A DNA stretch of 49,648 nucleotides from Candidatus Doudnabacteria bacterium (GTDB lineage: Bacteria > Patescibacteriota > Doudnabacteria > UBA920 > O2-02-FULL-48-8). The notes under the pieces are model-generated. The model ran no database searches. It was not told where the DNA came from and worked only from the letters and a program-made list of their open reading frames with translations. Below are positions 1 through 49,648 of the stretch, in pieces. The stretch's first letter is position 1; each line of letters starts with the position of its first letter. The position numbers and the translations under genes are program-made. Location: NCBI GenBank assembly GCA_016182875.1, contig JACPFQ010000005.1:1-49648 (forward strand), in the 5' to 3' direction.

Positions 1-256
1 TTCATCCATGATTTGTCACCTCAGTTTAGATCTCCCCTCTCCTCGCAGGAGAGAAATTCCCTCCCTCACCGGCCGCCGGGAGCTGGTCGGGGGAGAGGTG
101 GCTTAAGGTTGCTTTGCCCACCCCACCCTTAGTCCCTCCCCTGGAAGGGGAGGGAAATTCTAATTCGTTAATATCATATATAAAGGCTTTAGACTTTAAA
201 TTTCTCTCCTGCGAGGAGAGGGGAGATCTAAACTGAGGTGACAAATCATGGATGAA
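1..256. repeat. 58-bp perfect inverted repeat at window edge around nested hairpins
   Basis: Bases 1-58 are the exact reverse complement of 199-256, so the left arm is an inverted copy of the start codon region of the first gene, including the bases around its ATG at 248. The 140-bp loop holds a second hairpin, 133-141 with 147-155, and further GC-rich palindromic sequence. The repeat may continue to the left of the window. No gene is visible in 1-247. It can be a true inverted duplication or a chimeric hairpin from amplification or assembly. Confidence 0.9.
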
Positions 257-2011
257 ATTTTTGACCCCAATCAGCGCGAAGAGCTGAATGAGCATATAAC
301 CGAGCAGCACCCCCTTCGCGACTTCGTGAGGAACAACAAAATTATAGTTGGCGCAGTGGCTGCGGCTTTATTGGCCGTGACAGCCGCTCTTGTCATTCTG
401 CTCAGCCAAAAAGAAGATATAACCCCGGTCTCGAACAACGTCTTCCTCAACATTAAAGGCCCGTCTCAAATCAATTCCGGAAACGAGGCGGAATATCGCA
501 TTATATACCGCAACGGCGAAAATTCAGACTTGGTCTCGGCGAGCTTGGAGGTATTTTATCCTTCGGGCGCGAAGTTCAAGTCAGCCGCCCCGGCGCCGAT
601 TTCGTCCAGCGGCAGCCGCTTCAATCTGCCAAAGATTTTGGCCGGGGCCGATGGGGAGGTCAAGGTGCGCGTCCAAATTTCGGGCGCAACCGCCGAAGAT
701 AAATTAATCGCGGCCAAACTCAATTACAAGCTGGCTGACTTCAATTCGGAGTTCGAAGTAAAAACCGAAGCCCACACTTTAATCCTGGCTCCTAATTTGA
801 CTCTCGAGATTACCGGCCCGATCGAGGTCACGAATGGCCAGGAAACAACTTTTGGCATCAGCTTTGGCAATGTTTCCACCCAGGATTTTGAGAATTTGAC
901 GCTCTCGGTTCAGTATCCCGAAGGCCTGGAATTTATAAACAGCAATCCCAAGCCGTCCAAGGACAAAAATATTTTTATCATCCCCAGACTGCCCATTGGC
1001 GGCAGCGGTCAAATCGAAATCACCGGTGTGTTCAGCAACGAAAGCCAGGAAAAATTGGTCATAGCCGAATTGGCCCAGTCCATAAACGGCCAATTGGCGC
1101 CTCTGCTTTCGACTTCCGCCGCATTCAGAGTGGTTCCGGCGGCAATGTATCTTAAAATCACAAGCCAGCCGCAAGATGTGATCGAGTTGGGCGACTCGAT
1201 AGACTTTAATCTTCAGTACGGCAATCAATCCAACATTGGCATGACCAATGTCGTGATTACGGTTAACTTTGAAAGCACGATTTTGGACCTGACGCGCATG
1301 AATGTATACGACGCCATTGTCGCCGGCAATACTATTACTTGGAAGAGCGCCACGCTGTCCAATCTTTCTGTGCTTGGTCCGAATCAAAAGGGAGAGATCT
1401 CTTTTTCCGCCCCCATAAAATCCAACCTGACCTCCAACGTTAAGAACCTCACAGTCAAAACAATGGGAACAATAAGGTCTGACCAGATGCCTAAAGCCGC
1501 TTATGCCTCCGGCCTCGAGATTAAGCTTGCCTCGTCAGTCAATTTATTGATTTCCGGAAAATATATTTCCGGTGCTACTCCCATGAAAGTTGGACAGCCG
1601 ACGACATTCGCGGTGAATATGCTTGTTATCAACACCAGCAACGATCTTGTGAACACCGAGCTTACCGCTTCATTGCTTCTGCCGCCATCGGCCTGGAACG
1701 GCGTAATAATCCCGGAGTCAGAGAAAAGCAACATCACTCATGATCCCAACTCAGGGCGCATCCGATGGAAAGTCGGCAGCTTGCCCGCATTCACCGGCAA
1801 GTACACTCCCGCCCGTTCGGCGGCTTTCCAACTGACGGTTACCCCTACCGAGTCGGATCGCGGAAGGGCCATGAAACTCCTTTCGAATATTTTTGTGGAA
1901 GGGCAGGATTCTTTTACTAACCTTCTGGTTAAATCGCAGGTGGTATCTGAACTATCCACCGACAACCTGGACGACGAGGACTTTGAGCAGAAGGGAACGT
2001 CAGTTCAATAG
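248..2011 (+). CDS. membrane-anchored surface protein with repeated beta-sandwich (DUF11/CARDB-like) domains
   Basis: The protein of 587 aa has a short acidic cytoplasmic N-terminus, one membrane helix at about residues 32-53, and a long extracellular part. The outer part consists of several Ig-like beta-sandwich units of about 120-130 residues, recognisable by recurring phrases such as 'ITGPIEVTNGQETTF' and 'IKGPSQINSGNEAEY' at about 75, 190 and 305. Such units are typical of DUF11 or CARDB repeats of cell-surface proteins. The C-terminus is acidic. The start follows closely on an inverted repeat and no Shine-Dalgarno sequence is seen. A terminator follows directly. The domain family is inferred from pattern and not from a profile search; the exact role is unknown, possibly adhesion or envelope structure. 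Confidence 0.7.
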   Translation: MDEIFDPNQREELNEHITEQHPLRDFVRNNKIIVGAVAAALLAVTAALVILLSQKEDITPVSNNVFLNIKGPSQINSGNEAEYRIIYRNGENSDLVSASLEVFYPSGAKFKSAAPAPISSSGSRFNLPKILAGADGEVKVRVQISGATAEDKLIAAKLNYKLADFNSEFEVKTEAHTLILAPNLTLEITGPIEVTNGQETTFGISFGNVSTQDFENLTLSVQYPEGLEFINSNPKPSKDKNIFIIPRLPIGGSGQIEITGVFSNESQEKLVIAELAQSINGQLAPLLSTSAAFRVVPAAMYLKITSQPQDVIELGDSIDFNLQYGNQSNIGMTNVVITVNFESTILDLTRMNVYDAIVAGNTITWKSATLSNLSVLGPNQKGEISFSAPIKSNLTSNVKNLTVKTMGTIRSDQMPKAAYASGLEIKLASSVNLLISGKYISGATPMKVGQPTTFAVNMLVINTSNDLVNTELTASLLLPPSAWNGVIIPESEKSNITHDPNSGRIRWKVGSLPAFTGKYTPARSAAFQLTVTPTESDRGRAMKLLSNIFVEGQDSFTNLLVKSQVVSELSTDNLDDEDFEQKGTSVQ

Positions 2012-2044
2012 AGTTGATAGTTGATGGATGATAGTAAAAAAATA

Positions 2045-2071
2045 AACCCGCAGTCTTTTTGCGGGTTTTGC
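2045..2071 (+). terminator. intrinsic terminator
   Basis: An 8-bp stem, 2045-2052 with 2060-2067, is followed by a short T run. It closes the surface-protein gene and separates it from the convergent LysM/M23 gene. Imperfect copies of a 'gatagttgatag' motif lie on both sides of it in opposite orientation. Confidence 0.75.
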
Positions 2072-2106
2072 TATCTATCAACTATTAACTATAACCTATT
2101 AACTTT

Positions 2107-3381
2107 TTACGGCTTTACGTAAGACAACGGATTAACTCTGGCGCCGTTCTTGATGACTTCAAAGTGAAGATGAATTCCCGTGGCTCCCCTGACTCTTCCC
2201 GTGTGGCCCTGCTTGGCGATGGTTTGGCCCTGAACTACCTGTTCGCCAGCGGAAACATAGAGCGCTGAGGCGTGGCCGTAGCGGGTTTTGAATCCGTTGC
2301 CGTGGTTGATTACAATGGTGTTTCCGTATCCAGCCTGCCAGCCTGACAGTTCGACGAACCCGGCTTCCGCCGCGTAAATTGGCACCATGGTTGAGTTGGA
2401 AATATCGATCCCTGAATGCCGGCGGAGGAAACCCTGGGTGATTTGACGCGTGGCAGTCGGCCAGATGAAACTTAAGTTGCCCACGCTGATGTCTGGTGCC
2501 GTAGCCTGTTTGAGCGCAACACTGCCGGCAGTGGTTTTCACGAAATTGGACGGCTTGGCTGGGAGGTTGACCCGGGCGAGAGGAATGACCAAAAAGTCAC
2601 CAGCGAGGATGTCGGTGGGAAGTTCTATATCATTGACATCCAAAATATCGTCCTCACTGACTTTATATTTACCAGCAATCTTTTCAAGCGTTTCTCCTTC
2701 GGTGACTTTATGCGTCACTCCGGTGGTTGGCAGAATGGTCAATTTTTGCCCGGGATGTAGCACTGATGTTTCGTCGAGCTTGTTTTCCATCATGATGGTG
2801 GCAGGCGAAATGCCAAAACTCCCGGCAATGGAAACAATATTGTCGCCGCTGACAACCTCGTAGACCTCCGTGCCGCTTCTTAAGAAGTTATCGGTTGTCG
2901 TCGGATTGGTCTTGACTATGACGTTTTCCTGAATGGTGGTGTCTGAGGACAGGGTTTTTTGGCTGTTTATAGAAACAAGATTCGCATACGCTTGCGCGGT
3001 AGCGAATCTTGTGGCGACCCATTCGTCGGTTCGGGCAAGAATAGTGGTGGTTTGGTTATTGGTCAGGGGGTTATTGAGGCTTGGATTGTTTTTGATGTAA
3101 GAAAAAACCGTGCTTTGGTCGGATGATTCGAGCAGATAAGCGCGGCTTTGCAAATCAAAATTAGCGACTACGCCCGCCACCGCCACCATAAATACCACGA
3201 GCTCCAAACCGAATCGGCTCATGTAGTCCTTGGGCAGCAGAGGCAGGAGTGCCTGCTTGTGCAGGGATTTAAACGGATGAATTGTGAATTTGCTGTTTGT
3301 AGAACAAAGTTGTTTTATTTGAGAGAATTTGCGGGCCAGTTTTTGTTTTAATCCTCCCGATTGAGTGGGAGTGGAGAGCAA
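2107..3381 (-). CDS. membrane-anchored LysM-LysM-M23 peptidoglycan hydrolase
   Basis: A 424-aa cell-wall endopeptidase. Residues 59-74 form a membrane helix. Two LysM modules, which bind peptidoglycan, cover about 173-217 and 223-267. The C-terminal M23 (lysostaphin-type) zinc peptidase domain spans about 307-415, with zinc ligands H322 and D326 in 'RRHSGID' and H404/H406 in 'HLHFEV', so it looks catalytically intact. Such enzymes cut peptide cross-links during growth or division. The longest frame starts at a TTG; the first ATG is residue 54, just before the membrane helix, so the start is uncertain. It is convergent with the surface-protein gene and stands alone. Confidence 0.85.
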   Translation of the reverse strand: MLSTPTQSGGLKQKLARKFSQIKQLCSTNSKFTIHPFKSLHKQALLPLLPKDYMSRFGLELVVFMVAVAGVVANFDLQSRAYLLESSDQSTVFSYIKNNPSLNNPLTNNQTTTILARTDEWVATRFATAQAYANLVSINSQKTLSSDTTIQENVIVKTNPTTTDNFLRSGTEVYEVVSGDNIVSIAGSFGISPATIMMENKLDETSVLHPGQKLTILPTTGVTHKVTEGETLEKIAGKYKVSEDDILDVNDIELPTDILAGDFLVIPLARVNLPAKPSNFVKTTAGSVALKQATAPDISVGNLSFIWPTATRQITQGFLRRHSGIDISNSTMVPIYAAEAGFVELSGWQAGYGNTIVINHGNGFKTRYGHASALYVSAGEQVVQGQTIAKQGHTGRVRGATGIHLHFEVIKNGARVNPLSYVKP

Positions 3382-3693
3382 GGGTGAGGATTGGATATAG
3401 GCTCCTTGTAAGCTTCATTCACAGCTCTCCTGAGGCTGTTTTTGAAGGTTATTTTCATAGACTTCCGGAACTGCAAAGCCACCCAATCTTACCAAAACAG
3501 CATTAAATGGTCAACAGTTTTAGCGATTGCTTTGGTTAAGAGATGCCAAATCAAGCCTATTTTTGAGGTTATTTTTGTACCCAATATCCACAAATAGTCA
3601 GGTGATAGGTTATAGGTGATAGTTGATAGTAAAAGCCTAAAATTTTTTCTATAACCTACAACCTAAAACCTATAACCTGTATAATGCTTAAGC
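3382..3693. other. intergenic region between divergent genes, with inverted repeats and a possible -10 box
   Basis: No gene is visible. Near the right end an inverted repeat ('aggttataggt' near 3609 and 'acctataacct' near 3669) surrounds an AT-rich centre. A TATAAT at 3680-3685 stands only 8 bases before the ATG of the helicase gene, so transcription from it would give an almost leaderless message. No good -35 box is seen, and the TATAAT lies within the repeat, so it may be fortuitous. Confidence 0.4.
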
Positions 3694-6057
3694 ATGAAGC
3701 GTGAATTCGCAAAAAAACTTGGTTTGAATAAAGCTCAGCTCGAAGCGGTTACGGCCCCACTAGGTCCCGTGCTGATTTTGGCCGGTGCGGGAAGCGGCAA
3801 GACGCGGGCATTGACCATGCGGATTGTGTATTTGATAAAAAAATTAGGGATGAGGCCGGAAAATATTTTGGCCGTCACTTTTACGAATAAAGCCGCAGGC
3901 GAGATGAAGGAAAGAGTGAAAAAATTCGAATTTCGAAATTCGCCCGCCTCGACTCGCCGTCAAGGCGAGGCCGGGAAATTCGAAATTCCAACCATGGGTA
4001 CATTCCATTCGATCGGCGCCAGGATCCTTCGCGCCGAAGGCCGGCTGATGGGTTTGAAATCGGATTTTGTCATTTATGATACCGACGACGCTGAAAGTCT
4101 TTTGAAAGAGATTTTGATCCAACAGCGCATCGACCCTATTAAGTTCAAGCCTTCGCTTTTTTCCTACATCATCGACCGGGCCAAGAATAACCTACAAGAA
4201 CCGGAAGACATTGACTATGACGATAACTATGACAAAAAATTCGGACAAATGGCTCGCAAAGTTTATTCCGAATACCAATTGCAACTGAACAAGAACAACG
4301 CCGCGGACTTTGGTGACTTAATCATGTTACCGGTAAAAATTTTTCAGGCTTATCCGGAAGTGCTTAAGAAATATCAGGGCCGGTGGCAGTACATTTTGGT
4401 CGACGAGTATCAGGACACCAACCATGCCCAATATGTTTTCACCAAGCTTCTGGCCCAGGGCCATAAAAATATTTTTGTGGTCGGAGATGATGCCCAGGCC
4501 ATATATGGATTTCGCGGCGCCAACCTCCAGAATATTCTCGATTTCGGAGATGATTATCCGGACGCGAAGATCATCCGGCTGGAGCAGAACTACCGCTCAA
4601 CCGCTTCTATTCTTTCTGTGGCCGAAAAAGTTATAGCGCAGTCAAAGGAACAGCACAAGAAGAAGCTCTGGACCGAAAATGAGGAAGGGGCGATTCCAGT
4701 GCTTTATCGCGCGGAGGACGAGATGGCTGAAGCCTGGTTTGTCGGCAAGACGATTATTGACCTTCAGGATAACCCCCCTGTATCCCCCCTTATTTTAAGG
4801 GGGGATGAAAACCAGAGGCAAAAAACTCCCTCTCTTAATATAAGAGGGGGTCGGGGGGAGTTATCTTATGAGGACGAAGACGCCGCCCCGATTTTATCGG
4901 GGCGAGCCTCGCCCATCCCCGCTTCGACTCGCGTCGAGCGAGGCGAGGAAGATGGGCGGGAAGACGAAAGCATCTTATCCCGTATTATGCGCAAAGCTCG
5001 TTCTCGAATTTTACCCAAGCTTCAGAATCGCCAGGGTCTAAATAACATTGTTGTCCTTTACCGAACCCATGCACAGTCCCGCGCCCTGGAAGAAATGTTG
5101 ATTTCCGCAAGCATCCCATATCAGATAGTCGGCGGGCTGAAATTTTATGAGCGCCGGGAAATAAAAGATATGCTAGCTTACTTGCGCCTTCTCATTAATC
5201 CCATGGACATCGTAAGCCTCAAGCGCGTGATTAACGTGCCGCCAAGGGGAATTGGGCCAAAGACTTTTGAGATTTTGAAGGATGAATTATTGGCAGCGCC
5301 AGTTGAGAGTAAGGATCCCTCACGAGATAAAGCGTCAAGCGGATGGAGTTCCCCCCTTGGAACAAGGGGGGAACAAGGGGGGTTAGAATCAAAGCCCTCT
5401 GATCTAACTCCCCCAACCCCCTCTTATTCTAAGAGGGGGTTGCCTAACGCTTTACGTCAGACGATACGCGCCGCGCTGCCGAATAACGATAAACTGCAAG
5501 GTTTTTTTAACATACTAGAAACCATATCCAATCTTTCGGATGAGGCCAATATCTTGGACATTTTGCGCAATATCATGAAGCTTACCGGCTATGAGGCTTA
5601 TTTGAAGGATGGCACGGAAGAAGGGGATGGCAGGCTCGAGAACATCCAGGAGCTGTTCAACGTCGCGGCCAGTTTCCAAAATTTTGCCTGGAAAGAGGGT
5701 TTGAGCAAATTTTTGGAAGAAGTGGCTTTAATGACGTCCGTGGACGAGCTTGACTTGAATTCGCCCAAGGTCACCCTCATGACTCTCCACCAGGCCAAGG
5801 GCCTGGAATTCGACATTGTATTTTTGATTGGGCTGGAAGAAGGGCTTTTGCCGCATGCCAAGTCCATTTTGGAAGCGAAAGATATCGCGGAAGAGATAAG
5901 ATTGGCCTATGTGGGGGTAACCCGCGCCAAAAAGCAGCTTTATTTGGTTCATGCTTTGTCGCGCAAACAGTATGGCTTGAGGAATACGAGCGTGCCGTCG
6001 CGGATACTGAAGGGAATACCCGAAGAACTGCTGGATATCTATGGTGATAATTTCTAA
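3694..6057 (+). CDS. pcrA: ATP-dependent DNA helicase, PcrA/UvrD family
   Basis: Superfamily 1A 3'-5' helicase for DNA repair and replication restart. All motifs are present: Walker A 'GAGSGKT' at 31-37, Ia 'FTNKAAGEM', motif II 'DEYQDT' near 237, motif III 'GDDAQAIYGFRGA', motif IV 'LEQNYRS', motif V 'TLHQAKGLEFD', and motif VI 'AYVGVTRAKK' near 740. The 787-aa length exceeds the usual 650-750 because four palindromic DNA elements are translated in frame, at about residues 79-100, 359-391, 399-424 and 548-589. All lie between motifs, so the helicase core should be intact. The rsmA gene follows after one AT-rich palindrome, suggesting one transcription unit. Confidence 0.95.
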   Translation: MKREFAKKLGLNKAQLEAVTAPLGPVLILAGAGSGKTRALTMRIVYLIKKLGMRPENILAVTFTNKAAGEMKERVKKFEFRNSPASTRRQGEAGKFEIPTMGTFHSIGARILRAEGRLMGLKSDFVIYDTDDAESLLKEILIQQRIDPIKFKPSLFSYIIDRAKNNLQEPEDIDYDDNYDKKFGQMARKVYSEYQLQLNKNNAADFGDLIMLPVKIFQAYPEVLKKYQGRWQYILVDEYQDTNHAQYVFTKLLAQGHKNIFVVGDDAQAIYGFRGANLQNILDFGDDYPDAKIIRLEQNYRSTASILSVAEKVIAQSKEQHKKKLWTENEEGAIPVLYRAEDEMAEAWFVGKTIIDLQDNPPVSPLILRGDENQRQKTPSLNIRGGRGELSYEDEDAAPILSGRASPIPASTRVERGEEDGREDESILSRIMRKARSRILPKLQNRQGLNNIVVLYRTHAQSRALEEMLISASIPYQIVGGLKFYERREIKDMLAYLRLLINPMDIVSLKRVINVPPRGIGPKTFEILKDELLAAPVESKDPSRDKASSGWSSPLGTRGEQGGLESKPSDLTPPTPSYSKRGLPNALRQTIRAALPNNDKLQGFFNILETISNLSDEANILDILRNIMKLTGYEAYLKDGTEEGDGRLENIQELFNVAASFQNFAWKEGLSKFLEEVALMTSVDELDLNSPKVTLMTLHQAKGLEFDIVFLIGLEEGLLPHAKSILEAKDIAEEIRLAYVGVTRAKKQLYLVHALSRKQYGLRNTSVPSRILKGIPEELLDIYGDNF
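3928..3993 (+). repeat. in-frame palindromic element 1 in pcrA
   Basis: The outer arms 'gaatttcgaaattcg' and 'gggaaattcgaaattc' pair around a GC-rich inner hairpin 'cgcctcgactcgcc...ggcgagg'. It adds about 20 residues between motif Ia and motif Ib without changing frame. Confidence 0.75.
4768..4866 (+). repeat. in-frame palindromic element 2 in pcrA
   Basis: Outer arms 'gataacccccct' and 'ggggggagttatc' enclose two hairpins, 'ccccccttattttaagggggg' type and 'ctctcttaatataagagg' type. It codes for about 33 residues rich in P, R and G in the region between motifs IV and V. Confidence 0.8.
4888..4965 (+). repeat. in-frame palindromic element 3 in pcrA
   Basis: A hairpin 'gccccgattttatcggggc' is followed by further arms 'gcctcgcccat' and 'atgggcgg'. 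The first hairpin recurs nearly unchanged in the prgI gene near 16520, so it is a mobile or spreading family and not helicase sequence. Confidence 0.8.
5335..5460 (+). repeat. in-frame palindromic element 4 in pcrA (SPLGTRG family)
   Basis: A composite palindrome: hairpin 'ccccccttggaacaaggggg', outer arms 'ggggggttaga' and 'tctaactccccc', and a third hairpin 'ccctcttattctaagaggg'. It is translated as 'SPLGTRGEQGG...' to '...YSKRGLPNA'. Near-identical copies in the same frame occur in rsmA and twice in the 510-aa protein. Confidence 0.9.
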
Positions 6058-6143
6058 TTCTGAGTTTTGAATTTCGAATGAATATTCTAATTTCTGAAAT
6101 TCGAATTTGAATCGAAATTCAAAATTAGAAATTTTAAATTATT
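6055..6143 (+). repeat. AT-rich intergenic palindrome, family I2
   Basis: About 85 bp that folds on itself ('ttttgaatttcga' with 'tcgaaattcaaaa'), filling the gap between pcrA and the rsmA ATG. Related copies lie at 31322-31402, 32310-32400 and 34741-34826. Confidence 0.8.
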
Positions 6144-7067
6144 ATGAATAACCTCACAGACCCAGAATACATCAAGCAGCTTTTTAAACAGCACGGACTT
6201 CGACCAAGGCATTATCTTGGCCAAAACTTTTTGGTCGACGAGGAAGTCTTGGCGGAAGTCGTCGAGACTGCGGCGCTGTCAAAGAACGATACGGTGCTGG
6301 AGGTAGGCCCTGGGATAGGAACCCTGACGGTTGAATTGGCCAAGCGAGCGAAAAAAGTAATTGCGGTGGAGAAGGATGAGAGGATGGTTGAAATATTGCA
6401 TCATACATTGAGCGATTTAATTTCCCCCCTTGGAACAAGGGGGGAAAAAGGGGGGTTAGAGGCCAAGCGCTTAAATCTAACTCCCCCAACCCCCTCTTAT
6501 TCTAAGAGGGGGTTGCCTAACGCTGGAGATCCTGAATCGAGTTCAGGATTGCGTGAAGTCAAGCTAATTAACCAAGACATTCTCCGATTCAATCTTGAAA
6601 AAGAAATTAAGGGTCCTTATAAAGTCGTGGCCAACATTCCCTACTATTTAACTTCAAATCTCCTGCGGCATTTTTTGACGCAGAAAAATAAACCGAGTCT
6701 TCTCGTGCTTATGGTTCAGAAAGAAGTGGGAGAAAGGATTGTCGCTCCCGCCGGAGAGCTTTCAATCCTGGGCATTTCGGTCCAAGTTTTTTCCGATGCC
6801 GAAATCGCGGCTTCGGTTTCCAAAAACAGCTTTTGGCCCAAGCCCAAAGTCGACTCCGTGATTTTACGGATCGAGCCAAGGATTAAATACCCACAAATCA
6901 CAGATTACGGATTATTCTTCCGGATTCTTAAGATTGCCTTTGCCGGCAAAAGAAAGCAGATAAAAAATACTATCCGCAACCAGGAAGCTTTGCAAAAAGC
7001 CAAAATAAATCCGACTTCCCGGCCGCAGGATTTAACGATCGAGCAATGGGTAGGTTTGTATAAGTAA
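6144..7067 (+). CDS. rsmA: 16S rRNA dimethyladenosine transferase RsmA/KsgA
   Basis: Dimethylates the two adjacent adenines A1518/A1519 (E. coli numbering) near the 3' end of 16S rRNA, using SAM, late in 30S assembly. The N-terminal 'GQNFLVD', motif I 'LEVGPGIGTLT', motif II 'VIAVEKDERM' and the adenine-binding motif IV 'NIPYY' at 164-168 are all present. The length of 307 aa is about 45 more than usual. The excess is an in-frame palindromic element at about residues 92-137, between the second strand of the Rossmann fold and 'INQDIL', so in a surface loop. Without it the protein has the normal length of about 261. The start directly follows an AT-rich palindrome, with no clear Shine-Dalgarno sequence. 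Confidence 0.95.
   Translation: MNNLTDPEYIKQLFKQHGLRPRHYLGQNFLVDEEVLAEVVETAALSKNDTVLEVGPGIGTLTVELAKRAKKVIAVEKDERMVEILHHTLSDLISPLGTRGEKGGLEAKRLNLTPPTPSYSKRGLPNAGDPESSSGLREVKLINQDILRFNLEKEIKGPYKVVANIPYYLTSNLLRHFLTQKNKPSLLVLMVQKEVGERIVAPAGELSILGISVQVFSDAEIAASVSKNSFWPKPKVDSVILRIEPRIKYPQITDYGLFFRILKIAFAGKRKQIKNTIRNQEALQKAKINPTSRPQDLTIEQWVGLYK
6418..6555 (+). repeat. in-frame palindromic elements in rsmA (SPLGTRG family plus a short hairpin)
   Basis: Same composite palindrome as in pcrA at 5335-5460, in the same orientation and reading frame ('SPLGTRGEKGG' to 'YSKRGLPNA'). It is followed directly by a second short palindrome 'gatcctgaatcgagttcagg', related to a piece found in miaA. Confidence 0.9.
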
Positions 7068-7076
7068 TATCAAGCG

Positions 7077-7160
7077 TTGGTAAGTTTTTAGACTTGCCAA
7101 GTCCCTAAAAGTATGCTATAATATATATAGTTTAGGATATTTTGAACGGATTTGAACGGA
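7077..7160 (+). promoter_or_regulatory. promoter with operator-like palindrome and tandem repeat
   Basis: A -35 box TTGCCA (7094-7099) and a -10 box TATAAT (7117-7122) are separated by 17 bases; a TG at 7114-7115 makes it an extended -10. An inverted repeat TTGGTAAGT (7077-7085) / ACTTGCCAA (7092-7100) overlaps the -35 box. Two tandem copies of TTTGAACGGA (7141-7160) lie in the leader. This is probably the start of the secretion-locus transcript, perhaps controlled by the small regulator it precedes. Confidence 0.75.
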
Positions 7161-7191
7161 CCGGAAATAAAAATAAAACCACAATTCAACA

Positions 7192-7401
7192 GTGAAACTT
7201 GAGGAACTGCTTACTTTAAAGCAGGTAACGCATTTGTTGAGCGTTCACCCCAACACCCTTCGCAACTGGGAAAAGGAAGGGCTGATTGATGTTGTGCGGA
7301 TAGGCCCAAGAGGAGACCGGCGCTATAAGAAACAAAGTATTCAAGAAATTCTAAAGGGGTCCTTCGCGAATTCAAAAATCAAAGAGCAAAATGCAAAATG
7401 A
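7192..7401 (+). CDS. small MerR/excisionase-type helix-turn-helix protein
   Basis: A 69-aa DNA-binding protein starting at a GTG. Residues 4-50 form a winged helix-turn-helix of the MerR or HTH_17 type ('LTLKQVTHLLSVHPNTLRNW' then 'RRYKKQSIQEIL'). There is no effector domain, as in BldC-like or excisionase-like proteins. It is first behind a good promoter carrying an operator-like palindrome, so autoregulation and control of the downstream secretion genes are plausible. Its last ten or so residues ('NSKIKEQNAK') are coded by the AT-rich palindrome that follows, so the native C-terminus has been replaced or extended. Confidence 0.8.
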   Translation: MKLEELLTLKQVTHLLSVHPNTLRNWEKEGLIDVVRIGPRGDRRYKKQSIQEILKGSFANSKIKEQNAK

Positions 7402-7472
7402 CAAAGTAAAATTCAAAGATGCTTTTTAATTTTTAAATTACATTTTGATTTTTGACTTTTGCATTTTGAATT
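7369..7472 (+). repeat. AT-rich intergenic palindrome, family I1
   Basis: About 105 bp with arms of the type 'aattcaaaaatcaaa' / 'tttgatttttgac...ttgaatt'. Other copies lie at 10347-10451, 19755-19861 and 37873-37978. All four end within 14 bases of a start codon. This copy also supplies the end of the HTH gene. Confidence 0.9.
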
Positions 7473-7476
7473 CTAT

Positions 7477-8397
7477 ATGAACAAACTCAAAAACAAATAT
7501 GGGACCTTTGTAACCAAGCAGGCTTGGTATTTTAGACGCAGGCATTTAACCATTGCTAGTATTACGGTTGCAGTTTTGATTTTGGGCGTAACCATAGGTT
7601 TTAGCTTGCTTAGGCAAAACAGCGAGCTTAAGCTTTCCATTCCGGCTGCTCAAGCTTCCGAAATCCCCAGCTGGTGGTATGAACAATATTTTGGCGCGGG
7701 TGTGTGCGTGCGCGACAACTGCAAGCCCGAGGCTGACCCGGACAGGGACAAGCTGACCAATGCCCAGGAATTTTATTATCATACCGAGCCGTTTAATCCC
7801 GATACGAACAACAACGGACTGACAGACGGCGAGGATGTGGCAAATAATTTTGATCCCAGCAGGCCGGGCAAAATGACCTTTGAAGAAGTCATGCACGAGG
7901 ACAATATTTTTGGCGAGAGCCTGCTTCTGGCTGAGGACGTGAAGGATATCATTCAGGAATCGAGTGACATAAATAAGGTTAACGTACCTCTAGTCCCCGA
8001 AGAGCTTCTAAAAATCACGGATGAGCAAACTCCCGAAATTTATGAAACTTACGGTTCGGACTTAAGAAGCACGATTAACCGGTATTTTGCGGAAGAAGAT
8101 TTGGAATCCTTGGTCGCGATTTTGGAACACGGCAGCAGCTCGGAATTCAGCGAAATAAAATATAAGGCCGGCAAGCTGGTGATTGACTTGAAAAAAATAA
8201 CCATCCCGCGCGAGATGCTTAATTTGCACCGCCAGATAATAGCTTTCTACCAGCTCCTGCCGGAAGTTTTGCTGGCCAAGGATTCCAGCATGGATATGGC
8301 CAGCAAAGAAAGCGATGTCTGGTTTGAAAACGTTGAAGCTTTGCTTGCGGCCAGCCAAAAAATTAACCAGGAGTATCAGCGCCTGGGCCTGAAGTAA
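7477..8397 (+). CDS. membrane-anchored protein with thrombospondin type 3-like calcium motifs
   Basis: The start is set at the ATG after the palindrome; the reading frame extends upstream only into repeat sequence from a TTG. The 306-aa protein has a basic N-terminus, one membrane helix at about residues 27-47, and an outer part with aspartate-rich motifs: 'DPDRDKLTNAQEF' and 'NPDTNNNGLTDGEDV' at about 86-115, typical of calcium-binding TSP3 or EF-hand-like repeats. The remainder is predicted alpha-helical without a family I recognise. It leads the secretion genes and is separated by two bases from the next gene, so it is probably translated with it. A role in envelope attachment is likely but not shown. 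Confidence 0.7.
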   Translation: MNKLKNKYGTFVTKQAWYFRRRHLTIASITVAVLILGVTIGFSLLRQNSELKLSIPAAQASEIPSWWYEQYFGAGVCVRDNCKPEADPDRDKLTNAQEFYYHTEPFNPDTNNNGLTDGEDVANNFDPSRPGKMTFEEVMHEDNIFGESLLLAEDVKDIIQESSDINKVNVPLVPEELLKITDEQTPEIYETYGSDLRSTINRYFAEEDLESLVAILEHGSSSEFSEIKYKAGKLVIDLKKITIPREMLNLHRQIIAFYQLLPEVLLAKDSSMDMASKESDVWFENVEALLAASQKINQEYQRLGLK

Positions 8398-8399
8398 TT

Positions 8400-10313
8400 A
8401 TGAGATTGCTAAAAGCTCAAAATAAAGTGGTCGTCGCCCTTGCAGTCGTCCTGCTGGCAGGACAGCTGGCTTTTTCATTCAGCTTCCTTTTGGTCCCCAA
8501 GCGGGCAGAAGCTTTTTTGGGCTTTGGCGACCTCAACATTAAAATCGGAGACATCCCCGGGTATATTGAAAAGGTCGTGCAGGGGGTTTTGGTCAGCCTC
8601 GGCACCCAGTATGCCAACAAATACTTGACCAAATTCGTCCAGAAACTTCAGGATAAATACCGGATCAAGGATTTCTTGTTTTACGACCAGTATCTTTCTG
8701 ACTATTACGTCACCAATCTCATTACCCGGAACGTGGATGACCCGGATTTGAGGCGCGCGCTTGAGCTGTTCACCGGCATTACCGTCACCGGCCGCACCGG
8801 CGGCTACCACGCCGGCATTTGCCGCAACGCCACTGCCGACACCAAGCAGGCTTGTCGGGCCAGAGGAGGGCAATGGGACGATATCGACCCCAGGAAAGCT
8901 TTGATCCCCCAGCTTAAGGCGAAGATAAACGATCTTTATAAGGCGCGGACCGGAGTAGATTACAGAAGAGTTTACTACCCGGCAAGAAGAGTATCAGACC
9001 GGGAATATTTCTCGACGGCCCAGTCGTTTTTCTACAATCATCCGAGCTTTACCGAAAGCAACCTTTATGCGCAATTCAGCGCGTTCGAGTCATCTGCCAC
9101 GACCGCGTCCAGGCTGGAAGTGGCAGTCGGCAGCGGGCTTAAGAACGGCAGAATCATCGGCGGCACTTGCGCTCGGCCCGCAGGTTCAGCTGATGACGCG
9201 GATATTTTTGACGCCATTGCCGGCGGCAATCCGCCCAAGGATCCGGTGAGTTGCAATGCGGCCGGCGGACATTGGGAGGCAAGCGCTCTGGACCAGGCCC
9301 GGTCGTTCATCACCAACCCAACTGCCTTTACCGAAAAGCAGTTGGTTGGCGCCGTTGACGCTATTTTCAAAAACAACTATGACGCTTCCAACATCTACAC
9401 GCAAATCGGCCGCTCTTTGGGCAACTTTATTTTTACAAGCCTGAATCTCAATGAGTCTGGCAGCGGGTTTAGCAACAGCAATGTCTTCAACGAGGGGGGC
9501 GAGGATTATGACCCCAACAGCACTGATGACTTTGACGTCTCGCTTCGCGTCATCGATTTAGATGGCGATGGTATACCGGACGGTGAAGACAATGACGAGG
9601 ACAGGGAATTAAAAAGTTTGGTGGATCTTTGCTACCACGACGCTAAGTCAGAGCCGGGCGAAGAGCCGCTGGTCTGCAACAAATCAAGTGAAACCGATTA
9701 TTCGGAATATCTAAGCCCGGTTTGCAAAGCTACGGACAACGCCATCTTGGCACTCGACAAATGGAGCGAGTTTCAGGAGACCCATAAGAATGAGGCTAAG
9801 AACACGACTAATTTCTGGAACGATGCAGACTCGAGCCGCTGGGGCGACGTTGGCTCCGAGGCTTTGTCGTATGTCGAAAAGCTGGTCAATGAGCTTAAGA
9901 AGAGCAACGTTACCCAGTATGACGGACCAATCAGGGACTTCAACCGATACGCCTGGTATTTGGACGCCATAGTCAGGTCGCTGTTTGGCAACAACGACGT
10001 GGATTTGCGCACTGGCCCCGGCAGCGGCGATGGCGGGACGTTCTTCAGTTCGAGAGTGCGGACTGCCAACATTCTTGACTATGCCAAGGACTTCCGAGCG
10101 AGAATAAGCAAGTGCGAACAGCCTGATTTGGAAGCCATAGAAGATTTGCCGCCGCCTGACCTTGAGTTCAACGAGCCTCCGGACACCGAGTTCGAACCAA
10201 CGGAAGACCAGCTAATTCTTGAACGGCTCAACGAACTCAACAAAGGAATCAAAGATGTCCGAGACGCAGTTGAAAACATTGAGATTGATGTAAACATCAA
10301 TAACAATGATTAG
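8400..10313 (+). CDS. secreted or anchored protein of the secretion locus, with Ca-binding loop and coiled-coil end
   Basis: 637 aa beginning with a signal peptide or anchor helix (about residues 11-33, ending near 'KRAEA'). Two cysteine motifs of similar build, 'CRNATADTKQACRARGGQW' near 140 and a second with 'SCNAAGGHW' near 285, suggest a duplicated disulphide unit. A calcium-loop sequence 'DLDGDGIPDGEDND' occurs near 387, and the C-terminal 50 residues form an amphipathic helix. I know no enzyme family for it. It lies between the TSP3-like protein and the VirB6-like protein on one strand with very small gaps, so it is probably an extracellular component of the same machine. Confidence 0.65.
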   Translation: MRLLKAQNKVVVALAVVLLAGQLAFSFSFLLVPKRAEAFLGFGDLNIKIGDIPGYIEKVVQGVLVSLGTQYANKYLTKFVQKLQDKYRIKDFLFYDQYLSDYYVTNLITRNVDDPDLRRALELFTGITVTGRTGGYHAGICRNATADTKQACRARGGQWDDIDPRKALIPQLKAKINDLYKARTGVDYRRVYYPARRVSDREYFSTAQSFFYNHPSFTESNLYAQFSAFESSATTASRLEVAVGSGLKNGRIIGGTCARPAGSADDADIFDAIAGGNPPKDPVSCNAAGGHWEASALDQARSFITNPTAFTEKQLVGAVDAIFKNNYDASNIYTQIGRSLGNFIFTSLNLNESGSGFSNSNVFNEGGEDYDPNSTDDFDVSLRVIDLDGDGIPDGEDNDEDRELKSLVDLCYHDAKSEPGEEPLVCNKSSETDYSEYLSPVCKATDNAILALDKWSEFQETHKNEAKNTTNFWNDADSSRWGDVGSEALSYVEKLVNELKKSNVTQYDGPIRDFNRYAWYLDAIVRSLFGNNDVDLRTGPGSGDGGTFFSSRVRTANILDYAKDFRARISKCEQPDLEAIEDLPPPDLEFNEPPDTEFEPTEDQLILERLNELNKGIKDVRDAVENIEIDVNINNND

Positions 10314-10346
10314 GGTCATGTAACATGAAACATGAATCATTTTCTT

Positions 10347-10451
10347 AATTCAAAAATCAAACTGCAAAATGCAAAATGACAAAGTAAAATTCAAAGATGT
10401 TTTTTAATTTTTAAATTACATTTTGATTTTTGACTTTTGCATTTTGAATTC
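10347..10451 (+). repeat. AT-rich intergenic palindrome, family I1 (copy 2)
   Basis: Almost identical to the copy at 7369-7472 over about 100 bp. It fills the gap before the VirB6-like gene and ends 13 bases before its ATG. Confidence 0.9.
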
Positions 10452-10464
10452 TTAGCAGTTGTTA

Positions 10465-13400
10465 ATGAAAAATAGAATTATCTCAAAACTCACACTAGCC
10501 CTTACCCTCGCAATCGCGGCCGGTTTTGCGTTTGCCAATTTTGCTTCTGCTGCTCCACCTCAAGTTTCCATTTCAGCGACGCCGTCTCTTCTTAAACCTG
10601 GAGATAGCACTACCATAACCTGGTCTGCCTCGGCAGGGGCAGTGCAAGTTGATATTAACTCCAGTGGCGCTTTCAGAAGAGCCAACGCCGGCGTATCAGG
10701 CAGCGCTACTGATACACCAACCACGAGCACGGCTTATACTATCTACGCCACCAATCAAGCCGGCGAAAGGTCGCAGGCATCATTTACCGTGAGGGTTGAT
10801 ACGTCAGGCACGCCTCAACCTTCGCCTACACCAGCGCCTGGCCTTCCGCCGATAACAGTAACCGGGTGTTACAATGAGCAAAACCTGATTCAAGGCAATC
10901 CGCCGTTGAATGAAGATCAATGCCGAAGACTTGCCGCCAGCGGAGCCAAAGTCCGCTGGGAGGTGGTTGGAACCGCTCCGACTATATTGATAAGCAAGCA
11001 GTCGTTCGAGGCTGCCCAGACTAACGCAGCAGCCTGCCGCAAGTTTAAGGATGACCTTTGGAATGCCACGGGGCGCTATTGGAAAGCGTTATGGTGGCAG
11101 GGAGCCGCTTTGGGCCTGGGAACTAAGGCGGGCTGTTATATTTACCATGGCAACGCCAACGATCCAGGCAACGCAGGAACTACCACGGAAGATCCGAGTA
11201 ACCGGCCGATTACTGCCATTAACTTCGAAAGATTGATAAGAGAGAGCGAAAGCGGCATCACGAACGAACAATTCACCGCCTACACTACGGCACTGCTGGA
11301 GGACAAAAAAAATGCGGCAGGATTAAGCAAAGTCTTCGGCTGGGTGATTTATTTTATTACCAATGTCTTAAACAGCCTGATTGCTACTCTTACTACCATT
11401 GCCGGTGGAATCATGGCTGCTGTGATTAAATCGACCACCAGCTTTACTGACATGCCGGAAATCGTCAAAACCGGCTGGGTGATCATGCGTGACATCATGA
11501 ATATGTTTTTTGTGCTGGCCATGATTGTGATTTCCCTGGCCACGATTTTGAATCTGGAGAGTTACAATTACAAAAAACTTCTGACCAAGCTGGTGATTAT
11601 GGCGCTTTTGATTAACTTCAGCCAGGCCATCGCCGTTGCCTTGATTAATGTTTCCAACATGCTGGTTAATGTTTTTGCAATTGACGGCAGTTTGTCCACG
11701 ATTTTTGCCAATCTCATAGGAATCACAGCTGACTGGTCCATGCCGACCATGGGTTGGGAGCAAGCTTTGGTTATAGGCATCAGCCAACTGGTCCTCAATG
11801 CCGTAATGCTCATCGCCTTTTTGGCTTTGGCCGCTTTATTTGTCGTCAGAATGGTCGGCTTGTATGTGCTGGTGATTTTTTCTCCGATTGCTTATGCGTT
11901 GTATATTCTTCCGGAAACGTCACAGTATGCCAAGCAGTGGTGGACGACTTTCATTAAATATTTGATTTGGGCGCCGGTGGCCATGTTCATGGTCTGGCTG
12001 ACCATATTCATAACCAAACCGCAGGGTTTAGGGATCAATCAAGATGTTATAGACACAACCGCAGGTGGGGATTCTTACTTCAAATTCGTGATTCTCACCG
12101 CTTTCATGTTTGCGGCCGTGTATGTGGCCAAGCAGGCCGGCATGGTCGGCTCCGAAGCAATCCTGAGCATGGCAGACAAAGCCATGAAGGGCGTGGCAGC
12201 AGCGCCCTTTGTCGGCGCTTGGGCCGGCAGCAAAGCTTTGGCTAATCTTGGAGCGGAAAAGCTTTTAGAGAGCAGGAACATCGAAATACGCCCTCGTAAA
12301 TGGATCGAAGGCTGGAAGGAGTCGCGCGAAGCCAACCGGCTGGCTCGCGAAGAGGCAGGGCTTGCCAAGGCTGAAGGCAAGAGCGTGCTTGCCAACCCAA
12401 CGTCATTCTTTCAGCGCTATATGTTTGGCCGTGGAGGCATTAAAAAAGCGCTTCTCGGTCAAAATAGGCAGGGAAAGAAATTACTTGACGATGTGGCCGC
12501 TAACGAAAAGAGGGCCAACGAACTTGAACAAGAGGGCAAACTTGCAGCAGAATCAGCTTTGAATGATCCGAGGGTTAAGGCGATGCAGGCGGAATATGAA
12601 CGCAAAAAAGCTTTGGGTATTACTGATAATTATCTCAAAAGCCAAGTCGAAGCCGCCCAAGAGAAAGCCAGTGCGCCATATATGGAGGAGGCCGAAAGAC
12701 TAAGAGCAAAGGCAGCCAAAGATGCGGAGGAAGCCAGGCATCTGGTTCATGAACCCGATTACTTCACCCAGCGCAAGCTGCGCGAAGCCACCAACCACGA
12801 AAAAGCCAAAATCACCGGCGAAGTCTGGCAGGAAATGTTTGACCAGGCCCAAGGGGCGGTGGGAGAGAAACATATTGCCCGGTTCAAGGCTTTGTTTGAG
12901 AAGCTGGCGGACACCTACAATGAAAACGAGCTGATTACCCATTGGAAATATACCCGCGACATGAATGCCAAGGAAACCGGAGCTTGGAAAGATGTGAAAA
13001 CACGGGATTTGTTAAAACAGCGTTATTTGAAAACTAAAAAAGATGTTGATGGAAAAGACATCTCCGAAGTTGATATCGAAAACGGGAATTTCAAGATGCA
13101 CAAGCTAGGCGAACTCTTTCATGAAGATAAGAGCGGCATTGAAAACTTCCGCAAGCTCATTTTGGAAGAAAAGCTGGGCATGAGCGAAGCAGCCTCCATG
13201 CGCCATTTGGCAGATATTGGAGATATAGCGCAGAAGCGAGGACACGTGGGCATTTGGCGGTTATACAACACCAAAAATGGCCGCTGGCAGATGAACCCGT
13301 ACGATGAATGGGATGCCGAAATGCGCGTTGAAAAAGGCAAAATGCAGGAATCTGAATATATGAGCACCAACCGCTTGTTTGGCCATGACGAATACACCGC

Positions 13401-13911
13401 AAGCAATGGTGCAAGAATATCCATTGCTCAGGAAAACGAGTTAGACATGGCTATGAACTTTATTGACGCGATTAATTTCCGGTTGGGCCGCGGCACCTTT
13501 GATTTAAGCAAAGCCAGAGCCTTGGCCTTTGCCCCCAATGTAAAAAGATTACGGCATAGGGCAGCTGACTTGAATGATACAGACAAAGTTGATCCAAAGG
13601 GCATAGGAAACCAGCAGATTACTGTCGGGACGAAATATAAAGATATTAATGGTGTTGAGAAAACAATTAGCCAAAACGACCTGAACAATTGGACTAGGAA
13701 AAAGCAGGTTCTCTATACCGTAAGTCAGCTGGAAAGAATTGGTTTGTCTCAGTTTAAGGGAGAGGAGCGAAAGGCTCACGAGGCTGCGTTGAAAGAACTA
13801 CTTGAGAAAAATAGGATCGAGGAACGTTATCGCACGAAGATGAGGGAATCCGGAATGACCGAGTTTAAAAGTGAGTTTGAACCTGCGGGAGCTGAATCTG
13901 TGAAAATTTAA
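10465..13911 (+). CDS. giant VirB6/TrbL-like membrane protein of a type IV secretion-like system
   Basis: The likely start is the ATG two codons after a TTG. The 1148-aa protein has a signal peptide (to about residue 29), an Ig-like domain (about 30-110), a P/S/T linker, a cysteine-containing extracellular domain (about 120-290), a multi-helix membrane region (about 290-590) resembling VirB6/TrbL, and a 550-residue charged, mostly helical cytoplasmic tail. VirB6-type proteins form the inner-membrane part of the translocation channel. The fusion of an outer Ig domain and a very long inner tail is much larger than classical VirB6 (about 300 aa). PrgI and VirB4 genes downstream support the assignment, which rests on topology and context. 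Confidence 0.75.
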   Translation: MKNRIISKLTLALTLAIAAGFAFANFASAAPPQVSISATPSLLKPGDSTTITWSASAGAVQVDINSSGAFRRANAGVSGSATDTPTTSTAYTIYATNQAGERSQASFTVRVDTSGTPQPSPTPAPGLPPITVTGCYNEQNLIQGNPPLNEDQCRRLAASGAKVRWEVVGTAPTILISKQSFEAAQTNAAACRKFKDDLWNATGRYWKALWWQGAALGLGTKAGCYIYHGNANDPGNAGTTTEDPSNRPITAINFERLIRESESGITNEQFTAYTTALLEDKKNAAGLSKVFGWVIYFITNVLNSLIATLTTIAGGIMAAVIKSTTSFTDMPEIVKTGWVIMRDIMNMFFVLAMIVISLATILNLESYNYKKLLTKLVIMALLINFSQAIAVALINVSNMLVNVFAIDGSLSTIFANLIGITADWSMPTMGWEQALVIGISQLVLNAVMLIAFLALAALFVVRMVGLYVLVIFSPIAYALYILPETSQYAKQWWTTFIKYLIWAPVAMFMVWLTIFITKPQGLGINQDVIDTTAGGDSYFKFVILTAFMFAAVYVAKQAGMVGSEAILSMADKAMKGVAAAPFVGAWAGSKALANLGAEKLLESRNIEIRPRKWIEGWKESREANRLAREEAGLAKAEGKSVLANPTSFFQRYMFGRGGIKKALLGQNRQGKKLLDDVAANEKRANELEQEGKLAAESALNDPRVKAMQAEYERKKALGITDNYLKSQVEAAQEKASAPYMEEAERLRAKAAKDAEEARHLVHEPDYFTQRKLREATNHEKAKITGEVWQEMFDQAQGAVGEKHIARFKALFEKLADTYNENELITHWKYTRDMNAKETGAWKDVKTRDLLKQRYLKTKKDVDGKDISEVDIENGNFKMHKLGELFHEDKSGIENFRKLILEEKLGMSEAASMRHLADIGDIAQKRGHVGIWRLYNTKNGRWQMNPYDEWDAEMRVEKGKMQESEYMSTNRLFGHDEYTASNGARISIAQENELDMAMNFIDAINFRLGRGTFDLSKARALAFAPNVKRLRHRAADLNDTDKVDPKGIGNQQITVGTKYKDINGVEKTISQNDLNNWTRKKQVLYTVSQLERIGLSQFKGEERKAHEAALKELLEKNRIEERYRTKMRESGMTEFKSEFEPAGAESVKI

Positions 13912-13925
13912 AATTAATTTAAACC

Positions 13926-15458
13926 ATGGCAGAATTAGACCACAATTTAATCCAAAAACTGTTCCGGATGGGCGAGCGATTCCAGGCTGATTTGGAGCGG
14001 CCGGTGCCCGTACTTACCAACCTAAGCCAGCTTTCCGAGCAGGCTACCGTTGTTCAATTTGAAAACCTGGTCAAAGAAATTATCACAAGGGACGACGGCG
14101 AAACAGCGCTTTTGGGAGTCACAATACTGACTCATTTGCTCAAAGAGCATCCACAGTTGAAAATAGACTATCCGCAAGTTTATGCGCGCTACGAAAAGTT
14201 AATTGGGCTCTTGAAATTCATTAACCTTTCAGCCCAGGCCGGCCTGCCTGAAATCAAACAGATAATTGCCGATCGTTTATTGGACGCCATAGAGGCGGGC
14301 ATTAAGGTAACCGCCAAGCTGGACTTTGTCCTGGATGTTTATGATGACTTTCTGTTGGAGGGCACTATAGCTTATGAGCTGGGCAAGGCCATGCTTGTTT
14401 GCGGCAGTCGCCTTGGCCAACAGCCCCTCGTGCTTAGCAAAACGAAAAGACAAGTGCCTCCAACGCTGGGCAACTGGCTTATAGATTACCGAAGCGCTGT
14501 GGCGGCGGACAAAGGCGGAAGCTACGAACAGATTACTTATATGAATCAGAGCGAGAACGCGAGGAAACTTCTGCCTGCGGATAAGAATTTATTGAAAAAG
14601 GTTTTGAAGCTTTATGACTGGCTGAGATTCGGAACTCCGATTGAAGAGGTGGTTGAAGCAGTTCCAGCTCCAAAGGTGGTAGCTTTGGTTAAAGCTCCGT
14701 CAAGTGATCAAACTCCTCCCCTTGGAACAAGGGGAGGTCGGGAGGGGTTAGGGGCTAAGTTCTCAAATCTAACTCCCCCTCCCCAGCCCCCGGCGGCCAG
14801 TGAGGTAGGGAAATTCTCTTATTCTAAGAGGGGGTTGCCCAACGCCACTCCCCCAAAGCCGCCTGTTGTACCTTCTGGAACCTTTCAAAAACCTCTGACT
14901 ATTGAGGAGCTAAAGAAAGAGGTTATTGCGCAGAGAACTCCACCACCCTCATCTGGCCTGCGGCCGTCTTCTCCCGTCAAGGGAGAAGATATATTGAGTG
15001 AGATCAAGCGAGAGGTCGCGACCAAGGAATTGGATATTTTGACGCCAAGCGTTAGGACTTCCCCCCTTGGAACAAGGGGGGATCAAGGGGGGTTAGAGGC
15101 CAAGCCCTCAAATCTAACTCCCCCTCCCCCCTCTTATTCTAAGAGGGGGGAGCTGCGGCCTAATGCTCTGCCGCAAATCAAATTCATCGACGACCTCAAG
15201 CGAATAGACGTTAATTACCTCCGCCGCGGAGACCCGAAGTCACAAACCTCAAATCTCAAATCGGCAATTTACAATCTGGCCGCGACAAACCGCATGTATG
15301 TCCACCAGATAGTAGTTGTTTTTCAGCAAAGCCCCTTGTTTAAGGCTTACTTAGCGCACGGAAGCTCCAAGGTTGCCGGCCAGCAGGTAAAAGGAGACCT
15401 GACGCAGGCCGAGTTTGAGGCGGTGGCGGATCTGAAGCGCGAGCTTGAGCGCATGTGA
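13926..15458 (+). CDS. protein of unknown function enlarged by three palindromic elements
   Basis: 510 aa, starting 12 bases after the VirB6-like gene. The first 245 residues look like an ordinary helical cytoplasmic protein with no signal or membrane helix and no family I recognise. After that come three stretches made of translated palindromes (about residues 261-308, 340-356 and 377-415), separated by short P/K-rich linkers. The last 80 residues again look native ('QIKFIDDLKRIDVNYLRRGD...' and a helical end). The N-terminal part may be a cytoplasmic factor of the secretion machine. The repeats would give a flexible proline- and glycine-rich linker. Confidence 0.6.
   Translation: MAELDHNLIQKLFRMGERFQADLERPVPVLTNLSQLSEQATVVQFENLVKEIITRDDGETALLGVTILTHLLKEHPQLKIDYPQVYARYEKLIGLLKFINLSAQAGLPEIKQIIADRLLDAIEAGIKVTAKLDFVLDVYDDFLLEGTIAYELGKAMLVCGSRLGQQPLVLSKTKRQVPPTLGNWLIDYRSAVAADKGGSYEQITYMNQSENARKLLPADKNLLKKVLKLYDWLRFGTPIEEVVEAVPAPKVVALVKAPSSDQTPPLGTRGGREGLGAKFSNLTPPPQPPAASEVGKFSYSKRGLPNATPPKPPVVPSGTFQKPLTIEELKKEVIAQRTPPPSSGLRPSSPVKGEDILSEIKREVATKELDILTPSVRTSPLGTRGDQGGLEAKPSNLTPPPPSYSKRGELRPNALPQIKFIDDLKRIDVNYLRRGDPKSQTSNLKSAIYNLAATNRMYVHQIVVVFQQSPLFKAYLAHGSSKVAGQQVKGDLTQAEFEAVADLKRELERM
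14708..14848 (+). repeat. in-frame palindromic element (SPLGTRG family) in 510-aa gene, copy 1
   Basis: Coded as 'TPPLGTRGGREGLGAK' to 'YSKRGLPNA', the same frame as in pcrA and rsmA. Extra sequence with 'cccccggcggccag' lies in the distal hairpin, as if another element had been inserted into it. Confidence 0.85.
14943..14990 (+). repeat. short in-frame palindromic element in 510-aa gene
   Basis: Proline-rich stretch coded from 'ccctcatctggcctgcggcc' and following GC-rich sequence, translated as 'PPPSSGLRPSSPVKGED'. It is related to the element in prmC near 48270-48340, which contains the same words in the opposite strand. Confidence 0.55.
15054..15170 (+). repeat. in-frame palindromic element (SPLGTRG family) in 510-aa gene, copy 2
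   Basis: Coded as 'TSPLGTRGDQGGLEAK' to 'SYSKRG', same frame and orientation as the copies in pcrA and rsmA. Confidence 0.9.
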
Positions 15459-15484
15459 GTTTGTAGTGCGTAGTGAGTAAATTG

Positions 15485-15528
15485 ATGAAATGGCCATTTT
15501 GGCCATTTTTGGTAGTTTATGGTATAAT
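15485..15528 (+). promoter_or_regulatory. hairpin and extended -10 promoter ahead of the first S23-type gene
   Basis: A hairpin 'aaatggcc...ggccattt' with a following T run (about 15488-15510) could end the upstream transcript. An extended -10 box TGG-TATAAT (TATAAT at 15523-15528) stands 18 bases after a weak -35 TTGGCC (15499-15504). So a new transcript may begin here, although the -35 lies inside the hairpin. Confidence 0.5.
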
Positions 15529-15581
15529 AGTCTAGCTAAATCCGAAATCCGAATACCGAAATCCGAAACAAATTATCTTGC

Positions 15582-16153
15582 AGTTTAGTGTTTTACGGTA
15601 ACGAAGCCCGTATCGTGAGGAGTTAAGAGTTAAACGTCTTAATGCCAGAACAAAAAGACAAAAAGCCAATCAAAAGTTTTCGAGATCTTGAGGTTTTTCA
15701 AAATACGTATGCTGCAATGCTGCGCCTGATGAAAGAAGTCTTGCCTTTAATACCAGCGTCAGAGAAATATGACTTAGTAGACCAGTTAAGGCGTTCCTGT
15801 AAAGCTGCTCCCCGATTGATTGCAGAAGGTTATGCCAAAAGGCATCAGAAGTTTGGCTTTCAGAAATATCTTGACGATGCCATGACTGAGTGCAACGAAA
15901 CCATAGTCAGCTTAGAACAGGCCCGTGATATTTACGGAATTAACCCAAAGGTGATAAACGAGCTAGTTGATATTTACGACAAATCTGGACGACAAATATA
16001 TAACCTAAGCACTGCTTGGACTAACTTTAAAGACCCTAAACGTAACCAGGAATCGTCTAAAGGTAAACGGTAACGAAACCGGTATCGTCAAGGGTCAGAC
16101 GTCTAACGTAACCCCTAAACGATACGGGCATCGTAACCTTTTAACCCTAAACT
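15582..16153. mobile_element. candidate cassette: S23/IVP-type gene enclosed by 60-bp imperfect inverted repeats
   Basis: The sequence at 15582-15641 recurs as reverse complement at about 16093-16153. The core 'ggtaacgaagcccgtatcgt' (15597-15616) matches the complement of 16119-16138 at 18 of 20 bases, with outer AGTTTAG and inner ACGTCT blocks conserved. A third, direct copy of the core lies at 16069-16088 across the stop codon, so the 3' side can also form its own hairpin. The only gene inside is the four-helix-bundle protein. Confidence 0.75.
15642..16073 (+). CDS. four-helix-bundle protein of the S23/IVP (23S rRNA intervening sequence) family
   Basis: 143 aa with the family pattern 'SFRDLEVFQNTY', 'LVDQLRRSCKAAPRLIAEGY', 'FGFQKYLDDAMTECNE' and a final helix 'LVDIYDKSGRQIYNLS'. 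Members occur as open frames in the stem-loop intervening sequences of 23S rRNA genes of some bacteria, and also elsewhere in genomes; their function is unknown, and related Avd proteins help diversity-generating retroelements. No reverse transcriptase or variable repeat is near. Here the gene stands between secretion genes and is surrounded by long inverted repeats, with its stop codon inside one of them. The basic tail follows 'TNFKDPKRNQ'. Confidence 0.85.
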   Translation: MPEQKDKKPIKSFRDLEVFQNTYAAMLRLMKEVLPLIPASEKYDLVDQLRRSCKAAPRLIAEGYAKRHQKFGFQKYLDDAMTECNETIVSLEQARDIYGINPKVINELVDIYDKSGRQIYNLSTAWTNFKDPKRNQESSKGKR

Positions 16154-16202
16154 AAAAGAATCTCGTGCTTCGATATTCGAATTTATAAACTAAGCTTAAA
16201 CC

Positions 16203-16646
16203 ATGCAATTCGCTATTCCCCAATTCACTGATGTCGAAGATAAGCTTATAGGTCCGCTGACCCTAAAGCAGTTTTTGACTCTGCTGGCGACAGGAGGACT
16301 GGCTTTGTTTTTCTGGAGTTTGTTCGGGCTCAGCATCATTTTCTTCTTCTTCGCCGGGCCAATTGTTTTGCTGGGTGTGGTGGTGACATTTGCCAAATTC
16401 AACGGCCGGCCGTTTTTTGCCTATGTTTTTCCGTTCTTCAACTTTACGACTTCGCCCAAGGTTATGATTTACAAACGGGAAGGAGTGCCTGTGACTTTTT
16501 CCAAGAAGGTAGTTTCTGCCGCCCCGATTTCATCGGGGCGAGCCTCGCCCAGCGAAGCTGGGCGGGAGAACAGGCTTAGAAAATTGGCATACGTATTGGA
16601 CCAGAAAACGTCTGAGGAGGAAAAGCTAATTGAGGAAATAAAGTAA
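16203..16646 (+). CDS. prgI: PrgI-family inner-membrane protein of the type IV secretion system (VirB3-like)
   Basis: 147 aa. The N-terminal 'MQFAIPQFTDVEDKLIGPLT' and two adjacent membrane helices at about 24-40 and 42-62, followed by 'NGRPFFAYVFPFFNF', are typical of PrgI, a small channel partner of VirB4 ATPases in Gram-positive and Patescibacteria systems. The native C-terminal region is interrupted at about residues 105-123 by an in-frame palindrome. The gene lies between two S23-type cassettes and upstream of the TraC/VirB4 genes, which is the usual PrgI-VirB4 order. Confidence 0.85.
   Translation: MQFAIPQFTDVEDKLIGPLTLKQFLTLLATGGLALFFWSLFGLSIIFFFFAGPIVLLGVVVTFAKFNGRPFFAYVFPFFNFTTSPKVMIYKREGVPVTFSKKVVSAAPISSGRASPSEAGRENRLRKLAYVLDQKTSEEEKLIEEIK
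16516..16572 (+). repeat. in-frame palindromic element in prgI
   Basis: Hairpin 'gccccgatttcatcggggc' followed by 'gcctcgcccagc' / 'gctgggcggg'. It is the same family as pcrA element 3 (4888-4965) and is translated as 'AAPISSGRASPSEAGREN'. Confidence 0.85.
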
Positions 16647-16663
16647 GAATTGACCTAATTAAC

Positions 16664-17094
16664 CTAATTGACCTAATTTTTAAACAATGTCTAATGACCC
16701 AAGCTCCAATGACAAAAAATATGACCTTGAGGAAAGGACAGCTAAGTTTGGGGAAGACATTGTGAAATACTGCAACGATTTGCCAAGAAATGATATTACT
16801 AGGCCTTTGATAAACCAGCTGGTTAAGTGCGGAACTGCTGTCGGCGCCAACTACTGTGAAGCTGATGACGCAGAAAGCAAAGCAGATTTCAAGCATAAAA
16901 TTGGCCTTTGCAAGAAAGAATCCCGCGAATGCAACCACTTTCTAAGAATGTTTTTAGTCGCTGTGCCTGAAATGAAAGAGCGAACCCAAAAACTCTGGAC
17001 TGAAGCAAAAGAATTAAACCTGATCTTCAACAGCATTTATAAGAAACTTAAATAATTGGGACATTGGTGCTTGTGTATTTTTTAGGTCAATTAG
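16664..17094. mobile_element. candidate cassette: second S23/IVP-type gene between 13-bp perfect inverted repeats
   Basis: CTAATTGACCTAA at 16664-16676 is repeated exactly as reverse complement at 17082-17094, directly outside the second four-helix-bundle gene. Similar AT-rich words continue outwards on both sides ('attgacctaatt' and 'aaattagaataattag'). The arrangement mirrors the first cassette, but the repeat sequence is unrelated. Confidence 0.6.
16687..17055 (+). CDS. second S23/IVP-type four-helix-bundle protein
   Basis: 122 aa with the family pattern 'YDLEERTAKFGEDIVKYC', 'LINQLVKCGTAVGANYCEAD', 'DFKHKIGLCKKESRECNHFL' and a final helix ending 'FNSIYKKLK'. It is only distantly similar to the protein coded 600 bp upstream, so it is not a recent duplicate. 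It lies between prgI and the TraC-like gene, in a stretch where those two would normally be adjacent, which suggests insertion. The flanking inverted repeats support this. Function unknown, as for the family. Confidence 0.85.
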   Translation: MSNDPSSNDKKYDLEERTAKFGEDIVKYCNDLPRNDITRPLINQLVKCGTAVGANYCEADDAESKADFKHKIGLCKKESRECNHFLRMFLVAVPEMKERTQKLWTEAKELNLIFNSIYKKLK

Positions 17095-17119
17095 AAATTA
17101 GAATAATTAGAAATTCTCA

Positions 17120-17818
17120 ATGAAATCCGAAATGCAGTCGTCACAATTAGCTAATCGCAAATCGAGCATCTCGACCCAGTCGATTTTGGACATTGCCGAG
17201 ATTAAAGAAGGCACTGTTGTTCTTAAGGATGGGTCGCTTAGGGCCGTGATTGCGGTGTCATCAACCAATTTTTCTTTGAAAAGCGCAGATGAGCAGGGCG
17301 GGATTATCAGCGCATATCAGAGTTTTTTGAATGGCTTAAGTTTTCCGATTCAAATTTTGATGCAATCCAGAAAACTGGACATCCATTCTTATCTGGATAA
17401 ATTGCGTTCCGTGGCCCAGGAGCAAACCAATGAACTCCTGCGCATGCAGACCCAGGAATACATCGAATACGTTTCCAAGCTGATTGAATTTGCTTCTATC
17501 ATGAATAAGACTTTTTACATAGTTGTGCCCTACTTCACCGGAACCGCGGTCAAACAGGGCTTCATGTCCAAGTTCGGCAAGATACTCAATCCCGTAAGCG
17601 GCATTTCCTCCAAAAAAATGGAATTCGAAAAAAATCGCGAACTGCTCAATCAGCGCGCCAACCAGATTTCGGGGAGCTTGGGGGGCATTGGCCTGCGAAG
17701 CATTATTCTTTCCACCGAGGAATTAATTGAATTGTTCTACAACAGCTACAATCTTTCCAGCTCTCAGCAGATAAAAATTAAGGACGTGGAAGAGCTGGAC
17801 ATGCCAACAGCAGAGTAA
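17120..17818 (+). CDS. TraC/VirB4 N-terminal-like component of the type IV secretion system
   Basis: 232 aa, soluble. The sequence 'ILDIAEIKEGTVVLKDGSLRAVIAVSSTNF' type start, 'YQSFLNGLSFPIQILMQSRK', and 'FYIVVPYFTG' match the N-terminal, non-ATPase domain of TraC/VirB4 proteins. In Patescibacteria this domain is often a separate gene before the ATPase, as here. No Walker motif is present. It probably docks the ATPase to the membrane components, such as PrgI encoded upstream. An AT-rich palindrome separates it from virB4. Confidence 0.75.
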   Translation: MKSEMQSSQLANRKSSISTQSILDIAEIKEGTVVLKDGSLRAVIAVSSTNFSLKSADEQGGIISAYQSFLNGLSFPIQILMQSRKLDIHSYLDKLRSVAQEQTNELLRMQTQEYIEYVSKLIEFASIMNKTFYIVVPYFTGTAVKQGFMSKFGKILNPVSGISSKKMEFEKNRELLNQRANQISGSLGGIGLRSIILSTEELIELFYNSYNLSSSQQIKIKDVEELDMPTAE

Positions 17819-17905
17819 TTTTAAATTTGAAATTATAAATTATAAATAAAATATTTTAATAATTTAAATTATATTTAAAACTGAAAATTTATAATTTAAA
17901 ATTTT
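17819..17905 (+). repeat. AT-rich intergenic palindrome before virB4
   Basis: About 85 bp consisting almost only of A and T ('ttttaaatttgaaattataa' to 'ttataatttaaaattttcc'), self-complementary end to end. It resembles family I2 in design and position but is more degenerate. Confidence 0.65.
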
Positions 17906-17908
17906 CCA

Positions 17909-19756
17909 ATGAAACTCCCCAAGCTCCCAAAAATTCCCGGACTCCAAACCCAACCGTCTCCAAAGGTTGAACTGGAAAAGAAAATTCTCGAGGCCGAGAA
18001 AGAATACAAGTCCGGGCTTACCAGCCTCCGCGACTTAATCGCGCCTTCAGCTTTTGTAATCAATTCCAGCTACGCCGAAGTTTCGGGCAAACTGGCGCGA
18101 AGTTTTTTCGTCGTCTCCTACCCGCGGTTTATTTCCGTTAACTGGCTCTCTCCCGTGATTAGCCTGGACACCCAAATGGACATGGCGATGTTCATTTACC
18201 CCATTGATACCGAAGAAGTTATGAAGAAACTCCGCAATAAAGTCGGCCAGCTCCAGTCGACCATGGCCATGAATCAGGAAAGAGGCCAGGTCCGCGACCC
18301 GATGCTCGAAACGGCTTACCAGGACGTCGAGGCGCTGCGCGACCGGCTTCAGCAGGGTACAGAACGCTACTTCCGCTATTCGATTTATTTTACGGTTTAC
18401 GCCGACACCCTTAAGGAACTCAATGAAATTTCTTCGACTCTTGAATCGTTGCTGGGATCCAAGCTAATCATTACCAAGCCGGCGGTGCTTCAAATGGAGC
18501 AGGGATTCAATTCGACCTTGCCCCTTGGCAATGACGAACTGGCCATTGCGACCAACATGAACACCGAGCCCTTAAGCACGACATTCCCCTTTGTTTCCTC
18601 CGAGCTTACGAGCAACGACGGAATTCTGTATGGCATTAACCGGCATAATAATAGCTTGATTTTGTTTGACCGGTTTCAGATGGAAAACGCCAATTCCGTC
18701 GTCTTTGCCAAATCAGGAGCCGGCAAAAGCTACGCGGTCAAGCTCGAGATTCTCCGGTCGCTGATGCTTGGTTCTGAGGTGATTGTGATTGATCCTGAAA
18801 ATGAATATAAACACCTGTCCGAAGCGGTAGGCGGCAGCTACCTGACTATTTCCCTGAACTCGGCCTCGCGCGTCAATCCGTTTGATTTGCCGCCGGGCAT
18901 TGAGGACGAAAGCAATGAGGATATTCTCCGCTCGGCTGTGGTCAATCTTTTGGGCCTGATGAACCTCATGCTCGGCAAACTTAATCCTACGGAAGAAGCG
19001 ATTATGGACCGGGCAATTTGGGAGACATACGCCAAAAAAGACATTACTCCGGCCAGCTCGTTCGTCAATGCCGAGCCGCCTTTGATGCAGGACTTGGTGG
19101 AAATTTTGGGCGGCATGGTCGGCGGCGAGAGCTTGGCGCAAAGGCTGACTAAATATACCGAAGGGACTTTCAGCGGGATTTTCAACCAGCCAACCAACAT
19201 CAACATGGACAATCAGCTGGTCGTGTTTTCGGTCCGCGATTTGGAAGATACGCTGCGGCCGATTGCCATTTACGTTGTCCTCAATTACATCTGGAACATT
19301 GTCAGGTCTCATTTAAAAAGAAGGATACTCGTGATAGACGAAGCTTGGTGGATGATGCAGCATGATGATTCCGCCAGGTTCCTGTTCGGGATTGCAAAGC
19401 GGGCGCGAAAATATTATTTGGGCGTAACGACCATCACGCAGGATGTTTCGGATTTTTTGCAGTCGCCTTACGGCAAGCCCATCGTCACCAATTCTTCGAT
19501 TCAGCTTTTGTTGAAGCAGTCGCCGGCAGCAATTGATTTGATAGCGGAAACTTTTTTCCTGACCGAAGGGGAGAAATATCTGCTTTTGGAATCCGATATC
19601 GGCGAGGGGATTTTCTTTGCCGGACTCAAGCACGTCGCGATCAAAATCATTGCCTCCTACATGGAAGACCAGATTATCACCACTGACCCCAAGCGCGCCT
19701 TGGAAATCGAAGAAGCCAAGAAAGAATTGCAGGCAGAATCCCAGCAAGCAAGCTAA
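17909..19756 (+). CDS. virB4: type IV secretion system ATPase, VirB4/TraC family
   Basis: 615-aa cytoplasmic ATPase that powers substrate or pilus-subunit movement. Walker A 'SGAGKSYAVK' lies at about 269-278, Walker B 'RILVIDEAWWMM' at about 472-483, and the 'TTITQDVSDFL' motif near 510 is characteristic of VirB4/TrwB-like HerA-FtsK ATPases. The first 220 residues include a second part of the VirB4 N-terminal domain. The catalytic motifs look complete. It is the most conserved gene of the locus and supports naming the cluster a type IV secretion-like system. Whether the machine moves DNA, protein or a pilus cannot be told; no relaxase or VirD4 is visible here. Confidence 0.92.
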   Translation: MKLPKLPKIPGLQTQPSPKVELEKKILEAEKEYKSGLTSLRDLIAPSAFVINSSYAEVSGKLARSFFVVSYPRFISVNWLSPVISLDTQMDMAMFIYPIDTEEVMKKLRNKVGQLQSTMAMNQERGQVRDPMLETAYQDVEALRDRLQQGTERYFRYSIYFTVYADTLKELNEISSTLESLLGSKLIITKPAVLQMEQGFNSTLPLGNDELAIATNMNTEPLSTTFPFVSSELTSNDGILYGINRHNNSLILFDRFQMENANSVVFAKSGAGKSYAVKLEILRSLMLGSEVIVIDPENEYKHLSEAVGGSYLTISLNSASRVNPFDLPPGIEDESNEDILRSAVVNLLGLMNLMLGKLNPTEEAIMDRAIWETYAKKDITPASSFVNAEPPLMQDLVEILGGMVGGESLAQRLTKYTEGTFSGIFNQPTNINMDNQLVVFSVRDLEDTLRPIAIYVVLNYIWNIVRSHLKRRILVIDEAWWMMQHDDSARFLFGIAKRARKYYLGVTTITQDVSDFLQSPYGKPIVTNSSIQLLLKQSPAAIDLIAETFFLTEGEKYLLLESDIGEGIFFAGLKHVAIKIIASYMEDQIITTDPKRALEIEEAKKELQAESQQAS

Positions 19757-19861
19757 TTCAAAATACAAAAGTCAAAATGCAAAATGACAAAGCAAAATTT
19801 AAAATTATTCTCTTTGCATTTTTAATTACATTTTGATTTTTGAGCTTTGATTTTTGAATTT
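19755..19861 (+). repeat. AT-rich intergenic palindrome, family I1 (copy 3)
   Basis: Starts at the virB4 stop codon region and ends six bases before the next ATG. It shares the 'aaaatgcaaaatgacaaag' core with the copies at 7369 and 10347. Confidence 0.9.
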
Positions 19862-19867
19862 AAATCC

Positions 19868-20752
19868 ATGCCTGAAACAAGCGACGTCGAAGCGCAGTTG
19901 GCCGAGCAGCGGGCCGCCCAATTGGCCGCAATGAATGCCAGAGACCAAGAAAGAGAAAGACGAAAGCAGGAAGCGAGAGAAAAACGGCTGGCGATTGAAG
20001 GCTATGCCAAAAAAGCTGCTGGGCGCGCCATTAGAAGATACGGCAAACAGGTTATCGGGAAAGCGGCCGCCCGCTATGGCATTGGTGCGGTTTTAGCCGC
20101 TACAGCTCCAGCCTGGGGAACAATATTATTGATATTTGGAATCGGAGCATTTTTGATTATAGTGCTTACCGCGACTTGCAATAGCACTACAGGATGGCTT
20201 GCAAACTGGGGGGCAAAAATCGTGACCTTTGGACAAGTGGACATCTGCGGGCCTTTAGAGATAGCAAGCCGAAGCGGCGGGGCCGGCGGAGGAGCAAGCT
20301 ATCCTTTGGACATAGTGGTAACCTCAGCTTACCGGCCGGGGGCAAAAACCATACGCGGGGGGCCTTCAGCCCATGGCCGGGCCGAGGCAATTGACATAGC
20401 GCTTAGAAACCCCATAGTTCCTCTGCGTGGAAGTGATCCGCGCATCACTCAGTTGGTGTCGATAGCTCAAGCTGCAGGATTTACCCCGGCTAAGGGCAAT
20501 ACTTTGAATGAGTATGCTGAGCCCGAATGCGACCCTAATGCCTCTTCCTGCGGTGGCCACGTCCACGTCGAGTTCAATACTTACACCAAAGATGGCAAAA
20601 CCTATACTTACTGCGACGATACCGAGGTCAAAGTTACGCCGACGGATTTAATTGCCATACCATCCGATATAAAGGTGGAAGGAGCAAGCCATCCGCAAGT
20701 GCGTCCATGCATGCTTGGTCCAATTACAGCAATATTTAACGCCGCAAAATAA
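19868..20752 (+). CDS. membrane-anchored M15-type (VanY/D-Ala-D-Ala carboxypeptidase-like) peptidase
   Basis: The start is the ATG after the palindrome; the upstream TTG lies in repeat sequence. 294 aa with a charged N-terminal coiled coil (about 10-45), a membrane helix (about 85-105) and an extracellular domain. The motif 'SAHGRAEAIDIA' near 167-178 fits the SxHxxGxAxD pattern of M15 zinc peptidases, and 'GGHVHVEF' near 229-236 supplies the distal histidines. Such enzymes trim peptidoglycan peptides. Next to virB4 it most likely opens the wall for the secretion channel, the role played by lytic enzymes of the VirB1 type. The distance between motifs is short, so activity is inferred. Confidence 0.72.
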   Translation: MPETSDVEAQLAEQRAAQLAAMNARDQERERRKQEAREKRLAIEGYAKKAAGRAIRRYGKQVIGKAAARYGIGAVLAATAPAWGTILLIFGIGAFLIIVLTATCNSTTGWLANWGAKIVTFGQVDICGPLEIASRSGGAGGGASYPLDIVVTSAYRPGAKTIRGGPSAHGRAEAIDIALRNPIVPLRGSDPRITQLVSIAQAAGFTPAKGNTLNEYAEPECDPNASSCGGHVHVEFNTYTKDGKTYTYCDDTEVKVTPTDLIAIPSDIKVEGASHPQVRPCMLGPITAIFNAAK

Positions 20753-20757
20753 AATCT

Positions 20758-21780
20758 ATGAATAAAAAAATTATCATCCTTTTAGCTTTGATTATCCTGC
20801 TTTCTTTCGGCATGGGGGCGATTTTGCTGCTGAACAAGAAGCAGGATCAGCCTTCCAGCGCTGAACCGGCTGAGACTTCGATTAAGAAGCTGGTGGATGA
20901 AGTCGTAGTCTCTCCTATAAAATCTTTTGATGGCTCTGCGATCTGGTATTTCAATGCCAGCGGGCGCCTATTCCGAATAAGCGTCGATGGTTCAGGGTTG
21001 ACTGAATATCCACTGCCGCCGCTGCCGAAAGGAAGCTTGCTCCAAGCGCTCTGGCCGGAAAAAGGCGGCAACTTTATTGTCACGACCTCTGCAAGTTCCG
21101 GAGGAACCAAATATTTTTATGATGACCAAGAAAAGAAATACGTTGAACTTCCCGGCAACATTCAAAGTCTGGACTGGATGCCCGACGGGGAGCGGATTGC
21201 CTATGTTTGGAAGGCGGGCGATAACTCCCAGCAGTTGAAGATGGCCAGCGCGGACAGCAGCGGATTTAAAACCCTTGCGGATTTGTTTTGGCCCGATTAC
21301 GTCGTGAAGGTTTCCCCGAAGGGAGACGAAGCCCTTCTTTACCGCTCTGAAGCCTCTGAAACCAATAGAATTTATAGGGTTGATTTTAGAAGGGGGTCCT
21401 TTGAGCCGGTTATTGAAAGCGGCAGAAATTCTGGAATGCTTTGGCTGCCTGGCGGCGAAAAGTTTATTTTTGCCCAAGCTTTCGGAAGCGGCCAGCGCCT
21501 TTTAATGTATAATTTTTCCAATCGCCAAATCACTGACCTCAACCTGGCCGCGAGCATCGATAAAATTGGCCTGGGTGACGGCGGCAAGACGCTTTATGCG
21601 GCAGTGGCAAAAAAAGGCAGCAACGGGGATGAGTTCGTAAAGCTAGAGCTTACGAGCTTGAAGCAAGAAACGCACTACCTGCCTGCAGAAGATATAAAAG
21701 CCAAAAATCTTTTGGAAGCAAACGGTAAATTGTATTTTGTCAACCTTATAGACAGCAAATTTTATTACATAGCAAAGTAG
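20758..21780 (+). CDS. membrane-anchored beta-propeller (TolB/PD40-like) protein
   Basis: 340 aa with an N-terminal membrane helix (about 5-25) and an extracellular part made of repeating units of about 45 residues ('DGSAIWYFNASGRLFRIS', 'LDWMPDGERIAYVWK', 'KVSPKGDEALLYRSE', 'MLWLPGGEKFIFAQ'), the pattern of PD40/WD40-like propellers. It follows the M15-type gene by five bases, so they are co-translated. It may be a binding or scaffold component on the cell surface. No catalytic residues can be assigned. Confidence 0.75.
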   Translation: MNKKIIILLALIILLSFGMGAILLLNKKQDQPSSAEPAETSIKKLVDEVVVSPIKSFDGSAIWYFNASGRLFRISVDGSGLTEYPLPPLPKGSLLQALWPEKGGNFIVTTSASSGGTKYFYDDQEKKYVELPGNIQSLDWMPDGERIAYVWKAGDNSQQLKMASADSSGFKTLADLFWPDYVVKVSPKGDEALLYRSEASETNRIYRVDFRRGSFEPVIESGRNSGMLWLPGGEKFIFAQAFGSGQRLLMYNFSNRQITDLNLAASIDKIGLGDGGKTLYAAVAKKGSNGDEFVKLELTSLKQETHYLPAEDIKAKNLLEANGKLYFVNLIDSKFYYIAK

Positions 21781-21796
21781 TAACCGTTGATCGACT

Positions 21797-21814
21797 TATA
21801 ATATGCGATAGCAT
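21797..21814 (+). promoter_or_regulatory. -10 box fused to an operator-like palindrome
   Basis: TATAAT at 21797-21802 runs directly into TATGCGATAGCATA, with 5-bp arms around GATA. A protein bound there would block transcription of the PaaX/Cas2-like gene. As PaaX proteins are repressors, autorepression is a natural reading. No convincing -35 box is seen. Confidence 0.5.
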
Positions 21815-21826
21815 AATTTAAAACCT

Positions 21827-22381
21827 ATGAGCAAAAAACCTGAAATAACTAAATATATACTGGCGGGATTGGCTGTGGCTGGAGTTATTGCCGTGGCTGT
21901 GGTTGCTCCGAATTTGTTTGCGGCCTTTGGAAAATCAAGCTACAAAAGTTATCGCGGTAAGCGTTTTAGCAACGAACAGCTAGCGAAAGCACTCAGGCGC
22001 ATGAAAAGAAGGAAACTGGTGGGTATAATCAGAGAAGGGGATAAAGACGTAATAGTAATGACAGAGGGCGGCAAACAGAAGTTGCTTAAGTATAAGCTCG
22101 ATGATATGAAAATAAAAAGACCGCCAAAATGGGATCGTAAGTTCAGGCTGGTTATATTTGACATCCCGGAAAAACATAAGGTTGCCCGCAATGCCTTTGT
22201 GTTCAAGATGCGCGAGATGGGTTTTATAAAACTTCAGAAAAGCGTCTGGGTTTGCCCTTATGACTGTGAAGACGAAATAGAGTACTTGAAAGAAATCTAC
22301 GAAATCCGGCCGTTTGTAAAACTGGTGCTTGCCGAAAAAATCGATTCAGAGGATAGTCTTCGCAAAATGTTCTCGCTATAA
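21827..22381 (+). CDS. membrane-anchored PaaX-like regulator with a Cas2-like C-terminal domain
   Basis: 184 aa in three parts: a hydrophobic helix at about 11-32, a winged-helix region at about 42-92 ('FSNEQLAKALRRMKRRKLVG'), and a ferredoxin-like domain from about 101 with 'FRLVIFDIPEKHKVAR' and 'LQKSVWVCPYDCEDEI'. The last domain matches the common fold of PaaX C-termini and Cas2 nucleases; stand-alone members are often annotated as Cas2. There is no CRISPR array or cas1 nearby, and the winged helix points to a transcription regulator. The membrane helix is unusual for PaaX. An operator-like palindrome directly precedes it. Confidence 0.75.
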   Translation: MSKKPEITKYILAGLAVAGVIAVAVVAPNLFAAFGKSSYKSYRGKRFSNEQLAKALRRMKRRKLVGIIREGDKDVIVMTEGGKQKLLKYKLDDMKIKRPPKWDRKFRLVIFDIPEKHKVARNAFVFKMREMGFIKLQKSVWVCPYDCEDEIEYLKEIYEIRPFVKLVLAEKIDSEDSLRKMFSL

Positions 22382-22435
22382 CTTCAGAACTTATAATATG
22401 CGATAGCATAATTTAAAACCTGAAATCTCAAAGGA

Positions 22436-24415
22436 CTACTCCAGGTGCACTTTTTCTTGTTCGCTTACTTTTTGTTTCAGCGCTGGATATTGGGCAAGAG
22501 TGGGGTCACTGTCCAAAAGTTTGAACGCGTATTCCCTTGATTTTTCGACCAAATCAAGATTGGTGAGAGTGGCGATGCGGAAGCGGTATCCGCTTTGGGC
22601 AGTGCCGTAAAGATCCCCCGCACCCCGGATTTGCAGGTCTTTTTCAGCCAGTTCAAAGCCGTCATTGCTTTCAACGACCGCCTTCAGCCGCGGATTTTCC
22701 GCATCTTCCGAAAACAGGAAGCAATATGATTTATGCTCCGCTCTGCCTACCCGCCCGCGGAACTGGTGCAGCTGGGCAAGCCCGAATCTTTCCGCTCCCT
22801 CTATCATCATGACCGTGGCATTGGGCACATCCACGCCGACCTCCACGACTGAACTGGAAACCAAGATGTTGGTTTCGTTATTCTGGAAAGCCTGCATGAC
22901 TTTTTCTTTTTCCGATGCCTTGAGTTTGCCATGCAGCAGCCCCACTTTTAATTCCGGAAAAATTTCTCTGCTCAATTTTTCATATTCAACGGTTGCAGAT
23001 TTTACGCCGAGCTTGTCCGATTCGGAAACGAGCGGGCAGATAACAAAGGCTTGCCTTCCCGCCTGGATTTGTTTTTTTATAAAATCATAAGCCTTGGGCC
23101 GGTTTTCTTCTGTTGCGATCTTGGTCCAGATCTTTTGCCGGCCGGAGGGCAACTCCTTAAGCATGGAAATGTCCAAATCGCCATATAAGGTCAGGGCCAA
23201 GGTGCGGGGGATTGGAGTGGCGCTCATGGTCAAAAGGTGAGTGTTGTTCAAATTCTTTAGAATGGATCGCTGCTCAACGCCGAACCGGTGCTGTTCGTCG
23301 ATTACTACCAATGCCAAATTTTGGAATTTAACCCTGTTTTGAAGCAAAGCGTGCGTTCCGAAGGTCACCCTTGCCGGTTCCGATTTATGGCTTGAGGTCC
23401 GCAGAGCCGTGGTGATTCCGTCGCTTTCAAAAAATTTGCGCAAGTTGGCGTAGTGCTGAGAAGCGAGAATCTCTGTTGGAGCAAGCATCACCGCCTGCAA
23501 TCCATGTTTGGCCGCAAGCCACATAGCCAGGGCCGCGACAATGGTTTTGCCGCTTCCCACATCTCCTTCCAGGAGACGGTTTGCCGGAAACGGCTTGGCA
23601 AAGTCTGCGGTGATTTCAGCCAGGGCTTTTTGTTGGGACTCAGTAAGCCGGAAGGGAAGCGTTTGGATTTTGTCGGAAAGAAGTTGAATGTTGCGGATTT
23701 GGGCGCTGGATCGCAGCTGGCGCTGTTTTTTGCTCTGCAGGACTTTTGTCTGCATTACAAATATTTCGTCAAAAGCCAGCCGCTTTTGGGCCTGTTTCAG
23801 GGATGAATAATCGCTGGGAAAATGAAAATTTTGGACCGCGGCATTTTCTTCCAAAAGCCGTTCGGACTCCAGTATATGCTTGGGTATATACTCGGATATG
23901 TAAGTTTTATCCAGGTAAGTCTTAATGATGGTTCTTAATTGTTTTTGAGTGATTTGAGAAGTTAAGGAATAAATTGGCACCAGGCGGGCGGTATGGACTT
24001 GTTCGGACTTCTCCTGTTCGTAAATCGGATTTTGCAGAATGAGCTTGTTTTTTTCAATCACGGCTTTTCCGGAAAAAAGAAATATCTCGTGAGCTTTGAT
24101 AACTTTACTTAAAAAAGGCTGGTTAAACCACATGCAGATGATGCTGCCGGTATCATCTTCCACCAAAGCCTGCGTTAAGGCCAGCTTTCTTATTTTGGTT
24201 CGGAAAGACTTGATTTCCAAAACTTTCGCCTTGATGCTGAAAAATTCTCCAGGTTTAAGGTCTTTGATTGGAGTGATTTTCGACAAGTCCTGGTGTGCGC
24301 GGGGAAAATAAAAAAGCAGGTCGCCCAAGGAATGAATCTCGAGCTTTTTGAGGATCTTGGCTCGAGCAGGCCCCACCAGGTAAAGGTTTTCAACTGGAGT
24401 TTTGAAATCGAACAT
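22436..24415 (-). CDS. recG: ATP-dependent DNA helicase RecG
   Basis: 659-aa branched-DNA helicase that remodels stalled forks and Holliday junctions. It has an N-terminal wedge/OB domain (about 60-150, 'FFSIKAKVLEIKSFRTKIRK'), Walker A 'GDVGSGKT' near 280, the DEQH box 'VIDEQHRFG' near 370, motif III 'MSATPIPRTLALT', and the C-terminal 'QLHQFRGRVGRAEHKSYC' region with motif VI. All motifs are intact. It is slightly shorter than E. coli RecG (693 aa). It is convergent with the PaaX/Cas2-like gene. The upstream region holds palindromes and no obvious Shine-Dalgarno sequence. Confidence 0.95.
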   Translation of the reverse strand: MFDFKTPVENLYLVGPARAKILKKLEIHSLGDLLFYFPRAHQDLSKITPIKDLKPGEFFSIKAKVLEIKSFRTKIRKLALTQALVEDDTGSIICMWFNQPFLSKVIKAHEIFLFSGKAVIEKNKLILQNPIYEQEKSEQVHTARLVPIYSLTSQITQKQLRTIIKTYLDKTYISEYIPKHILESERLLEENAAVQNFHFPSDYSSLKQAQKRLAFDEIFVMQTKVLQSKKQRQLRSSAQIRNIQLLSDKIQTLPFRLTESQQKALAEITADFAKPFPANRLLEGDVGSGKTIVAALAMWLAAKHGLQAVMLAPTEILASQHYANLRKFFESDGITTALRTSSHKSEPARVTFGTHALLQNRVKFQNLALVVIDEQHRFGVEQRSILKNLNNTHLLTMSATPIPRTLALTLYGDLDISMLKELPSGRQKIWTKIATEENRPKAYDFIKKQIQAGRQAFVICPLVSESDKLGVKSATVEYEKLSREIFPELKVGLLHGKLKASEKEKVMQAFQNNETNILVSSSVVEVGVDVPNATVMMIEGAERFGLAQLHQFRGRVGRAEHKSYCFLFSEDAENPRLKAVVESNDGFELAEKDLQIRGAGDLYGTAQSGYRFRIATLTNLDLVEKSREYAFKLLDSDPTLAQYPALKQKVSEQEKVHLE

Positions 24416-24426
24416 GAATTGATTAT

Positions 24427-24510
24427 AACTCCGACGCTCGATTTAGACGAGGTCGGAGTTCCGATCCCGACGCCGACTCTTGGGTCGGGACGTCGGCGCC
24501 GAAGCGTCGG
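24427..24510. repeat. GC-rich palindromic elements between recG and the tRNA-Arg-like relic
   Basis: A hairpin AACTCCGAC (24427-24435) / GTCGGAGTT (24452-24460) is followed by 'tcccgacgccgac' / 'gtcgggacgtcgg'. The first hairpin word recurs near 30890 in the recX N-terminus and in the repeats at 24604-25078. No gene is seen in 24416-24547. Confidence 0.7.
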
Positions 24511-24547
24511 AACAAAAAACAGCAATTGCTTGCCGCCTTGTATTATC

Positions 24548-24689
24548 TGGTGCCCCCGCAAGGAGTCGAACCTTGATTACAAGCTCCGCAAGCTTGCGTC
24601 CTGTCCGCTCCGACGTCCCGCTTTTGGCGGGAGTCGGAGCCCCGACCTTTGGCGAAGCCGAAGCGTCGGGGTTGAACGACAAGGGGTTC
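24548..24689 (-). pseudogene. tRNA-Arg-like gene interrupted in the D loop by a palindrome
   Basis: On the minus strand the 3' part is convincing: anticodon arm CAAGC-TTGCGGA-GCTTG (anticodon GCG, reading CGC, Arg), a 4-base variable loop, T arm CAAGG-TTCGACT-CCTTG, acceptor strand CGGGGGC, discriminator A and encoded CCA. The D-arm 3' half 'GGACAGGACG' is preceded by about 64 bases of palindrome and then by 'GTCGTTCAAC', which fits a D-arm 5' half. The 5' acceptor 'GAACCCC' pairs at only 4 of 7 positions. It is probably a non-functional relic. The 5' assignment is uncertain, the 3' one fairly safe. Confidence 0.5.
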
Positions 24690-24963
24690 TTGCTAAAATT
24701 TTGCTTTTCGAGCCGCCATCTTTAATGATTTTGCGGATATAATCTTTTCTTTTCAGCCTTTTAAGCTTGCGTTCTATTCTCCTGGCTTCTTCTATTGTGG
24801 GATATTTTTGCGATAATGCGACTCGCGGATTTTTCATTCGATTTGTCGTGGCGACCCAACCCGTTAGATGTCTTTTATATCTAGCGTCAATATTTTCACA
24901 ACTGCCAATATAGTATTTATTTAAATCATCCTCAAGTATATAAACGAATCCAGGCATATTCAT
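24577..24963 (-). CDS. GIY-YIG endonuclease-domain protein read into a repeat
   Basis: The first 85 residues form a compact GIY-YIG domain ('GFVYILED' at 5-12, 'YYIGS' at 17-21, 'ARYKRHLTGW', 'ARRIERKLKRL'), as in the small UPF0213/YhbQ-type nucleases. Translation then continues for about 43 residues through the neighbouring 111-bp repeat and into the tRNA-like relic ('ILARTPCRSTPTLRL...'), which is certainly not native. Residue 3 is also a possible start. The gene lies exactly between two 111-bp direct repeats and looks like an inserted cassette. Such nucleases cut DNA and some are homing enzymes; activity here is inferred only from the motif. Confidence 0.8.
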   Translation of the reverse strand: MNMPGFVYILEDDLNKYYIGSCENIDARYKRHLTGWVATTNRMKNPRVALSQKYPTIEEARRIERKLKRLKRKDYIRKIIKDGGSKSKILARTPCRSTPTLRLRQRSGLRLPPKAGRRSGQDASLRSL

Positions 24964-25078
24964 GATATCCGCTCCGACGTCCCGCTTCTGGCGGGAGTCG
25001 GAGCCCCGACCTTTGGCGAAGCCGAAGCGTCGGGGTTGAACGACAAGGGGTTCTTGCTAAAATTTTGCTTTTCGAGCC
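24604..25078. repeat. 111-bp direct repeats around the GIY-YIG gene
   Basis: Bases 24604-24714 and 24968-25078 are identical except for one base. Each copy contains the last 22 bases of the following minus-strand gene ('ARKAKF' and stop), the 5' part of the tRNA-like relic and two GC-rich hairpins. The 253 bp between the copies consist of almost nothing but the GIY-YIG gene. Confidence 0.95.
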
Positions 25079-25533
25079 AGGACATCGGTCAGGGATTCTT
25101 CCTTATCAAGGTCTTCCGGAAGATATCTTTTGAGGTACAGTTTGACCGCCACCGGATCCTGGTTGCCTAGTTCTATGCTGACCTGGTTGTTAAGGTAGCC
25201 GGTCGTTTCCAAGTTCAGTGTTTTGGTTGCTTGGGGATTGTATATTATCCAAAATTTTCTGATGTTCTTGTAAGGTATCAGGTTATTGTTGATTGCCACC
25301 CCCATGCCGCTAATGCTGTAGGTCTGGTTCTTTGGCTTCTGCACGGCAAAGAAATAGGTGATAAGTATTCCCACCGCGAAGCTGATAATCGAAATCAGGC
25401 TGCGGCTGTATACGGCGTAAGCCATGAGCGCCACCGAAATTGTTCCGAAGGCCAAAAACCACTGCATGCTTTTCTTGTGTTCTTTAAATTCCGGCGCCTG
25501 CCACGCGATTTCCAGGGTAATTTGGTTTTTCAT
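25057..25533 (-). CDS. two-helix membrane protein of unknown function with a PH-like tail
   Basis: 158 aa. Two adjacent membrane helices (about 24-40 and 44-62) are followed by a mixed alpha/beta domain ('YSISGMGVAINNNLIPYKNIRKFWII'), a pattern seen in small membrane proteins with a PH-like domain. No enzymatic motif. The stop codon lies inside one of the two 111-bp repeats, so its last seven codons were copied to the other side of the GIY-YIG gene. A tRNA-Ser gene lies directly upstream. Confidence 0.7.
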   Translation of the reverse strand: MKNQITLEIAWQAPEFKEHKKSMQWFLAFGTISVALMAYAVYSRSLISIISFAVGILITYFFAVQKPKNQTYSISGMGVAINNNLIPYKNIRKFWIIYNPQATKTLNLETTGYLNNQVSIELGNQDPVAVKLYLKRYLPEDLDKEESLTDVLARKAKF

Positions 25534-25549
25534 GAATTTTATTTACTGG

Positions 25550-25636
25550 CGGTGGGGGAGAGATTCGAACTCTCGGTCGGCGTTAACCGACTCCGGTTTT
25601 CAAGACCGGTGCACTAAACCGCTATGCGACCCCACC
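25550..25636 (-). tRNA. tRNA-Ser (anticodon UGA)
   Basis: 87 nt with a 7-bp acceptor stem (GGTGGGG/CCCCACC), discriminator G, anticodon stem CCGGT/ACCGG with loop CTTGAAA, a long variable arm 'GTCGG...CCGAC' as expected for type II tRNA, and T arm GAGAG-TTCGAAT-CTCTC. CCA is not encoded. Confidence 0.95.
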
Positions 25637-25688
25637 GGTTTTTTTCGTCATCAGATGCCTAATTCTAACATTTTTTAGCGCGACAGAA

Positions 25689-25711
25689 AAGAGCCCGGGA
25701 TTCGGGCTCTT
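25689..25711 (-). terminator. hairpin terminator after the anti-sigma-like gene
   Basis: A 9-bp perfect stem AAGAGCCCG/CGGGCTCTT with a 5-base loop. Read on the minus strand it is followed by TTTTCTGT. It lies between the DUF5667-like gene and the tRNA-Ser gene. Confidence 0.7.
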
Positions 25712-25739
25712 ATTCTGCATATGAAGTTAACTTTCATTT

Positions 25740-25762
25740 TAATTATGGTTGAACCATAATTA
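25740..25762. repeat. 23-bp perfect palindrome
   Basis: TAATTATGGTT and AACCATAATTA around a single G, 16 bp after the stop of the anti-sigma-like gene (in its direction). It could be a protein-binding site or part of the transcript end. Confidence 0.6.
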
Positions 25763-25777
25763 CAAGAGTTAAATAAC

Positions 25778-26773
25778 TTACTGGGGTTCTGTGCCGGTGG
25801 AATCTTCCATCGTTTCAGCTTTGACTTTTAATTCGGCGGTAATAGTTGAGGCAAAAGTTTTATTCTCGACTGCTTGGCCCTCTATCTCAGCCACTTGCCC
25901 GATTTTCAGGTCCTTGAAGGTAGTATTAACGAACTTGGTGTCTTTGGAAATCGTGAATTTGGAGCTGCCGATGCTGATGCTGGTTTCGGTAAGCGCCGTG
26001 ATTTTGCCGTAGGCTTTAACTTCGCTTTCCGGTTTTTCTTCGACTTTAATCGGGTCAGCTTCAACTTTCAGCCCCGCCCGTTCAATGTTGTCGATTGCTT
26101 CCTCCTGGGAGATTTTGTTATTTTCCAGGGCTTTTTCCAGTTCGACTTTGACTTTGCCTTCGCTCTGGATAGCCGCCGTTTTAAGCAGGGCGGATTGCTG
26201 GACCAGAGTGGTAAGAATTGCGACTTTTGGCTGGGTTGATTTGACCTTGGCGGAAGCACTCACCGCCGCCGCGGTTGTCTGCTGAAGGCCCTGGACAGTA
26301 TCGGCGACGATTTCCTGCGTCTCAGTTTCGCCCAGTCTGCCTTTATTTTGTTCCAAAATCTGCTCGAGTTCCTGCAGCCGTTCGCCGGCAAACTTTACCT
26401 GAAGCCTGGCTTGATCTTCGTCGTTAGCCAGTTTCAACCGGATGTTTTCCACCACTTTTTTAAATTGGTATGCCGGCTCCCCGGGGACGCTGTCTAAGGC
26501 TGTGACCGCAGCGCCTAGGGCCAGACTAGAAACAATCAGGGTGCTGCCGACAACGCCGCCTCCGATTTTCAAAATTTTTGGCAAGATAGCGCCAAGCGCC
26601 ATAACCCAGCTGACTTGAGGGACTGCGGCTTCTGCCGGCACAGCAATTCTGCTGAGAATTTGGTTTTTTACCCGAACGAAATCAGCATTTAAAACAGCTT
26701 TTTTTGGAACGTCAAAAAGCATTCGTTCTAATGCTTCAGAAGTTATTCGGCTGGTTTTGGCTGGCTTCTTCAT
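25778..26773 (-). CDS. membrane protein paired with an ECF sigma factor (DUF5667-like, probable anti-sigma role)
   Basis: 331 aa. The cytoplasmic N-terminus ('SEALERMLFDVPKK', 'RVKNQILSRI') is followed by a membrane helix near 80-95 and a helical outer region containing 'PGEPAYQFKKVVENIRL', characteristic of DUF5667-type partners of sigma factors. A C-terminal beta-rich domain ('AYGKITALTETSISIGSSKF') resembles an OB-like DUF5666 module. It starts one base from the end of the sigma region 4 frame, so both are co-translated. By position it should hold the sigma factor at the membrane until an envelope signal arrives. This is inference from context; no zinc anti-sigma motif is present. Confidence 0.7.
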   Translation of the reverse strand: MKKPAKTSRITSEALERMLFDVPKKAVLNADFVRVKNQILSRIAVPAEAAVPQVSWVMALGAILPKILKIGGGVVGSTLIVSSLALGAAVTALDSVPGEPAYQFKKVVENIRLKLANDEDQARLQVKFAGERLQELEQILEQNKGRLGETETQEIVADTVQGLQQTTAAAVSASAKVKSTQPKVAILTTLVQQSALLKTAAIQSEGKVKVELEKALENNKISQEEAIDNIERAGLKVEADPIKVEEKPESEVKAYGKITALTETSISIGSSKFTISKDTKFVNTTFKDLKIGQVAEIEGQAVENKTFASTITAELKVKAETMEDSTGTEPQ

Positions 26774-26958
26774 TAATAATTCGTTCGCTTACTTTTCTGA
26801 TTAATTAGCTTCTTTAAGTTTGCTATGGCGCGGTGTTGTATGACTCTTATGCTGCCTTCCGTCTTGTTCATGATATGAGCGATTTCAGAATTTGCAAGCT
26901 CCTCAAAGAATTTATAGCGGACGACTGCGGCTTGATCGGAGGGCAGTTGTTCTATCAA
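26773..26958 (-). CDS. ECF sigma factor region 4 (second half of a split gene)
   Basis: 61 aa: 'LPSDQAAVVRYKFFEELANSEIAHIMNKTEGSIRVIQHRAIANL' type sequence is a standard sigma region 4 with its helix-turn-helix for the -35 element. It begins at a TTG that overlaps the TGA stop of the region 2 frame (TTGA), so translational coupling is possible. The usual linker between regions 2 and 4, some 25-40 residues, is missing. Either a deletion has joined two frames, or region 4 works as a separate subunit. The partner frame is directly upstream. Confidence 0.75.
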   Translation of the reverse strand: MIEQLPSDQAAVVRYKFFEELANSEIAHIMNKTEGSIRVIQHRAIANLKKLINQKSKRTNY

Positions 26959-27224
26959 ATGAGCCGGTAGTAGTCGACAATGTTGTTTTTGGCTACCTGA
27001 TAAAACCAGCTTGAGAGCGCTTTGTAGGAGTTAATTTGGCTAATCTTGTTCCAGGCTTTGACAAAGGTCTCTGATAAAATATCTTCTGCTACTTCCTTAT
27101 GGCCAACTCGAAAAAAAATGAACTTGTATATTCTGCCCGAGTATTCATCGTAGATAAGGCCAAAAGCTTCATGGTCGCCGCTTTGAGCCTCTGAAAGCAG
27201 TTTGTTAAGCTCCTCATCGGTCAT
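26955..27224 (-). CDS. ECF sigma factor region 2 (first half of a split gene)
   Basis: 89 aa with a complete region 2: 'EAFGLIYDEYSGRIYKFIFF', 'AEDILSETFVKAWNKI' and 'SSWFYQVAKNNIVDYYR', which binds core RNA polymerase and the -10 element. It ends in a stop just after 'DYYRLI', where a linker should begin. The next frame supplies region 4. In Bacillus subtilis, SigO and RsoA are a known two-protein sigma factor, so a split can be functional. A frameshift by deletion or an assembly error is equally possible. tRNA-Ser(GCU) lies upstream. Confidence 0.8.
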   Translation of the reverse strand: MTDEELNKLLSEAQSGDHEAFGLIYDEYSGRIYKFIFFRVGHKEVAEDILSETFVKAWNKISQINSYKALSSWFYQVAKNNIVDYYRLI

Positions 27225-27289
27225 AGATTAAGACGCATTATTGAGATAATTTGTTACAGTGTCAAGAACAAAAAAACCGCCAATTTTGG

Positions 27290-27378
27290 CGGAGACGACA
27301 GGATTCGAACCTGTGCGGCGCTTTTTAGACGCCCGTGGATTAGCAATCCACTGCCTTAAGCCACTCGGCCACGTCTCC
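27290..27378 (-). tRNA. tRNA-Ser (anticodon GCU)
   Basis: 89 nt with acceptor stem GGAGACG/CGTCTCC and discriminator G, anticodon loop TTGCTAA, a long variable arm, and T arm with GGTTCGAATCC. CCA is not encoded. With the UGA isoacceptor 1.7 kb away, two Ser tRNAs frame the sigma locus. Confidence 0.95.
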
Positions 27379-27437
27379 TGAGCATGGTTAATTGTATCCA
27401 AAAAGTCCTTGAAGGTCAAAGCAGGGCGCTTTGGAAA

Positions 27438-28175
27438 TTAGCCATGAGCCAGGGTCATGGCCCAGACTTCAGAAGCGCCGCTTTGCTTCAACAGTTTGGC
27501 GATTTCGTTTAGGGTTGAGCCAGTGGTCACCACGTCGTCCACCAAAAGGTATCTACCTGAGATTTGAGATGGGTTAGTGATGCTGAAAGCCCCTTGAATG
27601 TTTTGTCGGCGCTGTTCTTTTTTTAATTCTATCTGCGGCTTGGTAAATCTATCTCTCTTCACCAGCTCTGTCTGGATTTCAACATTCAACATCCGCGATA
27701 GCGGCTTCGAAAGCAGAAGCGACTGGTTGAACCCGCGCCAGTTAAGCCTGCGGCTGTGCAGAGGAACTGGAATAATTTTGAATTCAGCGAAGTATCCGGA
27801 CAAGCCCAGATTTTTCATTTCTTGTATCAGTAATGCCGACAAGCGCTCGGCGAGAGTTTCGGCAAAGCTATATTTGAAAGCGGCGATAATTTCCCGGATT
27901 TTTTGATCCGAGTAGGGAAGCGCCGAGATGATGCCATCCAAGGTATTTCTAGATACACATCTAGGATGCGTTTTGCCGAACGGAGCTGGCTTTTGACAGT
28001 TTATACAAAGCTGTTCATTTAGTTTTGGGATTTTGCTTAAGCAGTCCCGGCAGAGGTAACTCTGTCCGTCCTTGCCGCAGTTGAGGCAATAAACAGGAAA
28101 CACTAGGTCAGTTATTTCTCGGCCTAGTGCTTTGACGAAACTATTAACTTTTGACAATTGACTATTGACTGGCAA
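27438..28175 (-). CDS. comF: ComF-family phosphoribosyltransferase-like protein
   Basis: 245 aa. Six cysteines in three CxxC pairs (about C30/C33, C42/C45, C57/C60) form the double zinc finger of ComF, followed by a phosphoribosyltransferase fold with the PRPP loop 'LLVDDVVTTGST' near 209-220. ComF supports DNA uptake during natural transformation, probably on the cytoplasmic side, although its reaction is unknown. It follows clpC by ten bases on the same strand. Patescibacteria often keep competence genes, which fits their need for external DNA or nucleotides. Confidence 0.88.
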   Translation of the reverse strand: MPVNSQLSKVNSFVKALGREITDLVFPVYCLNCGKDGQSYLCRDCLSKIPKLNEQLCINCQKPAPFGKTHPRCVSRNTLDGIISALPYSDQKIREIIAAFKYSFAETLAERLSALLIQEMKNLGLSGYFAEFKIIPVPLHSRRLNWRGFNQSLLLSKPLSRMLNVEIQTELVKRDRFTKPQIELKKEQRRQNIQGAFSITNPSQISGRYLLVDDVVTTGSTLNEIAKLLKQSGASEVWAMTLAHG

Positions 28176-28185
28176 CTCTGGGACG

Positions 28186-30693
28186 TTATACCTTAGCCAT
28201 ATCCAACTGCTTAATCTGGATTTGCCCGTTTTCCATGAAGATTTTAATTTCGGATGACTCTTTGATTTCTCCGTTGATTAGCTTTTCGGCCAGGCGGTCT
28301 TCCACCAGCTCTTGTATGTTGCGCCGGATTAGCCTGGCCCCCTGCGCGGCATCGTAGCTCTTGTCCGCAATAAATTTAACCAAATCCTTGTCATAGGTGA
28401 TGCGGATGTTCTGCTGTTTGGCCATATGCTCGGACAGCTCCAAAAGCTGCAGGGAAGCTATCTTTTTTATTTCTTCCATGCCCAGCGGCCGAAACACCAG
28501 GATTTTGTCAATCCGGTTCAAAAGCTCGGGCCGCATGGCCTGCTTCAAAGTATCCAAGACCTTTTCTTTAGTTTGGTTATATTCGGTGTCTGCATGTTTC
28601 CGGTGGTCACTGTCGACTCCACCCAGACTGAAGCCCAAAAGCCCGGCTTGGTGAGTTAGGTCAGCGGCCCCAATGTTGGAAGTCATTATGATGATGGTGT
28701 TTCGGAAATTGACTCTCTTTCCCGCGGCGTCGGTCAGCTCTCCTTCCTCCAGAATTTGGAGGAGGATGTTGAAAACGTCAGGATGAGCTTTTTCTATTTC
28801 GTCGAACAAGATTACGGCATAGGGCTTTTTGCGGATTTCCTCAGTCAGGCGGCCGCCTTCCTCGTAGCCGACGTATCCGGCCGGGGCGCCGATCAGCCGG
28901 GCGACGTTATGCCGCTCCATAAACTCCGACATGTCGACCCGGATCAAAGCGGTTCGGTCTTCAAATACCTCGCTGGCCAAAACCTTGGCGGTCTCGGTTT
29001 TTCCCACCCCGGTCGGGCCCAAGAAAAGAAACGAGGCAATCGGCCTTTTGGGGGAGGAAATACCCGCCCGCGAGCGCCGGATGGCCGAGGCAATGATTTT
29101 AGCCGCCTCTTCCTGTCCGACAATCTTTGACTGCAGGGTTTTTTCCAAACCCGAAAGCTTCTTGGCCTCGCTCTTCACTATTTTATTTAAAGGAATTTTG
29201 GTGACGGATGAGACCGTGCGGGCGATGTCTTCGGCGGTAATCTCAAAAGCCGTACCCGGTTTCTTGACCATGGTTTTTTGATACTCAGCCTTTTGCTTCT
29301 TCAATTTATCTTCCTGGGATTTGAGATGGAGCGCCGTGGTAAAATCCTGAAGCATGACCGCCTTGGTCTTTTCTTCCTCAAGTTTGCGCAGTTCAGCTTC
29401 TATCTTTTTTATTACCCGGATGTTGCGGCTTTTGGCATTGATTGTTTTGATGTATGCGGCTGTTTCATCGATTAAATCCAAGGCTTTGTCAGGCAGGAAT
29501 CGGTCGTTGATGTAGCGCTCGGACAATTCGGCCGCAGACTTTATGGCTTCATCGGTTATGATGACGCCGTGGTGTTTTTCGTAATTCGGCCGCAGTCCCT
29601 CAAGAATTTTGAGGGATTCCTCGACTGACGGTTCTTCCACGAGAATCGGCTGGAAGCGGCGCTCCAGGGCGGCATCATGCTCAATATGTTTTTTATACTC
29701 CGCCAGGGTCGTGGCGCCGATTACCCGGATTTCCCCGCGGGCCAAGGCGGGCTTCAAAATGTTTGCCGCGTCCAGCGACCCGGTGGTAGCGCCCGCTCCG
29801 ACTATGGTGTGCAGCTCGTCGATAAACAGCATGATGCGCGCATTATCCTTGACTTCATCAATAACCTGCTTGAGCCTTTGCTCGAATTCTCCGCGAAACA
29901 TCGAACCCGCCACAATCAGAGCCATATCCAAGGTCAGGATTTTTTTGTCCAGCAGCGAGTCAGGCACTTCGTGTTTGGCAATGGCCAAAGCCAAGCCTTC
30001 AACAATCGCAGTCTTGCCCACTCCGGGCTCGCCAATCAGCACCGGATTATTTTTGGTCCGGCGGTTCAGTATGCTTATGACCCGTTCAATTTCCTGCTTC
30101 CGGCCGATCAAGGGGTCAATTTTCCCGCCTCGCGCTTTTTTCGAAAGGTCAGAAGTGAAGTAATCAAGGGCCGGAGTTTTGGCCGGCTTTTCCTCGGTTA
30201 TGGGCGGCTCCTCCACGTTCAAAAGGTCGGGAAACCGCGAGACGTTTTCGAAGATCGAAATCAGATTTTTCCGCAGTTCGTTGACTGAAATTTTGAGGTT
30301 CAGCAGGATTGACCGCGCCTCATCGTTTTCCATCTCAGTGATGCCGAAGAGAAAATGCTCGGTGCCGATGAATTGGTACTGGTAGCGGGTGGCGACAATG
30401 GCCGCTTTTTCGATTACCTCCCGGAGGTTATTGGATAATTTCGGCTGGGCGTCGGAAGAAATCAGGTGCGGCTGATTCATGCGGATTATCTCGGTTTTCA
30501 CCATCTCGGGCGTTATCTTGTTTTTCAGCAGAATTTCCGAGGCAAACGAAGAGATTTCCTGGACGATTCCATAGAGGAGGTGTTCGGTGCCGATGTGGTC
30601 ATGCCTCAGCTCTTCCGAAAGCTTCTGTGAAGTAATCAGCGCGCTTTTGGCTCGGGAAGAGAGGCGTTCTAGAATGTAAGAGAAATGATTCAT
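28186..30693 (-). CDS. clpC: ClpC-type AAA+ unfoldase
   Basis: The ATG at 'MNHFSYILERLSSRAK' is chosen; the longer frame comes from a TTG in palindromic sequence. 835 aa with two Clp_N repeats, a first AAA+ module (Walker A 'GEPGVGKT' near 220, Walker B 'LFIDELHTIVGAG'), a short middle domain with a charged UVR-like helix near 415-460, and a second AAA+ module (Walker A 'GPTGVGKT' near 557). The short middle domain argues for ClpC over the disaggregase ClpB. It delivers unfolded proteins to ClpP or acts alone; no clpP is in the window. comF follows directly. Confidence 0.9.
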   Translation of the reverse strand: MNHFSYILERLSSRAKSALITSQKLSEELRHDHIGTEHLLYGIVQEISSFASEILLKNKITPEMVKTEIIRMNQPHLISSDAQPKLSNNLREVIEKAAIVATRYQYQFIGTEHFLFGITEMENDEARSILLNLKISVNELRKNLISIFENVSRFPDLLNVEEPPITEEKPAKTPALDYFTSDLSKKARGGKIDPLIGRKQEIERVISILNRRTKNNPVLIGEPGVGKTAIVEGLALAIAKHEVPDSLLDKKILTLDMALIVAGSMFRGEFEQRLKQVIDEVKDNARIMLFIDELHTIVGAGATTGSLDAANILKPALARGEIRVIGATTLAEYKKHIEHDAALERRFQPILVEEPSVEESLKILEGLRPNYEKHHGVIITDEAIKSAAELSERYINDRFLPDKALDLIDETAAYIKTINAKSRNIRVIKKIEAELRKLEEEKTKAVMLQDFTTALHLKSQEDKLKKQKAEYQKTMVKKPGTAFEITAEDIARTVSSVTKIPLNKIVKSEAKKLSGLEKTLQSKIVGQEEAAKIIASAIRRSRAGISSPKRPIASFLFLGPTGVGKTETAKVLASEVFEDRTALIRVDMSEFMERHNVARLIGAPAGYVGYEEGGRLTEEIRKKPYAVILFDEIEKAHPDVFNILLQILEEGELTDAAGKRVNFRNTIIIMTSNIGAADLTHQAGLLGFSLGGVDSDHRKHADTEYNQTKEKVLDTLKQAMRPELLNRIDKILVFRPLGMEEIKKIASLQLLELSEHMAKQQNIRITYDKDLVKFIADKSYDAAQGARLIRRNIQELVEDRLAEKLINGEIKESSEIKIFMENGQIQIKQLDMAKV

Positions 30694-30842
30694 GCGTCGT
30701 AATTGGTCGACACTTCGCGTTTTGCTTCGCAAAAGCGCTCCGGTCGACTTATTACTCCTTTTCGCAAAAAGTCGTGCTCGCTGCGCTGCGCACCTACTTT
30801 TTGCGACTAATTAAAACATAATCTACTATTAGTATACCAACC
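30694..30842. other. divergent intergenic region with two hairpin families
   Basis: Lies between clpC (minus) and recX (plus). It contains a hairpin 'cgttttgc-ttc-gcaaaagcg' near 30718-30738 and a larger inverted repeat CGCAAAAAGT / ACTTTTTGCG near 30764-30806 enclosing 'gctcgctgcgctgcgcacc'. An AT-rich stretch 30808-30838 is the likely place of both promoters, but no box pair is convincing. Confidence 0.5.
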
Positions 30843-31325
30843 ATGTCAAACGGGTCAATCCCGACGTTGCACAAAATGCAAGATCGGAACTCCGACCGAA
30901 GCGTCGGAGTTGAGAATGTGTATAACAGAGCGCTTAAGCTGCTTAAGCGGCGCCAGCACTCGTCTTTTGAATTGCAGCGCAAGCTTGAGGCTAGGGGTTA
31001 CAGTAAAAGCTCGGTAGTGGCGGTTTTGGTCTTGCTTAGGGAGCAGGATTACCTCAATGATGAGCGTTTTGCCGAAATTTTTTTGGATAATTTGATAAAA
31101 TACAAGACTTTTGGGTTCTATGGGCTTAAGGGCAAATTACTGCAGCGGGGAATAGACAAAGGAATCATTGATGACTTGTTGTCTAGTTTTGGTTTCGAGG
31201 ATGAAAAACGGATTGCTTTGAAGATACTCGAAAAAAAGCGGGAAAGAGATCCGGTCAAGCTGGCGAGGAGCCTGTCTGCCAAGGGATTCAGGAGTCAGGT
31301 GATTAAGGACGTTTTAAATTTCTAA
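30843..31325 (+). CDS. recX: regulatory protein RecX
   Basis: 160 aa. The helical repeats 'YNRALKLLKRRQHSSFELQR', 'LREQDYLNDERFAEIF' and 'GLKGKLLQRGIDKGIIDDLL' are typical of RecX, which caps and inhibits RecA filaments. RecA itself is not in the window. The first 28 residues are not conserved: they include a translated hairpin ('aactccgac' / 'gtcggagtt', coded as 'RNSDRSVGVE'), a word also present near 24430. The conserved part begins at about 'VYNRALKLL', so the N-terminus may be an addition by the palindrome. Confidence 0.85.
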   Translation: MSNGSIPTLHKMQDRNSDRSVGVENVYNRALKLLKRRQHSSFELQRKLEARGYSKSSVVAVLVLLREQDYLNDERFAEIFLDNLIKYKTFGFYGLKGKLLQRGIDKGIIDDLLSSFGFEDEKRIALKILEKKRERDPVKLARSLSAKGFRSQVIKDVLNF

Positions 31326-31402
31326 TTCTGAATTTTGAATTTCGATTCAAATTCGAATTTCATAAATTAGAATATTCATTCAAAATTTTTAAATAAAAAT
31401 TA
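31322..31402. repeat. AT-rich intergenic palindrome, family I2 (copy 2)
   Basis: Fills the gap between the convergent genes recX and htpX: 'aattctgaattttgaatttcg' to 'aaattagaatattcattcaaaa'. Nearly the same words occur at 6055-6143. Confidence 0.85.
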
Positions 31403-31412
31403 AAAATTTAGC

Positions 31413-32300
31413 TTACATCTGTCTAAGCTTAGTTATCCTGTCTTGGATCGGCGGGTGAGTTTGAAACATTCTGGCAAACCAGCCAATTTTGTCGCGACCC
31501 TTATGGTCCTTCAAAGGATTGACAATATACAAATGGGCCGTGGCTTTATTGGCGACCTCGAGCGGCTCATGGTCAGCTGAGATTTTTTCCAGAGCCGAGG
31601 CCAGCCCCTGGGGAAATCGGGTCAGCAAAGCGGAAGAAGCGTCAGCGAGGTATTCCCGCCGCCGTGAGATGGCTAATTGTATGAGCGTTGCGGCAATGGG
31701 TGAAAGCAGGGCAAACACCAAGCCGACAAGTATAAGGATCCCTCCGCCTTCGTTATTTCTTCTGCGGCCGTGGAATGCAATCCGAAGCATCCAGTCGGCA
31801 AGTAATGTCACAATTCCGACCAAGACTACGATCATGGTGGACAGCCTGATGTCGAAGTTTCCTATGTGCGACAGCTCATGAGCCATAACGCCTTCTAATT
31901 CCTGTTTGGTGAGTTTGCTGCGTAGGCCCGTGGTAATTGCAACCACAGCATGCTTCGGGTCGCGTCCCGTGGCAAAGGCATTGAGGGCAGTGTCATTGAT
32001 TAAATAGACCTTCGGAGTGGGCAGCCCCGCGGCTATGGCCAAGTTTTCCACGACGTTATAAAGCTCCGGGTCGTCAACTTTTTTTATTTCTGAGGCCTTG
32101 GACATGGCGAGGACGATTTTGTCCGAAAAGTAGTAGCTAATCAGGCTCATGAGCACGGAAAAACCAACGGCAACCGGAAGCAGCAGCGGCGCGTCAACGT
32201 AATATGAAAAAAACCATCCCAGGCCGATGATTAGGACCAGGAAGAATGTGATGAACAGCGCGGTTTTGCGCTTGTTTCGAGCTATTTCTGTATAAACCAT
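31413..32300 (-). CDS. htpX: protease HtpX (membrane zinc metallopeptidase, M48)
   Basis: 295 aa. Two N-terminal membrane helices (about 13-30 and 40-57), the zinc motif HELSH at 141-145, two more helices (about 155-172 and 185-208) and the distal glutamate region 'RRREYLADASSALLT' are all as in HtpX, which degrades damaged membrane proteins. It is preceded on the same strand by lemA; lemA-htpX pairs are common in bacteria. A palindrome of about 90 bp separates the two. Confidence 0.92.
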   Translation of the reverse strand: MVYTEIARNKRKTALFITFFLVLIIGLGWFFSYYVDAPLLLPVAVGFSVLMSLISYYFSDKIVLAMSKASEIKKVDDPELYNVVENLAIAAGLPTPKVYLINDTALNAFATGRDPKHAVVAITTGLRSKLTKQELEGVMAHELSHIGNFDIRLSTMIVVLVGIVTLLADWMLRIAFHGRRRNNEGGGILILVGLVFALLSPIAATLIQLAISRRREYLADASSALLTRFPQGLASALEKISADHEPLEVANKATAHLYIVNPLKDHKGRDKIGWFARMFQTHPPIQDRITKLRQM

Positions 32301-32309
32301 CAGTAAGCT

Positions 32310-32400
32310 AGTTTCTAATTACGAATTTTGAATTTCGAATGAATATTCTAATTTCTTAAATTCTAATTTGAATCAAAATTCAAAATTTGAAAATTCAGAA
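32310..32400. repeat. AT-rich intergenic palindrome, family I2 (copy 3)
   Basis: Between lemA and htpX, directly before the htpX start. 'tttctaattacgaattttgaatttcgaatgaa' type sequence pairs with its 3' half. It overlaps the lemA stop by a few bases. Confidence 0.85.
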
Positions 32401-32943
32401 TTGAACACTCACAGGCTGTCCCTCCGCACCTTTCTCATCGATGTCAAAGAAAGGTTTGGCCGCAAAGCCCATAGTTGAGGCAAGCATATTGGTGGGGAAG
32501 ACCTGGAGCTTGGTGTTGTAATCCCTGACGTTGCCGTTATAAAATCGTCTTGAGGCTTGGATTTTGTCTTCGGTATCGGTGAGGTCCGACTGCAGCCGCA
32601 GGAAATTTTGATTGGATTTGAGGTCAGGATAATTTTCCGCCACCGCGAACAGGCTCTTAAGCGCGCCGGAGAGCATGTTTTCATCCTTAAGTTTTTCCGG
32701 AAGGCTGCTGGCGTTCATGGCTTCGGTTCGAAGCTTTGTTACGTTTTCAAGAACTGAGGATTCCTGCTTGGTGTAGCCCTTGACCGTGTTCACCAGGTTG
32801 GGAATCAGATCGTAGCGCCGCTTGAGTTGGACTTCGATGTCCGACCAGGCTTCGTCGACGCGGTTGCGCGAAGTAACCAAGCCGTTATAGACGACGATGA
32901 GCCAAAGCACGATTAAGGCCAGGATAATCAATAAATATGTCAT
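32395..32943 (-). CDS. lemA: LemA family protein
   Basis: 182 aa. An N-terminal membrane helix (about 3-20) is followed by 'YNGLVTSRNRVDEAWSDIEV', 'LKRRYDLIPNLVNTVKGY' and 'IQASRRFYNGNVRDYNT', the signature of the LemA helical bundle. The function is unclear; it is conserved next to htpX or other membrane stress genes. Full length. Confidence 0.92.
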   Translation of the reverse strand: MTYLLIILALIVLWLIVVYNGLVTSRNRVDEAWSDIEVQLKRRYDLIPNLVNTVKGYTKQESSVLENVTKLRTEAMNASSLPEKLKDENMLSGALKSLFAVAENYPDLKSNQNFLRLQSDLTDTEDKIQASRRFYNGNVRDYNTKLQVFPTNMLASTMGFAAKPFFDIDEKGAEGQPVSVQF

Positions 32944-32951
32944 AATATGTT

Positions 32952-32980
32952 TTGGGTTAATTACAGTTTCATGATAGAAT
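32952..32980 (+). promoter_or_regulatory. promoter of the gatCAB operon
   Basis: TTGGGT (32952-32957) and TAGAAT (32975-32980) are 17 bases apart, with TGA before the -10 making it extended. The gatC ATG lies 12 bases after the -10, so the leader is only a few bases long. Confidence 0.7.
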
Positions 32981-32992
32981 AAACCTAATCTT

Positions 32993-33283
32993 ATGGCAAT
33001 AAGTTTAGACGAAGTTAATAGGATAGCAAAACTCGCCAGACTAAGGTTTACTGATGAAGAAAAAATAAAATTGCAGCAGGAGCTTTCCGCAATTCTTGAC
33101 TACGTCGGCCAGTTGAAAAAAGTTGAGACTAAGACGGTTGAAGAAAAACTTTTTGAAGACCTGGATTCAGTCAACCGAATGCGTGATGATTTTGCCGAGG
33201 TTCAGGCCGAGCCGGCTGAACTTTTGAACCTTGCCCCAGACAGGGAAGGAGATTTTTTTAAGGTTAGGTCGGTATTGGAGTAA
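32993..33283 (+). CDS. gatC: Asp/Glu-tRNA amidotransferase subunit C
   Basis: 96 aa. 'ISLDEVNRIAKLARLRFTDEE' and 'SVNRMRDDFAEVQAEPAELL' are typical for GatC, the small subunit that wraps around GatA and stabilises GatCAB. The complex makes Gln-tRNA(Gln) and Asn-tRNA(Asn) from mischarged precursors. gatA follows after four bases. Confidence 0.93.
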   Translation: MAISLDEVNRIAKLARLRFTDEEKIKLQQELSAILDYVGQLKKVETKTVEEKLFEDLDSVNRMRDDFAEVQAEPAELLNLAPDREGDFFKVRSVLE

Positions 33284-33287
33284 ATAA

Positions 33288-34745
33288 ATGGATTTGACCG
33301 AGCTAACAATTACACAAGCGGCCCAGGGCCTATTAAGAAAACAGTTCTCTGCCGTTGAACTTGCCAAAGCGCATCTTGAGCGAATCAAAAGCTTAGAGCC
33401 CAAACTTCATGCTTTTCTGCATGTCGCCGAACAGAATGCGCTTGCGGATGCCGCAACCGCCGATGACCTGATTGCCCAGGGTAAAAATTTTCCGCTGACC
33501 GGCATTCCATACGCGGTCAAGGACAATATCCTTGTTTCCGGCATGCCGGCGACAGCTGCTTCCAAGATATTGCAGAATTTCGTGGCGCCTTATGATGCCA
33601 CGATTATTCGCCGCTTGCGGCAGTTGGGTACGATAGTGCTTGGTAAAACCAATCTCGACGAATTTGCCTTAGGCTCTTCTACTGAGAATTCGGCATTTGG
33701 CCCGACATTCAATCCTTACGATACAACCCGCGTGCCTGGCGGCTCTTCCGGCGGCTCAGCCGCGTCTGTTGCTGCTTTCGAGGCGGTATTTGCTCTGGGC
33801 ACCGATACGGGGGGCTCGATTCGCCAGCCTGCCGCGTTTTGCGGCGTGGTGGGGCTCAAGCCGACCCAGGGGCGTGTTTCCCGCTACGGTTTGGTGGCCA
33901 TCGGTTCGTCTCTGGATCAGGCCGGAGTCTTAAGCAAAACGGTTGAAGATGCGTTTTTGGTGCTGCAGCAAATCGCGGGTATGGATGAATTTTCCTCCAC
34001 GACTCTCAGCAAAGAAGTGCCTGATTACTCCAAATTTATGGATAAAGGAGTCAAAGGCTTTAAGATTGGTTTGCCCAAGGAATATTTTGCCGAAGGCGTT
34101 GAGCCGGAAGTTAAAGGGCTTGTCGAAAGCAGTGCAAAAAAACTGCAGGAGCAAGGCGCAGTCCTTGAGGAAATGAGCTTGTCGAACGCCAGCCTGCCCT
34201 TGGCCGTATATCACTTGATTCTTCCGGTTGAGATTTCTTCAAATCTTTCCCGATACGACGGCATTCGTTATGGCTTGTCCGTCCCTTCTGAAAGTCTTTC
34301 CGAAGTTTATTACCAAACCCGCTCCGCCGGGTTTGGTCCGGAGGCGAAACGAAGGATTATGATTGGAACTTACGCTTCATCCGCAGGATACTTCGACGCT
34401 TACTACAAAAAAGCCAAACAGGTTCAGGCTTTAATCAAGCAGGAATTTGTGGAAGCATTTGCCAGATACGACCTGCTTTTGACCCCGACCACGCCGACCG
34501 CGGCTTTCAAAGTGGGGGAGCGGGCCGCAGACCCCCTGGCCATGTATTTAGCCGATATCCTCACTGTGGCTTCAAACATTTCCGGCGTGCCGGCAATTTC
34601 CATTCCAGCAGGCCTAACCAAGGCCGGTTTGCCGGTTGGGGTCCAGCTGATTGCCCCGCATTTTAAAGAGGAAACTTTGCTGCAAGCCGGGCATGCTCTT
34701 GAGCAGTCTTTGGGCCTTAAGCTTAAGCCAAATTTACAATTATGA
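33288..34745 (+). CDS. gatA: Asp/Glu-tRNA amidotransferase subunit A
   Basis: 485-aa amidase that releases ammonia from glutamine for GatB. The Ser-cis-Ser-Lys triad is recognisable: Lys in 'YAVKDNILV' (about 78), and the serines in 'GGSSGGSAASVA' (about 149-160) and 'GTDTGGSIRQPA' (about 172-183). Full length, with the usual C-terminus 'GLPVGVQLIAPHFKEETLL'. It is second in the gatC-gatA-pilin-gatB unit. Confidence 0.96.
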   Translation: MDLTELTITQAAQGLLRKQFSAVELAKAHLERIKSLEPKLHAFLHVAEQNALADAATADDLIAQGKNFPLTGIPYAVKDNILVSGMPATAASKILQNFVAPYDATIIRRLRQLGTIVLGKTNLDEFALGSSTENSAFGPTFNPYDTTRVPGGSSGGSAASVAAFEAVFALGTDTGGSIRQPAAFCGVVGLKPTQGRVSRYGLVAIGSSLDQAGVLSKTVEDAFLVLQQIAGMDEFSSTTLSKEVPDYSKFMDKGVKGFKIGLPKEYFAEGVEPEVKGLVESSAKKLQEQGAVLEEMSLSNASLPLAVYHLILPVEISSNLSRYDGIRYGLSVPSESLSEVYYQTRSAGFGPEAKRRIMIGTYASSAGYFDAYYKKAKQVQALIKQEFVEAFARYDLLLTPTTPTAAFKVGERAADPLAMYLADILTVASNISGVPAISIPAGLTKAGLPVGVQLIAPHFKEETLLQAGHALEQSLGLKLKPNLQL

Positions 34746-34826
34746 ATTTTGAATTTCGACTGAAATTAGAATTTAATAAATTAAATAATTGATTCGAAAT
34801 TCTAAACTCAAAATTAATAATTAAAG
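34741..34826 (+). repeat. AT-rich intergenic palindrome, family I2 (copy 4)
   Basis: Between gatA and the pilin-like gene, ending three bases before the ATG: 'attatgaattttgaatttcg' pairs with 'cgaaattctaaactcaaaat'. A transcript across it would form a long weak hairpin. Confidence 0.85.
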
Positions 34827-34828
34827 CT

Positions 34829-35296
34829 ATGCGTCTTCTCACATTTATTCTACTGTTCGTAATTATCGCCCCCCAAATAGCCTTTGCGGCCAATCCCTGC
34901 ATCGTCGGTCCTGACTCCAACATTGGCAGGTGTGTAACCCAGATTTATCAATGGGCTCTGGCTGTTTCGGCCATTTTGGCCATGCTCATGATGGTTGTGG
35001 GCGGCTACCTGGTCATGACTGCCGGCGGCAGCGCCCAGCAGTCGGAAAAAGGCAAGCATTACGTTTTGTCGGCCATTGTCGGCATGGGTTTGCTTTTTGG
35101 CACATATCTTATCCTTAATACGATAAACCCTGATTTGGTTCAGTTCCGAGATTTTTCCACTGAACCGCCGTCGGCGACCCAAACGCCTTCAGGAGTGCGG
35201 CAGCCATTGCAAAATACACAAAACCCCGCACAGTTTCCGCCCACTCAAGCCCCAAGCATTACCCCCAACAACCCTAGCCAATCAGTGCCTCGCTGA
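34829..35296 (+). CDS. two-helix VirB2/TrbC-like type IV secretion pilin
   Basis: 155 aa. A signal peptide (cleavage likely after 'QIAFA', residue 20) is followed by a short loop with two cysteines and two membrane helices (about 44-64 and 84-101) with a small basic loop 'SEKGKHY' between them, then a P/Q/T-rich tail. This is the form of T4SS pilins of the VirB2/TrbC class, found in Patescibacteria. It lies between gatA and gatB, 13 kb from the other secretion genes. It may supply the pilus subunit for that machine. Assignment rests on topology. Confidence 0.75.
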   Translation: MRLLTFILLFVIIAPQIAFAANPCIVGPDSNIGRCVTQIYQWALAVSAILAMLMMVVGGYLVMTAGGSAQQSEKGKHYVLSAIVGMGLLFGTYLILNTINPDLVQFRDFSTEPPSATQTPSGVRQPLQNTQNPAQFPPTQAPSITPNNPSQSVPR

Positions 35297-35301
35297 ACCC
35301 C

Positions 35302-36783
35302 ATGACCTACGAACCCATTATTGGGCTGGAAGTCCATGTCCAGCTTAAAACCGAAAGCAAGATGTTTTGCCGGAGCAGAAATTCGGAAGCAGACCGCCCC
35401 AACGTCAATATTTGCGAGGTCTGCACCGGACAGCCGGGCATTTTGCCGGTCATCAACAAAGAAGCCATCAGAAAGACGGTTATGGCCGGCTTGGCTTTGA
35501 ATTGCGAGATTGCCGAATACTCCAAGTTTGACCGGAAAAATTATTTTTATCCCGACCTGCCCAAGGGCTATCAGATTTCCCAGTTTGACAAGCCAATCAA
35601 CGGCAAGGGCTTCATGGAATTAACTGTCAACGGCGAGGTTCGCAAAGTCGGAATTATCCGGGCGCATTTGGAAGAAGACGCCGGAAAACTTGTTCACCCG
35701 CCCGGAAAAAACTACAGCCTGGTTGATTTTAACCGTGCCGGCGTGCCGCTTTTGGAGATTGTCGGCGAGCCCGACATCCGCTCGCCGGAAGAGGCCCGGG
35801 TTTATTTGCAGGAGCTTCAAAATCTGATGCGCTACCTGCAGGTCTCCGACGCTGATATGGAAAAAGGGCAGCTTCGCTGTGACGCCAATATTTCACTGCG
35901 TAAAAAAGGCGAACGGAGTTTTCCGCCTTATAAGGTCGAAGTCAAAAATATGAATTCGTTCAAGGCGGTGGCAGATGCTTTGGCTTACGAAATAACAAGG
36001 CAAACTGAAATTTTGGATGAAGGCAAAACTCCGGAAATGGAAACACGCGGCTGGGTCGAAGACAAGGGAATTACGGTTTCCCAAAGGTCCAAAGAAGAAT
36101 CGCAGGACTACCGCTATTTTCAGGAGCCGGATTTGCCGGTGATACATTTTAGCAAAGACTGGATAGAAGAAGTTCGAAGGATGTTGCCGGAATTGCCTGC
36201 AGCGCGCAAACAGAGATTTATGCGCGAATTTGCCCTAAGCGGGAAAGACGCTCAAACTTTGGTTTTGTATAAGGATCTGGCTGATTACTTTGAAAACGTA
36301 ATTTCGGAATTCGATGAGTGGCTTTCTTCCGAGCACATTCAGTTTAATAAAGAAGACCATGTCGAGCACGTGCGCCTGGCCGCCAATTGGATTTTGGGGC
36401 AATTTTTGGCTCTGCTCAACGAGGCCAAACAGACCCCTGCACAGTCAAAGGTCAGCGCGGAAAACTTCGCCGAGCTTGTGAAGCTTATCGCTCAGGGCAA
36501 AGTTTCCCAGCTTGCGGCAAAGGATGTTTTTGTGAAAATGTTCGAGACCGGCGAGGACCCGAGCAATCTTTTGGAATCCCTGGGCCTGGTTCAGGTTTCC
36601 GACGAATCCGTGATTTTGGAAGCGGTAAAAAAGGTCATTGCCGACAATCCCAAGGGGGTGGCGGATTTGAAAGCCAACCCCAAAGCCATCGGCTTTTTGG
36701 TTGGCCAAGTTATGAAGGAGCTCAAAGGCAAAGGCAATCCGTGGGTGATAAATGAGCTTCTAAAAAAGGAGCTAAGGATTTAG
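35302..36783 (+). CDS. gatB: Asp/Glu-tRNA amidotransferase subunit B
   Basis: 493 aa. The kinase-like core ('PIIGLEVHVQLKTESKMFC', 'YFYPDLPKGYQISQFD', 'DFNRAGVPLLEIVGEPD'), helical domain and YqeY-like tail are complete. GatB phosphorylates and amidates Glu-tRNA(Gln) or Asp-tRNA(Asn). It starts five bases after the pilin-like gene. A 12-bp stem hairpin follows its stop. Confidence 0.96.
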   Translation: MTYEPIIGLEVHVQLKTESKMFCRSRNSEADRPNVNICEVCTGQPGILPVINKEAIRKTVMAGLALNCEIAEYSKFDRKNYFYPDLPKGYQISQFDKPINGKGFMELTVNGEVRKVGIIRAHLEEDAGKLVHPPGKNYSLVDFNRAGVPLLEIVGEPDIRSPEEARVYLQELQNLMRYLQVSDADMEKGQLRCDANISLRKKGERSFPPYKVEVKNMNSFKAVADALAYEITRQTEILDEGKTPEMETRGWVEDKGITVSQRSKEESQDYRYFQEPDLPVIHFSKDWIEEVRRMLPELPAARKQRFMREFALSGKDAQTLVLYKDLADYFENVISEFDEWLSSEHIQFNKEDHVEHVRLAANWILGQFLALLNEAKQTPAQSKVSAENFAELVKLIAQGKVSQLAAKDVFVKMFETGEDPSNLLESLGLVQVSDESVILEAVKKVIADNPKGVADLKANPKAIGFLVGQVMKELKGKGNPWVINELLKKELRI

Positions 36784-36787
36784 TTTT

Positions 36788-36956
36788 GCCACCTTTTGTG
36801 CAGACAAAAGGTGGCGCCAAAAACTGCCGACACGGGAAAAATTTACCGGAATTTATAGCTCGCATGTTCTTATCACGTTGCGAAGAAGTGCTAATTCTAT
36901 CCTGTCGCAACACAGCGCTCGCTTCAAATTCCGACTAAATTTTTCCGAGTGTCGGA
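36788..36956. other. structured gap between gatB and miaA
   Basis: A perfect 12-bp stem GCCACCTTTTGT (36788-36799) / ACAAAAGGTGGC (36804-36815) with a 4-base loop follows gatB; there is no T run. A second, larger inverted repeat pairs 'ccgacacgggaaaaattta' (36828-36846) with 'taaatttttccgagtgtcgg' (36937-36956), and its right arm includes the miaA stop codon. No gene is seen inside. Confidence 0.6.
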
Positions 36957-37867
36957 GAACTGAGATAATTTCTAATCCTTCGCTCAGCTTGCTTTTGATT
37001 TTTAGTCCACCGGATTCTTTTGTCGCGCTTAAACCAGGTCATCTGGCGCTTCGCATACTGCCATTCGGCAGTTTTTATTTTTTTCACAAGCTCTTGCTTG
37101 TCGTCTCCATTTTTCAAGTATTGCGCAACCAAAGCATAGGTCAGCCCGATTTGTTTGAAGCGTCCAGATGTTATGCCCGTGCTTAACATCTGTTTAACTT
37201 CCTTGAGCATGCCCTGCTTGATTCTTCGGTCAACGTTTTTGGCGATGCGCTGTTTGAGATTGGGTGGATTGAGGCCTAAAAGCAATGCAGGAGATCCCGA
37301 ATCCCGCCGGCGCCAAGGCTTTGGCGGGCAGGCAAGTTCAGGATTGCGAGAAGGGACTGGCTTGCCAGTCACTTTCACAATCTCAATGGCTCTGATTAAG
37401 CGCATTGGATTATGCCTATCGATGGTTTTGGCGCGGCGCGGGTCAAGCTTTTTGAGCATTTTAAAAAGCTCAGGAGCAGATTTTTTTGCAAGCTGCCGGC
37501 GAAGCTTGGGGTTGGGCTTAACCTCGGGAATCTTAAGGCCATCGATAGCCGCATAAATGTAAAAAGCCGTGCCGCCGACCAGAAAAGGAAGTTTGCCGCG
37601 TGACATAATTCTATCTATCGCTATTTTTATGTCATGTTTGAAATGGGTAACAGTATATTGCTTTTTAGGTGAAATGATGTCGAGTAAATGATGTTTAACT
37701 ATCCGCCGCTGGTTTTTGCCCACCTTACCTGTTCCGATATTCATCCCTTTATAAACTTGCCTGCTGTCGGCGGAAATGATTTCGCCGTTGAATTTTTTGG
37801 CAAGCTTGATGGCAAGCGAAGATTTGCCGGAAGCGGTAGGACCGAGGATGACCACTAGTTTATTCAT
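36935..37867 (-). CDS. miaA: tRNA dimethylallyltransferase MiaA
   Basis: The start 'MNKLVVILGPTASGKS' is chosen; the upstream extension of the frame comes from a palindrome. 310 aa with the P-loop 'GPTASGKSSLA' at about 8-18, 'ISADSRQVYKGMNIGTGK' and 'RLIRAIEIVKVTGKP'. The enzyme adds dimethylallyl to A37 of tRNAs reading UNN codons. An in-frame palindromic element occupies about residues 172-195, between 'VTGKPVPSRNPE' and 'PALLLGLNPP', which are adjacent in other MiaA proteins apart from a short loop. The core motifs are unaffected. Confidence 0.93.
   Translation of the reverse strand: MNKLVVILGPTASGKSSLAIKLAKKFNGEIISADSRQVYKGMNIGTGKVGKNQRRIVKHHLLDIISPKKQYTVTHFKHDIKIAIDRIMSRGKLPFLVGGTAFYIYAAIDGLKIPEVKPNPKLRRQLAKKSAPELFKMLKKLDPRRAKTIDRHNPMRLIRAIEIVKVTGKPVPSRNPELACPPKPWRRRDSGSPALLLGLNPPNLKQRIAKNVDRRIKQGMLKEVKQMLSTGITSGRFKQIGLTYALVAQYLKNGDDKQELVKKIKTAEWQYAKRQMTWFKRDKRIRWTKNQKQAERRIRNYLSSPTLGKI
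37283..37352 (-). repeat. in-frame palindromic element in miaA
   Basis: Nested palindrome 'gatcccgaatcccgccggcgcc' type arms around 'caaggctttggcgggcagg', ending in 'caagttcaggattgcgag'. The outer word recurs in rsmA (6529-6551) and the inner 'ggcgggcagg' in thrS (38199-38232). Confidence 0.8.
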
Positions 37868-37872
37868 AAGGA

Positions 37873-37978
37873 AATTCAAAATGCAAAAGTCAAAATGCAA
37901 AATGAAAGATTAAAATTAAAAATTATTCTCTTTGCATTTTTAATTACATTTTGATTTTTGCTCTTTGATTTTTGATTT
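37873..37978 (-). repeat. AT-rich intergenic palindrome, family I1 (copy 4)
   Basis: Same family as 7369, 10347 and 19755, here on the minus strand directly before the miaA ATG. Confidence 0.9.
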
Positions 37979-38125
37979 TCGCCAAGGTCATGCCCGAAAA
38001 TTTAGAAGGCCGCTTTAAAGAAGCCCCGTGGACCTTCATCCGGGGCCGTTTTTTTATTTCGCGTTTTTCTGCCTTGGTATTATGTTCAAGTTTTTTTCGC
38101 ATGTATAAGCCGATAAATCGGCGGG
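37979..38125. other. gap between thrS and miaA with hairpins
   Basis: A stem GCCCCG (38023-38028) / CGGGGC (38041-38046) is followed on the + strand by CGTTTTTTT, which looks like an intrinsic terminator although no + gene is known here. A small hairpin GCCGA/TCGGC lies at 38109-38122. No convincing gene is present. Confidence 0.45.
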
Positions 38126-39346
38126 CTACAGGCTCTTATTTTTTATTTCTTTAAGCACGCGGCCAATAAATTTATCAAGCTTCATCGCGCCCAAATCTTT
38201 CCCGCCTTCGCCGAGGCTTCGGCGGGCAGGTTGATTGCGAGCCCTGACTGCCACTGTTTTGGCTTTTTGTTCTTTCTCCCCAACGATGAGCATATAGGGG
38301 ATTTTTCGCAGTTCGGCCTCTCGGATTTTCTTGCCTATTGACTCGGGTTTGTTATAGAAGTCCGTTCGAATATTATTTTCTTGCAGTTCGGCAACAATTT
38401 TTTGAGCATACTTGACCTGTTTGTCCGAGATGGGGAGCACAGCGACTTGGACAGGAGAGAGCCAGAGGGGGAAAGCTCCGGCAAAATGCTCAATCAGTAT
38501 TGCCATAAACCGTTCAATTGACCCGAAAATTGCCACATGCAAAATAGCTGGCCGTTTATCCTGGCCGTCTTTATCCCGATAAAGCAGATTGAAGTTTTCT
38601 GGCTGGTTGAAGTCGAGCTGGATTGTGGTAACCTGCCACTCGCGTCCCAAACTATCCCGAATCATAATGTCGATTTTTGGGCCGTAAAACACCGCTTCCC
38701 CAATTCCGATTGAATACTGAATTTTTTGTTTTTTAACAGCCTCTTCCAAGGCTTTTTCTGCGTTTTCCCAGGTTTTCTTTTGTCCTAAGTATTTTTCAAA
38801 GTTTTTAGGATCATGGCTTGAAATCCTCGCATAAAAGTTCTTCAAACCGAAAGTTGAATAGATTTCTTTGGTTAGGCTTAATGCCCGGTGGATTTCTTCC
38901 GCCAGCATTTCATGCGGCACAAACCAATGGCTGTCGTCCTGGGTCAGGGCCCGGACTCTAAGCAAGCCGTTTATTTCACCGCTTTTTTCAAAACGATAGA
39001 CTGTTCCATTTTCTGCCAAGCGCAGCGGCAGCTCACGATAGCTCCAGGGCTTGTTCAGATATACTTGAAAATGATGCGGGCAATTCATGGGCTTGAGCGT
39101 ATATTCATCTTCTTCTATTTTAAGCGGCGGCATCATCGCATCGTATTTTTGCCAGTGCTTGCTTTGTTTGTATAGATCGCTTTTGGCGACATGCGGCGTC
39201 CAGACAAAAGTCAGGCCGTACTTGGTTTTGATTTCATAGGCAAATTCTTCCAGCAACCTTCGAATCAAAGCTCCTTTTGGCAACAGCAAAGGGAATCCCG
39301 GGCCGACACTCGGGGAAAACATGAAAAGCTCCAGTTCAGACCCCAA
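38126..39346 (-). CDS. thrS: threonyl-tRNA synthetase, catalytic and anticodon-binding part
   Basis: 406 aa beginning at a TTG ('GSELELFMFSPSVGPGFPLL'). It holds class II motif 1, the zinc cysteine in 'PMNCPHH', motif 2 'YRFEKSGEINGLLRVRALTQ', motif 3 'GSIERFMAILIEHF' and the C-terminal anticodon-binding domain, so the aminoacylation core is complete. The linker that normally precedes it (about 25-30 residues ending in 'DHRKLG') is missing, and it is in a different frame from the N-terminal part. A palindrome adds about 16 residues near 370. Either a split enzyme or a broken gene. Confidence 0.85.
   Translation of the reverse strand: MGSELELFMFSPSVGPGFPLLLPKGALIRRLLEEFAYEIKTKYGLTFVWTPHVAKSDLYKQSKHWQKYDAMMPPLKIEEDEYTLKPMNCPHHFQVYLNKPWSYRELPLRLAENGTVYRFEKSGEINGLLRVRALTQDDSHWFVPHEMLAEEIHRALSLTKEIYSTFGLKNFYARISSHDPKNFEKYLGQKKTWENAEKALEEAVKKQKIQYSIGIGEAVFYGPKIDIMIRDSLGREWQVTTIQLDFNQPENFNLLYRDKDGQDKRPAILHVAIFGSIERFMAILIEHFAGAFPLWLSPVQVAVLPISDKQVKYAQKIVAELQENNIRTDFYNKPESIGKKIREAELRKIPYMLIVGEKEQKAKTVAVRARNQPARRSLGEGGKDLGAMKLDKFIGRVLKEIKNKSL
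38190..38237 (-). repeat. in-frame palindromic element in thrS
   Basis: Hairpin 'cccgccttcgccgaggcttc' / 'ggcgggcagg', translated as 'NQPARRSLGEGGKD' in the anticodon-binding domain, in the loop after 'KTVAVRA'. Confidence 0.75.
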
Positions 39347-39828
39347 ATGCGGGTAAGCATCTGATTTTTTTCGGAGCCGCGCCAGTAAGCGCCAGCCACT
39401 GAAAGGAGCTTGAAATATTTAAGCGCTTTGTCGGGATTATCGATATGTCCGCCGCGGCAGAGATCGGTGTAAGCGCCGGATTTATAAAAACTGACTTTCT
39501 TTTTTCCCTGTTCACTGAACTCATCAATCATTTCGTGCTTGTAAGGATTATTGGGGTATTCTTTTTTGGCCTCTTGGCTGTTTAGCTCATGCCGCTCAAA
39601 GTTTTTCCAGGTTTTTGCCAGTTCGTGCATCTTTTTTTCGATTTTTGGAAAATCAGCCTCGGAAATTTTGGTGTTGCCGAAGTCAAAGTCAAAATAGAAG
39701 CCGTTTTCGATTGATGGCCCAATGGCCCGCTTGGCGTTTGGCCACAATTCCATTACCGCCGCCGCCAAAAGGTGGGCGCAGGAGTGGCGGAGGTTGCTGA
39801 GGTATTCTTGGGATTGTTGCTTGGGCAT
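39265..39828 (-). CDS. thrS: threonyl-tRNA synthetase, N-terminal editing part
   Basis: 187 aa, of which about 163 are native. 'LRHSCAHLLAAAV' (HxxxH) and 'YTDLCRGGHI' supply the four metal/active-site residues of the N2 editing domain that removes serine from tRNA(Thr). No TGS domain precedes it, as in many Patescibacteria. After 'MLTRIWG' the frame runs out of phase into the catalytic part and the last 24 residues are meaningless. Separate editing and catalytic ThrRS proteins are known in some archaea, so a functional split is possible. A T-box leader lies upstream. Confidence 0.85.
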   Translation of the reverse strand: MPKQQSQEYLSNLRHSCAHLLAAAVMELWPNAKRAIGPSIENGFYFDFDFGNTKISEADFPKIEKKMHELAKTWKNFERHELNSQEAKKEYPNNPYKHEMIDEFSEQGKKKVSFYKSGAYTDLCRGGHIDNPDKALKYFKLLSVAGAYWRGSEKNQMLTRIWGLNWSFSCFPRVSARDSLCCCQKEL

Positions 39829-39848
39829 AATAGTTATGGTTTCCGGTT

Positions 39849-39948
39849 CCCCCTCTTATTCTAAGAGGGGGTTAGGGGGAGTTAGAACCTAAAACGCTTG
39901 GATATTATAACCCCCTCTAACTCCCCCTTATATTAAGGGGGAGAACAA
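39849..39948 (-). repeat. palindromic element (variant of the SPLGTRG family) in the thrS leader
   Basis: Hairpin 'ccctcttattctaagaggg', outer arms 'agggggagttaga' / 'tctaactccccct' and a second hairpin 'cccccttatattaaggggg'. It lies between the T-box terminator and the thrS start codon, so it belongs to the full-length leader RNA. Confidence 0.85.
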
Positions 39949-39967
39949 CTGCGGCAAAATTCTAAAC

Positions 39968-40138
39968 AAAAAATCCCAAACAGAGAATTCTGCTTGGGAC
40001 TCTCGCGAGTGGTTCCACCCAAATTGACTATTAACCGTTGACAATTAACCGTTAACAGCCCACTTTATTGCTTCATTTATCGGCTGAAGGTGACGGAAAG
40101 CTCAATGGTTGGTAGCCACGTCAACGCTTTCATTGCTT
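39968..40138 (-). promoter_or_regulatory. T-box riboswitch leader of thrS
   Basis: On the minus strand the T-box sequence GGGTGGAACC (40011-40020) is followed by the antiterminator partner AGTCCC and an intrinsic terminator: an 11-bp stem at 39974-39984/39989-39999 with TTTTTT at 39968-39973. TCCC is shared by antiterminator and terminator, as the mechanism demands. The upstream part 'GAAAGCGTTGACGTGG...GCTTTC' can form Stem I, and a possible Thr specifier ACC lies in 'GGCTACCAACC'. Uncharged tRNA(Thr) would stabilise the antiterminator and allow transcription of thrS. Stem I is only roughly modelled. Confidence 0.82.
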
Positions 40139-40144
40139 AAAGTT

Positions 40145-40173
40145 ATTATATTCCAGCCTGACTAACTTAGCAA
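40145..40173 (-). promoter_or_regulatory. promoter of the thrS T-box leader
   Basis: On the minus strand TTGCTA (40168-40173) and TATAAT (40145-40150) are 17 bases apart. The predicted start near 40138 gives a leader that contains the entire T-box. The -35 box overlaps the last codons of dnaE. Confidence 0.75.
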
Positions 40174-43100
40174 CTGCTTGATTTTGGCCTTAAGTTCTTC
40201 GTTGAGATTTATCTTGAATGGCGTTTTGACCTGCTGATTCTCGATTTGGAGAGAAACCAAGATTTCGCCGGGATTGGCTTCAAAAAGCTTTTTTAAGGAC
40301 AGGAAGAGCTCGTCGTTGGCCGAGCCCGGGATTTTTATCGTCACCGAGGACGATCTTGGGGGGGCGTTGATGTCTTTGATTTCTTCGGCCAAAAATTTGG
40401 GCACCCCGTCTTTATCCGAGACCCGGCCGGAAATAAGAACAATGTTCGATTCGGCAATCAGGCTTAGGTATTTTTGGAGCACTGAGGGAAAAATAAGCGC
40501 TTCCACCGTGCCGGTGGTGTCCTCAACGTCTATAAATGCCATTTGCTCGCCTTTTTTGGTGAGGATTTTTTGGACCTTGGTTATGATTCCGCCAATGGTA
40601 GTGGCGCTTGCGACTGCACTCAGCTCTTTGATGGGTTGGACGAGGTGCTTAAACTTATTTGCCACCTCGTCCAGCGGATGGGCGCTGACGTACAAGCCCA
40701 AAAATTCTTTCTCCCAGTTAAGCTTGTCTTTTTCAGTCGCTTTTTCCACCGGCCGCAGCTTAAGCTTTACGGTAAAATTTAGGTTTTCTCCAAACAAACT
40801 GCTTTGCTGCTGGCTTCCCCTTTGGCTTTTAGCAAACTCAAGGATTGCTTCAGTGTTGGCAAGCAGGGTATTGCGCTCCCCAAACGAATCAAGCGCTCCT
40901 GATTTAACCAGCGCTTCCCAGGATTTCTTGTTGAAATTTCTGGTTTGGAGCCGGGTCACAAAGTCTTCAAGCGAAAGAAACTTTCCCCCTTCCTTCCTTT
41001 GGATAATCAGGGTCTGTATCACGTCGCTTCCCAAATTTTTGATGGCCGAGAATCCGAATCGGATATGTTTGTCGTCGATCACGGTAAAGTTGTTGAGGCT
41101 TTCATTTACATCCGGCGGCAAGACTTCAATGCCCATCTCCCGGCACTCGGCAACCGCGTCGGCAATGGTCGAAGCGTCCCCGGCCTCGGCCGTCATCAGG
41201 GCCGCCATGAATTCTACTGGGTAGTTGGCTTTCATGAAGGCAGTCTGGTAGGCGACTATGGCATAGGATGCGGCGTGGGCTTTATTGAATCCGTAGGCGG
41301 CGAAGGGTTCAATCAGCTGCCAGAGCATCAAGGCCCGTTCCTTGGTGTAGTTCGAGTGGGTCAGGCATCCTTCTGTGAATTTTTCCTTCTGGGCGGCCAT
41401 CTCCTTCGGAATTTTTTTGCCCATGGCCTTGCGCAGTTTGTCCGCCTCTTCCCAGGTATATCCGGCAATGTGAATCGCAATCAGCAGGACGTCATCCTGA
41501 TAGGTGATGATGCCGTTGGACATGGAGAGGATGTCAACCATCTTTGGGTCGGAATACGAAATAAGTTTGGGATTGTGCTTGCGGCGGATGTATTCGGGAA
41601 TCGATTCGATCGGACCCGGGCGGTAGAGAGAAATCATGGCCATGATGTCGAAGATGTTGGTCGGGGCCAGCTCTTTAAGGTAGCGGGTCATGCCCGAACC
41701 GCCCAGCTGAAACAATCCCATGGTTTTGCCCATCGCCAGAAGCTGATAAGTTTTTTTGTCGTCAAGCTTGAGATTATTTATGTCAATTTTTATATTCTTG
41801 GTGTGCGCGACGATTTCGACCGTGTTTCCCAAAATCGATAAATTTCGGATTCCCAAAAAGTCCATTTTCACCAAGCCGGCATCTTCAACCGAGTACATGT
41901 CATATTGGGTGATGATTTTTCCATCCTGGTCTTGCTGGAGCGGCGTGTAGTCGGACAAAGGCTCAGGCGCGATTACGATTCCCGCGGCGTGGACAGAAGC
42001 ATGCCTGGCCACTCCTTCGACTTTCAGGGCCAGATCCACCAGACGCCTGGTTTCCGGGTCGGCGTCATAGGCCCCTTTCAGTTCACCGCTTACTTCCAAG
42101 GCTTTTTCTATGGTCATGTGGAAGCCGTATTTTCCGAACGGAACCATTTTGGCTATTTTGTCGCATTTGGCGTATGGGACGCCAAGAGCGCGGCCGATGT
42201 CCCGCACCGCCGCTCTCGCCATCATCGTTCCGAAGGTCACAATCTGGGCGACTTTGTCTTCGCCGTATTTTTTTGTCACATATTCAATCACTTCGTCTCT
42301 CCGCGAGTCGGCAAAATCCATATCAATATCCGGCGGAATAGGCCGCTCAAGGGTTAAGAAGCGCTCGAATGGAAGCTTGTAGTCGAGGGGGTTGATAGTC
42401 GTAATGCCGATTGAGTAAGAAACCAGCGAGCCGGCGGCGCTTCCTCTGGTGGTGGCAATAATGCCGCGGTTTCTGGCCCAGTTGACGAAGTCCGACACGA
42501 CCAAAAAATAGCTGGAGTAATTTTTTTTGTTAATGACGTGCAACTCGTACTCAAGCCTCTCTTTGGTTTCGGGGTTAAGAAGATTTTTTTCCGCCAGGCC
42601 CCTAAAAGCGAGTTCTGTCAAAAAACTTGCAGGGCTATGGCCGGCAGGCAGGGGAAAGTCAGGAAACGCTCTTTCGTTCAGGGTGATTTGAAGGTTTACG
42701 AGCTCGGCTATTTTTGAGGTATTGGCTATGGCTTCCGGCAGGTCCGAGAATAGTTGCTGCATTTGCGAACCGGATTTAAGGCTGAGGTCGCTTTTCCGCA
42801 TGTCCAGCCTGTTTGGTTCATTGACGCTCACTCCCATCCCGACGCACAACAGCAGGTCTTGCGCTTCGGCGTCGCTTGCTTGAAGATAATGGCTGTCGTT
42901 GGTGGCGACCAGCGGCGTTCCGGTTTTTTGCGACAAGGCGACCAGCCGTTCATTGAGCAATTTTTCCTTTCTGTCGTATTCGGGATCAGTGCTGTTATGT
43001 CTTTGGATTTCCAGATAGAAGCTGTCGGGCTGGAAAATATTTTTATACTCCTTTACCAGCTGCTCGGCTTTTTCGAATTCGCCGTTAAGCAGAGCCCTGG

Positions 43101-43527
43101 GAATATCTCCGCGCATGCAGCCGGAAAGTCCGATCAGGTTTCGTGCATGTTGGGAAAGGGCATGTTTGTCAATCCGCGGATGATAATAGAAGCCTTGCAA
43201 ATGGCCGATGGTCGAAAGCTTCATTAAATCCTTATAGCCCTCAAAGTTCTTTGCCAGAAGGACTATGTGATAATAGTCGTTATCAATCCTATTCCGTTTG
43301 TCGGTGAGGTTCTCGAGCGCCAGGTATGCTTCCATGCCGATGATCGGCTTGATTCCGGCTTGGACGGCCTTCTTATAAAATTCAATCGCTCCGTACATGA
43401 CCCCATGGTCGGTCAGGGCCAAAGCGGAAAACCCCTGCTTTTTGGCAGAGCCTATAAGCTCGTCAATTTTGGGCATTCCGTCGAGCAGGGAATAATGGGA
43501 ATGCACGTGAAGGTGAGCGAAGTTCAT
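40162..43527 (-). CDS. dnaE: DNA polymerase III subunit alpha
   Basis: 1121-aa replicative polymerase. An N-terminal PHP domain begins 'FAHLHVHSHYSLLDG'. The catalytic aspartates are in 'PPDIDMDFAD' near 396-404, with a third near 'TYQDDVLLIA'. Finger, helix-hairpin-helix and OB domains ('GGIITKVQKILTKKGEQMAF') follow. The length fits the DnaE1 type. No palindromic element has entered this gene although it is the longest conserved one in the window. The promoter of the next gene downstream overlaps its 3' end. Confidence 0.97.
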   Translation of the reverse strand: MNFAHLHVHSHYSLLDGMPKIDELIGSAKKQGFSALALTDHGVMYGAIEFYKKAVQAGIKPIIGMEAYLALENLTDKRNRIDNDYYHIVLLAKNFEGYKDLMKLSTIGHLQGFYYHPRIDKHALSQHARNLIGLSGCMRGDIPRALLNGEFEKAEQLVKEYKNIFQPDSFYLEIQRHNSTDPEYDRKEKLLNERLVALSQKTGTPLVATNDSHYLQASDAEAQDLLLCVGMGVSVNEPNRLDMRKSDLSLKSGSQMQQLFSDLPEAIANTSKIAELVNLQITLNERAFPDFPLPAGHSPASFLTELAFRGLAEKNLLNPETKERLEYELHVINKKNYSSYFLVVSDFVNWARNRGIIATTRGSAAGSLVSYSIGITTINPLDYKLPFERFLTLERPIPPDIDMDFADSRRDEVIEYVTKKYGEDKVAQIVTFGTMMARAAVRDIGRALGVPYAKCDKIAKMVPFGKYGFHMTIEKALEVSGELKGAYDADPETRRLVDLALKVEGVARHASVHAAGIVIAPEPLSDYTPLQQDQDGKIITQYDMYSVEDAGLVKMDFLGIRNLSILGNTVEIVAHTKNIKIDINNLKLDDKKTYQLLAMGKTMGLFQLGGSGMTRYLKELAPTNIFDIMAMISLYRPGPIESIPEYIRRKHNPKLISYSDPKMVDILSMSNGIITYQDDVLLIAIHIAGYTWEEADKLRKAMGKKIPKEMAAQKEKFTEGCLTHSNYTKERALMLWQLIEPFAAYGFNKAHAASYAIVAYQTAFMKANYPVEFMAALMTAEAGDASTIADAVAECREMGIEVLPPDVNESLNNFTVIDDKHIRFGFSAIKNLGSDVIQTLIIQRKEGGKFLSLEDFVTRLQTRNFNKKSWEALVKSGALDSFGERNTLLANTEAILEFAKSQRGSQQQSSLFGENLNFTVKLKLRPVEKATEKDKLNWEKEFLGLYVSAHPLDEVANKFKHLVQPIKELSAVASATTIGGIITKVQKILTKKGEQMAFIDVEDTTGTVEALIFPSVLQKYLSLIAESNIVLISGRVSDKDGVPKFLAEEIKDINAPPRSSSVTIKIPGSANDELFLSLKKLFEANPGEILVSLQIENQQVKTPFKINLNEELKAKIKQLLS

Positions 43528-43556
43528 GCAGTGCCATTATGGCAAAGTTTACGGCA

Positions 43557-43585
43557 TTTATGCAAACGATTTTTTCCTGTATAAT
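43557..43585 (+). promoter_or_regulatory. promoter before the 273-aa protein and rodA
   Basis: TTTATG (43557-43562) and TATAAT (43580-43585) are 17 bases apart, with TG just before the -10. The ATG lies ten bases downstream, so the leader is very short. dnaE diverges from here. Confidence 0.6.
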
Positions 43586-43595
43586 TTAGAAAAAC

Positions 43596-44417
43596 ATGAA
43601 ACCAATGAATTTCAACAATGAGCGGATGCAGGAGTTGATGTTGATTATCGATGACAACCTCAGAACTCTTAATATTCGCTTCCGCCAGGCCCTGTTTATT
43701 TCGCTGATTGCGGCCATTCCGTTATTTTTTCTGTTAAAATTTTCTTTTTATCAGCTCAGCATAAAAAATTATACCCCGCCGGAGGTTACCAGGCCGGGCG
43801 GGGAAGTGGCCGCCCTAAGCGTGGTTGATTCCAAGATTTTTACGCTGGACAGCGAATCGTATTCCGGATACGTAAAAATAAAAAACATCAATTTGGACCG
43901 GGGCGTTGCCGAACTGCGCTATGAGGCCTCCTTTAAAACTTTAGGCGGCAGCATGGCAACCGCCGTTTCCGGCAAAACCTTCATTCTGCCGGCTTCAGAG
44001 AAGATTTTGGTATTCAGCCGCTTCACTTCGGATAAAAAACCGGACCTGATTGAATTTAATTTTTTAGGAGACACCCGATTTGTTTATAAGCCGCAGCTCC
44101 CGAACATCGATATCGAAAAACAAAGAGTGCAATTTGAGTCAGGCGAAGAATTTGCGGTTTTGGGGGCGATTCGGAATACTTCCGCCTTTACGGTCAGCCA
44201 GGTCTACGTGCCGGTTCTGCTTTATGACAACAAGCAGAATGTGGTCGGAGTGAATTCGACTCTGCTCAACGAGGTCAAATCCCAAGAAGTCAGAAGCTTC
44301 CGATTTGTCTGGCCCCGGAAAGTCGAAGGAGTGGTGCGGGCGGAGATTAATCCGGAAGTTAACATTTTTGACAAAAAATTGTTGAGCACCGAGGTCGAGG
44401 AAGTGGAGTTAAGGTGA
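43596..44417 (+). CDS. membrane-anchored protein of unknown function upstream of rodA
   Basis: 273 aa. A cytoplasmic N-terminus of about 30 residues, one membrane helix (about 33-50), and an extracellular part with two beta-rich domains. The second ('FAVLGAIRNTSAFTVSQVYV') resembles the FxLYD/Ig-like fold of envelope proteins. The stop codon overlaps the rodA start (GTGA), so the two are translationally coupled and may act together in wall growth. No catalytic residues seen. Confidence 0.7.
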   Translation: MKPMNFNNERMQELMLIIDDNLRTLNIRFRQALFISLIAAIPLFFLLKFSFYQLSIKNYTPPEVTRPGGEVAALSVVDSKIFTLDSESYSGYVKIKNINLDRGVAELRYEASFKTLGGSMATAVSGKTFILPASEKILVFSRFTSDKKPDLIEFNFLGDTRFVYKPQLPNIDIEKQRVQFESGEEFAVLGAIRNTSAFTVSQVYVPVLLYDNKQNVVGVNSTLLNEVKSQEVRSFRFVWPRKVEGVVRAEINPEVNIFDKKLLSTEVEEVELR

Positions 44418-45517
44418 AAAGCTGGCTTTCCGGCTTCATATATTTTGATTGGACTGCTTGCTGCGGTAGTATTTTGCTGCTCGTTTTGGGTTTGCTCATG
44501 ATTTATTCGACGACCTACGAAAGCGGCGCGGGCTTATTTGAAAAACAGATTATTTTCGCGGCGGCAGGCATCACGGTCATGTTGTTTTTGGCTTTTTTTG
44601 ATTACCACAACCTGAAGAAAATTACCGCCTGGGGCTACGTGGTAATAATTTTGAGCCTGGTTTCCGTCTGGCTGTTTGCCGAGCCGATAAGGGGATCCAC
44701 GCGGTGGATTGATTTGGGCTTCTTTCGCTTTCAGCCGGCCGAATTCGCCAAAATTATCATGGTTATCGTTACGGCCAAGGTTTTGGATCAGCAGGGAGAA
44801 AAAATTAAAGATTTCCGCTATGTCCTCCTGTCCCTAATCTATGTGGTAATTCCAATTTTTTTAATATTGATCCAGCCTGACTTGGGTTCGGCAATCGTGA
44901 TTTTTTGCACCTGGCTGGGAATGATGGCTTTTTCTAAAATCAGCAAAAAACACCTGGTTTGGATATTTGCCGGGCTGGCCGTCGCGGCGGTGCTGGCGTG
45001 GTTCTTTTTCCTTCACGACTACCAAAAGCAAAGAATCAATACGTTCATTGATCCGGCTTCCGATCCTCAGGGCAGCGGCTACAACGTCATTCAATCAATA
45101 ATCGCCGTCGGGTCCGGGGAATACTTCGGCCGGGGAGTGGGCCGGGGTTTGCAGTCGCAGCTTGAATTTTTGCCCGAGCGCCAAACTGATTTTATTTTTG
45201 CGTCCACGGCCGAAGAGCTGGGCTTCGTCGGCAGCCTCTTGATTTTAGTTTTGTTTTTTTTGATTTTGTTCCGGCTGATCAAAATTATGAACAGCACCCG
45301 CGATAATTTCGGCATGTATTTGACGCTTGGAATTTTCTTCATGCTTCTAGTGGAGATTTTGATAAACATCGGCATGAATGTCGGGTTGCTTCCGGTCACA
45401 GGGATTCCGCTGCCGCTCCTAAGCTACGGCGGCAGCTCTCTGCTCACGGTTTTTTTGGCTTTAGGCATAATCCAAAGCATCGCCGCCCGGCGAAAAGTAA
45501 TCAAGTTCGGCCAGTAG
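44414..45517 (+). CDS. rodA: SEDS-family peptidoglycan glycosyltransferase, RodA type
   Basis: 367 aa, GTG start, about ten membrane helices. Characteristic are 'IRGSTRWIDLGFFRFQPAEF', 'LILIQPDLGSAIVI', 'GVGRGLQSQLEFLPERQTDFIF' and 'TGIPLPLLSYGGSSLL'. SEDS proteins polymerise lipid II into glycan strands together with a class B penicillin-binding protein (not in the window). RodA is preferred over FtsW because of the pattern and the isolated context, but the distinction is not certain. Confidence 0.92.
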   Translation: MKSWLSGFIYFDWTACCGSILLLVLGLLMIYSTTYESGAGLFEKQIIFAAAGITVMLFLAFFDYHNLKKITAWGYVVIILSLVSVWLFAEPIRGSTRWIDLGFFRFQPAEFAKIIMVIVTAKVLDQQGEKIKDFRYVLLSLIYVVIPIFLILIQPDLGSAIVIFCTWLGMMAFSKISKKHLVWIFAGLAVAAVLAWFFFLHDYQKQRINTFIDPASDPQGSGYNVIQSIIAVGSGEYFGRGVGRGLQSQLEFLPERQTDFIFASTAEELGFVGSLLILVLFFLILFRLIKIMNSTRDNFGMYLTLGIFFMLLVEILINIGMNVGLLPVTGIPLPLLSYGGSSLLTVFLALGIIQSIAARRKVIKFGQ

Positions 45518-45540
45518 CTTGACCAGGTACTGAAATTTTG

Positions 45541-45669
45541 ACCCGCCCGCCTAGACTCAACGTCTAGTCGAGGCTGGTGATATGTTTTTCATGCAAGAAT
45601 CCTCAATCAAAAACATATCGCGCTATAACCTTTCGGCCAGTCATAAGGGATTGCTTAAGTGGCCGAAAG
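45541..45669. other. three consecutive hairpins between rodA and the zinc-ribbon gene
   Basis: CTAGAC/GTCTAG at 45551-45567; GATATGTTTTT (45579-45589) with AAAAACATATC (45609-45619); CTTTCGGCCA (45630-45639) with TGGCCGAAAG (45660-45669), the last with an inner TAAG/CTTA. All stems are perfect. None has a T run after it. No gene is visible between 45518 and 45730. Confidence 0.7.
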
Positions 45670-45730
45670 ATTAAGTCAAATTTCTAGTACCTGGTTGACG
45701 CGTTGTTTTTTTATTTCTAAAATAGGTTAT

Positions 45731-46102
45731 ATGGCACAGCCCCCACACAAGGCCGATTTCAAAAAGATTATTGAATGGTTGGCCTACATCCTCAAATGTC
45801 CCATCTGTGGATACCGTTATAATCTGGAGCAGACCAAAATAATCGACTCCAAGGAGAACATACCGCCGGTAGGCGCCAATTTGCTGGTCCATACCGATTG
45901 CGAGCGGTGCAAAAGCTCGGTGGTGTTCTCGATCGCCATCGACGGACCCGAAATCTTCTCAGTTGGCATGGTCACGGATTTGACTTCTTCCGACACTTCA
46001 AAGTTCAAAAACACCAGCGCCCTAAACTCCGACGACGTCCTGGCAATGCACCAGTTCTTGGAAGGGTTCAGCGGCGACTTCCGGACAGCTCTAAGCAAGT
46101 AA
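45731..46102 (+). CDS. small zinc-ribbon protein of unknown function
   Basis: 123 aa from the ATG 'MAQPPHKADF'; the frame continues upstream from a GTG through hairpin sequence, which is unlikely to be coding. Two cysteine pairs, CPIC (C23/C26) and CERC (C57/C60), form a zinc ribbon. The second half is polar. It may bind RNA, DNA or a protein partner. It is followed by a strong terminator and then rplY, so it seems to be a single-gene unit. Confidence 0.7.
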   Translation: MAQPPHKADFKKIIEWLAYILKCPICGYRYNLEQTKIIDSKENIPPVGANLLVHTDCERCKSSVVFSIAIDGPEIFSVGMVTDLTSSDTSKFKNTSALNSDDVLAMHQFLEGFSGDFRTALSK

Positions 46103-46104
46103 TT

Positions 46105-46131
46105 AAAAGCCCCTTGCGAAGGGGCTTTTTT
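46105..46131 (+). terminator. intrinsic terminator after the zinc-ribbon gene
   Basis: An 11-bp perfect stem AAAAGCCCCTT/AAGGGGCTTTT with a GCG loop and a T run. It can work in both directions. Confidence 0.92.
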
Positions 46132-46166
46132 AGTGGTATTATTCTGAGGCTTAATTAGATTAAAAC

Positions 46167-46889
46167 ATGGAACGAATCACACTTACTGCCAACAAACGCT
46201 CGGTGCTCGGCAAGAAAACGGATCACCTGCGATCCTTGGGAAAATTGCCCGGCGTTTTGTATGGGCGTGATTTGAGTTCGCAGCCGGTTGAAATTTCTGA
46301 AAAAGACTTTGCTTCGGCTTTCAAGAAAGCCGGCGAGAGCACCCTGGTCAACCTGGTAGTCGATGGAGAAAGCAAGCCGGTCATCATTCACAGCGTTCAG
46401 CATCATTATCTATCGGGCCAGCCTATCCACGTGGATTTTTATGCGGTGAGAATGGACGAAAAACTTCATGCCAGGATTCCTTTGCACTTCGTGGGCGAGT
46501 CGTCTGCGGTCAAGACTATGGGCGGCGTGCTCGTAAAAAATCACCATGAAGTCGAAGTCGAGTGTCTGCCCGCGGACCTGCCGCAGTTCATTGAAGTCGA
46601 TATTTCAGCGCTCAATAACTTTGAAGATTTGATCCGGGTTTCGGACCTTAAGGTTTCGGATAAAGTTAAGATATTGATAAATCCCGATGAAGCCGTGGCC
46701 AACGTCGCTCCTCCTCGATCCGAACAAGAACTGGCAGAGCTCAAAGAAGCTCCGGTGGCGGAGGATGTGACTAGGGTTGAGGGTGTCATCAAGCCGGAAG
46801 CTACTGCAGAAGGCAAAGCCACTGAGGGCAAGGAAGACAAGAAGGAAGCTAAAACAGAAGAAAAGCCTAAAGAAAAAGCCAAAGAATAA
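46167..46889 (+). CDS. rplY: 50S ribosomal protein L25 (CTC type)
   Basis: 240 aa. The N-terminal 5S rRNA-binding domain ('TANKRSVLGKKTDHLRSLGK') is followed by the beta-rich TL5/CTC domain ('ARIPLHFVGESSAVKTMGG') and a K/E-rich tail of about 55 residues. The long form occurs in many bacteria, also as a general stress protein. It stands alone between two strong terminators. Confidence 0.93.
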   Translation: MERITLTANKRSVLGKKTDHLRSLGKLPGVLYGRDLSSQPVEISEKDFASAFKKAGESTLVNLVVDGESKPVIIHSVQHHYLSGQPIHVDFYAVRMDEKLHARIPLHFVGESSAVKTMGGVLVKNHHEVEVECLPADLPQFIEVDISALNNFEDLIRVSDLKVSDKVKILINPDEAVANVAPPRSEQELAELKEAPVAEDVTRVEGVIKPEATAEGKATEGKEDKKEAKTEEKPKEKAKE

Positions 46890-46900
46890 ATTTGTAAACC

Positions 46901-46930
46901 AAAAGCCCCCTCTTTTAGCGGGGGCTTTTT
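46901..46930 (+). terminator. intrinsic terminator after rplY
   Basis: A 10-bp stem AAAAGCCCCC/GGGGGCTTTT with a 9-base loop and T run; nearly the same design as the terminator before rplY. Confidence 0.92.
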
Positions 46931-46955
46931 AATGTTATCATACTAAATCAACCCG

Positions 46956-46963
46956 AAAGGAGG
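46956..46963 (+). promoter_or_regulatory. strong Shine-Dalgarno sequence
   Basis: AAAGGAGG, four bases before the ATG at 46968 and only one before the ATG at 46965, so it favours the second start. Most other genes here have no recognisable Shine-Dalgarno. Confidence 0.8.
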
Positions 46964-46967
46964 GATG

Positions 46968-47750
46968 ATGACAGCGACAGATTTCTACCGTCGTGTGATT
47001 CAGATCACCAACGCCAGCGGTGTGGCGGTTCTCGTCGCCGGGGCGTTGGCATTCCGCCAGTACACCGGAATTGTTCGGCGCACGAAAGACCTCGACTTGA
47101 TACTCAGGCGTCAAGACATGGAAGCCTTGCGCGCAGCGCTGCAACGGGAAGGCTTTCGCACCGAGATCGTTTCTTCTCATTGGCTGGGCAAGGTCTGGCA
47201 CGGCCGTCTGTTCGTTGACTTGATTTTCGGATTGGGCAACGGAGTGACTCGGATCACCGATGACTGGTTTCTCCGCTCTGTCCGAGGACGGATCTTTGAC
47301 GAACCAGTCATGCTTTGCGGGATCGAGCACATGATATGGTCGAAGTGCTATGTCATGGAGCGTGAGCGCTTCGACGGCGCAGACGTAGCTCACCTTATCC
47401 GCTACTGCAGTGACCGGCTGGATTGGAAAGACCTACTTTATCTGTTCGGCGATCACTGGCAGCTTCTGTATAGCCACCTCATACACTTCACCTTCACCTA
47501 CTCTGACTGGCAGGACTACATCCCAGTATGGGTGATGGATGAGATGAGGGAACGGCTTGCTTGCTTGAGGGGCTTGAGTGCTCCGGGCCGCGTCTGCCGT
47601 GGAACTCTCGTTTCGCGCGCGCAATATCTCCACGATGTCAACGGCCGTTACGCCGACGCGCGGCTTCAACCAGCCGGTGGCATGACTGCCGCCCAAATCG
47701 CGGCGTGGACAGCTGCAATCGCCGTCGACGGTGATGTTGATTTGGTTTGA
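46968..47750 (+). CDS. nucleotidyltransferase-fold protein, probably horizontally acquired
   Basis: A strong Shine-Dalgarno sequence AAAGGAGG (46956-46963) fits the second ATG (46968) better than the ATG three bases earlier, so 260 aa. 'VAGALAFRQYTGIVRRTKDLDLIL' type sequence near 25-48 has the G-x-A ... T-x-D-x-D pattern of minimal nucleotidyltransferases (AbiEii or DUF6036-like). 'GIEHMIWSKCYV' near 108 is also usual in that group. The rest is helical. Codons are GC-rich and varied, unlike the neighbours, and the strong Shine-Dalgarno is an exception in this window. It is a single-gene unit between terminators. No antitoxin-like partner is adjacent. Confidence 0.65.
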   Translation: MTATDFYRRVIQITNASGVAVLVAGALAFRQYTGIVRRTKDLDLILRRQDMEALRAALQREGFRTEIVSSHWLGKVWHGRLFVDLIFGLGNGVTRITDDWFLRSVRGRIFDEPVMLCGIEHMIWSKCYVMERERFDGADVAHLIRYCSDRLDWKDLLYLFGDHWQLLYSHLIHFTFTYSDWQDYIPVWVMDEMRERLACLRGLSAPGRVCRGTLVSRAQYLHDVNGRYADARLQPAGGMTAAQIAAWTAAIAVDGDVDLV

Positions 47751-47755
47751 GCTTT

Positions 47756-47782
47756 GACTTGCGAACTCGCAGGTCTTTTTTT
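47756..47782 (+). terminator. intrinsic terminator after the nucleotidyltransferase-like gene
   Basis: An 8-bp stem GACTTGCG/CGCAGGTC (one G-T pair), loop AACT, then seven T. It reaches the stop codon of the convergent prmC. Confidence 0.85.
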
Positions 47783-48809
47783 ATTTCATCTCCAGCAATG
47801 CAAATCGGCTTTTTTGATTTAAGTCATTAGAAATTTTAGTCGAGTAATTTGGCAAATATTTGTTTGCCAGCTTTTTGATTGCGGCAGTCTGGCGCGGGTC
47901 GAACTCCAGGAAGATATGCTTGGGTAATAACTCCCCCCAACCCCCTCTTAAATTAAGAGGGGGTGACATAGCGCTTACCAAAGCGGGGGAGTTATTTCTT
48001 ATTTGCTTCAACAACTTTTCTATAAGGGTTAGGCCTTTTTTACCAGCAACCAAAGCTTGTTTAGGTTCAAATCTGGTGCTTCGGTCCTCGAGCTTCGTAA
48101 GGTAGGGGAGGTTGGCCACAATCACATCAAAGCTTTGGTTTTTCCAGGGGGCGAGGAGATGGCCTTGCTTGAATTGAATTTTAACTTTGTGTATGAGAGC
48201 GTTTTTTTTGGCAACTGCCAGAGCTTTTTTGGAAATATCAGAAGCAAAGAATTGGTAATGTCCCTCATCCGGCCTTCGGCCAAGCCCCCGGCGGGAGATG
48301 AGGGAGGGAATTTCTTCTCCCGTTGGGAGAAAGGAACTGCGTAAACTCCCCTCTCCCTTTGGGAGAGGGGTTGGGGGTGAGGGGTTTAGAGATTTCGCGA
48401 TGCTAATGATAATGCATCCCGAACCGGTCCCTACATCCAGAATTTTAAGAGGACATAAAATGCGCGGCCGTCCAAAATATGTTCTCTGTATTTGCTCCTG
48501 GACTAGCTCTACCAAACCTTCAGACTCCGGACGCGGGATAAGGACATGTCTGGTTACCAAAAACTTCAGGCCGAAAAATTCTTTTTCTCCGGTCAAATAG
48601 GCGATCGGCCAGCCCTTAATTTTTTGCTTAACCAATGTTAAGTATAGATATAACTTTTTTTTGAGTATGGTTTTTTGGCTGTGGGTGTAGAGGTAAGTCT
48701 TAGGTTTTTTCAGAACAAAAGAGAGAAGCACTTCGGCATCCAAAGCAGGCGAGTCGGAAGCGCTTTTAAGTCTTGTTGCCCCATAGTTCAAGGCCTGTAT
48801 GATCGTCAT
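47781..48809 (-). CDS. prmC: release factor glutamine methyltransferase PrmC
   Basis: 342 aa. Motif I 'LDVGTGSGCIIISIAK' at about 124-139 binds SAM and 'VANLPYL' (NLPY at 233-236) binds the substrate glutamine. The enzyme methylates the GGQ glutamine of release factors, whose gene prfA lies just upstream. Two in-frame palindromic elements at about residues 142-184 and 272-296 bring the length from the usual 275 to 342. The first separates motif I from 'FASDISKKAL', so from the acidic end of the next strand. The catalytic core should still fold if the element loops out. Confidence 0.92.
   Translation of the reverse strand: MTIIQALNYGATRLKSASDSPALDAEVLLSFVLKKPKTYLYTHSQKTILKKKLYLYLTLVKQKIKGWPIAYLTGEKEFFGLKFLVTRHVLIPRPESEGLVELVQEQIQRTYFGRPRILCPLKILDVGTGSGCIIISIAKSLNPSPPTPLPKGEGSLRSSFLPTGEEIPSLISRRGLGRRPDEGHYQFFASDISKKALAVAKKNALIHKVKIQFKQGHLLAPWKNQSFDVIVANLPYLTKLEDRSTRFEPKQALVAGKKGLTLIEKLLKQIRNNSPALVSAMSPPLNLRGGWGELLPKHIFLEFDPRQTAAIKKLANKYLPNYSTKISNDLNQKSRFALLEMK
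47928..47997 (-). repeat. in-frame palindromic element 2 in prmC
   Basis: Hairpin 'ccccctcttaaattaagagg' and outer arms 'taactccccccaa' / 'gcgggggagtta'. It is coded as 'NNSPALVSAMSPPLNLRGGWGE'-like sequence. Related to pcrA element 2 and the thrS leader element. Confidence 0.8.
48256..48385 (-). repeat. in-frame palindromic element 1 in prmC
   Basis: Two nested hairpins: 'tccctcatccggccttcggcc' type with 'gggagatgagggag', and 'ctcccctctccctttgggag' with 'aggggttgggggtgagggg'. About 43 residues rich in P, S, G and R are added. The sequence family resembles the nested palindrome at the left edge of the window. Confidence 0.75.
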
Positions 48810-48854
48810 GAGTAAACTGTGCCGAATTCTGCTCGTACGAGCAAAAAGTGGTAC

Positions 48855-49418
48855 TCAAATTTGTTCTAGTTGTTTTATTGCCGCTTGATACATCGGCCTG
48901 GCGATTTCTTTCGCCTTGGCAGAAGTAATGCGCTCGAACATCCAGTCGAATTTTTTTCTGATTTTGTCGGCGCGGTCTGGTTTTTTCTGTGCGATGCGGA
49001 TAAAATGCGGGATTTGGTTTTCGAAAAAGCTGACGCTGTCCACGTCTTTCAAAAGATTTTGGTCTGGGTCTCCGCCCAGCTCGTGGTTGGCAATCAGCGA
49101 CTTAACTTTTTCAATCATTTCATGAGATGCACCGTTTTTTGACAAAAATTCGGCTATGATTTCCGCTCCTTTACGTGGATGCTCTTCAGTAAAATACGCA
49201 TCCGTGTAATTTTTGCCCTCGAATATGTCCGTTGTTTTGTCACGAAAAGCCCGCTCCATATCGTGAGCATAAGCCGCGATTACGAAAGCTTCATCAGCAT
49301 CGGGCTTAAATTGCTTCAGCCAATAAACGGTTCTTTCGAAGTGCTTAAGGTCACTCGCGACCTCAGCTTTCGTAAAACTGTCATCAACAAACTTTTTTAC
49401 TAATTCAAAATATTTCAT
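48855..49418 (-). CDS. HD-domain metal-dependent phosphohydrolase-like protein
   Basis: 187 aa. The metal-binding residues of an HD domain are visible: H26 in '[12 protein letters not shown]', H52/D53 in '[11 protein letters not shown]', a histidine in '[15 protein letters not shown]' and the later 'ANHELGGD'. HD enzymes cleave phosphomonoesters or nucleotides; the substrate here is unknown. It overlaps the end of prfA by four bases (ATGA) and precedes prmC, so it belongs to a prfA-HD-prmC operon in which it has been inserted between the usual neighbours. A 12-bp palindrome (48831-48842) lies between it and prmC. Confidence 0.8.
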
Positions 49419-49648
49419 TGTTTTATACTCTCGAACTGGCGCTTTTGGTCTTCGGCAGCCAGGGTTTCGGTGATTTGGCCCAAATCGCCGTCCATGATGG
49501 TCTGAACCTGGCTCCAGTTTTCGTTGATTCTGTGGTCCGTAATCCGGTCTTGGGGGAAATTGTAGGTCCTGATTTTCTCACTGCGGTCGCCGGTGCCTAT
49601 CTGGGAGCGCTTTTTATCCCTCAATTCCTTGCGTTTTTTTTCTTCCTC
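49415..49648 (-). CDS. prfA: peptide chain release factor 1, C-terminal part (cut by window edge)
   Basis: Only the last 77 residues are present. '[20 protein letters not shown]' and 'DHRI' are the conserved end of domain 3 just after the GGQ region of RF1; 'IMDGDL' near the end is also characteristic. RF1 reads UAA and UAG. Gene order prfA-...-prmC joins the factor with the enzyme that modifies it. The upstream part, including GGQ, lies outside the window. Confidence 0.92.

Follow-up and report, generated by a model that had tools for sequence, protein, structure and literature searches.

An S23 gene within its own palindrome in a Doudnabacteria T4SS operon: a probable small mobile element

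In the intervening sequences (IVSs) of 23S rRNA, as in Leptospira and Coxiella, an S23 open reading frame lies in the loop of a stem that is formed by terminal inverted repeats. IVSs were described in the 1990s, and to our knowledge the S23/IVP proteins have since then been without an assigned function; we also know of no catalytic activity for S23. IVSs without a gene are also known. The Coxiella IVS has a 28-bp stem and is excised by RNase III, and mobility of 23S rRNA IVSs has been proposed as a hypothesis (PMC4990558). In the stretch of DNA analyzed here, an S23 gene with inverted repeats is found between protein genes, not in rRNA, which raises the question of whether such a gene and its repeats form a unit, and whether this unit moves. 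Below, "the window" is the whole stretch of 49,648 nucleotides, which is one contig of a 14-contig, 789-kb genome.

The gene in question, S23a, occupies positions 15642-16073 of the plus strand and encodes a protein of 143 amino acids. The sequence-only reading of this DNA had proposed a four-helix-bundle protein of the S23 type, and the assignment held, with matches to PF05635 at 60.1 bits (cut-off 33.8) and to TIGR02436 at 47.5 bits (cut-off 24). The AF2 model (pLDDT 86.7) is predicted to fold as a four-helix bundle, with 2gsc as its best PDB match (TM 0.73/0.88, rmsd 1.8), and both solved S23 proteins, 2gsc and 2rld, match the predicted structure. After the S23 proteins, the next solved structures are Avd (4dwl) and the DGR RNP (8ube), which match the model more weakly. 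Avd, the accessory protein of diversity-generating retroelements (DGRs), has the same fold as S23 and works with RNA and a reverse transcriptase. Because the S23a model resembles Avd, RNA binding would be a reasonable guess for S23a.

The left arm of the cassette (15576-15641, plus strand) is half of a dispersed palindrome and contains a 20-nt core at 15597-15616 (GGTAACGAAGCCCGTATCGT). On the 3′ side there is more than one arm, namely a complete, imperfect palindrome of ~100 bp (16063-16159, plus strand), with cores at 16069-16088 and 16119-16138, and the S23a stop codon, a TAA at 16071-16073, sits inside it within the motif GGTAACG. The inverted repeat itself pairs 15576-15616 with 16119-16159, 41 nt that are 80% complementary. 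The repeat had been described before with 18 of 20 matches in the core and with an extra direct copy over the stop codon. Both features are as claimed: the cores at 15597-15616 and 16119-16138 match at 18/20 positions, their outer ends fall exactly at 15597 and 16138, and 15595-15637 is 74% identical to 16067-16109. The complementarity score of the gene's own flanks is 38, compared with scores of swapped flanks that have their 99th percentile at 19 and reach at most 25. S23 is the only open reading frame between the arms, and a recognized transposase is absent from this interval. Further out, a short-period repeat, AAATCCGAAATCCGAATACCGAAATCCGAAAC (15540-15575, plus strand), has a weak partner at 16165-16190 in a gapped alignment of the flanks, and the two may possibly be an older hairpin around the cassette. 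On the 3′ side of the cassette is a PrgI-family T4SS gene (16203-16646, plus strand; PF12666), which is found in 13 of the 14 genomes of the family and served as the anchor for comparing loci.

The suggestion that a gene in a stem-loop occurs here far from rRNA was borne out, as no rRNA was found in the window, and the design turned out to be general for S23 genes outside rRNA. No 23S gene is present in the assembly of this genome. We searched 60 related CPR genomes, 43 of which have S23 genes, and scored local alignments between the flanks of 99 S23 genes and, as controls, of 182 other genes at these loci, where a gene was counted as having its own inverted repeat if the complementarity of its own flanks exceeded the 95th percentile of swapped flanks. 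An own repeat was found for 73% of the S23 genes vs 7% of the controls (p = 5e-29), in a sample where all genomes are metagenome-assembled or drafts, mostly metagenome bins, and where related genomes are not independent. The median complementarity between the 5′ and 3′ flanks of S23 genes was 19 for own and 11 for swapped flanks. The arms abut the open reading frame, with a median of 3 nt before the start codon and 1 nt after the stop codon, and they vary from gene to gene, often consisting of degenerate 6-10-nt words. We considered whether any small cassette gene in these genomes is surrounded by inverted repeats, and rejected this given the low rate in controls and a rate of 29% among 21 GIY-YIG genes. 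One GIY-YIG gene, at locus L185, does lie in long inverted repeats (~125 nt aligned, score 68) that contain GTCATTCCCG repeats. At two other loci, L025 and L032, S23 domains are part of longer open frames of ~340 and >600 codons within the loci, the latter extending to 1534 codons by genome search. These long frames are possibly in-frame fusions or read-through of the arms.

The argument for movement comes from the position of S23a in related species. Three Doudnabacteria species have S23a orthologues that form one clade (support 99/99), all in the same T4SS operon and each at a different intergenic site: upstream of PrgI in the window, between VirB4C and the next gene in G001, a sister species of the same genus, and, in G012, upstream of a TrbL-like gene. 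In G001 the site upstream of PrgI (the OrfX-PrgI junction of L054, ~8330-8632) is taken by a GIY-YIG gene that lies in a different inverted repeat (CCAGGTAGTAAAAATTCGAT / ATCGAATTTTACTACCTGG), and the exact site of the G001 cassette is occupied in the window by a gene-less hairpin of family B, after VirB4C (19755-19860, plus strand). As to a target-site duplication, no clean empty site was found at the nucleotide level, and the ends of palindrome A possibly carry a TA. The earlier proposal of a mobile cassette that brings its own stem is thereby upheld, since the site differs in each of the three species and the arms travel with the gene. From these comparisons, mobility of the S23a cassette is well supported, and we infer that it has moved. 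Carriage by phages or plasmids was rejected, as no relative is found in IMG/VR or phage records and plasmids gave only remote matches with ≤37% identity. A related observation is that a gene-less hairpin at 17817-17903 lies between two VirB4 open reading frames, and the same junction in G003 holds an S23 gene.

Beyond this operon, close relatives of S23a were found at 52 loci from many phyla, with 49-86% identity and with no rRNA within ~3 kb at any of the 52. These genes are scattered through unrelated operons and phyla. Most of them have a common palindrome: the 20-nt core GGTWACGANGCCSGTWTCGT is present on both flanks in 35 of 49 S23a loci from many phyla (≤4 mismatches), against a background of 0.026 per flank in the rest of the loci and 2 of 1020 shuffled flanks. 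Over 120 S23 genes, arm similarity climbs with protein identity, and none of 200 permutations reached as high a value; pairs above 60% identity often have common arms, whereas distant pairs do not. Some phyla interleave in the S23a tree, but with few rows per phylum, and the main argument for horizontal transfer is therefore how similar the sequences of different phyla are. Because the genomes are metagenome-assembled or drafts, some phylum labels of single contigs may reflect mis-binning. Together, these comparisons show that arm, gene and arm form one unit, which takes up different intergenic sites in related species and whose arms track protein relatedness across phyla.

The palindrome is also found away from the gene. 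Gene-less copies occur on contigs C1, C4, C8 and C9 of the same genome, and a covariance model of the palindrome found copies in 8 of the 14 genomes of the family. When sites for GGTWACGANGCCCGTWTCGT were counted genome-wide with ≤2 mismatches, G074 had 124, G071 had 46, G068 had 42, and G000 and G001 had 11 apiece. Of the 23 genomes with a known S23a, 21 gave matches, with just one in G066 and none in G075 and G077, and the count was 0 in 15 genomes where an incomplete search had revealed no S23a. The exceptions are G007 and G010, with 10 and 12 matches, where a non-exhaustive search did not find S23a. Most motif pairs in G074 are 72-80 nt apart with nothing between them, and those with S23a between them are 443-447 nt apart, two of them at 445-447 nt. 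The copies are dispersed pairs of inverted short palindromic motifs, in the manner of REPINs.

A second cassette in the window behaves in the same way. This genome has eight S23 genes, one of which, S23b (16687-17055), has a left arm at 16648-16684 (AATTGACCTAATTAACCTAATTGACCTAATTTTTAAAC) and a right arm at 17081-17116, all on the plus strand. The gene is duplicated together with both arms at contig position C9:262522, and the two paralogues are alike from outer arm end to outer arm end and not beyond, with homology to the C9 copy stopping at the right arm.

Where do the gene-less copies come from? The arms of two other S23 genes of this genome, at C13 and C9:60560, match two gene-less hairpin families of the window with scores of 43 and 37, compared with shuffled maxima of 24 and 19. 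The family B hairpin at 7369-7474 can be read as the C13 cassette minus the middle of its open reading frame, such that the first nine codons are joined to the last four (stop included). Its sister copy at 10347-10452 is identical at 103/106 positions (both on the plus strand), and homology between the two stops at the hairpin ends. Relative to the C13 cassette both hairpins keep both parental ends, as a MITE does. In G074 as well, hairpins retain the last codons of an S23a copy (AAAAGACGATAAACGTAGCC). Most palindrome copies are gene-less, and from the retained codons at least some look like multiplied internal-deletion (MITE-like) derivatives. The sequence-only reading had held that repeats without the gene in relatives would speak against a mobile cassette. 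Such repeats do exist, so to the letter the refuting observation was made, yet the gene-less copies resemble internally deleted cassettes, and this supports mobility. The opposite order is also conceivable, in that the palindromes could be older and could have captured S23 or supplied the ends of its open reading frame. A further family B hairpin (37864-37954) is antisense to its neighbors.

The protein, the stem and the orientation of the cassette each appear constrained. For S23a, NG86 dN/dS was saturated and codon-position identities were used in its place: between G000 and G001 second codon positions are 95% alike and third positions 56%. The left arm is ~93% alike between the same two genomes. 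With third positions at 56%, this suggests that the arm is conserved beyond neutral sites or homogenized with other copies. Across 32 S23a sequences from many phyla, 40 residues are invariant. The hairpin stem in G074 is nearly invariant save for fixed unpaired positions, with core position 16 unpaired in 25/25 copies, position 9 in 21/25 and position 4 in 19/25. Fewer cells of this stem pair than in any of 500 shuffles, and no compensatory base changes were found in it; the mismatches are kept. In other genomes, too, the S23a arms have their mismatches at these positions, mostly as A.A on the coding strand. Between co-directional neighbors, S23 genes are sense rather than antisense at 76:0 in CPR genomes and at 35:2 for S23a. 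Across the loci compared, the cassette almost always sits between two genes of the same operon and is in sense with them. This near-absolute orientation is compatible with S23 being expressed from the transcript of the host, with a step through RNA, or with antisense copies being selected against.

Our favored explanation, which we judge to be probable from the comparisons above, is that the feature is a small mobile element in which one S23 gene lies in the loop of its subfamily's own palindrome. We hypothesize that S23 would be translated from the host transcript and would recognize the hairpin, as RNA or single-stranded DNA, through the conserved stem with its fixed mismatches. The protein would then help its hairpin to copy or move, and gene-less derivatives would use S23 in trans. 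The enzyme for strand transfer may be a host or a trans-acting one, and the stem might be cut by RNase III. We also offer a bolder proposal, which we hold tentatively and think may well be wrong: S23 itself would confer mobility on a class of prokaryotic elements of its own, which encode no transposase, reverse transcriptase or homing endonuclease. It would read the hairpin through the fixed-mismatch stem and drive its copying into sense intergenic sites, probably through RNA. The IVSs of rRNA would then be copies that landed in rRNA.

The favored explanation has to be weighed against an origin in which an ordinary transposase (e.g. RAYT/Y1) moves the palindromes as REPINs or MITEs and S23 is a passenger caught between two copies. 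Short dispersed palindromic pairs of near-fixed length do resemble REPINs, and a half copy on the 5′ side with a full copy on the 3′ side of the window gene would suit capture between two elements. Y1 transposases co-occur with S23 (Fisher p = 0.004, uncorrected for relatedness), so Y1 could be the mover in some genomes. However, the only Y1 (RAYT-like) gene found in this genome (L017:1270-1914; contig C7:24897-25130) has its own palindrome, GCAAAGGGCACCTTTGC, which is unlike that of S23a. Three genomes that are 96-99% complete have 4-7 S23 genes and neither Y1 nor reverse transcriptase. Among the listed G074 motif pairs there is no gap the size of a transposase gene, and none encloses a gene of that size. 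Nor would a passenger be expected to have the same arms across many phyla or to leave the ends of its open reading frame in gene-less copies. We therefore consider a passenger origin unlikely. An obligatory Y1 or reverse transcriptase in the same genome was rejected, as eight genomes with at least three S23 genes have neither. No reverse transcriptase was found at the S23a locus, and genomes with 4-9 S23 genes occur without a reverse transcriptase match.

We find two further explanations harder to accept. S23 genes might enter the loops of pre-existing hairpins by an unknown route, so that the arms would belong to the target and not to the cassette. Gene-less hairpins are indeed common in intergenic regions of the window, an older repeat seems to surround the window cassette from outside, and IVSs occupy helices of 23S rRNA (PMC4990558). 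Against this, S23a has the same arms at unrelated sites and in unrelated phyla, S23b copies have their arms and not their flanks in common, and gene-less copies retain pieces of the open reading frame. For S23a and S23b this is largely refuted, and overall we regard it as very improbable. We give slightly less credence still to the idea that the repeats are terminators or mRNA-stability hairpins of an ordinary operon gene, inherited vertically, with a regulatory role in secretion. The sense orientation, tight packing in operons, purifying selection on S23 and retention of S23a in the same T4SS operon by three Doudnabacteria would all agree with such a role, yet the position shifts among relatives, operons and phyla with the gene are unrelated to one another, and copies of the palindrome are spread over the whole genome. 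Because the position changes, an operon gene is refuted as the full explanation.

The proposed S23 element resembles several known systems and differs from each. It has the loop-borne reading frame of 23S rRNA IVSs, but its arms belong to dispersed repeat families that members of one S23 subfamily have in common across phyla, and it is seen to change position. With REPIN/RAYT systems it has in common dispersed, near-fixed-length palindromic pairs, one cognate gene and stem mismatches; unlike them, the cognate gene is an S23 four-helix bundle instead of a Y1 (HUH) transposase and lies inside the palindrome. Like insertion sequences and MITEs, it has terminal inverted repeats around one open reading frame and commoner, internally deleted derivatives, whereas it differs from insertion sequences in its lack of a transposase and its near-absolute sense orientation in operons. 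Despite the fold in common with Avd, the element comes without a reverse transcriptase, and genomes with many S23 genes can be without any. Some insertions in CPR 16S and 23S rRNA also encode 23S_rRNA_IVP open reading frames (PMC11270868), but those insertions interrupt rRNA genes, and most of them code for homing endonucleases of the LAGLIDADG or GIY-YIG type.

In the literature searched, which left preprints and many subscription journals outside, we came across no account of S23 cassettes that lie outside rRNA and have a cognate palindrome, and novelty is provisional to that extent. On the sequence comparisons made here, the S23 cassette seems to be a mobile element of a kind that has drawn little notice, and its sole gene is no known transposase. 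If so, the stem-loop-with-reading-frame design of rRNA IVSs would exist outside rRNA as a widespread mobile element, with a cognate palindrome for each subfamily and many gene-less derivatives. In CPR genomes such elements would account for a large class of intergenic hairpins, and comparisons of S23 cassettes make the old, open question of IVS mobility testable. How an element can move with no known recombinase becomes a question as well.

Other repeats in the window are recorded here as separate observations. The contig end has a perfect 58-nt inverted repeat (1-58 / 199-256), possibly an assembly-end artifact. Positions 4770-5439 contain CCCCCC/GGGGGG-rich inverted repeats of the TCCCCCCTTGGAACAAGGGGGG type, and similar words occur within the open reading frame at 13926-15458. 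Two gene-less hairpins at 2009-2093 and 3607-3678 consist of GATAGTTGATAG words and resemble the arms of S23 genes in G001 (L054:9187-9579) and G007 (L106).
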